From an uncultured Bacilli bacterium (GTDB lineage Bacteria > Bacillota_I > Bacilli_A > RF39 > UBA660): DNA of 33,654 bases. Below, one piece after another: positions 1-33,654 of this stretch. A program made the translations under genes and the position numbers. The DNA is taken from positions 1-33,654 of the forward strand of contig CALVWP010000054.1 of NCBI GenBank assembly GCA_944367495.1, read 5' to 3'. Every line of letters begins with the position of its first letter. Position 1 is the stretch's first letter. The notes under the pieces were generated by a model. That model saw nothing but the letters and a program-made list of their open reading frames with translations, had not been told where the DNA came from and did not search any database.

Positions 1-1
1 T

Positions 2-271
2 TCTATAAATAGTAGTGAAGTAGAGCAAATATTTAAATACATGGTTAATAATGAAATAGATGGATTAGAAAGTTATTATTTACAGTTTACTAGTGAGCAA
101 CAAAATTTTTTAGAACTATTAGCAAAAAAATATTCTAAAATGTCTTCTACTGGTACAGATTTTCATGCTGATTTTGCTTGGGAGTATAAATTATTGGAAC
201 AAACTACCCCTATAGATGAAAAGATGATACAATACTTGAATGATCAACAGAAAATATTAAAAATAAGGTAA
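2..271 (+). CDS. Hypothetical protein, 5' end cut by the window
   Basis: The reading frame is open from base 2 to a TAA stop at 269-271, so this is the C-terminal part of a longer gene whose start lies outside the window. An internal ATG at 41 has no convincing ribosome binding site. The visible part is about 89 residues, polar and probably helical, with no membrane segment, no cysteine pair and no motif I recognise. A 63-base spacer separates it from the methyltransferase gene. No function is assigned. Confidence 0.55.
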   Translation, partial: SINSSEVEQIFKYMVNNEIDGLESYYLQFTSEQQNFLELLAKKYSKMSSTGTDFHADFAWEYKLLEQTTPIDEKMIQYLNDQQKILKIR

Positions 272-334
272 TTTAATTTTTATGTTATGGATTTTATAAT
301 AAAATTTTGATAAAATTATTACAAGGTGATACTT

Positions 335-1369
335 ATGAAAAACTGTTATGTTTCTACTTTTATTAGTGGACTTTCATCTGTTATTCGGCAATTAATAATC
401 AAAGAAATTGCAGACGTAGAGATTATACAAGTTTTTGATGGCTTAATAATTTATAAAACTAAAGATTTGGATAAAGTATGTAAGCTTAAATTTGTGAACA
501 ATACTTTTTTGCTTTTAGGTCTTCAAAAAACAAATTTAGATACTTCATTTAATAATGAAATGAGCAAGTTAGTAAAAAGATTAAATTTAAATTTTTCAGT
601 TATTAAAGAGCATATTAAACCTTTAAAAAAGAAAAAATTTAAAATCATGGCTATAGATAAAAATAAACCTGTTAGTATTGATTACCATATAACAAATAAT
701 TTGGAAAGTATTATTTCTTCAAAACTTAATATTCATATAAACAAAAGAAATCCAGATTTAGAATTTATTTTTTTAAGAAGAACTGAAGGTATTATGTTAT
801 TTATGTTAAAATTAACTTATAATAGGGTAACTGAAAAGAAATTAGCTCAAGGAGAATTACGACCAGAACTTGCTTATTTAATGGTTTCTTTAGCTAATCT
901 TAATGAAAATAAGATTGTTATGGATCCTTTTTGTGGATATGGTTCTATTCCAAAACAAATTGTTAGAAATTTTAAATATAATATGTGTTTTGCTAGTGAT
1001 AATAATGAAGAACTTGTCAAAAAATTAAAAAAAGAGTATAAGAACAACAATAAAAAATTATTTATAAAACAAAGGGATGCTTTAAATCTTTCTTATTTTG
1101 AAGATAAATTTATTGATGTTATAGTTACAGATCCACCATGGAATATATTTGATAAAAAAGAAGAAAATTTTACTAAATTTTATAGTGAAATGTTGACAGA
1201 ATTAAATAGAATTTTAAAAGATGATGGTATTTTAATTGTTTTAATGGGTAATATTTTAGATTTTGCAAAAGCTTTAGATGATGTTAATTTGTTTAAAACA
1301 GATGAAGTTTTCAAAATATTAGTAAATGGAAAAAAGGCAAATATTTATGTGTTACGTAAATATAAATAA
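335..1369 (+). CDS. Class I SAM-dependent methyltransferase, THUMP/Trm11-like (probable RNA methylase)
   Basis: This 344-residue protein has the two motifs of a class I methyltransferase of the THUMP/Trm11/RlmL group. The SAM-binding motif DPFCGYGSIP is at about residues 197-206. The catalytic DPPW motif is at about 266-269, in the N4/N6/N2 amino-methylase order. The first 165 residues are lysine-rich and occupy the place of a THUMP-type RNA-binding region, though I cannot prove that domain. The likely reaction is methylation of a base amino group in tRNA or rRNA. DPPW in place of the commoner DPPY leaves DNA adenine methylase as a weaker alternative. I chose ATG 335 over an in-frame GTG at 326 because an AGGTGAT-type binding site lies at 324-330, just before the ATG. 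A terminator follows the gene. Confidence 0.7.
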   Translation: MKNCYVSTFISGLSSVIRQLIIKEIADVEIIQVFDGLIIYKTKDLDKVCKLKFVNNTFLLLGLQKTNLDTSFNNEMSKLVKRLNLNFSVIKEHIKPLKKKKFKIMAIDKNKPVSIDYHITNNLESIISSKLNIHINKRNPDLEFIFLRRTEGIMLFMLKLTYNRVTEKKLAQGELRPELAYLMVSLANLNENKIVMDPFCGYGSIPKQIVRNFKYNMCFASDNNEELVKKLKKEYKNNNKKLFIKQRDALNLSYFEDKFIDVIVTDPPWNIFDKKEENFTKFYSEMLTELNRILKDDGILIVLMGNILDFAKALDDVNLFKTDEVFKILVNGKKANIYVLRKYK

Positions 1370-1381
1370 AATAATGTTTTT

Positions 1382-1404
1382 AAAGGTGTTTATACATCTT
1401 TTTT
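1382..1404 (+). terminator. Rho-independent terminator after the methyltransferase
   Basis: An 8-bp stem (1382-1389 with 1394-1401, one G-T pair) with a TTAT loop is followed by a run of T to 1404. It lies 13 bases after the methyltransferase stop codon. Confidence 0.7.
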
Positions 1405-1450
1405 GTAACTATATGCCCACTTTTACATATTTTAATGTAGAGGTGAAGAT

Positions 1451-2815
1451 ATGAATAATTTACAGGTTGTAATAGACAGTGGACATGGCGGTAGTGATCC
1501 CGGAGCTGTAAGTAGTTCGGGAGTTAGAGAAAAAGATTTAACATTGATGATTAGTCAATATATGCTTGAGGAATTTCAAAAAAGAGGGGTTCCGGCTACT
1601 TTAATTAGAAGCACTGATGAGACACTATCACCAACTGAAAGAGTGAATAGAGTTTTAGCGGCTTATGGTGATAATCCTAATGTTGTTATTATTTCAAATC
1701 ATATTAATGCGGCTGGTTCAGGAATACAAGGGGCTGAGGGAGCTGAGGTTATATATGCTTTAAGAGATAATAGTAATTTAGCTTCTAATATTTTAACGGC
1801 TTTAGGTAATGCTGGTCAAAAAATGAGAAAGTTTTATCAACGAAGATTACCTAGTGATACTTCTAAGGATTATTATTTTATGCATAGAAATACTGGAAGT
1901 AAGACTCATCCAGTAATTGTAGAATATGGTTTTATTGACAATCCTGAAGATTTAGCTAAAATACAAAATAATTATAAAGAATACGTCGATGCGGTAGTCG
2001 ATGCGGTGATTGCTACTTATGAGGGAGAGACTATTACTCCATTACCTGGTGAGGGCAATTATTATGTGGTTCAAAATGGTGACAGTTTATGGAAAATAGC
2101 TAATAAGTATGGGATTACGGTGGATGAACTTAAAAAATTAAATAATTTAACTAGTAATAATTTAACAGTAGGGCAAATATTGGAGATTCCTAGCGAATCT
2201 AGTAATACAACTGGGACATATATAGTAAAAGCTGGTGATAGCTTGTGGAAAATTGCCAATCAATTTGGTTTAACAGTAGCTGAGCTTAAGAGTTTAAATG
2301 GTTTAACAAGTGATAATTTAAGTGTTGGTCAAGTACTTAAAGTTGGTGATTCTAGTGGGTCTAGCAGTTCTAGTAATACTTATATAGTTAAATCAGGTGA
2401 TAGCTTGTGGAAGATAGCTAATAAGTATGGCATTTCGGTTAGTGAACTTAAAAATTTAAATGGACTTACAAGTGACAATTTAAGTGTTGGTCAGATTCTT
2501 AAAATTCCAAGTAATTCACCTAGTGTTTCTGGAAGTACATATACGGTAAAAGCGGGTGATAGTTTGTGGAATATTGCAAATAAATATGGAATTACAGTAG
2601 CTGAACTTAAGAGTTTAAATGGTTTAACAAGTGACAATTTAAGTATTGGTCAGATTTTAAATGTCCCTAGTAGTGCGAATACATATACAGTAAAATTGGG
2701 TGATAGTTTGTGGAGTATTGCTAACAGATATGGGATTACGGTAGATGAGATTAAAAAATTAAATGGTCTTACGAGTAATACTTTAATGATTGGTCAAATA
2801 CTTAATTTACCATGA
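1451..2815 (+). CDS. N-acetylmuramoyl-L-alanine amidase (Amidase_3) with five LysM domains
   Basis: This 454-residue enzyme is predicted to cleave the bond between N-acetylmuramic acid and L-alanine in peptidoglycan. The N-terminal 190 residues form an Amidase_3 (AmiC/CwlC-type) zinc domain. Likely metal and catalytic residues are His12 in SGHGG, Glu27 in REKDL, His84 in SNHIN and Glu158 in VEYG. Five LysM repeats follow at about 204-247, 256-297, 310-352, 363-406 and 411-454, most with GDSLW and LSVGQ-type signatures, which would bind glycan chains. There is no signal peptide: the protein starts directly at the first amidase strand. It may therefore be released by cell lysis, as known for CwlC in the sporulation mother cell, or need another export route. 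Binding site GAGGTGA lies just before the ATG. The gene ends one base from the convergent deacetylase. Confidence 0.93.
   Translation: MNNLQVVIDSGHGGSDPGAVSSSGVREKDLTLMISQYMLEEFQKRGVPATLIRSTDETLSPTERVNRVLAAYGDNPNVVIISNHINAAGSGIQGAEGAEVIYALRDNSNLASNILTALGNAGQKMRKFYQRRLPSDTSKDYYFMHRNTGSKTHPVIVEYGFIDNPEDLAKIQNNYKEYVDAVVDAVIATYEGETITPLPGEGNYYVVQNGDSLWKIANKYGITVDELKKLNNLTSNNLTVGQILEIPSESSNTTGTYIVKAGDSLWKIANQFGLTVAELKSLNGLTSDNLSVGQVLKVGDSSGSSSSSNTYIVKSGDSLWKIANKYGISVSELKNLNGLTSDNLSVGQILKIPSNSPSVSGSTYTVKAGDSLWNIANKYGITVAELKSLNGLTSDNLSIGQILNVPSSANTYTVKLGDSLWSIANRYGITVDEIKKLNGLTSNTLMIGQILNLP
2060..2812 (+). repeat. Five tandem LysM-coding repeats
   Basis: Five related coding units begin near 2060, 2216, 2378, 2537 and 2681. 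They are 126-132 bases each, with linkers of variable length rich in Ser and Asn. Units 2 to 4 are the most alike, and several share the phrase encoding GDSLWKIAN, which suggests recent internal duplication or homogenisation. Confidence 0.85.
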
Positions 2816-3871
2816 TTATTTAATGTTTTTAACAAGGTCAAATCTATACCCTTGTTTTTTCATGTTATTTATAAATGTATCTAGAGCTAGGTAGTTACCT
2901 TTGTTTTTAGGATGTATTAAATATATTGCTCCATTATGAACTCTTTTTGTAAGTTCGTTTAGAGCTTTTTCTTTAGGTACATTTTCTTTGTAATCTAAAT
3001 AATCAGCACTGTAGAAATAAGTTTTATAGCCTAAATCTTTCATTATTTGTAAGTCTCGATAACTCCATTCGCCTTTAGGATCTCTATATACTTTTTCCAT
3101 ATTTTTTCCAGTTATTTGATAGTAAGTTTGTTCTACTTCTTCAATTTCTTGGATGTATTTTTCAAAGTTTTCTCTGGTAGCTAAAGAAGGCATATTTAAA
3201 TGATGTGATGTGTGATTAGCAATCGTATGACCTTGGTCACTCATATTTTTAATTAAGTCGGTATTTTCTTCAATGAATTTTCGGCAAAGAAAAAATGTAG
3301 CTTTGACGTTATTTTTATTTAAAACGTTAACTATTTCTTTTACGTAAGTTTCTAAGCCTCCTTCGTCAAAAGTTAAATATAATACTTTTTCGTTAGGTCC
3401 CATGAAAAAGGCATTATACTTTTTTAATTCGTTTATATCAGCGCCGCCGGATGGTCTTTGTCCATTTAATTTGTTGTTACTCCACCAACCACGAGAAGTG
3501 TTGTCAATGTTATCATATTCACTTTTATATATAGGTGTTTTACTTTTTATTATTTTAATAAATCGATGTGCTTTAGCGGTTTCACCTTTAGAATTAGTTA
3601 CAGTATATATTAGTTCATATGTCCCTAGTTTATTTGAATTTATTTTTCCTTTGATTTGAACGTTTTGGGTAATATTTCCATCAGTTGGATCTTCAGCTTC
3701 ATAGCCGGGTTCTTGATAATTTTGTCCTTGATATAAAGTAATAATGTTTTTGCCGGTTAAAGTTATTTTAGGAATTTCGATTTTATTTTGCTTAATGAAT
3801 TTAAAATATATAAAAGTACTAATAATTATAAAAATAATAATAGATAAAATTAGCTTTATATTTTTAGTCAT
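2816..3871 (-). CDS. PdaA-like polysaccharide deacetylase with N-terminal DUF5011/Ig-like domain
   Basis: This 351-residue membrane-anchored protein is predicted to be a peptidoglycan de-N-acetylase. One N-terminal membrane segment (about 6-24) is followed by a DUF5011-type Ig-like domain (about 35-108) with the usual YQEPGYEAED start. The NodB-type domain covers about 160-345. Its first motif reads TFDEGG (Asp169-Glu170) where many chitin deacetylases have two Asp, as in the PdaA branch that acts on muramic acid for delta-lactam formation. Metal ligands are His220 and His224 in NHTSHH. The RDPKGEWS motif (about 263-270) and His320 complete the site. The ATG at 3871 has a GAGGTG site upstream. 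PdaA is a cortex enzyme in Bacillus, so a spore link is possible but not shown. Its stop codon abuts that of the convergent amidase. Confidence 0.85.
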   Translation of the reverse strand: MTKNIKLILSIIIFIIISTFIYFKFIKQNKIEIPKITLTGKNIITLYQGQNYQEPGYEAEDPTDGNITQNVQIKGKINSNKLGTYELIYTVTNSKGETAKAHRFIKIIKSKTPIYKSEYDNIDNTSRGWWSNNKLNGQRPSGGADINELKKYNAFFMGPNEKVLYLTFDEGGLETYVKEIVNVLNKNNVKATFFLCRKFIEENTDLIKNMSDQGHTIANHTSHHLNMPSLATRENFEKYIQEIEEVEQTYYQITGKNMEKVYRDPKGEWSYRDLQIMKDLGYKTYFYSADYLDYKENVPKEKALNELTKRVHNGAIYLIHPKNKGNYLALDTFINNMKKQGYRFDLVKNIK

Positions 3872-3916
3872 AATGACACCTCAAATTATTATATTGATTT
3901 TATGTGAATTTTATGA

Positions 3917-3945
3917 TTGTGCTTTTACTTAATCTAATATATAAT
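3917..3945 (+). promoter_or_regulatory. SigA-type promoter of the phosphohexomutase gene
   Basis: TTGTGC at 3917-3922 and a perfect TATAAT at 3940-3945 are separated by exactly 17 bases. The ribosome binding site AGGAGG follows at about 3952. Confidence 0.65.
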
Positions 3946-3964
3946 TAAGATAGGAGGGGCTAAT

Positions 3965-5335
3965 ATGGAAGTTACAAACGATATTAATTTTAAAATTTTT
4001 AGAGAATACGATATTAGAGGTATTTATGGCATTGATATTGATGAGAATGTAAGTTATACAATTGGTAAAGCTTTTGGTAGTTATGTAAGAGAACTTGGTG
4101 AAAGCAAGGTTATATTGGGGCACGATAATAGAGATAGTTATAAAGTTATTTTTCCGGCTCTTACTAAAGGTATTTTAGATAGTGGGGTTAATGTTCTTAA
4201 TTTGGGGTTAGTGACAACTCCGATGCACAATTTTGCGAAAATTTATTATGATGTAAATGCGGGTATTATGGTGACAGCCAGTCATAATTCTAAAGAGTAT
4301 AATGGCTTTAAGATTTCTTTAAATAAAGAAGAATCTTTATATGGAGAAAAATTGCAAGATTTTAGACGTTATTTAGAGTGTTATGATTTTAAAGATGGAG
4401 AAGGTAGTGTTTTTGATGAGGATGTATTTCCGGCTTATTTAGATAATTTAAAACAATCTTTAAATTTTGGTGATAGAAAAGTTAAAGCAGTAGTAGATTG
4501 TGGTAATGGAACTGCCAGTATTTTTATGGCTAATGTTTTAAAAGAATTTAATATTGATTATAAGCTTTTGTATTGTGATAGTGATTCTAGTTTTCCAAAT
4601 CATATTCCCGATCCAGCTGTTAAAAACAATTTACGTGATTTGGGTATGGAAGTACGAAAGTTAGATTATGATTTAGGTTTAGCTGTAGATGGTGATGCTG
4701 ACAGATGTGGACTCGTTTTAGAAAATGGTGAGTTTGTATCAGCTGATATGATTATGATTTTATTTTATAGAGAGTTAGCTGATCGGATGGAAGTTAGAAA
4801 AGGAGTGTTTGATGTAAAATGCTCTAAAAGTTTAATTGATGAAATTGAAAAGTTAGATTTAAAACCTTGTATGAATAGAACAGGAAGTGTATATTGTCGT
4901 AATTATGTGATTGATAATAATTTAGATTTTGGTGGAGAGTATTCTGGTCATTTATTTTTTAGAGATAAATATTTAGGTTTTGATGATGGAATTTATGGAA
5001 TTCTGAGAATTATCGAGTTATTATCACATACTGATAAAAAAATAAGCGAGTTATTTGAGGGGGTTAATCATTATTTTTCAACGGAAGAGTTAAAAATAAA
5101 AGTTACTGATGATAATAAATTTGATATTGTAGCTGGAGTTATTAGATATGCGAAAGCTAAACAATATAATTTTTCTTTAATCGACGGTATTAGGATTACT
5201 TTTGATGATGGATGGGCTTTAGTAAGAGCTAGTAATACTGGACCTGATTTAACAGTTAGATTTGAAGCAGAGACAGAAAAAAGATTAAAAGAGATTCAAG
5301 AAGAGTTTACTAAAGTTATTAATAATTTGAAATAA
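3965..5335 (+). CDS. Phosphomannomutase/phosphoglucomutase (alpha-D-phosphohexomutase)
   Basis: This 456-residue cytoplasmic enzyme interconverts hexose 1-phosphate and 6-phosphate, supplying sugar nucleotides for envelope glycans. All four domain signatures are visible. The phosphoserine loop TASHN is at 104-108 (Ser106). The magnesium loop DGDADR is at 242-247. The sugar-specificity loop GEYSGH is at 324-329. The phosphate-binding RASNT motif lies near the C-terminus. The EYSGH form and the overall length fit the AlgC/ManB-PMM/PGM branch rather than GlmM, which is shorter in its third loop and normally carries GEQSGH. Substrate preference between mannose and glucose cannot be read from the sequence. 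The gene has its own promoter and is monocistronic, followed by tRNA-Thr. Confidence 0.9.
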   Translation: MEVTNDINFKIFREYDIRGIYGIDIDENVSYTIGKAFGSYVRELGESKVILGHDNRDSYKVIFPALTKGILDSGVNVLNLGLVTTPMHNFAKIYYDVNAGIMVTASHNSKEYNGFKISLNKEESLYGEKLQDFRRYLECYDFKDGEGSVFDEDVFPAYLDNLKQSLNFGDRKVKAVVDCGNGTASIFMANVLKEFNIDYKLLYCDSDSSFPNHIPDPAVKNNLRDLGMEVRKLDYDLGLAVDGDADRCGLVLENGEFVSADMIMILFYRELADRMEVRKGVFDVKCSKSLIDEIEKLDLKPCMNRTGSVYCRNYVIDNNLDFGGEYSGHLFFRDKYLGFDDGIYGILRIIELLSHTDKKISELFEGVNHYFSTEELKIKVTDDNKFDIVAGVIRYAKAKQYNFSLIDGIRITFDDGWALVRASNTGPDLTVRFEAETEKRLKEIQEEFTKVINNLK

Positions 5336-5360
5336 TATTTGAATTATATGATATTTATGG

Positions 5361-5389
5361 TTGAAAAACAGGTATAAATATTATATAAT
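5361..5389 (+). promoter_or_regulatory. Promoter of tRNA-Thr
   Basis: TTGAAA at 5361-5366 and TATAAT at 5384-5389 have an exact 17-base spacer. The -10 ends eight bases before the tRNA 5' end, as expected for a stable-RNA promoter. Confidence 0.75.
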
Positions 5390-5397
5390 TTTTATAT

Positions 5398-5471
5398 GCC
5401 GCAATAGTATAAAGGTATTACGAGGCCATGGTAAGGCTTTAATCGGCGTTCAATTCGCCGTTGCGGCACCA
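5398..5471 (+). tRNA. tRNA-Thr (anticodon GGU), CCA encoded
   Basis: A full cloverleaf can be drawn. The acceptor stem pairs GCCGCAA (5398-5404) with TTGCGGC (5461-5467), discriminator A at 5468, and CCA is encoded at 5469-5471. The D stem is short (GTA with TAC), with GG in the loop at 5414-5415. The anticodon stem 5423-5427 pairs with 5435-5439 including one G-T, and the loop ATGGTAA places GGT (5430-5432) as anticodon, reading ACC and ACU threonine codons. The T arm is CGGCG, TTCAATT, CGCCG. The variable loop has only four bases, and the D arm looks like that of many tRNA-Gly genes, but the anticodon is clear. Confidence 0.9.
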
Positions 5472-5483
5472 TTTTGTAGTTAT

Positions 5484-5505
5484 CCCTTGTTTTTTCAAGG
5501 GTTTT
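5484..5505 (+). terminator. Terminator of tRNA-Thr
   Basis: Perfect 6-bp stem CCCTTG (5484-5489) with CAAGGG (5496-5501), T6 loop and a TTTT tail, 12 bases after the encoded CCA. Confidence 0.75.
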
Positions 5506-5524
5506 ATTATATTTTTTATATGTT

Positions 5525-5550
5525 AAAACCGTTGAATAACAACGGTTTTT
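5525..5550. terminator. Bidirectional terminator between tRNA-Thr and the minus-strand genes
   Basis: A perfect 10-bp stem (5525-5534 with 5540-5549) around an AATAA loop has T runs on both strands. It can stop transcription from the tRNA side and from the convergent membrane-protein gene that ends at 5579. Confidence 0.8.
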
Positions 5551-5578
5551 AGTATAAAAGCTATAATCCTTAAAGCAA

Positions 5579-6112
5579 TTAAACTACATAATAAATTTTT
5601 ATAACTACTTTTGTATTTGGTAGATAATATATAATTGCTTTTATATTTTTATTTTGTGCTTTTTTCCCATTTTGCAAGCTTGCTTTATTTAATCTAAAGG
5701 TATATTGTTTTTCTTTGTTTTCTCCATTTATTTCATAAAATGTAGAGTTTTCAAAAACGTCATCTATTTCGAAGCTTATATTGTTAAGGGTTATTTTTTG
5801 AGGATTAAATAAATATTTAATATCTAAAATTGGAGCTTTTAGTAGAAAAAATGTAATTAGACAGATAATGATGATGGCTATAATTTTTAAATATTTAGCT
5901 TTTTTTGTTTTTTGAAAAAATCGAATAATGAGTAAAATTACTATGATAAGGCATATTATTCTTATTAAAGTAAATTTTATAAATCCTATTATGCCTTCTT
6001 CGAGATAACCGTTTGAAAGTAAAAATAATAATAGTGGAATTATAATGAAAAATGCGGTGAGAGATATGCAGAATAAAATAAAATATAATTTAACTTTTTT
6101 ATTATTTTTCAT
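5579..6112 (-). CDS. Hypothetical membrane protein
   Basis: This 177-residue protein has three strong hydrophobic segments in its first half (about 9-31, 47-65 and 74-92). A soluble, presumably extracellular C-terminal domain of about 80 residues follows, with alternating beta-strand-like stretches. I recognise no family. It is the second gene of a two-gene minus-strand unit, 28 bases after the CmpB-family gene, and probably shares its transcript. No function is assigned. Confidence 0.7.
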   Translation of the reverse strand: MKNNKKVKLYFILFCISLTAFFIIIPLLLFLLSNGYLEEGIIGFIKFTLIRIICLIIVILLIIRFFQKTKKAKYLKIIAIIIICLITFFLLKAPILDIKYLFNPQKITLNNISFEIDDVFENSTFYEINGENKEKQYTFRLNKASLQNGKKAQNKNIKAIIYYLPNTKVVIKIYYVV

Positions 6113-6140
6113 AATTAATTATTGTTCCTTTCTATTACTT

Positions 6141-6761
6141 TTAAAAATATAAATATTTTAATCCTAGTTTTTTATAGATGGAAGATGCTCTTGGTAGAGA
6201 AAATAGATTTGTGAATATTAAATTATATAATTCGTCAGCTAAAAAGATAAAACATAATGTGTAGCTAATAATTAAAAATGTTTTTTTATTTAATTTATTT
6301 GCAAGATAAAAACAAAAAGGAACGATAATATACATTAGTATAAGACTCATAATACCAAAAACTAAAACACTTCTTAGACAGACATAGCCATTTATATTAC
6401 CAAAGTTTAAAATTTCTTGATTATAGTCCCAACATTTTACATCATTAAAGTGATCCATATACCAACCACCAATATATTCTAATATTCCTGAGGCGATAAT
6501 GCTGATAAGGAAGATATAAATGGGGTGTTTTCTTTTTTTATAAGTTAAAAGGAATATGGCTACAGCTCCGATAGCATATATGTTAATCCAAGGTAAAAAA
6601 TTACCACCTCTATAGTAAAATTGGGTCATACCACTGTTGAAAAAATAAAATATGAATTCATATAACCAACCAGATATGCCTGAAATGACAATTATTAGAC
6701 AGACAATACCAATTAGTGTTAGTTTATCAAATTTGTAGTCATTATTTAAATAATCTTTCAT
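6141..6761 (-). CDS. CmpB-family membrane protein (putative ABC-transporter type IV, PF06541-like)
   Basis: This 206-residue polytopic membrane protein has about five hydrophobic segments. Hallmarks of the CmpB/PF06541 family are visible: GWLYEFIFYF near residues 26-35, a short loop ending in LPWINIYAIGA, an intramembrane Glu in LEYIGGWYMDHF, and the WDYN plus NINGYVCLRS segment. The family is widespread in Firmicutes and named a putative ABC transporter component, but no ATPase partner is adjacent and the biochemical role is not established. The start ATG at 6761 is preceded by AAGGAG on the minus strand. Confidence 0.8.
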   Translation of the reverse strand: MKDYLNNDYKFDKLTLIGIVCLIIVISGISGWLYEFIFYFFNSGMTQFYYRGGNFLPWINIYAIGAVAIFLLTYKKRKHPIYIFLISIIASGILEYIGGWYMDHFNDVKCWDYNQEILNFGNINGYVCLRSVLVFGIMSLILMYIIVPFCFYLANKLNKKTFLIISYTLCFIFLADELYNLIFTNLFSLPRASSIYKKLGLKYLYF

Positions 6762-6822
6762 ATAGCGAACTCCTTACACATATTGTATCAAAAAAATTTT
6801 ATAAAAGCTATGCTTTAAATTA

Positions 6823-6851
6823 TTGATAAACTATGATATAGTGGTTATAGA
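6823..6851 (+). promoter_or_regulatory. Promoter of the corA-like gene
   Basis: TTGATA at 6823-6828 and TATAGA at 6846-6851 with a 17-base spacer. The distance to the start codon is only about 20 bases, so there is no room for an M-box or other large riboswitch. Confidence 0.55.
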
Positions 6852-6871
6852 AAATATAAGAGGGTGTATGT

Positions 6872-7813
6872 ATGTTAAAAATGTTTAATTATGGCTTTGA
6901 TAAGAAAATAAAAATGATCGATGGTTTTGAAGAGGGTAGCTGGATTGATTTGGTTAATCCAACTAAAGAGGAAATTCAAAAAGTTTCAGAAATTTGTGGT
7001 ATTAGTGCATCGGTTATTTTACAAGTTTTAGTTGAAAAAGAATTACCTAGAATCAAGCAGTTTGATGGAGGTATTTTAACGGTGATTGATATTCCTTATA
7101 TGAAAGATAAAAATATTAAAAATAAGTATGTCACATTTCCGCTTGGAATTATTATTTGTGATAATGGTTTTATTTTAACTGTATCTTTAATAGAATATGA
7201 TTTTTTAAATAAATTTAAATTAAATCAGATTGGTGATGTCGATATTAGTAAAAAAGTGAAATTTTTATTACAGATTATTTTAAGTTCGGCAGGTGTTTAT
7301 TTACAAAACCTCGATTTAATTGAAGAAGATATTCAAAAAGTAGAAAAGAGTACTTATCATTCTACTAACAATAAGCAATTAATTAATTTTTTAAATATTC
7401 AAAAAACTTTAGTTTATTTTATTACTTCTTTAAAAGCGAATGAAGCAGTTTTAGAAAGATTACAAAGAGAAGATGTGATAGCTTTATCTAAAGATGAACG
7501 TGTTTTTTTAGAAGATGTAATTACAGAAAACAAACAGTGCATTGAAACGAGTGTGGTTACCAGAGAAATTTTGTCATCTACGATAGATGCTTATGGGACT
7601 ATAATTTCCAATAATTTAAACGTGATAATGAAGTTTTTAACAGGAATAACGATTGTATTTTCAATTCCAACAATGATAGCATCTTTTTTAGGAATGAATG
7701 TACCGTTAGGAGTTGTTGGAGAAAGTGATTTTTCATTTTTAATTATTTGCATGGTTTCTTTTATTGTATCATTTATATTAGCTTGTTGGTTGAACAAGAA
7801 AAACATGCTTTAA
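6872..7813 (+). CDS. corA: CorA-family divalent cation transporter
   Basis: This 313-residue protein matches the CorA family in length and order. A cytoplasmic alpha/beta domain (about 1-130) is followed by long helices (about 135-250) and two C-terminal membrane segments (about 254-272 and 287-305). The selectivity-filter motif GMN is at 274-276, right after the first membrane helix. The family makes pentameric channels for magnesium and sometimes cobalt or nickel. The conserved MPE that often follows GMN is not present (NVPLG instead), as in the shorter Firmicute branch. The ATG at 6872 is in frame with the domain; a nearby ATG at 6868 is not. Confidence 0.9.
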   Translation: MLKMFNYGFDKKIKMIDGFEEGSWIDLVNPTKEEIQKVSEICGISASVILQVLVEKELPRIKQFDGGILTVIDIPYMKDKNIKNKYVTFPLGIIICDNGFILTVSLIEYDFLNKFKLNQIGDVDISKKVKFLLQIILSSAGVYLQNLDLIEEDIQKVEKSTYHSTNNKQLINFLNIQKTLVYFITSLKANEAVLERLQREDVIALSKDERVFLEDVITENKQCIETSVVTREILSSTIDAYGTIISNNLNVIMKFLTGITIVFSIPTMIASFLGMNVPLGVVGESDFSFLIICMVSFIVSFILACWLNKKNML

Positions 7814-7828
7814 AAATTACATTAAAGA

Positions 7829-7837
7829 TGGTATAAT
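7829..7837 (+). promoter_or_regulatory. Extended -10 promoter before a small ORF
   Basis: TGG followed by TATAAT (7832-7837) makes an extended -10 element just after the corA stop. No clear -35 is seen (TTTAAA at 7809). Transcription would start close to the AAGGAG site of the small ORF. Confidence 0.45.
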
Positions 7838-7858
7838 TTAGCTAAAAGGAGTCTTTTT

Positions 7859-7978
7859 ATGACAAGTGAATATTTTATGAAAAAATTTGTTAATAATTAT
7901 GAATTAAGTGATGGGAAAAAAGTAATTATGATTGTTGATTTTAAAGATATTCAAAATGTTAAAGGAAGAGTAAGATAA
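7859..7978 (+). CDS. Small hypothetical protein, 39 residues
   Basis: A 40-codon frame starts at ATG 7859 with an AAGGAG binding site at 7846-7851 and ideal 7-base spacing. It stops at TAA 7976-7978, inside the base of a terminator hairpin. The peptide starts MTSEYFMKKF, is basic (Lys/Arg-rich) and soluble, and has a VIMIVDFKDI stretch that could form a beta strand. An extended -10 promoter, a good binding site and an immediate terminator make it a complete small transcription unit. I do not recognise the family. A truncated remnant of a larger gene is possible. Confidence 0.5.
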   Translation: MTSEYFMKKFVNNYELSDGKKVIMIVDFKDIQNVKGRVR

Positions 7979-8003
7979 AAATCGGGGATTACCTGATTTT
8001 TTT
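7977..8003 (+). terminator. Terminator after the small ORF
   Basis: A 10-bp stem (7977-7986 with 7992-8001, one G-T pair) with a short loop and a T7 run. It overlaps the stop codon of the 39-residue ORF. Confidence 0.65.
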
Positions 8004-8061
8004 GCTTTTTGAAAAAGGAAATGCGATAATTTTGTCGTATGTTATATATAGAGGTGAAAAA

Positions 8062-8757
8062 ATGGAAATTTTAAATGTGAAAAATTTGAGCAAAAAATTT
8101 GGTGAAGGTGAGAATGAGTTTTTTGCTTTAAACAGTATAAGTATGAAAGTTAATAAAGGCGAATTTGTGGCCATTGTTGGTAAAAGTGGTTCGGGTAAAA
8201 GTACTTTATTGAATTTGTTAGGAGGATTGGATACACCTAGTTTTGGCAACGTAATTATTAATAATCAAAATATTTATAAAATGTCTGATAAGGAACTTAC
8301 GGTTTTTAGAAGAAAAAATATAGGAATTGTTTTTCAATTTTATAATTTAGTTCCAGCACTGACAGTTAAAGAAAATATTTTATTGCCAGCTTTATTTGAT
8401 GGAAAGATAGTTAGTGATGACAAGTTTAACGATTTAATTAAATCGCTTGGAATTAAAGGTAAAGAAAAATTTTTTCCAAATGATTTATCTGGTGGACAGC
8501 AGCAGAGAGTGGCACTTGGAAGGGCACTTATAAACAAACCAAAGATATTATTAGCCGATGAACCAACTGGGAATTTAGATAGCCGGAGTAGTAATCAAAT
8601 TATGCGTCTTTTGGAGATGTATAATAAAAAATATAATCAGACAATTATTATGGTAACTCATGATATGACCTTAGCGCAGCGGGCTAGCCGAATAATTACA
8701 ATGAAGGATGGGAAAATAATAAAGGATGTTAAGCATCAGATATGTAAAAAAAAATAA
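8062..8757 (+). CDS. ABC transporter ATP-binding protein, MacB/LolD type
   Basis: This 231-residue ATPase has every ABC motif: Walker A GKSGSGKST (about 40-48), Q-loop Gln92, signature LSGGQQQR (142-149), Walker B ILLADE (162-167) with EPTGNLD, and the switch His200 in VTHD. The EPTGNLD form and a partner FtsX permease place it in the MacB/LolD/BceA group, which powers mechanotransmission or export of lipids, peptides or antibiotics at the membrane. I chose ATG 8062, preceded by GAGGTGA, over upstream in-frame codons. The gene overlaps the permease gene by 32 bases, so the two are translationally coupled. Confidence 0.93.
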   Translation: MEILNVKNLSKKFGEGENEFFALNSISMKVNKGEFVAIVGKSGSGKSTLLNLLGGLDTPSFGNVIINNQNIYKMSDKELTVFRRKNIGIVFQFYNLVPALTVKENILLPALFDGKIVSDDKFNDLIKSLGIKGKEKFFPNDLSGGQQQRVALGRALINKPKILLADEPTGNLDSRSSNQIMRLLEMYNKKYNQTIIMVTHDMTLAQRASRIITMKDGKIIKDVKHQICKKK

Positions 8758-10609
8758 AAAACAGGCATTTACCATAATTACTAGTATTATTTTAGCTAGT
8801 ATTTTGCTTTTTAGTGTGGGAATTTTGTTTTCATCTTTTAGAGAATATTTAATTAAGCAAACACTTAAAGAGGCTGATTTTCATGTTAGAATATCTGGAG
8901 ATTTAGAAGATATTTCTAAAAATAATATTGTGCGGATGAAACTAATAGATGGTGAATATTATATTAAGTTTAAAGATATTTTTAAAACTTATGACTTTAC
9001 TGATGAAATATGTGATACAAATATTTGTCAAAAAACAGTTTATAATTATAAGCTTTTATCTTTATATGGTATTGGTGAAAATAATTATTTATCTTTATTT
9101 AAAAATTTAATTATTTTGATTGTTTTTGTTTTAGCACTTTCGTCTTTTTTTATTATATATAATTCTTTTTCTTTAATTTTAAGTAAAAAACAGCATGATA
9201 TAGCTTTGTTTAAAGCGATCGGAAGCAGTAATTCAAATTTATATAAAATATTTTTTTTAGAAGGTGTAATTTATGCAGTGCTTGGTATAGGATTGGGTTT
9301 TGGTTTAAGTCTTTTAACAAGCTATAGCATAATTTATTTTATAAATAATATTTTAAGTGAAGTTTTTAGTGCAGAGCTTAGTTTATATATATATTTGCCT
9401 TTTGTTTTAATACCTTTAATTTTTATAGTTTTAATTATTTTTTTAGCTATAATATTTCCAATATTTAAGATAAAGAAATATAAAATGATGGAAGCGGTTA
9501 GAAAAGAAAATAATTATGAATTAAAAGGTGGGGTATTTAAAAGCTTTGTTTTAAATTATGCGTACGTTAATTATCAGCGAAATAAAAAAAAGTATAGAGG
9601 AATTATTATGTGTATATTTATATCAGCTTTACTTTTTAATAGTTTTATGAGATTTGGTGATTATACAGCTACAATAATTCAAAAATATGTTACTATACCT
9701 AAGTATGATGTGATGATTATCATGAACGATAGTAATATGCTTAAAAAGTTAGTAGATAAATTTAAACCAATAAAAAAAACAGTATACCGTTTTGGTTATA
9801 AAGATTTTAATGGTTATAAAGTGCTAGTGACTGATTTAGGCAAAAATGAAGTTATAAATAAGGTTCGGGAAATTAGTTTTGAGGACAAAGCTTTGATAAA
9901 AGATTCTAAACATTTTGATGATTTAGATAGTATTATTTTGGATGGAAAAAAAATAATGGTGAATCTTACTGAAAAAGTGCCATTTGGTTTTGAAAATGAA
10001 CTGTCAAGCAAACAGATTATACTTAATTTAGATAAAGCGCTTTTTGATGAAATTATTTTGGAATATGAAAACGCGGCTTTAATTAAAACAGATAAAAACA
10101 AAATAGATGAAATGATTAAGAGTTATGCTTTAGAAAATGATATTGATGTAAGTTATAACAATGTTAAGAAGTCTTTTGAACTTATAAATAGTTTTATTTT
10201 ATTAATTAAAATTTTTATTTATTTTTGTGTATTTATCACTTTGATTATTGCAATATGTGCAATATTTAATATTATGTCTGCTAGTATTCAATTTAGGAAA
10301 AGAGAATTTGCTAGTTTGAAAGTGCTGGGACTTGATAATTTTAAAATTAGTTTATGTTTATTTTTAGAAAGTTTAATTGTAGTTTTGAAAGGTATTTTTT
10401 ATGTTTTTCCATTTATTCTTTTGATTAGTAGTGGTCTTTATAAAAATATCGGTAATTATTTTCAAATAGATTTGGGAATAATGGATTATAAAATTTTTGT
10501 CTTTAGCTTTTTAATATGTTTTTGCGCTACAAATATTTGTATGAATTTGTCACATTTGAATTTATATAGAAAACCTTTAATTTTAAATATTAAAGGGGAA
10601 AATCTTTGA
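8726..10609 (+). CDS. FtsX-like ABC transporter permease
   Basis: This 627-residue permease partners the preceding ATPase. It starts with the family-typical basic stretch and first membrane helix (about 16-36). Two FtsX domains follow. The first covers about 130-250 with three helices. The second is at the C-terminus (about 485-615), again with three helices, and a further helix lies near 288-305. Extracellular loops of about 90 and 170 residues separate them; the first contains a cysteine pair in DEICDTNICQ. The architecture fits the large-loop FtsX exporters rather than FtsX of cell division. No two-component system is adjacent, which argues mildly against a Bce-type peptide resistance module. 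Substrate unknown. Confidence 0.87.
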   Translation: MLSIRYVKKNKKQAFTIITSIILASILLFSVGILFSSFREYLIKQTLKEADFHVRISGDLEDISKNNIVRMKLIDGEYYIKFKDIFKTYDFTDEICDTNICQKTVYNYKLLSLYGIGENNYLSLFKNLIILIVFVLALSSFFIIYNSFSLILSKKQHDIALFKAIGSSNSNLYKIFFLEGVIYAVLGIGLGFGLSLLTSYSIIYFINNILSEVFSAELSLYIYLPFVLIPLIFIVLIIFLAIIFPIFKIKKYKMMEAVRKENNYELKGGVFKSFVLNYAYVNYQRNKKKYRGIIMCIFISALLFNSFMRFGDYTATIIQKYVTIPKYDVMIIMNDSNMLKKLVDKFKPIKKTVYRFGYKDFNGYKVLVTDLGKNEVINKVREISFEDKALIKDSKHFDDLDSIILDGKKIMVNLTEKVPFGFENELSSKQIILNLDKALFDEIILEYENAALIKTDKNKIDEMIKSYALENDIDVSYNNVKKSFELINSFILLIKIFIYFCVFITLIIAICAIFNIMSASIQFRKREFASLKVLGLDNFKISLCLFLESLIVVLKGIFYVFPFILLISSGLYKNIGNYFQIDLGIMDYKIFVFSFLICFCATNICMNLSHLNLYRKPLILNIKGENL

Positions 10610-10676
10610 TTTAAAGATTAAATTACTTGCGATAACATATAATTATGTATATAATTAAATTGAGGATGTGATAGTT

Positions 10677-11765
10677 ATGCGTGTGGTTATTAGTGCAGGG
10701 GGGACGGGAGGTCATATTTATCCCGCTTTAGCAATTATTAATAAGATTAAAGAAAAAGAGCCAGATAGCGAGTTTTTATATATTGGTACGCATAATAGGA
10801 TGGAGAAAGATATCGTTCCTAAAAAAGGTATTCCTTTTAAACAAATTGAAATATATGGATTTAGTAAGAGTATTTTTAAAAATTTAAAAACGGTGAAATG
10901 TTTGTTTAAAGCATTTAGAAAGTGCCGTAAGATAATTAAAGAATTTAATCCAGATATTGTAATAGGTGTTGGGGGCTACGTGACGGTTCCAGTTGTAATT
11001 AGTGCGAAAAAGTTAGGTTATAAAACGTTTTTACATGAACAAAATTCACTACCAGGAAAATCGAATAAATTTTTAAGTAAATACTGCGATTTAATAGGCA
11101 TTTCTTTTGAATCTTCTTTGGCACATTTTCCAAAAGAGAAGGTGGTTTTTACAGGGAATCCTTGTAGTGAGGATGCAATGAAAGCTAAAGAATTAGTAAA
11201 ATCGACATTGGGGCTTTCAGCTTATAAAAAACTTGCATTAATTGTTATGGGGTCTTTAGGGGCTTCGCGGGTTAGTAAATATTTGGAAAGTGAACTACAA
11301 AAATTTAAAGGTCAAGACTATGAGGTTTTGTTTGTAACTGGTAAAGATTCTTATGAGGAAGTTACGAAGTGTAGTTATCCTGAAAATGTTAAAATTATTC
11401 CATTTTATGAGGGACTTGCTTCAGTTATGAAAAAAACTGATGTAATGGTATCTAGAGCTGGAGCTTCAACCCTTAGTGAGATTATCGCTTTAGAAGTTCC
11501 AAGTATTTTAATTCCTTCACCATTTGTAGCAAACAATCATCAATTTTTAAATGCTTTGGATTTGATTAAAAAAGATGCCGCTTTAATGATAGAGGAGAAG
11601 GATTTAACAGAAGGAATTTTATTTAAAACGGTTAATGATTTAATTAGTAATGATGAAAAAATAAAAAAAATCAAAAGTAATTTAAAAAGAATGCAGGTAA
11701 AAAATAGTGCGGATTTAATATATGAAAATATTAAGAAAGTGATTAATAATGGAACAGATAAGTAA
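10677..11765 (+). CDS. murG: UDP-GlcNAc:undecaprenyl-PP-MurNAc-pentapeptide GlcNAc transferase MurG
   Basis: MurG converts lipid I to lipid II at the cytoplasmic face of the membrane. The protein (362 residues) has the N-terminal GGTGGHIYPA motif (about 8-17), the GVGGYVTVP loop, HEQNSLPGKSN, and the C-terminal donor-site segments SRAGASTLSE and NNHQFLNA. All agree with the family and its usual length. I prefer ATG 10677 to the in-frame GTG 10668 because the GAGG site at 10662-10665 is too close to the GTG. It opens a murG-murB-divIB group in the usual division and cell wall context. Its end overlaps murB by 17 bases. Confidence 0.97.
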   Translation: MRVVISAGGTGGHIYPALAIINKIKEKEPDSEFLYIGTHNRMEKDIVPKKGIPFKQIEIYGFSKSIFKNLKTVKCLFKAFRKCRKIIKEFNPDIVIGVGGYVTVPVVISAKKLGYKTFLHEQNSLPGKSNKFLSKYCDLIGISFESSLAHFPKEKVVFTGNPCSEDAMKAKELVKSTLGLSAYKKLALIVMGSLGASRVSKYLESELQKFKGQDYEVLFVTGKDSYEEVTKCSYPENVKIIPFYEGLASVMKKTDVMVSRAGASTLSEIIALEVPSILIPSPFVANNHQFLNALDLIKKDAALMIEEKDLTEGILFKTVNDLISNDEKIKKIKSNLKRMQVKNSADLIYENIKKVINNGTDK

Positions 11766-12603
11766 AGCGCAAATTAAAAACTATACAACATATAAATTGG
11801 CTGGAACGGTTAATAAAATTTATTTTCCTTTAAATGTTTTAGAATTAAAATCTTTGATTAATAATTTGAAAAAGAAAAAAATTAAATATAAGATTTTAGG
11901 TAATGGTTCTAATTTGATTATTAGATCTTCTTATGATGGTGTTTTGATTAAGCTTAAAAATTTTGATAAACTAATTATTGATGGTAATATAGTTAGAGTA
12001 GAAAGTGGCTATTTACTTTCAAAGTTAGCTTTAAAATGTGCGAGTAGTGGACTTAGTGGTTTAGAATTTGCGGCATCTATTCCAGCAACGGTTGGTGGAG
12101 CTATTTATCAAAATGCAGGAGCTTATGGAAAAAAGATGGAAGATGTTGTTTTAGAAGTATTAGCTTTAGATGAATGTGGTAATTTGATTAAATTTAAACA
12201 AAATGATTTGAATTTTGGTTATCGTGATTCTATTTTCAAACATAAAAATTTAGTTATTTTAGAAGCTGTTTTAAAGCTTTCAGAAAAAGATTCTGAAAAT
12301 ATTTTAGATGAGATTAAAAAAAATATGGAAACAAGGAAAGAAAAACAACCTTTGGATTTCCCATCAGCTGGGTCAGTATTTAAAAATCCTTTTGGTGAAA
12401 GTGCGGGAAGGTTGATTGAGAAAGTAGGTCTTAAAGGTTACCATGTTGGTGATGCTATGGTGTCTTTAAAGCATGCAAATTTTATTTTGAATGTAGGAAA
12501 GGCTAGCGGCGATGATGTGATTAAACTAATTAAGATTATTCAAAATAAAGTTAAAGAAGAGACAGGAATTTCATTAGAACTTGAACAAGAAATATTAGAA
12601 TAA
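11749..12603 (+). CDS. murB: UDP-N-acetylenolpyruvoylglucosamine reductase MurB
   Basis: MurB is the FAD- and NADPH-dependent enzyme that reduces the enolpyruvyl group to give UDP-MurNAc. The 284-residue length and the motifs GNGSNL (51-56), PATVGGAIYQNAGAYG (about 112-127), the YR pair at 158-159 and the catalytic serine in FPSAGSVFKNP (Ser209) are clear. A C-terminal Glu in LELEQE supplies the second catalytic residue. It starts inside the end of murG and is followed 14 bases later by divIB. It lacks the extra loop and domain of type I MurB, so it is the type II form usual in Firmicutes. Confidence 0.97.
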   Translation: MEQISKAQIKNYTTYKLAGTVNKIYFPLNVLELKSLINNLKKKKIKYKILGNGSNLIIRSSYDGVLIKLKNFDKLIIDGNIVRVESGYLLSKLALKCASSGLSGLEFAASIPATVGGAIYQNAGAYGKKMEDVVLEVLALDECGNLIKFKQNDLNFGYRDSIFKHKNLVILEAVLKLSEKDSENILDEIKKNMETRKEKQPLDFPSAGSVFKNPFGESAGRLIEKVGLKGYHVGDAMVSLKHANFILNVGKASGDDVIKLIKIIQNKVKEETGISLELEQEILE

Positions 12604-12617
12604 AAAGGTGATATTCG

Positions 12618-13292
12618 ATGGTACGAAAGGTTAAGAAAAAAAGAAAAATTAAGGTTAAGAATTTATTGTTATTGTTTTTATTTGTAATAGCAATATTATT
12701 TGCTTTAGCTATGTTAACTGATGTTAAAATTAACAATATAGTGGTAAAAAACAATGAATTATATAGCGATTGGGAAATTATTGAAATAGCTGAGTTAGAT
12801 GATTATCCTAGTAGTTTGAAAACTCTTTCTTTGAGTATTGAAAAAAAATTAGAAAAAAATGTTTATATTAAAAAAGCTAAAGTAATAAGACCAAGTTTAA
12901 CTAAAGTAGTTATTGAAGTCGAAGAAAATTTACCTTTATTTTATTATTTACCTAAAGATAAAACCATTTTAACTGACGAGAGTGAAGTTGATGATAATTT
13001 TCCAGTACCAACAGTTATAAATTATGTTCCTGATAAGATTTATTCTAAGTTATTAAAAGCTATTTCTGAAGTGGATTATAATATAGTTAAAAGAATATCG
13101 GAAATTATGTATGATCCGAATGAAGTTGATGAAGGTAGATTTTATTTAACTATGAATGATGGTAATGGGGTTTATTTGACTTTAAATAAATTTACAAGAA
13201 TTGATAATTATTTAGATATAATTAAAGAATTTGATAATAAAAAAGGAATACTTTATTTAGATTCTGGAGAATATTTTGAGGTTAAAAGCTAA
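12618..13292 (+). CDS. divIB: Cell division protein DivIB/FtsQ
   Basis: This 224-residue bitopic protein has a short, very basic cytoplasmic tail (RKVKKKRKIKVK), one membrane helix (about 15-33) and an extracellular POTRA domain (about 36-105) starting at INNIVVKNNELYS and ending at PSLTKVVIEVEE. A beta domain follows with the ILTDESEVD turn seen in DivIB proteins. DivIB/FtsQ joins FtsL and DivIC at the septum and scaffolds septal wall synthesis. It is shorter than Bacillus DivIB, with a reduced C-terminal gamma region. Position between murB and ftsA supports the call. Confidence 0.88.
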   Translation: MVRKVKKKRKIKVKNLLLLFLFVIAILFALAMLTDVKINNIVVKNNELYSDWEIIEIAELDDYPSSLKTLSLSIEKKLEKNVYIKKAKVIRPSLTKVVIEVEENLPLFYYLPKDKTILTDESEVDDNFPVPTVINYVPDKIYSKLLKAISEVDYNIVKRISEIMYDPNEVDEGRFYLTMNDGNGVYLTLNKFTRIDNYLDIIKEFDNKKGILYLDSGEYFEVKS

Positions 13293-13350
13293 AATATTCT
13301 TTTTTGGAGGATGAATTTTGGTAAAAAAATCAATTTGGGTTTACATTTTC

Positions 13351-13379
13351 TTTTCAATAGGGTAAAATTATAGTATAAT
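13351..13379 (+). promoter_or_regulatory. Promoter of ftsA-ftsZ
   Basis: TTTTCA at 13351-13356 and a perfect TATAAT at 13374-13379 are 17 bases apart. They lie before the ftsA binding site AGGAGG at about 13394. A TTTACA at 13340 is too far from the -10. Confidence 0.55.
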
Positions 13380-13407
13380 TAATGATAGACCGTAGGAGGA
13401 TGATGTT

Positions 13408-14637
13408 ATGGAGCATGTTTATGCGAGCATTGATTTAGGTTCAGATGCTATTAAACTTGTGGTTTGTGAACTTTATCAAAATCATTTAAATTTACTTGCA
13501 GCTTGTTCAACATCTTCTAGGGGTATAAAAAAAGGATTAATAACTGATCCTGAATTAGCTAAAAAATCTGTTTTACTAGCTTTTAAGCAGGTAGAACAGA
13601 TGCTGGGGGTTAAGATTAAAAGAGTGATTGCTAATGTACCTAATCATCATGCAGATTACAAAATTATTAAAGGGGAAACTGAGATTTTAGGAGATTTGAT
13701 TACTCCAAAAGATATGATAAATACTTATAAAATTGGGATTAAGAAAAATTTACTTCCTAATGAGGAGTTTGTGACAGTGGTGCCAATTGATTTTAAAATC
13801 AATGGGAAGACAATAATGAAAAATCCAAAAGGTTTTCCAGGTAAGCATTTACTTGGAAGAGCGATGATGGTGACTACACCTAAAAAAAATGTATATTCAG
13901 TAGTTAGCATTATTGAGAGTTTAGGAATAGAGGTTGCCGATATTTCTACTAGTAGTATTGGTGATATAAATTGTTTTAGAAATGAAACGATAGATAAAAG
14001 TATAGGCTCAGTAATTAATATAGGTTCAGAGGTAACAGAAGTTTCTTTGTATAGTAAAGGTATTCCAGTAAGTACAAAAATTATTGGAGCTGGAGGAAAT
14101 GATATTGACAAAGATATCGCTTATATGTATAAAATAGATTTAGCAGAGGCTAGGAAAATTAAAGAAAGTTTTGCTCTCGCTCATAAAAGGAATGCTGATG
14201 TGACAGATATTTATGAGACAGTTAACAGCGATAATGTTAAGATTAAAATTAATCAGTCGGCAGTTTCAGAAGTAGTACAGTCACGTATAACCGAAATTTT
14301 ATCTTTAGCAAAAAATGAGTTAAATGACTTAACAAATAAGCCAATTCAGTATATAATAATAACTGGTGGAACTAGTAACATGCTCGATTTTGAATATTGT
14401 ATTGGTGATGTTTTACCAGCTATTGCTAGTAAAGGAACAGTAAAATTAGTAGGAGTTAGAAATAATAAATATAGTACAGCTATTGGTAATATTATTTATT
14501 TTCTAAATACATTAAAGTTAAAGGGCACGAATTATTCGATGCTTAGTGAAGATGAAATGGAACAGTTATCTTCACCTAGAGAAACTAACGATGATACAAT
14601 GCTAGGAAAAGTATTTGGTTACTTTTTTGGCGAATAG
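13408..14637 (+). CDS. ftsA: Cell division protein FtsA
   Basis: FtsA is the actin-like protein that tethers FtsZ to the membrane. The 409-residue sequence begins YASIDLGSDAIKLVV, the phosphate-1 motif. It continues with a 1C (SHS2) domain, a phosphate-2 segment near SVINIGSEVTEVSLY, and the adenosine motif IIITGGTSNM near 310-320. The C-terminal segment MLGKVFGYFFGE is an amphipathic helix fitting the membrane-targeting sequence. Binding site AGGAGG and ATG 13408 agree. ftsZ follows after 12 bases. Confidence 0.96.
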   Translation: MEHVYASIDLGSDAIKLVVCELYQNHLNLLAACSTSSRGIKKGLITDPELAKKSVLLAFKQVEQMLGVKIKRVIANVPNHHADYKIIKGETEILGDLITPKDMINTYKIGIKKNLLPNEEFVTVVPIDFKINGKTIMKNPKGFPGKHLLGRAMMVTTPKKNVYSVVSIIESLGIEVADISTSSIGDINCFRNETIDKSIGSVINIGSEVTEVSLYSKGIPVSTKIIGAGGNDIDKDIAYMYKIDLAEARKIKESFALAHKRNADVTDIYETVNSDNVKIKINQSAVSEVVQSRITEILSLAKNELNDLTNKPIQYIIITGGTSNMLDFEYCIGDVLPAIASKGTVKLVGVRNNKYSTAIGNIIYFLNTLKLKGTNYSMLSEDEMEQLSSPRETNDDTMLGKVFGYFFGE

Positions 14638-14649
14638 GAGGAAATTAAA

Positions 14650-15687
14650 ATGATGGGAATTGAAATGGATCAACTTGCAAAAATAAAAGTAATAGGTGTC
14701 GGGGGCGGCGGCTGTAATGCAGTAAACAGAATGATTGAGTCAGTGGAAGGTGTAGAGTTTATAGTAGCTAATACTGATTCACAGGTTTTGAATAATTCTT
14801 TAGCTGAAAATAAAATTCAAATTGGAGCAGAATTAACTCATGGTCTTGGAGCTGGAGCAAATCCACAAATTGGTAAAGAGGCAGCTTTAGAATCTAAAAC
14901 AGAGTTAGAAGAGGCTTTAAAAGGTGCAGATATGGTATTTATCACTTGTGGTATGGGTGGTGGAACTGGTACTGGTGCCGCTCCAGTTATTGCTGATATT
15001 GCCCAAAATTCAGGAGCTTTAACTATTGGTATTGTTACTAAACCATTTTCTTTTGAAGGTAAAAAAAGAATGAGTCAAGCACTAGAGGGTATTGAAGAGT
15101 TAAAAAAACACGTTGATACTTTAATTGTCGTACCAAACGATAGATTAAGAGAGATTATCGATAAATCTACACCACTTTTGGATTCATTTAAAGAAGTTGA
15201 TAATGTTCTTAGAAGAGGAGTTCAATCTATTTCTGATTTGATTGCTTGTCCAGGACTTATTAACTTGGATTTTGCCGATGTTAAAACAGTTATGGAGAAA
15301 CGTGGTAGTGCTTTAATTGGAATAGGTGCTGGCGTTGGTGAAGATAGAGCTATTGAAGCAGCTAATCAAGCAGTTTTAAGCCCACTTTTAGAAACTAGTA
15401 TTGATGGTGCAACTGATGCAATTATCAATGTTACTGGTGGACCAAATTTAACTTTATTTGAAGTTGAAGAAGCTGTGGAAGCTATTAGAAAGTCAGCTAA
15501 TACTGATATTAATACAATATTTGGAGCAGTAATTAACGAAAACTTTACTGATGAGTTAATTGTAACAGTTATTGCAACTGGTTTTGATCAACATAAAGAA
15601 AAAGAAGCAGAGGAAACTTCTATTCCTGGATTAGATGACGAAGATACAGTTATTCCAGCATTTTTAAGAAAACGTGGAAATTATTAA
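14650..15687 (+). CDS. ftsZ: Cell division GTPase FtsZ
   Basis: FtsZ is the tubulin-like GTPase of the Z ring. The 345-residue protein has the nucleotide-binding loop [12 protein letters not shown] (about 17-28), the tubulin signature GGGTGTGA (103-110) and the catalytic T7 loop NLDFADV (about 205-211). The C-terminal linker is very short (about 20 residues), then comes the conserved tail VIPAFLRKR that binds FtsA and SepF. The linker is shorter than in Bacillus subtilis. ATG 14650 sits after GGAGGAAA, and a terminator begins in the stop codon. Confidence 0.98.
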
Positions 15688-15714
15688 GCTTTCGGTTATA
15701 GAGAGCTTTTTTTT
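15686..15714 (+). terminator. Terminator of ftsA-ftsZ
   Basis: An 8-bp stem (15686-15693 with 15701-15708, one G-T pair), 7-base loop and T-rich tail. It begins inside the ftsZ stop codon. Confidence 0.75.
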
Positions 15715-15819
15715 GTTAAGATTCAAGGAAAAATTAAAAAAATGTCGTATATATAATATAGAGGCATACTTTGACAAAATAAGCGGATTAGATGTTTTAA
15801 AATAATTTTGGTGATTTTT

Positions 15820-16269
15820 ATGAAAAAATATTTTTTCCCAGTTATGGTTTCTTTAATTATTGGTATTAGTATGGCTTATTTTATTATAAAACAGTATGAA
15901 GGTATGCCTAGTTTAGCTGTTTCCAGCAATGCAGAAAGTTTATATTATATTCAAAGAGGTGTTTATTCTGATATAGAAAATATGGAAAATAATATGAAAG
16001 AGTTTACGGATTATATTTATAATGTTGAGGATAATGAGTATCATACTTATATTGGGATTACAACTAGTAAAGAAAATGCTTTGAAAATTCAAAACTATTA
16101 TAAATCTATTGGTTATGAGACGGTTTTAGTAGAAAAAATTACCGATAATAAAGAGTTTACAGATATATTAAAACAATATGACGAACTACTTAATAAAACG
16201 GAAGATAATGAGTCTATTAAGGTGATATGTAATCAAGTTTTAGCAAAATATGAGGAGTTGGTAAGTTGA
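15820..16269 (+). CDS. Membrane-anchored SPOR-like domain protein
   Basis: This 149-residue protein has one N-terminal membrane segment (about 4-23) and an outer domain. Part of it (about 39-110) resembles a SPOR domain: YYIQRGVYSD, then a spaced helix, a short YHTYIGITTSKENALKIQ strand-helix and an IGYETVLVEK strand. SPOR domains bind denuded septal peptidoglycan, which would suit a place between ftsZ and the mre genes. The match is by eye and weak in places. ATG 15820 with an upstream GGTGAT is preferred to the TTG and GTG codons just before. A TTGACA at 15771-15776 may be a promoter element but lacks a good -10. The end overlaps radC by four bases. Confidence 0.6.
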   Translation: MKKYFFPVMVSLIIGISMAYFIIKQYEGMPSLAVSSNAESLYYIQRGVYSDIENMENNMKEFTDYIYNVEDNEYHTYIGITTSKENALKIQNYYKSIGYETVLVEKITDNKEFTDILKQYDELLNKTEDNESIKVICNQVLAKYEELVS

Positions 16270-16946
16270 ATGTTAAAGTAAAGGATATGCCTCTTTTAGA
16301 AAGGCCGAGAGAAAGATTAATTAATTTTGGAGTGGAGAATTTATCTGATGAAGAACTTTTAGCACTTATTTTAAAAACCGGTTATAAAAATATGTCTGTT
16401 AAGGTTTTAGCTTCTTATATTTTAAGTAGTTTAGGTGGAATAGATAATTTAAAAAACGTCGATTATCATAGCATGAAGAAAATTAAAGGAATTGGAACGG
16501 CTAAAGCTTGTACTTTAGTAGCTTTATGTGAAATTAGTAAAAGAATGAATAGGAAAATAGCTTCACTTAATGGTATAAAGTTAAATACACCTTTAAAGAT
16601 TTTTGAATTTTATAAATATAAAGTTAATAAATGTCAAGAACAGTTTTATGTGATTTTTTTAGATGCGAGTAAAAAGGTAATTGAAGAAAAATTGTTATTT
16701 GTGGGAACAGTGAATTTTAGTTTAGTTCATCCGCGAGATATTTTTAAAAAAGCTTATTTACTTAATGCTTCTTCTATTATATGTGTGCATAATCATCCTT
16801 CTGGTGAAGTACGTCCAAGTTTGGAAGATATAAGGTTAACAAAAAAGCTTTTAGAAATTGGGAAACTTATGGAAATTAAAGTAATTGATCATGTTATTAT
16901 TGGGAAAGATAAATATTATAGTTTTTTAGAAAATGGACAAATGTAG
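16266..16946 (+). CDS. radC: RadC family protein (JAB1/MPN domain, UPF0758)
   Basis: This 226-residue protein has an N-terminal helix-hairpin-helix region (about 25-95; MKKIKGIGTAKA) and a C-terminal JAB/MPN metalloprotease-like fold with HNHPSGEVRPSLED. His175, His177 and Asp188 form the expected zinc site. RadC was named for DNA repair, but its true activity is uncertain. The start is TTG at 16266: the AGGAG site lies at the right distance upstream, and no in-frame ATG exists nearby (ATG 16270 is out of frame). Its position directly before mreC-mreD mirrors radC-mreB-mreC-mreD in Bacillus, but mreB is absent here. Confidence 0.93.
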   Translation: MNVKVKDMPLLERPRERLINFGVENLSDEELLALILKTGYKNMSVKVLASYILSSLGGIDNLKNVDYHSMKKIKGIGTAKACTLVALCEISKRMNRKIASLNGIKLNTPLKIFEFYKYKVNKCQEQFYVIFLDASKKVIEEKLLFVGTVNFSLVHPRDIFKKAYLLNASSIICVHNHPSGEVRPSLEDIRLTKKLLEIGKLMEIKVIDHVIIGKDKYYSFLENGQM

Positions 16947-16975
16947 TTGGCATAAATTTTAAAATGTATTATAAT
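16947..16975 (+). promoter_or_regulatory. Promoter of mreC-mreD
   Basis: TTGGCA at 16947-16952 and TATAAT at 16970-16975 have an exact 17-base spacer. They begin right at the end of radC. Confidence 0.75.
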
Positions 16976-16995
16976 TTTATTTAGGTGATGGGCTT

Positions 16996-17844
16996 ATGTA
17001 TAATAAAAGACGTTTTGATAAAAGATATTTATTTATATTAATAGTGTTAGCTATTGCTTTAGTTTTAGTTGTTTTAACGATATCTTTAAATAAAGAGCGA
17101 AACTTAAGCCCAATTGAAAAAGGATTAAAAGATATGGGGACAGTGGTTTTAAAAGTAGTAAGTGCGCCTTTTAATTTTGTTATTGATAAAATAGATGAGA
17201 TGATTGAGAAGAATAATGTATATGATAAATATAAAGAACTTAAAAATAAAGAAGAGCAAATGGATTCGGTAGTCGCGCAAAATGAAAATTTACAAAGTGA
17301 GATAGATAAATTAAAAGATACTTTAGATTTAAATACAGTTTTAAGCGATAAAGTATATATGAATGCGACAGTGGTTTTTAGAAATATTGATTATTGGTAT
17401 AATGAAATTACTATTGATAAGGGAAGTAAAAATGGAATAGAAAAAGGTATGGCAGTAGTAACACCTAAAGGTTTAATTGGCCAGATTACGAAAGTTAGTA
17501 ATTATTCTAGTACGGTTAAGTTGCTTTCTAACGAAAATATGAGTGATAAAATAAGTGTTAAAATAAAAGTTAAAGATGATTATGTGTATGGCCTAATTTC
17601 GATGTATGATAGTAAAAGTAATACTTATACAGTGGAGGGTATTAGTGAAAATGTCGATATAGAAAAAGGTGCGGATGTGGTGACAACTGGTATGGGAACA
17701 ATTTTTCCAAGTGGTCTTATGGTTGGAACGGTAAAAAAAGTGACTACTGATAATTTTGATTTATCAAAAGTAGTAGAGGTTAAAGCTTCGGTAGATTTTG
17801 ATGATTTAGATTATGTTACTGTATTAAAGAGGAAAAGTGAATGA
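16996..17844 (+). CDS. mreC: Rod shape-determining protein MreC
   Basis: MreC links the cytoskeletal and wall-synthesis parts of the elongasome on the outer face of the membrane. The 282-residue protein has a membrane helix (about 11-30), a coiled coil (about 65-105; KYKELKNKEEQMDSVVAQNENLQSE region) and the family beta domain with the phrase GSKNGIEKGMAVVTPKGLIGQ near 139-160. A second beta half has TGMGTIFPSGLMVGTV. Length and order match the family. Its last four bases overlap mreD. Confidence 0.95.
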   Translation: MYNKRRFDKRYLFILIVLAIALVLVVLTISLNKERNLSPIEKGLKDMGTVVLKVVSAPFNFVIDKIDEMIEKNNVYDKYKELKNKEEQMDSVVAQNENLQSEIDKLKDTLDLNTVLSDKVYMNATVVFRNIDYWYNEITIDKGSKNGIEKGMAVVTPKGLIGQITKVSNYSSTVKLLSNENMSDKISVKIKVKDDYVYGLISMYDSKSNTYTVEGISENVDIEKGADVVTTGMGTIFPSGLMVGTVKKVTTDNFDLSKVVEVKASVDFDDLDYVTVLKRKSE

Positions 17845-18320
17845 GGTTAATAATAATTATCGTTTCTTTCTTGTTGGAGGGGATTGTTTCCAATTTTGTA
17901 CCGATGAACAGTTTTTTAGTTCCACTTTTTACTTTAACGGCTTTAATTATGATATACCCGCTTTTTGACGAAGCTGCTTTATATTATAAATATACTTTTA
18001 TTACTGGTTTGGCTTATGATTTACTTTATACTGATACTATTTTGTTTCATGCGATTATTTTTTGTTTTATGGCGTTTTTAATTACTAAGTTGAATTTAGT
18101 TTTAAGTGATAATTTTATCAATACTTTAATTATTATTGGGGTATGTATTTTAGTTTATAGAGTTATGACTTATAGTGTGTTGATACTGGTGGGTAGTGTA
18201 GATTTTAATATTAGTGATTTGATTTTTAGTGTTTTAAGATCGCTAATTATAAATTTAATTTATAGTTTGATATTGTTTTTGATTATTAAAAAAGGTCAAA
18301 AGACAAAATATAATTTTTAA
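17841..18320 (+). CDS. mreD: Rod shape-determining protein MreD
   Basis: This 159-residue membrane protein has four to five hydrophobic segments and MreD-like features: an LLEGIVSNFVP N-terminus and the GLAYDLLYTDTILFHAI segment. It starts at ATG 17841, overlapping the mreC stop (ATGA), which implies translational coupling. MreD works with MreC in elongation. The stop overlaps that of convergent murF by four bases. Confidence 0.9.
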   Translation: MRLIIIIVSFLLEGIVSNFVPMNSFLVPLFTLTALIMIYPLFDEAALYYKYTFITGLAYDLLYTDTILFHAIIFCFMAFLITKLNLVLSDNFINTLIIIGVCILVYRVMTYSVLILVGSVDFNISDLIFSVLRSLIINLIYSLILFLIIKKGQKTKYNF

Positions 18321-19609
18321 ATGTTTATAAAATAATTAGTAATGTTTTCTAATTTTAGACTTCTAGATGCTTTAATTAAGATTAAAGTATCTTTTATTTT
18401 TAAAGTTTTTAGATAATTGATTGCCTTTATATAATTATCAAAGTATTTGGCGTTTTTATATTTTAATGTTTTTATTTTAGGCCCTATAAAAATTATATTT
18501 TTATTTTTAATTTGATTTAAAACAGATGGTAAAGATTGATATATTTGATTTGTATATTTACCAAGTTCATTAATGTCGCCGATGATTAATAGTTTTTGCT
18601 TGTTTTCGTTTTTTATTTCATTTAAAACGCCGGTTAAGGATTCTAAGGAAGAGTTATAGCAGTCATTTATGATAATATTATTGTTTGAATCTTTTAAAAT
18701 GTTCATCCGCATATTAAAACTTTGATAATCTTTTAAACTGTTTATTATTTGGCTTATGTCTAAATTTAAATATAAACCAATATGAATAGCTATTAGACAA
18801 TCGTTTATTAAATGAGAGGGTAAATTTATTTGAAATTTATAGACTTGATTATTTATTTTGATATTAAATGATGAAGAAAATAGTGAGGATGTTAAGTTAT
18901 AGGCGATGAGGTCATTATTTTGATTAAAACCACTTTTGTAGGCTTTTTCGTTTTTTAAAAGCTCATCGTCACCGTTTATAAAAAGCGGACCTTTTAAACC
19001 ATTTTTAATTTCTAGTTTAGCTTTTAAAATATTTTCTTTACTGCCTAAATTTCCAATGTGAGAAGTACCGATGTTAGTGATTATGGCTATATCTGGTTTA
19101 ACCATACGTGATAGATAATCAATTTCACCTAAGTGATTCATACCCATTTCGATAATAGCAATTTCATCGTTTTTCTTTAAATCAAAAAAAGTTAAAGGAA
19201 CGCCAATATGGTTGTTATAGTTTTTTTTACTTTGATGGCATTTATATTTTGAGCTTAAGACTTTATAGATTAATTCTCTAGTGGTAGTTTTACCGACACT
19301 ACCAGTGATAGCAATTACTTTAGGGTTATATTTTTCTCTTATAAAAGAAGCTAATTTACCTAATGTTTTAATAGGTTTTTGGACTAAAATAACAGGAATA
19401 TTGTAATTTACTTTTTTGGAAGTTATGATGCAAACAGCTCCGTTTTTAATTGCTTCTTTAATATATTTATCACCATTAGCGATAGTAATAAAACAGTCGC
19501 CTTTAGTTATTTCTTTACTATTTATTTTAAAGTTTTTGATATTTAAATTTAAGTTTATTTTATTTATTAATGTTCCTTTGGTTATATTTAAAATGTCTAA
19601 TATATTCAT
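18317..19609 (-). CDS. murF: UDP-MurNAc-tripeptide:D-Ala-D-Ala ligase MurF
   Basis: MurF adds D-Ala-D-Ala to the UDP-MurNAc tripeptide using ATP. The 430-residue protein has the ATP loop ITGSVGKTTT (about 101-110), EMGMNHLGEIDYLS, SHIGNLGSKENILKAKLEI and the C-terminal phrase IINDCYNSS. These distinguish it from MurE and MurC. The N-terminal domain (1-95) is the variable substrate domain. It faces away from the radC-mre genes and toward spoIVFA, with its own promoter region in the 19610-19695 spacer, where I see no clean promoter hexamers. The ATG is preceded by AGGTGAT on the minus strand. Confidence 0.95.
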   Translation of the reverse strand: MNILDILNITKGTLINKINLNLNIKNFKINSKEITKGDCFITIANGDKYIKEAIKNGAVCIITSKKVNYNIPVILVQKPIKTLGKLASFIREKYNPKVIAITGSVGKTTTRELIYKVLSSKYKCHQSKKNYNNHIGVPLTFFDLKKNDEIAIIEMGMNHLGEIDYLSRMVKPDIAIITNIGTSHIGNLGSKENILKAKLEIKNGLKGPLFINGDDELLKNEKAYKSGFNQNNDLIAYNLTSSLFSSSFNIKINNQVYKFQINLPSHLINDCLIAIHIGLYLNLDISQIINSLKDYQSFNMRMNILKDSNNNIIINDCYNSSLESLTGVLNEIKNENKQKLLIIGDINELGKYTNQIYQSLPSVLNQIKNKNIIFIGPKIKTLKYKNAKYFDNYIKAINYLKTLKIKDTLILIKASRSLKLENITNYFINI

Positions 19610-19695
19610 ATTTGATCACCTAAAATAATATATGTAAATGCCTATAAATGGTTCTAAATGAAAGGGTTAATAAATAAATTGGTATAGGTGATAAA

Positions 19696-20250
19696 ATGGC
19701 AAAGAAAATTAAAAAAGTGAGTTTTATAAGTAAATGTTTTAGTAAGCTTTTAGTTTGTGTTGTTTTGCTTTTAGGGACTTTAATTGCTTTAAAAGCAAGT
19801 CCAAGTTTGAGAGAGAATTTATATAAATACGTTTTTCAAAATCATTTTAGCTTTGCTAAAGTAAATAGTGTTTATGAAAAATTGTTTGGCTCTTCGCTGC
19901 CACTTACAGGCAGTGAGAAAACTGCATTAGTTTCTTTATCTAAAATAGAATATGAAGACAGTAAAGATTATAAAGACGGAGTAGAACTTAAAGTGGCTGA
20001 TGATTATGTAATACCGGTGATTAAAAGTGGAATTGTTATTTTTGCTGGTGAAAAGGAAGATTATGGAAATACCGTTATTGTTCAGCAAGGTGATGGAGTT
20101 GAAGTGTGGTATGCGAATTTAAAAGAAGTAAAGGTTAGTATGTATGATTATTTAAAGACGGGCGATATTTTAGGTGAGGTAAGTGGCAGTAAACTTTATT
20201 TAGTATTTACTAAAGAAGGAGAGAATTTAGATTATAAAAAGTATATTTAA
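19696..20250 (+). CDS. spoIVFA: SpoIVFA-like protein (degenerate M23/LytM domain)
   Basis: This 184-residue protein has one membrane segment (about 17-32) and a C-terminal LytM-like fold (about 100-180). The catalytic residues of active M23 peptidases are missing: the HxH and HxxxD positions read VWYANL and LYLVFT. A pseudo-enzyme of this form next to SpoIVFB and rplU is the arrangement of spoIVFA in Bacillus, where SpoIVFA inhibits and positions the SpoIVFB protease in the mother-cell membrane during sporulation. The family call rests on fold and synteny, since direct similarity is modest. SpoIVFB begins inside its last codons. Confidence 0.75.
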   Translation: MAKKIKKVSFISKCFSKLLVCVVLLLGTLIALKASPSLRENLYKYVFQNHFSFAKVNSVYEKLFGSSLPLTGSEKTALVSLSKIEYEDSKDYKDGVELKVADDYVIPVIKSGIVIFAGEKEDYGNTVIVQQGDGVEVWYANLKEVKVSMYDYLKTGDILGEVSGSKLYLVFTKEGENLDYKKYI

Positions 20251-20968
20251 AATACATTTTTTTTACTATGTTGCGGCTTTAATTACGGCATTTACTGGCC
20301 ATTTTAAAGGATTTATATTATTTACTTTAATTATTTTAATTCACGAAATGGGTCATGTTTTGATGGGAATTATTTTTAAATGGAAAATTGAGAAAATCAT
20401 CATTTTACCTTTTGGGGCTTTAACTATATTTGATGAGGGCGTTAATAAAAGTATTTTTGAAGAGTTTTTAATTGCTATAATGGGACCTATTTTTCAAATT
20501 ATTTTTACTTTTTTTCTTTATTTTTTAACATATAATGACGAAGTGGTTTCTTATAGTTTAACGATTTTAATTTTTAATTTACTACCGATATTTCCTTTGG
20601 ATGGTTCTAAAATTTTAAATTTATTTTTAAATGAAATTTTGAATTTTAAAATAAGTCACACTATTTTAATTATAATTTCGGTGATATTTATTTTAACGAT
20701 AATTTTGTATAGTGATTTCAATTTAATTTTAATTTTGATTTTAACTTTTTTACTAGTGAGGGTTTTGTTAGAAATTAAAAATCACGAAAGTTTATTTAAT
20801 AGATTTTTATTAGAAAGATATTTAAATCATTATAATTTTAAAAAAAGTAAAAAAATTTATTCGATGAATTTGGCTAAGATGAAAAGGAGTTATAAACATT
20901 TATTTTTTGATGGAAATAGGTTTATTTCGGAGCACGAAAGGCTAAAAAAAAGGTTTGACTTTAAATGA
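20231..20968 (+). CDS. spoIVFB: SpoIVFB-like site-2 (M50) intramembrane metalloprotease, probable ATT start
   Basis: This polytopic M50 protease has the zinc motif HEMGH (His38, Glu39, His42) and the third ligand Asp124 in PLDG. In Bacillus SpoIVFB cuts pro-sigma-K. The first ATG in frame is at 20348, inside HEMGH, and would destroy the active site, so translation must start upstream. The frame is open back to a TAG at 20228. It contains no ATG, GTG, TTG or CTG before the zinc motif. An AGGAG at 20217-20221 sits nine bases before ATT 20231, and the encoded KIHFFYYVAALITAFTGHFK segment agrees with the known SpoIVFB N-terminus. ATA 20234 is the alternative. The gene would overlap spoIVFA by 20 bases. 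The C-terminus has the FLLERYLNHY segment of the family. Confidence 0.85.
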   Translation: MIKSIFKIHFFYYVAALITAFTGHFKGFILFTLIILIHEMGHVLMGIIFKWKIEKIIILPFGALTIFDEGVNKSIFEEFLIAIMGPIFQIIFTFFLYFLTYNDEVVSYSLTILIFNLLPIFPLDGSKILNLFLNEILNFKISHTILIIISVIFILTIILYSDFNLILILILTFLLVRVLLEIKNHESLFNRFLLERYLNHYNFKKSKKIYSMNLAKMKRSYKHLFFDGNRFISEHERLKKRFDFK

Positions 20969-20983
20969 GAATTGTGATAAAAT
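20955..20983 (+). promoter_or_regulatory. Extended -10 promoter of rplU-prp-rpmA
   Basis: TTGACT at 20955-20960 and TAAAAT at 20978-20983, 17 bases apart, with TG at 20975-20976. It lies in the last codons of spoIVFB and separates ribosomal expression from the protease genes. Confidence 0.75.
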
Positions 20984-20989
20984 TTGTAA

Positions 20990-21078
20990 ATGTGTAGATC
21001 TCCATCTACAACCGCACAAAAAAGGTTTTAAAAGGAAATTCCTACCTTAATGGCGAGTCTTAGTTTAATAAAGGAGGT
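20990..21078 (+). ncRNA. Ribosomal protein L21 leader (cis-regulatory)
   Basis: The untranslated leader between the promoter and rplU is structured. A perfect 6-bp hairpin (20994-20999 with 21004-21009, loop CTCC) is followed by the AACCGCAC box at 21010-21017. An imperfect second hairpin follows (21022-21026 with 21044-21048, inner 21033-21036 with 21040-21043). Position and the AACCGCAC element fit the Firmicute L21 leader, thought to be bound by L21 for autogenous control. I matched it from memory, not by covariance search. Confidence 0.6.
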
Positions 21079-21084
21079 ATGAGT

Positions 21085-21384
21085 ATGAAAGCAGTTATCG
21101 AAACTGGCGGAAAACAATATTATGTTGAAGAAGGCAGTATTTTATATGTCGAAAAACTAGATGCAAAGGCAGATAGTAAAGTTACTTTTGATCATGTTTT
21201 AATGATGGGAAGTAGTGCAGGTAATCCTTATGTTAAGGGCGCTAAAGTTGAAGCTAAAGTTTTAAAACATGGTAAAAATAAAAAAATTAAAGTTTACAAG
21301 TATAAACAAAAGAAAAAATATCGCCGAACTCAAGGTCATCGTCAACCATATACTAAAGTTGAAATTACGAAATTAGTAGCTTAA
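21085..21384 (+). CDS. rplU: 50S ribosomal protein L21
   Basis: The 99-residue protein starts [16 protein letters not shown] and ends with the [15 protein letters not shown] segment, both typical for L21 of the large ribosomal subunit. I chose ATG 21085 over ATG 21079 because the AAGGAGG site (21071-21077) is too close to the first one. Its stop shares a base with the prp start. Confidence 0.98.
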
Positions 21385-21680
21385 TGATTAGAGTTTTGGT
21401 TAAAAAAAATCATATTAAAATTAGTGGTCATGCGATGTTTGACGAGTACGGTAAAGATATTGTTTGTGCGGCAGCAAGTTCAATTGTGATAACAACTATT
21501 AATGGTATTTTGAGATTAGATGATAAAGCTATTAAATATAACCTTAATAAAGATGAGCTTTCTGTTGATATTTTAAAGGAAGATAGATTTACAAAAACAC
21601 TTATTTTAAATATGATCGATTTATTAAAAGATTTAGAAAAAAATTACGGTAAAAACATAAAAGTAAATGAGGAGGTGTAG
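21384..21680 (+). CDS. prp: Ribosomal-processing cysteine protease Prp (YsxB family)
   Basis: Prp removes the N-terminal extension of L27, an essential maturation step in Firmicutes. The 98-residue protein has the family catalytic pair: His16 in SGHAMFDEYGKD and Cys28 in VCAAASS, 12 residues apart as in the Staphylococcus enzyme. Placement between rplU and rpmA is the classical order. It starts at ATG 21384 by a one-base stop-start overlap. Confidence 0.95.
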   Translation: MIRVLVKKNHIKISGHAMFDEYGKDIVCAAASSIVITTINGILRLDDKAIKYNLNKDELSVDILKEDRFTKTLILNMIDLLKDLEKNYGKNIKVNEEV

Positions 21681-21683
21681 ATT

Positions 21684-21968
21684 ATGGCACTATTAAAGTT
21701 AAATATTCAATTATTTGCTCATAAAAAGGGACAAGGTTCAACTAAAAATGGACGTGATTCTGAGTCTAAAAGATTAGGGGCAAAAGCTGCAGATGGCGAA
21801 GTAGTTACTGGTGGTTCTATCTTATATCGTCAAAGAGGAACTAAAATTTACCCGGGTGTTAATGTGGGTATTGGAAAAGATGATACTTTGTTTGCTAAAA
21901 TAGCTGGACGTGTTAAATTTGAACGTTTAGGCCGTGATCGTAAACAAGTGAGTGTTTACCCAGAATAA
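21684..21968 (+). CDS. rpmA: 50S ribosomal protein L27 with Prp-cleaved N-terminal extension
   Basis: The 94-residue protein has the L27 core with [14 protein letters not shown] and [14 protein letters not shown]. It also carries the Firmicute N-terminal extension [13 protein letters not shown]. The expected Prp cut is between Ala12 and His13. The prp gene just upstream supplies the protease, so cut site and enzyme are both intact. Confidence 0.98.
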
Positions 21969-22000
21969 TAAAAAATTACAATATGTAAAGTAAAAGTTGA

Positions 22001-22045
22001 AACAAGTGATTTATCAAAAATATTACTTGTTTTTTTTTTTTTTTT
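22001..22045 (+). terminator. Terminator of the rplU operon
   Basis: A 10-bp stem (22001-22010 with 22022-22031, one G-T pair) is followed by a run of 16 T from 22030, the strongest T tract in the window. Confidence 0.85.
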
Positions 22046-22086
22046 ATTTATACTGGTTATATAAAATAAAGAAAGTAGGGAAAAAT

Positions 22087-23358
22087 ATGCATAAAAGATT
22101 AAGTAGGACGCAGAGAAATTATATAATAATAGGGCTGTGTGCAGTACTGTTAATTATGACTGTAGGTTATGCGGCCTTTCAAAGTCAACTTAAAATAACT
22201 GGTACATCTAATATAGGAAGTAATTTCTTAGCTAGAATAACTGGTATACAAAGTGATGTACAAAGTGGGAGTGCAAGTGATGCAACAACCCCATCGTATA
22301 CAGATACAACCGCTACTTTTAAAACAAATTTAGTATCACCCGGAGATTCGATGAAATATGATATAACAGTAGCTAATGAGGGAAATATTGATGCTGTTTT
22401 AAATAGTATAAAAGTAAGTAATTCAAATAATGAAGCTATAACGTTTGAGACCAGTGGAATAGAAGAGGGAGATGAATTAAAAGCATCAGAGACTGATATA
22501 TTAACGGTAATCGTAACTTATAACCCAAGTATTACAAGTCAACCAGAAATTACTACTGCCACAATTACTGTAACTTTAGATTATGGACAAAGTAATGGAA
22601 CAGTAACCCCACCAACACCATCTGGAATTACTTCAGATGATTTAAAAGCACTAGCTGTTACCGAGGGAGACGGGTTATATCAAGATGAATATGAAAGTGG
22701 TAGATTCATTTATAAAGGTGCCAATCCAAATAACTATATAACTTTTAACAATGAAACATGGCGAATACTTTCTATAGAAGCCGATGGAAGAATAAAAATA
22801 ATGCGAAATGAAAGTATAGGAAATAGAGCATTTGATTCAGGAGGAAGTAATGCATGGGAAACATCAGATATAAAGACATATTTAAATGGAGAGTATTTAG
22901 AGACTATAACAGTAAATAAAGATAAAATAGTACCTAGTACATGGAGTATAGGGGGAGTAACTTCTGATAATAATGATTTAGCCGGTCAAATAACAGCTGA
23001 AAATGGAACGCAATCACAGACAGCCAGTGTAGGATTAATTACAGCCAGTGAGTATTTAAGGGCTAATACCAATAAGGAACAATGTGGAAGTATTAGTTTA
23101 AATGATGATAACTATAGTACATGTAAAACAACGAATTGGTTATTTAAGGGAGACCATTATTGGACAATATCGCCTACTGTCAGTTATTCTGGCAATGTCT
23201 TTCTTGTGTTCAGCAACGGCAAAATGTATAGCACTCTCAACGCGCATTTTACTTATGCGGTTCTTCCCGCCATTACTCTAAGCTCTGATATCAGCTTGAG
23301 TGGAAGTGGAGAAGCTGGAGATCCATTTGTATTATCACCAATTGGGGATAATATATAA
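22087..23358 (+). CDS. SipW-type exported surface protein with variable-looking C-terminal domain
   Basis: This 423-residue protein has a short basic N-terminus, a membrane/signal segment (about 12-28; LLIMTVGYAAF) of the SipW-dependent type, and a TasA-like beta domain (about 35-175). That domain has TATFKTNLVSPGDSMKYDI and NEGNIDAVLNSIKV, shared with the protein at 32391. After a TPPTPSG linker comes a second domain (about 195-410) starting GDGLYQDEYESGRFIY and NNETWRILSIE. It ends in a WTISPTVSYSGNV stretch and AVLPAITL, where related proteins usually have a GVRP-type phrase. The C-terminal domain looks like the DUF6273 / C-type-lectin-like tail of many gut Firmicute surface proteins. Codon use changes sharply at 23170-23301. 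A cysteine pair lies in QCGSISLNDDNYSTC. No LPXTG-like sorting signal. ATG 22087 follows AGTAGGG. Confidence 0.75.
   Translation: MHKRLSRTQRNYIIIGLCAVLLIMTVGYAAFQSQLKITGTSNIGSNFLARITGIQSDVQSGSASDATTPSYTDTTATFKTNLVSPGDSMKYDITVANEGNIDAVLNSIKVSNSNNEAITFETSGIEEGDELKASETDILTVIVTYNPSITSQPEITTATITVTLDYGQSNGTVTPPTPSGITSDDLKALAVTEGDGLYQDEYESGRFIYKGANPNNYITFNNETWRILSIEADGRIKIMRNESIGNRAFDSGGSNAWETSDIKTYLNGEYLETITVNKDKIVPSTWSIGGVTSDNNDLAGQITAENGTQSQTASVGLITASEYLRANTNKEQCGSISLNDDNYSTCKTTNWLFKGDHYWTISPTVSYSGNVFLVFSNGKMYSTLNAHFTYAVLPAITLSSDISLSGSGEAGDPFVLSPIGDNI
23170..23301 (+). other. C-rich, NNY-codon segment: candidate diversified (DGR-type) variable region
   Basis: This 3' segment of the surface-protein gene differs from its flanks. 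In the 43 codons from 23173 only two end in A (AAA, CTA), while the codons before and after use A-ending forms heavily. By hand count 34 of about 130 bases are C, against 7 of the 60 bases at 23041-23100. Codons such as GTC, TAT, TTT, CTT, TTC, CTC and CAT sit where AAY codons would give an Asn-rich template. The segment ends in AVLPAI, like the ends of C-type-lectin variable repeats. No reverse transcriptase or template repeat lies in the window. Confidence 0.45.
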
Positions 23359-23391
23359 TAGTGTCATAAATACATGTAATGAGAAAAATAA

Positions 23392-23423
23392 AAAATCAGG
23401 GATTGAAATAATCTCCGATTTTT
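23392..23423. terminator. Bidirectional terminator between the surface protein and the DUF192 gene
   Basis: A 13-base imperfect stem (23392-23404 with 23410-23422, one mismatch and one G-T) with T-rich flanks on both strands. It overlaps the end of the minus-strand gene. Confidence 0.7.
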
Positions 23424-23677
23424 ATTTGAAAATAATTAACAGGGGTTTCATAAGTATATTTAACATTTTTTTTAGGCAGTATGATTTTGTTTGGTTTTAA
23501 ATTTCTATAAATGTATAATATTTTATGGTTTTTATCAGTTAAGATAACGTCAATGTTTGTTTTCATGAAAAAGGTATGAATACCATTGGTTTTAAATTTT
23601 AATATATAGCTAATTTTTTCTTGAAACATAAGGCCTTTTAGCTTTTTAAAGAATGTGTTTGCTTCTTTTATTTGCAT
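23396..23677 (-). CDS. DUF192 family protein
   Basis: This 93-residue protein shows the DUF192 (UPF0127) pattern: an early KKLKGLMFQEK motif (about 11-21), a central FFMKTNIDVILTDKNHKIL block with the conserved Met-Lys, a short NLKPNKI turn and a C-terminal YTYETPVNYF block. The family is usually exported or periplasmic-facing, of unknown role. This copy has no signal peptide, unlike many longer members. ATG 23677 is chosen because GGTGATA precedes it at the right distance; an upstream in-frame ATG at 23689 overlaps that site. Confidence 0.8.
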   Translation of the reverse strand: MQIKEANTFFKKLKGLMFQEKISYILKFKTNGIHTFFMKTNIDVILTDKNHKILYIYRNLKPNKIILPKKNVKYTYETPVNYFQIKIGDYFNP

Positions 23678-23749
23678 GTATATCACCATTTTTATATTAG
23701 CATATTTTCTTTTATTTGTCTTTAGCAGTTTGTTTTTTTGACAAAAAGG

Positions 23750-23778
23750 TTGATTTTTCCCTAAAAAAAAATTATAAT
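23750..23778 (+). promoter_or_regulatory. Promoter of the Flp-like pilin gene
   Basis: TTGATT at 23750-23755 and TATAAT at 23773-23778 with a 17-base spacer, leading to the GGAGGG binding site at 23799-23804. Confidence 0.65.
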
Positions 23779-23814
23779 TTAAGTGTAATATAATTTGTGG
23801 AGGGTGTTAGAAAA

Positions 23815-24000
23815 ATGAATAACAAAGGTCAAGCCTTAGTAGAATATTTATTAATCATAGCAGTAGTTAGTGTAATTGTTGTTAGTTTAGTAAAGCTATT
23901 AGGTGGTTATCTTCAAGACTCAATGACTAAGACATCTTGCAAACTTATAGATAAAGAATATGTTGAAGGGTCTGAACCCGGCAAGGGAACTTGTCAATAA
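23815..24000 (+). CDS. Flp/TadE-like small pilin
   Basis: This 61-residue protein starts MNNKGQALVEYLLIIAVVSV. It has a short positive leader ending in Gly, a Gln-Ala-Leu-Val-Glu-Tyr motif with Glu at +5 after cleavage, and then a single hydrophobic helix. This is the class III prepilin signature of Flp and Tad pilins, cut by a prepilin peptidase. The short outer tail carries a cysteine pair (CKLIDKEY and GKGTC), which could form a disulfide. No Tad ATPase, TadB/C or peptidase gene is in the window. ATG 23815 fits the GGAGGG site better than the upstream in-frame GTG. Confidence 0.75.
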   Translation: MNNKGQALVEYLLIIAVVSVIVVSLVKLLGGYLQDSMTKTSCKLIDKEYVEGSEPGKGTCQ

Positions 24001-24021
24001 GATAATTTATTATCTTTTTTT
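23999..24021 (+). terminator. Terminator after the Flp-like pilin
   Basis: A 7-bp stem (23999-24005 with 24010-24016), TTTA loop and T run. It starts in the stop codon of the pilin. Confidence 0.65.
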
Positions 24022-24037
24022 GTCTGGGAGTGATGAT

Positions 24038-24409
24038 ATGAAAAAATTGAAGAAAGAAAATTGGCCTATTTATTTAATTTTAAATATTTTGACTTTAGGT
24101 TTTTATACATTTTATATAGCTTATAGACTTGATTTATATGAAAAAGATGCTTGGTATCACCGATGGTATTATTGGGTATTAGGTTTTATATGTGGTATTA
24201 TTCCGGGTATAGTGATGTTTTTGATATTTTCGGTTAAAATAGGATGTTTAGTGAGTGCGAAGTTAAAGGTGCCGGGGGATGAGATATATAGCTTTCCATA
24301 TGCTTGGATTTTATGTACGATAGTGCCAATATTAGGCTGGGTTTTGTTTATTATTTTATATGTTTATGTACATATTTGGTATGTTTTTAAAATAAAAAAT
24401 GAGCTTTAG
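24038..24409 (+). CDS. Small polytopic membrane protein, unknown
   Basis: This 123-residue protein has about three to four hydrophobic segments (about 9-29, 44-66, 82-110) and aromatic-rich loops (WYHRWYYWVLGF). It begins with a basic MKKLKKENWP tail. It resembles small Firmicute membrane proteins with a TLGFYTFYIAYRL first helix, a pattern seen in DUF4234-like proteins, but I would not name the family. The ATG at 24038 follows GGGAGTGAT. Part of its leader is the pilin terminator, so readthrough or its own weak promoter must drive it. Confidence 0.7.
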   Translation: MKKLKKENWPIYLILNILTLGFYTFYIAYRLDLYEKDAWYHRWYYWVLGFICGIIPGIVMFLIFSVKIGCLVSAKLKVPGDEIYSFPYAWILCTIVPILGWVLFIILYVYVHIWYVFKIKNEL

Positions 24410-24442
24410 GTACTAAGGCTTTTTCTATATAAGGGTGATAAA

Positions 24443-25513
24443 ATGGATGTTTTTGATATTTACGGTTATACAAAAGAAGAAAAAATGAGAATTTTAAATA
24501 ATCAAAAAATAAATAAGCATAATTTTGAGACTGTTAAAAATAATGCGATTAAGCTTTTTAATTTTTTTGAAAATAAAGGTTATAATAATAGGCAAATTAT
24601 TAAAATGACGGCTCTTTTACCATCATTATTTAATTATTCATTAGATACTTTAAATAAGAAATATGCATTTTTAAAGGAACTTGGGTATACTGATGAAGAG
24701 TTATTTAACATGGTATTAATTTCACCATCTATTTTAATTATAAGTTCCCCAAATATTTTAAATAAATTTGAATATTTTAAAAGCTTAGGTTATACTCAAA
24801 AAGATATTCATAGGATGACGGTATTAACTACTAGTTTATTTAATTTGGCGATAAGTTCACTTGATGGAAAAAGAAATTTATTTAAAGGCTTAGGATTAAA
24901 TGATAAAGAGATTAATAAAATCACTAAAGAGATTCCTTCTTTATATACTCATAGTTTAGAAAGGTTAGAAGAAAAGGTTAGTTATTTTAAAACTTATGGT
25001 TATAGTGATGAGAGAATATGTAAGATGATTTTAAGATGCCCAAGTATTTTAGCTATGAGTTTAGAGAAACTAGAAGATAAAAAAGATTATTTACTATCTT
25101 TAGGTTATAGTATCTCAAATATTAAATATATGTTTGGAGTAAATCCGATTGTTTTTGTTCTTAGTGAAGAAAATATTAAAAATAAATTTAAATTTTTTGT
25201 GAATTATGGTTATACTGATGAAGAAACAATAAAAATAACCAGCAAGATGCCTGTAGTTTTTAATTATTCTGTAGATATTTTGAGTGAAAAACTTGATGTT
25301 TTAAAAAGTAAAAATTTAACAGACGAAGTTGTTAGAAAGCCAGCTTATTTGATGCAAGGAGTTAACCTTTCTTATGTTAGATTGAAATTTTTTGAAGAAA
25401 GCGGTTTTACTTTAGATCATAAAATGTTTAATTTACTTTTGATAGATAATAAACATTTTACAAAAAGATTTGGTTATAGTAATGAGGAGTTAAAGAAAAA
25501 ATATTTGAGATAA
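24443..25513 (+). CDS. mTERF-like helical repeat protein
   Basis: This 356-residue protein consists of a tandem helical repeat with an exact 35-residue period. The Gly of the GYT/GYS turn is at 46, 81, 116, 151, 186, 221 and 256, with a degenerate unit at 291. The Pro of the next turn is at 60, 95, 165, 200, 235 and 270, with Thr at 130. Each unit reads as lysine-aromatic helix, GY(T/S)DEE, Met-rich helix, Pro-Ser-(I/L)-L, then a Ser-Leu-Glu-Lys helix. That is the mTERF (PF02536) motif, known best from mitochondrial and plastid nucleic-acid-binding factors. No signal peptide or membrane segment, so it is cytoplasmic. By family it would bind DNA or RNA, but its role here is unknown. nusB follows 69 bases later from its own likely promoter. 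Confidence 0.75.
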   Translation: MDVFDIYGYTKEEKMRILNNQKINKHNFETVKNNAIKLFNFFENKGYNNRQIIKMTALLPSLFNYSLDTLNKKYAFLKELGYTDEELFNMVLISPSILIISSPNILNKFEYFKSLGYTQKDIHRMTVLTTSLFNLAISSLDGKRNLFKGLGLNDKEINKITKEIPSLYTHSLERLEEKVSYFKTYGYSDERICKMILRCPSILAMSLEKLEDKKDYLLSLGYSISNIKYMFGVNPIVFVLSEENIKNKFKFFVNYGYTDEETIKITSKMPVVFNYSVDILSEKLDVLKSKNLTDEVVRKPAYLMQGVNLSYVRLKFFEESGFTLDHKMFNLLLIDNKHFTKRFGYSNEELKKKYLR

Positions 25514-25557
25514 TTAGTGAAACTTTTAATTTAGTTTAACAGATTATTTGTTAGATG

Positions 25558-25566
25558 TGTTATAAT
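25558..25566 (+). promoter_or_regulatory. Possible extended -10 promoter of nusB-xseA-xseB
   Basis: TGT precedes TATAAT (25561-25566). The -35 is poor (TTTAAC at 25535, spacer 20). The predicted start is only about ten bases from the nusB ATG, so the leader would be very short. Confidence 0.4.
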
Positions 25567-25582
25567 GGTGTAGGTGATTGAA

Positions 25583-25990
25583 ATGGCGGAAAATCGTAGC
25601 GAACTTAGAAAAAAATGTATGACAGTTTTATATCAATTAATTATTTATGACAAAAATCATTTAGATTATAATGTGGATGAAGTGATAGCTGAGGTGTCAC
25701 CGGTTGATAATGAATTTGTCAAAGAAATTGTTTATGGAGTTTTAACATATAAAAATGAGATTGATGTATTAGCTAACCAATATTTAGATGACTGGATTAT
25801 TGATAGACTTGGAAATACTGATATTGCAATACTTAGAATGGGAATTTTTGAACTTTTATATACGAAGACACCATCTGTTGTGGTTATTAATGAAGCGGTA
25901 GAATTAGCTAAATCTTATAGTGATGATAGTGTTAGGAAAATGATTAATGGTGTTTTAGATAAGATTTATCACGAGAAGGTGCTAAAGTGA
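25583..25990 (+). CDS. nusB: Transcription antitermination factor NusB
   Basis: NusB joins NusE (S10) on boxA RNA in antitermination of rRNA operons. The all-helical 135-residue protein has the family segments [15 protein letters not shown] at the start, [10 protein letters not shown], and [19 protein letters not shown] followed by [17 protein letters not shown] 25583 with an upstream GGTGAT is preferred to the in-frame GTG 25574. The stop overlaps the xseA start (GTGA), so nusB, xseA and xseB form one unit as in Bacillus. Confidence 0.95.
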
Positions 25991-27258
25991 ATGATAAATA
26001 TTTAACTGTTAGTGCTATTACGCGTTATTTAAAAGCTAGATTTGATTGTGACGAAAATTTACAAACAGTTTTTTTAAAAGGTGAAATTTCGAATTTTAAG
26101 GCTCATACTTCTGGACATTTTTATTTTTCTTTAAAGGATGAAAATTCGAAAATAAATGCAATAATGTTTAGAGGAAATGTTAGTAAAATTTTATTTAAAC
26201 CAGCTGACGGGATGAAAGTTTTAGTAACTGGAAGAATCAGTATATATGAGGCGATGGGAAGTTATCAGATATATGTCGATGAGATGTTAGAAGATGGAGT
26301 TGGCAATTTATATGTGGCTTTTGAACAACTTAAGAAGAAATTAAAAGAAGAAGGGTTGTTTGACAAGGCACATAAGAAAGCAATTCCAAAAATTCCTAAA
26401 AAAGTGGGAATTATAACGGCTAGTACGGGAGCTGCCATTAGAGATATTATGACGACAATTAAAAGACGTTTTCCTATTTGTGAAACAATATTATTTCCAA
26501 CATTAGTTCAAGGCGAAAACGCTAAAAACGATATTGTAAAAAATATAAAAAAAGCGCAGGATTATGATATAGATGTACTTATTGTTGGACGTGGTGGTGG
26601 ATCGATTGAAGATTTGTGGCCATTTAATGAGGAAATTGTTGCTAGGGCTATTTATGATAGTAAAATTCCGGTTATAAGTGCGGTTGGGCATGAGGTAGAT
26701 TTTACGATTGCTGATTTTGTGGCTGATTTAAGGGCGCCAACGCCAACGGCGGCAGCGGAGATGGCTGTTCCAAATATGAGTGATTTAAAAAAACATATTA
26801 GTCAGCTTTCAATTAGGTTAAATGAAGCTGTTTATAAAAAAATTAATTATTTAAAATTATATTTAGATTCTGTTAAAAATTCTTTTGTGATTAAAAATCC
26901 AAAGGTTATGTTTGAAAGTAAGAGACAAAGTTTAGATTTAATTAATGTAAAATTAGATGATTTAATATTTGGTAAAGTAGAAAAGTTAAGAGGAGATTTA
27001 GAAAGAATTAAAAAAAGTTATATTTTAGAAAACCCTAATTTTTTATACAAAGATAAGACTATTTATTTACAAAATATTATTCATAAATTAGAACTTTTAA
27101 ATCCTTTAAAAATTTTAAAAAGAGGTTATAGTATTACTTATTTAAATGGTAAAGCAATGAAGAGTATAAAAGAGGTTAAAGAAAATGATATTTTAAATAT
27201 CAGATTAACTGATGGGCAAATAGAGACTAAAGTAGTAGGAATTAAGGAGGAAAGTTAA
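25987..27258 (+). CDS. xseA: Exodeoxyribonuclease VII large subunit
   Basis: XseA is the catalytic subunit of the single-strand exonuclease VII used in mismatch and crosslink repair. The 423-residue protein has an N-terminal OB fold (about 1-105; [20 protein letters not shown]), a catalytic core with [15 protein letters not shown], the [16 protein letters not shown] motif and [28 protein letters not shown]-terminal coiled region follows. The start is GTG 25987; the ATG at 25991 is out of frame. Confidence 0.97.
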
Positions 27259-27479
27259 TGGCTAAAGAGAAGAGTTTTGAAGATAAAATTAAACAGTTAG
27301 AAGAGATTATTGGAGTTTTGGAAAGTGGTGATGTGTCACTTGATGATTCAATAAAAAAATATACTGAAGCAATGAAGTTAGTTAAAAAATGTGATAGTGA
27401 ACTTAAAGGTATTGAAACTAAAGTTAATAAAATAGTAACAGAAAATGGTGCTTTAGAAGATTTTGAAATATCAGAGTAA
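27258..27479 (+). CDS. xseB: Exodeoxyribonuclease VII small subunit
   Basis: The 73-residue helical-hairpin protein has SFEDKIKQLEEIIGVLESGDVSLDDSIKKYTEAMKL, the canonical XseB motif, and binds the XseA coiled coil. ATG 27258 overlaps the xseA stop (TAATG). A GGAGG site lies in the xseA end. Confidence 0.96.
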   Translation: MAKEKSFEDKIKQLEEIIGVLESGDVSLDDSIKKYTEAMKLVKKCDSELKGIETKVNKIVTENGALEDFEISE

Positions 27480-27508
27480 TTATTTCTAAAATAGTTACTT
27501 TTTATTTT
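27475..27508 (+). terminator. Terminator of nusB-xseA-xseB
   Basis: An 11-bp stem (27475-27485 with 27489-27499, one G-T) with a CTA loop and a T-rich tail. It begins inside the xseB stop region and separates it from the pilin genes. Confidence 0.65.
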
Positions 27509-27544
27509 TCTTAAAATGTGATATTATTATTATAGGTGATAGGT

Positions 27545-27907
27545 ATGAAAAAGGGTTTTACTTTGGCGGAATTACTTGGAGTGATAGCAATACTTGGAAT
27601 TATTGCTTTAATTACGGTACCGGCTATTAATAGATCGCTTTCTCAAAGCAGGGAGGAGTTATATAAAACACAGATCGAACAGTTAGAAAAAGGAGCTCAA
27701 GATTATTATACAGAGCATTTGGATGAAATGCCGTCAGTAGTTGGAGAAGATGCTTGTAAAACGATAGATGAACTTCAAAAGAATGGTTATTTACCTTTAG
27801 ATATTAAAAATCCTAAAACAGATAAAGTATTTCCCCTTACGACAAAAGTATGTGTTTTGAAAAAAACAGCAATGGAATACGATTATGAGGTGAGGGAAAG
27901 TGAATAA
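27545..27907 (+). CDS. Type IV prepilin-like protein (1)
   Basis: This 120-residue protein begins MKKGFTLAELLGVIAILGII, the type IV prepilin N-methylation motif: cut after Gly4, Phe at +1, Glu at +5, and then a long hydrophobic helix. A globular outer domain of about 90 residues has one cysteine pair (EDACKT and TKVCVL). It is probably a minor pilin or pseudopilin. ATG 27545 follows an AGGTGATAGGT site. The last eight bases overlap the next prepilin gene. I see no prepilin peptidase, ATPase or secretin-like gene in the window. Confidence 0.85.
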   Translation: MKKGFTLAELLGVIAILGIIALITVPAINRSLSQSREELYKTQIEQLEKGAQDYYTEHLDEMPSVVGEDACKTIDELQKNGYLPLDIKNPKTDKVFPLTTKVCVLKKTAMEYDYEVRESE

Positions 27908-28334
27908 AAAAGGTTTTACGTTAATTGAATTATTAGCAGTGATTGCGATTATTGCGGTGATTGCGGTGATTACAGTGCCGATTATTACAAATGTAATTCA
28001 AACTACTAGAGAAAATGCTTTTAAAGATACAGCTTATGGTTTAGTTCAAGCAGCTGGAACATACCAAGCGGAAAGACAGGCTTTGAAAGAAGATGCTACG
28101 TTACTTATTAATTATCAAACAAGTTCAGAAAGTGATAAAGAATTATTGAGAACTAATGGTCAGCTTCCTGATGCGGGTGAGCTTATGATAGATGATAATG
28201 GTAAGGTTACTTTGGCTTTGTGGAGTGATGATGTACATGTTTGTGTTGTTAAAGAAGCAAGTTCAAAGGAAGTTAAGATAAACGAAAATATTACTGAAGC
28301 GACAAGCTGTGTGATTGCAAATATAAATAAATAA
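27900..28334 (+). CDS. Type IV prepilin-like protein (2)
   Basis: This 144-residue protein begins MNKKGFTLIELLAVIAIIAV with the standard prepilin cleavage and methylation site. The hydrophobic core repeats VIAIIAVIAVITVP. The outer domain has a cysteine pair (DDVHVCVVK and ATSCVIA) near the C-terminus. Start GTG 27900 follows GAGGTGAGG; the overlap with the previous prepilin gene suggests coupled translation. Together the pair probably forms part of a pilus or secretion pseudopilus. Confidence 0.87.
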   Translation: MNKKGFTLIELLAVIAIIAVIAVITVPIITNVIQTTRENAFKDTAYGLVQAAGTYQAERQALKEDATLLINYQTSSESDKELLRTNGQLPDAGELMIDDNGKVTLALWSDDVHVCVVKEASSKEVKINENITEATSCVIANINK

Positions 28335-28347
28335 GGAGCTGGATTTA

Positions 28348-29172
28348 ATGCTTAGAAGATTTACCATAGGACAAGTAATCATTTTTGGTTTAATTGTTAT
28401 AGCGGTTATATGTACTTTACTTTTATTCGGTAAAGGTGTAAAAAAAGCAAATGAGCCAAAAGAGGTGTTACAAAATACGAATGTAGTAAACGATGGTATA
28501 TCTTTTTTTGTTAATGGCAATTATGTAACTTATTTAAAAATCAACGAGGAATATACCGAAGAGGGTGTAACGGCTTATGTCGATGGAGTAAATAAAAACG
28601 ATGAGGTAATTATTTCTTATTTTGAAAATGGTAAGCAAGTAAGTCAGATTGATACTAGTAAATCAGGTGTTTATAAGGTTAAATATGAACTTGATGCTGG
28701 CGGGTTAAAACAAGCTATGCGAATACTGATTATTAGTGATGATGAAGATCCACATTTAGTGATGCCAGAGACAGTGACTATTACGAGCGCTGAGGCAAGG
28801 ACGTATGATGTAAAAGAGGGGGTTATAGCAACAGATAATTCAGGAAAGGTGAGCTTTTCTTGTGAAAATACTTTAAAAGAAAAACCGGGAGATTATGTAA
28901 TTAAGTGTAGAGCCGTTGATAGTAATGGTAATATAACTGAACTTAATAGGCTTATTAAAGTGGTTGAGGGAATTTTATTTGAATATCAAGGTGGTCTTAA
29001 GATAAATTTTCCTAAAGATAAAAACTATACTTATATGTATAGTTTGGATGGCGGTAAAACATTTACGGAAACTTCTGATGAAGTATTTATTGGAAAGGTT
29101 AAAGGCAATGTTATTGCTTTGGTTTTAGCAGATGATAATTATGTGATGTCGGAAACTTATTATGTAAAATAG
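28348..29172 (+). CDS. Membrane-anchored protein with Ig-like/DUF5011-type domains
   Basis: This 274-residue protein has one N-terminal membrane segment (about 9-28) and an outer part of beta-rich repeats. One domain (about 50-130) starts with the KINEEYTEEGVTAYVDG phrase typical of DUF5011/bacterial Ig-like modules. A second (about 140-208) has a cysteine pair (SFSCENT and VIKCRAV) and the VDSNGNITEL phrase. A tail of about 65 residues with YSLDGGKTFTE looks like another beta domain. It follows the two prepilins by 13 bases, so it may be an accessory of the same surface structure. No sorting signal. Confidence 0.75.
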   Translation: MLRRFTIGQVIIFGLIVIAVICTLLLFGKGVKKANEPKEVLQNTNVVNDGISFFVNGNYVTYLKINEEYTEEGVTAYVDGVNKNDEVIISYFENGKQVSQIDTSKSGVYKVKYELDAGGLKQAMRILIISDDEDPHLVMPETVTITSAEARTYDVKEGVIATDNSGKVSFSCENTLKEKPGDYVIKCRAVDSNGNITELNRLIKVVEGILFEYQGGLKINFPKDKNYTYMYSLDGGKTFTETSDEVFIGKVKGNVIALVLADDNYVMSETYYVK

Positions 29173-29199
29173 CACCTTTTAAAATGGTGCTATATTTTT
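29169..29199. terminator. Bidirectional terminator between the Ig-like gene and lexA
   Basis: An 8-bp stem (29169-29176 with 29186-29193) with an AT-rich loop and T runs on both strands. It overlaps both stop codons. Confidence 0.75.
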
Positions 29200-29807
29200 C
29201 TATATAAACCGATAGCTCGGCCTAAGATTGTAACATTTTCTAAAATAATAGGTTCCATGGTGTCATTTTCTGGTTGAAGTCTAAAATGACCGTTTTCTTT
29301 GTAAAATGTTTTTAAGGTAACTTCATTTTCATCGGTCATAGCTACGACGATTTGACCATTTCTGGCAGTATTTTGTCTTTCGACGATGACGATATCACCA
29401 TCTAATATTCCAGCATTAATCATACTAGTACCATCGACTTTTAAGGTAAATACTTCTTTACCTTTAGGAAGTAAATAAGATGGTAAGGCAAAATATTCGT
29501 CTGGCATTTCAATAGCTTCAATTGGAGATCCAGCAGTTATTTTACCTAACAAAGGAACTTCAGCTACTAATTCGTTTTCTTTTTCATACTCATTTTTAAC
29601 TAATAATTCGATGGCTCTATTTTTAGAACCTTCTTTTTTTATAAATCCTTTTTTTTCTAGGTTAGCTAGATGAGCATGAATAGTGGCTGGTGATGATATA
29701 TCTAAAGCTTTACCGATTTCTCTAACGGTTGGTGGGTAACCATGTGATACAATGTATGTTTTAACATAATTTAAAACGTCAGTTTGTCTACGTGTTAATT
29801 TTTCCAT
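29190..29807 (-). CDS. lexA: SOS repressor LexA
   Basis: LexA represses the DNA-damage regulon and cleaves itself when bound to RecA filaments. The 205-residue protein has the winged-helix domain (about 5-65; PPTVREIGKALDISSPATIHAHL), the cleavage site Ala92-Gly93 in LGKITAGSP, catalytic Ser128 in DGTSMINAG and Lys166 in VTLKTFY. The length is that of Bacillus LexA. The start ATG has an AGGAGG site on the minus strand. It is divergent from the small SOS gene at 29941, and its own promoter overlaps an SOS box, so it is autoregulated. Confidence 0.97.
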   Translation of the reverse strand: MEKLTRRQTDVLNYVKTYIVSHGYPPTVREIGKALDISSPATIHAHLANLEKKGFIKKEGSKNRAIELLVKNEYEKENELVAEVPLLGKITAGSPIEAIEMPDEYFALPSYLLPKGKEVFTLKVDGTSMINAGILDGDIVIVERQNTARNGQIVVAMTDENEVTLKTFYKENGHFRLQPENDTMEPIILENVTILGRAIGLYRKI

Positions 29808-29835
29808 TTAAACCTCCTAAATTTATTCTATACAC

Positions 29836-29864
29836 ATTTTAACATATTAATTTGCCTGAGTCAA
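29836..29864 (-). promoter_or_regulatory. Promoter of lexA
   Basis: On the minus strand, TTGACT (29859-29864) and TAAAAT (29836-29841) are 17 bases apart. The -35 overlaps SOS box 1. Confidence 0.75.
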
Positions 29865-29875
29865 ACAAATGTTTG
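29862..29875. promoter_or_regulatory. LexA operator (SOS box 1)
   Basis: CAAACAAATGTTTG is a perfect palindrome and close to the Bacillus SOS consensus CGAACRNRYGTTYG. It overlaps the lexA -35. Confidence 0.8.
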
Positions 29876-29884
29876 AAAAAGTCA

Positions 29885-29913
29885 TTGACACGAAAGTTTG
29901 TTCGTGTTATGAT
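29885..29913 (+). promoter_or_regulatory. SOS promoter of the small membrane protein gene
   Basis: A perfect TTGACA (29885-29890) and TATGAT (29908-29913) with an exact 17-base spacer and an extended TG at 29905-29906. SOS box 2 fills the spacer. Confidence 0.8.
29891..29904. promoter_or_regulatory. LexA operator (SOS box 2)
   Basis: CGAAAGTTTGTTCG matches the CGAAC-N4-GTTCG consensus with one change in the core half-site. It occupies 14 of the 17 spacer bases of the divergent promoter. Confidence 0.8.
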
Positions 29914-29940
29914 TAATGTAACAAGAAGGAGGTTATGAAG

Positions 29941-30075
29941 ATGGAATTATTAAAATGTAAGTTTGTAATTGCTTTAGTTGTGATGGTTTTAGGAGTTAGT
30001 TATATGAGCGGCAGTGATAATGTGGCTGTTCAAAGTCAGGCTATGGAAGAAAGTGAAGTTTCACAAACATTATAA
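29941..30075 (+). CDS. Small SOS-controlled membrane protein, YneA-position (candidate division inhibitor)
   Basis: A 44-codon gene directly follows the SOS promoter. The ATG at 29941 has an AAGGAGG site at 29926-29932 with 8-base spacing; ATG 29935 is too close. The peptide has a Lys-rich start, one hydrophobic segment (about 8-22) and a polar acidic tail (QAMEESEVSQTL). In Bacillus the gene divergent from lexA is yneA, an SOS-induced membrane protein that delays septation; the next genes here also echo that locus. YneA is about 100 residues with a LysM domain, which this protein lacks, so the homology is not shown. Placement, SOS control and single-pass topology are the evidence. Confidence 0.7.
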   Translation: MELLKCKFVIALVVMVLGVSYMSGSDNVAVQSQAMEESEVSQTL

Positions 30076-30091
30076 AAGTTTTTGAAAAAGC

Positions 30092-30120
30092 TTGAGATTA
30101 TTTGCCTTTTTTAGTAAAAT
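30092..30120 (+). promoter_or_regulatory. Promoter of the UPF0154 gene
   Basis: TTGAGA at 30092-30097 and TAAAAT at 30115-30120 with an exact 17-base spacer. Confidence 0.65.
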
Positions 30121-30142
30121 GTTGATATAGGAGGCAGATAAA

Positions 30143-30361
30143 ATGGGTGCATTTTTATTAGATTTATTAAAAGTTATTGGTGGTTTGGTTGTAGGTGTCA
30201 TTATTGGATTTTTAATTGCTAAAAAGCTTATGAAGAAACAACTTAAAGAAAATCCACCAATTAATGAAAAAATGATTAAAGCAATGATGTCTGGTATGGG
30301 AAGAACCCCTAGTCAGAAACAAGTAAATCAAATGATGAAATCAATGCAAAAGTATATGTAA
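30143..30361 (+). CDS. UPF0154 (YneF-like) membrane protein
   Basis: This 72-residue protein has one N-terminal membrane helix (about 5-26) with [24 protein letters not shown], then [28 protein letters not shown]. This is the UPF0154/YneF pattern of Firmicutes, of unknown function. Its closeness to lexA and the yneA-like gene repeats the Bacillus order and supports the small gene upstream. Confidence 0.93.
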
Positions 30362-30400
30362 GCATTGATTTTTCTTTTGCATTTGGGTAATATATTTTAT

Positions 30401-32279
<1,879 letters not shown>

Positions 32280-32302
32280 TGTACCCTCCTTTAGTAAAGC
32301 TT

Positions 32303-32318
32303 ATGTAAGCGCTTAAAA
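32303..32318. promoter_or_regulatory. Possible CcpA (cre) site or other operator
   Basis: ATGTAAGCGCTTAAAA matches the cre consensus WTGNAARCGNWWWCAW except at one position. It contains a TAAGCGCTTA palindrome and lies in the divergent region 32280-32390. Nearby repeats GCTTATGTAAGC and TGCTTAAAGCA might equally belong to another regulator. Confidence 0.3.
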
Positions 32319-32336
32319 TTTATGAAATTTATATTA

Positions 32337-32365
32337 TTGCTTAAAGCATTGGTTTATGGTATACT
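32337..32365 (+). promoter_or_regulatory. Extended -10 promoter of the second SipW-type gene
   Basis: TTGCTT at 32337-32342 and TATACT at 32360-32365 with a 17-base spacer and TG at 32357-32358. Confidence 0.7.
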
Positions 32366-32390
32366 AAATTTAGAGTAAGGAATGATATTC

Positions 32391-32996
32391 ATGAGCGAGA
32401 AAGAAAATAAAAATGTCAATGAAGATGAAATTGAAGTTTTAGAAATTTGGGAACCTAAAGCTGATGAGATTATAGATGCTAAAGATCGCCATATCAAAAT
32501 GTCTAAACAATCAACTAATAGAATTGTTATTACTTTAGTAGCTTTAGCGGCATTTTTGATAATGTGGTATTCGACTTTTGCTCAACCACTTGCTTTTAAT
32601 GCACGAACAGCTGAAACTGGTTCTTGGGATATACGTTTTACTGATATGTATGTCGATAAAGTTGTGGGGTTTGCGAAAGAACTTACAAAACCATCATATA
32701 CGGCACAGACAGCTACTTTTTCAGTATCTTTAACAGCACCCGGAGATAGTATAACTTATGATTTAACAATTACAAATAATGGAAATTTAGATGTTAAAGT
32801 TGAAAGTATATATATTATTCCAGAAGATAAAAATGATGATACAATTTTATATTCGGTAGATAAAATTCATGTGGGTGATGAACTTGATGCGGGTGAGTCT
32901 ACACATATGACAGTATCAGCAACTTATAATAAAACGACTGCTCAGGAAAAAGTTTCAAGCAGTGTAACAGTTTTAATTAATTATGAACAAAACTAA
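32391..32996 (+). CDS. SipW/TasA-like membrane-anchored surface protein
   Basis: This 201-residue protein has an acidic cytoplasmic tail of about 45 residues (EIEVLEIWEPKADEI), one membrane segment (about 46-66) and a beta domain (about 75-200). The phrases TATFSVSLTAPGDSITYDL and NNGNLDVKVESIYI match the domain of the protein at 22087. It resembles TasA/CalY-like proteins and Ig-like modules that follow SipW-type signals, but the long charged tail before the helix is unusual for a cleaved signal. ATG 32391 fits the AAGG site better than ATG 32382. It faces the sortase B gene across a terminator, yet has no sorting motif. Confidence 0.75.
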   Translation: MSEKENKNVNEDEIEVLEIWEPKADEIIDAKDRHIKMSKQSTNRIVITLVALAAFLIMWYSTFAQPLAFNARTAETGSWDIRFTDMYVDKVVGFAKELTKPSYTAQTATFSVSLTAPGDSITYDLTITNNGNLDVKVESIYIIPEDKNDDTILYSVDKIHVGDELDAGESTHMTVSATYNKTTAQEKVSSSVTVLINYEQN

Positions 32997-33027
32997 AACA
33001 CTTTATGGTAAATGCCATAAAGTGTTT
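32996..33027. terminator. Bidirectional terminator
   Basis: A perfect 13-bp stem (32996-33008 with 33015-33027) with a 6-base loop. The T-rich tail is better on the minus strand, at the end of sortase B. Confidence 0.8.
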
Positions 33028-33654
33028 ATCTTTTATCTAGTTTAATTAATTTTGCATGAATTACTAATCTAGTAGTTCCGGCAACATCTTTACAGGTTGA
33101 TAAGGTTAAAATTTTATCGTTTTCATTTAACGTTCCACTAAAGTTAATTTCACTTCGGTCTTTTATAGTTTGAATAAAAGTTTTGAACTGACTATCAGAA
33201 AATTTAGTTGTTATATAATAGCTTTCTGGCTTGATAGTGTAAATACTGACGATTTGCCATAAAGTGTTTTCAGTTGGGGTAGAAAATTTTATAATGTGAT
33301 TATTTTTATTACCATACCATGATTTGTTTAAAACTTTTTTAAGACTACCAAAGACAGTTTGATTAGATCTACTATGACCATAGATGACGGTGTTTTTATC
33401 AAAGTTAGTCATGTTGTTACGGTAATCAGCAAATACCCAACCAGCTGAGTTTTTAGATTTATCGAAAGCGTGGTTTAAGTAAAATGAATTATCGTTACTT
33501 TGAACGACAGGGTAATTGACGTTGGTACCATTTACTTTGATAAAGCCAACTGTGTCACTATTTTTCTTTTTAAGTTCATTAAAATCGACAGACATCATGT
33601 CCATTTTGATATAATCCCAGTAATCATCTGATTTATCTTCTGGTGGATTTATAT
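33026..33654 (-). CDS. srtB: Class B sortase, 5' end outside the window
   Basis: Sortase B attaches surface proteins to the wall by transpeptidation. The frame runs open to the end of the window, with DDYWDYIKMDMMSVDFNELKK reading past the internal ATG at 33604, the usual start region of class B sortases, so the true start and the membrane anchor are off the window. Catalytic His is in YGHSRSN, Cys in LSTCKD and Arg in TTRLVIHAK. The class B insert is present between His and Cys. The substrate is not identified here. Confidence 0.93.
   Translation of the reverse strand, partial: INPPEDKSDDYWDYIKMDMMSVDFNELKKKNSDTVGFIKVNGTNVNYPVVQSNDNSFYLNHAFDKSKNSAGWVFADYRNNMTNFDKNTVIYGHSRSNQTVFGSLKKVLNKSWYGNKNNHIIKFSTPTENTLWQIVSIYTIKPESYYITTKFSDSQFKTFIQTIKDRSEINFSGTLNENDKILTLSTCKDVAGTTRLVIHAKLIKLDKR

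Follow-up and report, generated by a model that had tools for sequence, protein, structure and literature searches.

A DUF6273 surface-protein gene with a C-rich 3′ segment

The window analysed here is a stretch of 33,654 nucleotides from an uncultured Bacilli bacterium (contig CALVWP010000054.1). It carries a gene assigned as a target of a diversity-generating retroelement (DGR), with a variable repeat (VR) matching a template repeat (TR) that lies outside the window, on contig C5 of this genome:

22087-23355, plus strand: DGR target gene encoding a 423-residue exported protein (signal/TM-like N-terminus, Ig-like middle with a weak Pfam match, C-terminal DUF6273)
22795-23283, plus strand: DUF6273 domain, residues 237-399, with the VR at its C-terminal end (Pfam E 2.7e-8)
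23170-23272, plus strand: VR, matching the TR at C5:46224-46344, with one extra codon in the AAC run
23257-23272, plus strand: candidate IMH-like block GCGGTTCTTCCCGCCA, from the VR/TR alignment, with a role suggested by known DGRs
23275-23301, plus strand: candidate hairpin ACTCTAAGCT...AGCTTGAGT directly 3′ of the VR, nearly invariant in 11 of 11 VR genes

Attention had been drawn to the segment 23170-23301, which is in frame with the open reading frame 22087-23355 and comprises 44 codons. Two of these codons end in A, whereas A is the last base in 169 of the gene's other 379 codons (Fisher p 2e-8), and the C content is 25.8% against 13.2% (p 3e-4). The hand counts of an earlier, sequence-only reading (two A-ending codons, C about a quarter) were thus right. 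The segment ends in AVLPAITL, which reads AVRPAITL in two paralogues, and the VR lies in the last 62 codons of the gene.

The N-terminal signal/TM-like stretch of the protein was judged by eye. The structure model of the target protein (mean pLDDT 81.5, 21 homologues used) matched phage DUF6273 proteins and the N-terminal region of an IgA peptidase (Z 15.8) in the structure comparison, followed almost exclusively by C-type lectins at Z 5-6, values that according to the tool are not decisive alone below Z 8. This comparison supports the earlier proposal of a C-type-lectin-like domain at the 3′ end of an exported protein; the model supports a predicted C-type-lectin-like fold for this DUF6273 domain, as in known DGR targets. 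In gut phages, DUF6273 domains with a C-type-lectin-like fold have been described as DGR targets (PMC10743442), and in Faecalibacterium prophages DUF6273 is reported as a DGR target domain, with variable regions at its C-terminal end (PMC11792537). The targets presumably have a surface-binding function.

Among matches of E 1e-100 or better in sister species, rpmA and the target gene were joined as in the window in none. Elsewhere in the window, translations were named by eye as a pilin-like short gene, pseudopilin-like proteins, a TasA/camelysin-type-like protein and a sortase-like protein (23816-24000, 27536-28334, 32382-32996 and 33026-33604).

An AAY-rich template and eleven variable repeats

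Positions 23130-23360 were used as the query against the genome to which the window belongs (64 contigs totalling 1.02 Mb, 73% complete), which gave eleven further matches with 72-82% identity, along with one short match on contig C8. Ten of the eleven are other genes with the same 3′ end, and the remaining one, C5:46231-46339, is the template. It lies about 180 bp downstream of a target gene on C5, outside any target gene, and its full extent is C5:46224-46344 (about 10225-10345 on the minus strand of locus L025). Translated in the VR frame, the TR reads SPNASNSNNVFNVNSNGNLNNNNANNTNAVLPA. The Asn-rich template that had been postulated elsewhere in the genome therefore exists, with AAY codons where the window VR has other NNY codons. 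A second TR was not found in the window genome, from whose 73% complete assembly another TR or RT may be missing.

Compared with the TR, the eleven VRs differ at 211 of 372 template adenines and at 50 of 725 other positions (odds ratio 17.7, p about 1e-73). The p-value overstates the evidence, since the paralogues have a common ancestry and their counts are partly dependent; within the same genes, the difference between A and non-A columns is unaffected by this. Changes of template adenines led to G in 109 cases, to T in 63 and to C in 39. Mismatches in the window VR alone are concentrated at template adenines, as predicted (15 of 34 A sites changed versus 5 of 66 others, p 3.4e-5). Divergence among the paralogues amounts to 0.64 in TR-adenine columns and 0.12 in the remaining VR columns; outside the VR, it is 0.24 over the 60 nt upstream and 0.02 over the 30 nt downstream.

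The whole of 23170-23301 had been proposed as the variable region. Its first part, 23170-23272, indeed aligns to the TR, whereas 23273-23301 lies downstream of the TR match and is nearly invariant among the paralogues. The block GCGGTTCTTCCCGCCA, common to VR and TR and free of A up to its last base, is a candidate for an IMH-like role by analogy with known DGRs. The palindrome at 23275-23301 gave folding z-scores of -1.96 and -1.46; phage BPP-1 reportedly has a hairpin downstream of its VR, and the palindrome may have a corresponding role in the DGR described here.

Relative to the TR, the AAC run has one codon more in the window VR and in the VR on contig C1 and one codon fewer in C57a; the BPP-1 RT has been suggested to slip in steps of three within AAC repeats (PMC12875486). 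Three of the five non-A changes in the window VR are C-to-T and recur in other VRs, and the TR of a sister species (G024) has T at one of these C-to-T positions. Given its five non-A differences and the extra codon, the window VR was probably not last written from exactly the C5 TR, and we infer an older or lost TR allele as its last source.

A chromosomal DGR cassette with an interrupted reverse transcriptase

The TR belongs to a cassette on contig C5 with the order target gene-TR-MutS_I-like-Avd-RT, which lies on the minus strand of locus L025:

10510-11787, minus strand: cassette target gene
about 10225-10345, minus strand: TR
9539-9943, minus strand: MutS_I-like protein (Pfam 1.4e-7)
9198-9542, minus strand: Avd (phrog_3206 'Avd protein of DGR', 5.9e-16; bAvd, 1.9e-12)
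8525-9232, minus strand: N-terminal half of the reverse transcriptase (RT), an RVT_1 half
4657-5082, minus strand: C-terminal half of the RT, an RVT_1 half

The two RT halves can be joined into an open frame of 377 residues with IGNMTSQ and YMDD, in which the first stretch corresponds to (I/V/L)GxxxSQ, the motif characterising DGR RTs (PMC3521204), and the second to YxDD. A DGR RT encoded outside the window had been anticipated, and one with the DGR motif is present beside Avd; this RT, however, is interrupted by a mobile element, and the cassette as assembled lacks an intact RT. The halves are separated by 3,445 bp (L025 about 5092-8536) containing three consecutive tyrosine recombinase genes of the Phage_integrase family (PF00589), which encode 408, 320 and 338 residues. 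The element has 91-bp inverted repeats with 97.8% identity. The RT is broken between GLPIG and NMTSQ, within the (I/V/L)GxxxSQ motif, and the empty junction, with the flanks joined, would read CCTATAGGGAATATGACTAG. A terminal part of this element also stands at the beginning of contig C43 (L026 about 1-142), where the C-terminal half of a different RT follows it. Two RTs of the window genome thus have the element inserted at an identical codon.

A ribosomal protein L17-like gene (named by eye) and other chromosomal genes adjoin the C5 cassette. Since the L17-like gene lies just beyond it, we regard the DGR as chromosomal and rejected a phage origin in favour of a cellular one. Rfam models gave no hit above a gathering score in the cassette or in the two target loci scanned. 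Within the genus, a related RT is found in 33 of 44 genomes and TR/VR-like matches in 18 genomes; other species have similar TR/VR pairs and also intact RTs.

The small MutS domain I-like protein between TR and Avd has similar frames, recognised by eye, in loci L128, L133, L134 and L136. The 136-bp spacer upstream of the TR (L025 about 10364-10499) is repeated with 96% identity behind two remote target genes (G000:C29:17227-17362 and G000:C5:13653-13789), which suggests that target genes were duplicated from the cassette along with the spacer. We had considered these two copies as a second TR and rejected them when they turned out not to be one.

Origin and present state of the variable repeats

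In the proposed mechanism, the TR RNA from C5 would be copied by the DGR RT with Avd, random bases being placed opposite template adenines. The mutated cDNA would then replace the VR at the 3′ end of the DUF6273 surface-protein genes, presumably by retrohoming, and one face of the C-type-lectin-like domain would be diversified. With the C5 RT interrupted, diversification should have stopped in cis, to resume only once the element is lost by excision or a different RT of the genome acts in trans.

The target genes are paralogues with about 85% DNA identity, as would also be expected from ordinary paralogue divergence, positive selection or gene conversion in a surface-protein family without any DGR. 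We consider such an origin extremely improbable, as the changes fall at template-A positions (odds ratio 18) with third codon positions conserved, the AAY-rich TR stands outside any target gene beside Avd and RT genes, and the TR/VR pairs of other species argue that A-specificity extends beyond this genome. A serious, if somewhat doubtful, alternative is that the DGR wrote the VR in the past and left it as a fossil, with the surface repertoire frozen and drifting ever since the RT was interrupted. The split of the RT at a core motif and the five non-A changes of the window VR fit such a history, as does the nearly identical VR peptide FTVGYDGIVGRNFANA of C57b (G000:C57, L033 12479-12687) and C8 (L036 2151-2345), two VRs that are frozen since their duplication. 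On the other hand, six VRs have only 0-2 non-A differences over 66 sites, which argues for recent diversification; the C5 RT halves are intact and joinable; and a further RT, on contig C33, has no defect in its covered part.

The C33 RT, with its own cassette beyond the contig end, might also rewrite the VRs in trans from the C5 template, a route that we regard as unlikely. Its frame is open over 292 residues and includes IGNVVSQ and YQDD, but it shares only 63-66% identity with the C5 RT halves, and the contig stops short of its N-terminus and any TR. RT, Avd and TR normally form a matched set, which also counts against this route. Returning to the DGR reading, we hold 23170-23272 to be almost certainly a real DGR variable region, and as such it is one of at least eleven remote VRs that belong to a DGR on the chromosome of an uncultured Bacilli-type bacterium.

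The DGR itself belongs to a known type, and its remote targets are unusually numerous. It shares with the DUF6273 DGRs of gut phages, the tentaclins (PMC10743442) and those of Faecalibacterium prophages (PMC11792537), the VR in DUF6273 and the adenine-specific TR/VR pattern, and with the tentaclins also the predicted C-type-lectin-like DUF6273 fold. Unlike these phage systems, it is chromosomal, has at least 11 scattered remote targets and an extra MutS_I-like gene, and its RT is interrupted. The use of one TR for many similar target genes is shared with a published DGR, which differs in its domain family and host and has fewer targets than the at least 11 found here in a 73% complete genome. 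At about 1.0 Mb, the assembled genome is very small, and at least eleven of its genes are devoted to one hypermutation system.

A recombinase clade inserted at one codon of DGR reverse transcriptases

The first recombinase was searched in a collection with one genome per species, and relatives with at least 46% identity were examined. Among these relatives, eight loci contain the N- and C-terminal RT halves, and the break falls at an identical codon in each; L135 has the C-terminal RT half only, L131 a six-base flank that fits the RT only, and L137 ends inside the element. Same-codon RT insertions outside the window genome comprise L127-L130 and L132-L136, in either orientation. Eleven insertions were placed when C5 and C43 of the window genome are counted, with each locus taken once (G024 is L127, G023 is L132 and G100, by its sequence, is L136). 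The RT-inserted rows and L137 form one group in the recombinase tree (support 100/97). More distant recombinase relatives had no RT match at E 1e-4 in their adjoining DNA, a negative result that is weak for short contigs. G007:C11, with a weak inverted-repeat match only, was rejected as an RT insertion, as its ORFs include neither an RT nor a trio. Among viral contigs, the recombinase had two weak matches only, with 25-42% identity over parts.

The interrupted RTs differ widely, and several loci contain Avd-like or Asn-rich TR-like frames (by eye). The motif of the L129 RT is IGNLTAQ; the AQ variant of the SQ motif has also been reported for DGRs (PMC3521204). The C5 and G024 elements are 99.8% identical over 3,430 bp but lie in opposite orientations relative to the RT, while the RT DNA flanking them is about 80-87% identical, an indirect sign of mobility. 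Separate recent insertions would best explain these sequences; an inversion within an older shared insertion combined with exchange would explain them less well.

A 6-bp repeat of the form NATNGG is present at both flanks, exact in seven of nine loci and with 1-2 mismatches in L127 and L128. If one repeat copy is removed and the flanks are joined, an open RT of 332-393 residues results in eight of the nine loci, L132 being decayed (155 residues), and excision could therefore restore those eight RTs. By its sequence context, the element looks like a mobile element specialised on DGR RTs. More speculatively, and in our view improbably, the clade might act as a reversible off-switch, in which integration would freeze the surface repertoire and precise excision would restore hypermutation. 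Nothing linking DGRs with recombinases in trio came up in the open-access literature, where related work was covered at the level of titles and abstracts, nor did the papers searched bring up a dedicated on/off switch for DGR diversification. The analysis reveals a mobile-element clade with the DGR RT as the only target seen. Should excision prove to be regulated, the element would serve DGR diversification as a natural on/off control; otherwise it would be a DGR-specific parasite, and either outcome would represent a new interaction of two kinds of mobile or domesticated element.

Tn554-type trios are the general model for recombinase trios. The element resembles RIT elements in having three consecutive tyrosine recombinase genes between inverted repeats. 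Compared by length, these repeats differ from the 34-bp terminal inverted repeats of published RITs (91 bp here; PMC10214605), and the present clade was seen only in DGR-type RT genes wherever a flank was readable. A further difference is an extra palindrome of the TTATGTAAANNTTTACATAA type beyond the inverted repeat (e.g., L025 about 5092-5118), which is found on the RT 3′ side in all insertions, irrespective of how the recombinase genes are oriented.

Follow-up and report, generated by a model that had tools for sequence, protein, structure and literature searches.

An mTERF-superfamily protein with exact 35-residue repeats encoded upstream of nusB in a lineage of uncultured Bacilli

What is a protein built of mTERF-like repeats doing in a bacterium, in a position next to the transcription antitermination gene nusB? 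The mTERF proteins, recorded almost exclusively from mitochondria and chloroplasts, hold on to DNA or RNA there to control genes, and we know of no settled origin for them. In 2014 mTERF genes were described as apparently absent in prokaryotes (PMC3981765), but in 2024 Hu et al. described two proteins from bacterial MAGs, mostly of Bacillota, named pTERF1 and pTERF2, that bind specific DNA, with a Kd of 1.87 nM in the case of pTERF1 (PMC11417379). Bacterial mTERF-like proteins as such are thus already known. Our literature search found no paper on bacterial mTERF proteins beyond pTERF, and nothing on the host MAGs or on the contact residues of MTERF1. The gene analysed in this study lies within a 33,654-nucleotide stretch of DNA from an uncultured Bacilli bacterium, hereafter referred to as the window.

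The mTERF open reading frame starts with ATG (Table 1), and no open reading frame is present on the opposite strand across it. The preliminary description had reported Gly and Pro residues recurring at a period of exactly 35, and the residues stand precisely where it had placed them, with Gly at positions 46, 81, 116, 151, 186, 221 and 256 and Pro at positions 60, 95, 165, 200, 235 and 270, the Pro at 130 being replaced by Thr. The periodicity is far above that of shuffled sequences, as the self-identity at lags of 35, 70 and 105 residues is 0.21-0.24 vs a maximum of 0.13 at the same lags in 2000 shuffles. After locating the repeats across the bacterial members by a position-weight scan, the spacing between successive repeats was found to be exactly 35 in 187 of 204 cases among the related bacterial proteins, so that the period characterizes the family and is no accident of a single sequence. 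Besides the seven exact repeats, the window protein carries one degenerate C-terminal repeat, and within the C-terminal cap the residues L303, Q305, R313 and F339 are invariant among 27 diverse bacterial members.

Table 1. Features of the mTERF gene and its neighbours (positions are those of the window)
Feature	Position	Strand	Basis
Small hydrophobic protein, upstream neighbour conserved at the slot	23960..24409	+	Synteny; no Pfam match
mTERF-family protein, 356 aa, predicted pI 9.2	24443..25513	+	PF02536 E=4.7e-38; AlphaFold pLDDT 93.1; orthologues in 17 other genomes of the genus
Degenerate N-terminal repeat, residues 8-45, starting at G8-Y9	24464..24577	+	Sequence; model helices 11-18 and 28-44; G8 and Y9 identical in all orthologues
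35-residue mTERF repeats, seven in tandem, residues 46-290 (105 nt per repeat)	24578..25312	+	Family repeat model; helix pattern every 35 residues in the model
C-terminal cap, residues 291-356, containing residues invariant across the family	25313..25510	+	Alignment with the C-terminal region of human MTERF1
TGTTATAAT, extended -10 element of the nusB promoter, between the mTERF gene and nusB	25558..25566	+	Shortly before nusB in almost every member of the genus, mTERF present or absent
nusB	25583..25990	+	PF01029; start from promoter position
xseA, exonuclease VII large subunit	25987..27258	+	PF02601

The family had been assigned by motif alone, and this assignment is borne out by profile searches. 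In the Pfam scan the window protein matched PF02536 with 131.3 bits (E=4.7e-38) against a gathering threshold of 23.1 bits, no other family, including other helical repeats, scored above its own cut-off, and no TALE family was found among the matches at E<=10; other helical repeat families were accordingly rejected as the identity of the protein. No NCBIfam model matched it. Human MTERF1, MTERF3 and MTERF4, together with one mitoribosomal mTERF, were the only strong matches in a sequence search of the PDB, where all matches at E<0.01 are mTERF proteins except for a designed toroid that was found by the profile alone. A profile of 27 bacterial members aligned with human MTERF1 at E=5.3e-23 in a single colinear alignment, in which profile positions 58-345 correspond to MTERF1 chain 36-338 and the C-terminal element is included. 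The mTERF motif has been defined as a Pro followed by Leu or another hydrophobic residue at +3, +10 and +17 (X3LX3 heptads; PMC11417379), and this canonical motif, with Pro and hydrophobic residues at the same spacing, is present in the bacterial family, for which the repeat consensus reads roughly GYSxEEIxKMTxxxPxIFxYSxENLxxKxxYLxxL. Among 244 bacterial repeats, position 15 is Pro in 86%, position 18 is F, Y or L in 84%, position 25 is L or I in 87% and position 32 is L or F in 80%, and the window protein itself carries Pro in six of its seven repeats. The protein is hence a genuine bacterial member of the mTERF superfamily, well beyond a resemblance in motif.

The model of the window protein, built by AlphaFold2 with 17 orthologues, is confident (pLDDT 93.1) and agrees with the mTERF solenoid, each repeat being modelled as a helix, a short helix beginning at the Pro and then a longer helix. 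By this prediction some eight helical repeats of 35 residues build a solenoid that ends in a C-terminal cap, and the protein is basic overall. The best Foldseek matches to the model were MTERF1, MTERF3, a Tetrahymena mitoribosomal protein and MTERF4. With VIA-align the model gave Z of about 23 over 307 residues against MTERF1 on its termination DNA, with an rmsd of 5.6-5.9 A, a large value that flexible solenoids allow, yet one that leaves the predicted curvature unsure; the match to MTERF3 gave Z 19.3 and an rmsd of 3.0 A over 251 residues. For the TALE-type proteins BurrH and dHax3 the values were Z 8-10.5 and rmsd 10-15 A, which may reflect only a common repeat arrangement, and BurrH was a distant Foldseek match (E=4e-4).

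Matches to PF02536 were found in 24 of the 44 genomes of the genus, in 18 of the 145 family genomes (11 scoring above the cut-off) and in 25 of 241 genomes of the order (about 10%). In a sample of 392 genomes of the phylum, strong matches occurred only in the bacterial family of the window, and a class-wide profile search agrees with this confinement; the contig scan employed the close-relative alignment (A2), the all-member alignment (A1) being too divergent. Control genomes gave no PF02536 match. Weak matches in other Bacilli families were discarded, since the four inspected by eye (L191-L194) look unrelated, one of them being RuvA-like. The statement of the preliminary description that such a protein is unusual in a bacterium is right, although it has to be amended by the pTERF report of 2024. 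The named relatives are MAGs labelled "uncultured Bacilli bacterium". Contamination by eukaryotic DNA is excluded by synteny, as another 17 MAGs of the genus have the orthologue flanked by the same genes, and also by base composition. The GC content of the mTERF gene is 23% vs 29% in the neighbour genes. Carriage by phage or plasmid was rejected, as neither tblastn against phage, plasmid and viral collections nor a pattern scan of viral contigs detected an mTERF relative. The gene is a chromosomal gene of a small-genome Bacilli lineage, inherited within the genus.

The order small hydrophobic protein, mTERF, nusB and xseA, all on one strand, was found in 18 genomes including that of the window. 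Further away in the window lie a DUF6273 protein, two pilin-like proteins (one with a match to the N-methylation motif) and an Ig-like protein beside lexA (21997-23358 and 27536-29172), together with an L21 leader RNA (21000-21070). Proximity had earlier been taken to suggest a link of the mTERF to NusB. The gene order is indeed conserved, yet nusB-xseA carries a promoter of its own, an extended -10 element that is retained where the mTERF gene is absent; since this element ends 7 nt before GTG 25574, ATG 25583 is the likelier start of nusB as judged from the sequence. In the 20 genomes examined that lack an mTERF at this site, the site was found either empty or filled by genes for glycosyltransferase, phosphoesterase, nucleotidyltransferase or ABC-type ATPase, in the manner of an insertion slot. 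As transcription of nusB does not require the mTERF gene and genes unrelated to it occupy the slot elsewhere, a function with NusB is not supported, and an operon with nusB was rejected as the main reading.

The mTERFs of the nusB site form one clade (support 97/99) except for that of locus L042, which groups with the glyS-linked paralogues at 100/100, indicating that a second mTERF reached the same site. In another genus (g65) an mTERF gene lies downstream of xseA (L056), and from these two cases the association with nusB and xseA arose more than once. Within the nusB-site set, the mTERF distances track those of NusB (rho 0.64) and XseA (rho 0.61), with the mean identity being 50% for mTERF vs 83-85% for NusB and XseA; the gap between 83% for NusB and 50% for the mTERF gives no sign of tight co-evolution. 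That the mTERF acts with NusB and XseA as a single operon in rRNA antitermination or repair is, in our judgement, very improbable, the conserved gene order and the repeated rise of the association being outweighed by the intervening promoter, the occupation of the slot and the disparity in identity. In one genome (G014) the nusB-site gene is split into two open reading frames on a low-coverage contig (L052 2124-2805), by error or as a pseudogene. A MAG that is 63% complete (G030) carries two nusB-mTERF loci (C13, C20), one near-identical to that of G033, and is probably a mixed bin.

New in this study is the finding that mTERF paralogues lie directly upstream of the aminoacyl-tRNA synthetase (aaRS) genes pheST, hisS, proS, glyS and tyrS. 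The arrangements are mTERF-mTERF-126aa-pheS-pheT (L117, L118), mTERF-hisS-aspS (L119, L124) and mTERF-proS (L059), the last two with a 4-nt overlap, recO-mTERF-glyS (L029, L047) and mTERFs-212aa-tyrS (L054). Other paralogues precede spoT/relA (L125) or a gene of the RNase HII family (L122) or follow ybeY (L058), and further neighbours are dinB, a sigma factor and HSP20. Five aaRS adjacencies among about 20 distinct loci exceed the expectation (P about 0.001-0.006, at a chance of 4-6% each and calculated post hoc). With Rfam at the gathering score, T-boxes were found at 15 of the 20 pheS loci from other genera, against none in genus g88, but the idea that the mTERF replaces the T-box at aaRS operons was rejected after a permissive threshold showed T-boxes upstream of mTERF-pheST (L138, L142, L145). 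The mTERF genes at pheST thus lie between the T-box leader and pheS, inserted behind the T-box and not instead of it, and from this gene arrangement they should be induced together with pheST when charged tRNA-Phe is short.

Two neighbours of the paralogues are worth recording. The gap between mTERF and pheS in genus g88 encodes a protein of 126-130 aa (L117 4644-5024 and relatives in L137-L150) without a Pfam match. In some species this protein gives a weak match to the mTERF profile (E about 1e-4 to 1e-5), and it is possibly a decayed mTERF. At L121 (5011-6033) a PIN-like nuclease domain fused to sigma-70 region 4 adjoins an mTERF gene.

Near-identical arrays of 35-residue repeats were found at four loci (L056 1-777, L059 74-979, L119 683-1480 and L120 5807-6553), that of L056 partly alternating as a 70-residue unit, and point to recent tandem duplication. 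The differences inside these arrays pile up at repeat positions 13, 14, 16, 19 and 20 (and 33-34). In one HMM alignment the MTERF1 residues R162, R169, R202, F243, R251 and Y288 map to repeat positions 13, 20, 16, 16, 24 and 24, respectively, and R350 maps to the position next to the Pro (Pro+1). Of these, R162, F243 and Y288 are named as MTERF1 mutants in PDB titles, and the arginines are reportedly among the contact residues in the DNA complex of Yakubovskaya et al. (2010). Between near-identical repeats, positions 13/16/20/24 show 63 nonsynonymous to 11 synonymous codon differences vs 175 to 171 elsewhere, counted over pairs that are non-independent, and the excess has the same direction in all five genera. 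Amino-acid change in fresh duplicates therefore concentrates at positions that match DNA-contact residues of MTERF1, which is likewise new in this study; positions 14, 19, 33 and 34 also diversify, though not predicted from the MTERF1 contacts. Among the nusB-site orthologues, in turn, positions 13, 19 and 20 tend to be kept for each repeat across species and to differ between repeats, the pattern to be expected of repeats that each read one fixed target. Positions 18, 29 and 31 follow the same pattern, which may be due to packing. Only four of the 28 residues at positions 13/16/20/24 of the window protein are basic (R174, R198, K209 and K268). Human MTERF1 is not like this, and the chemistry of contact must therefore differ between the two.

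Taking these features together with the model, we consider the window mTERF to be probably a sequence-specific nucleic-acid-binding regulator of gene expression. The superhelix would wrap a specific nucleic-acid site, as other mTERF proteins do, and in each repeat the residues near the Pro (positions 13, 16, 20 and 24) would face the bases; double-stranded DNA is the likelier site than RNA, and once bound the protein would alter transcription by roadblock, termination or promoter interference. We infer the nucleic-acid binding, the preference for DNA and the transcriptional effect alike. RNA is nevertheless a live alternative ligand, because MTERF3 binds rRNA and plant mTERFs act on introns. 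If RNA were bound, the protein would hold rRNA, or a tRNA or mRNA leader, and aid ribosome assembly or translation in the way of MTERF3 and MTERF4, and the paralogues would act beside the translation genes encoded alongside. Such a role is consistent with MTERF3 being the best fold match by rmsd and MTERF4 being matched as well, with the placement of paralogues upstream of the aaRS, spoT/relA and RNase HII-family genes or adjoining ybeY, and between T-box leader and pheS at pheST, and with the binding of MTERF3 to 16S rRNA (PMC3536695). We hold it, however, to be doubtful, since the only prokaryotic relatives tested, pTERF1 and pTERF2, bind specific double-stranded DNA in vitro, one of them at nM affinity (PMC11417379), which by analogy favours the regulator, and the patchy occurrence in just over half of the genus genomes and about a tenth of those of the order misfits an essential ribosome-assembly factor.

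Apart from the partnership with NusB set aside above, the mTERF genes might be selfish or cargo genes that rearrangements have carried into insertion-tolerant slots ahead of housekeeping operons, with no settled cellular role or with one in conflict with mobile elements. The patchy distribution, the variable positions, the tandem duplicates, the fragments with stops, the low GC content relative to the neighbours and the fast evolution all agree with this picture. It is nonetheless quite unlikely, as no relative was found in the phage, plasmid or viral collections, and the supported clade at the nusB site, the distances tracking those of NusB and XseA, and the repeat-specific residues kept across species argue for purifying selection for a defined function. 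The sequence-specific regulator is thus the reading that we prefer. As an extension, which we put forward only tentatively, the mTERF arrays of this Bacilli family may be evolvable modular readers of nucleic acid, in which exact 35-residue units multiply by head-to-tail duplication and then vary chiefly at the contact positions in a TALE-like manner, the genes being planted inside T-box-controlled aaRS operons and induced with them; they would form a regulatory system of bacteria with a target specificity reprogrammed by repeat duplication, and could be the source of the organellar mTERFs or a sister group to them. With its canonical motif, chromosomal location and near-perfect repeats, the bacterial branch offers a simple system in which to study how the repeats read nucleic acid, could show whether a residue-to-base code exists, and bears on whether the organellar proteins arose in bacteria or were passed on to them.

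In comparison with known systems, the window protein shares with the mTERF superfamily (MTERF1, MTERF3, MTERF4 and the plant organellar mTERFs) the family score, the colinear C-terminal element, the Pro with X3LX3 heptads, the helical repeats and the solenoid fold, but it is bacterial and chromosomal, with no organelle involved, carries residues at the contact positions other than those of human MTERF1, and has strictly tandem repeats of exactly 35 residues, those of human and fly mTERFs having been described as interspersed (PMC11417379). Like pTERF, the window family comes from Bacillota MAGs and is built of mTERF-like repeats in tandem, which vary in number and have a three-helix unit. By its published description pTERF1 is set apart from the window family, which has the canonical Pro and heptad motif, for the conserved Pro and the leucine heptads are reportedly absent from pTERF1, whose identity to eukaryotic mTERFs is given as 9-18% (PMC11417379). 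With TAL effectors and the BurrH/Bat proteins the window protein has in common tandem repeats of 33-35 residues, which in those proteins read DNA; the comparison is one of working principle only, as there is no TALE sequence match and the structural Z is at most 10.5 vs 23 for MTERF1.
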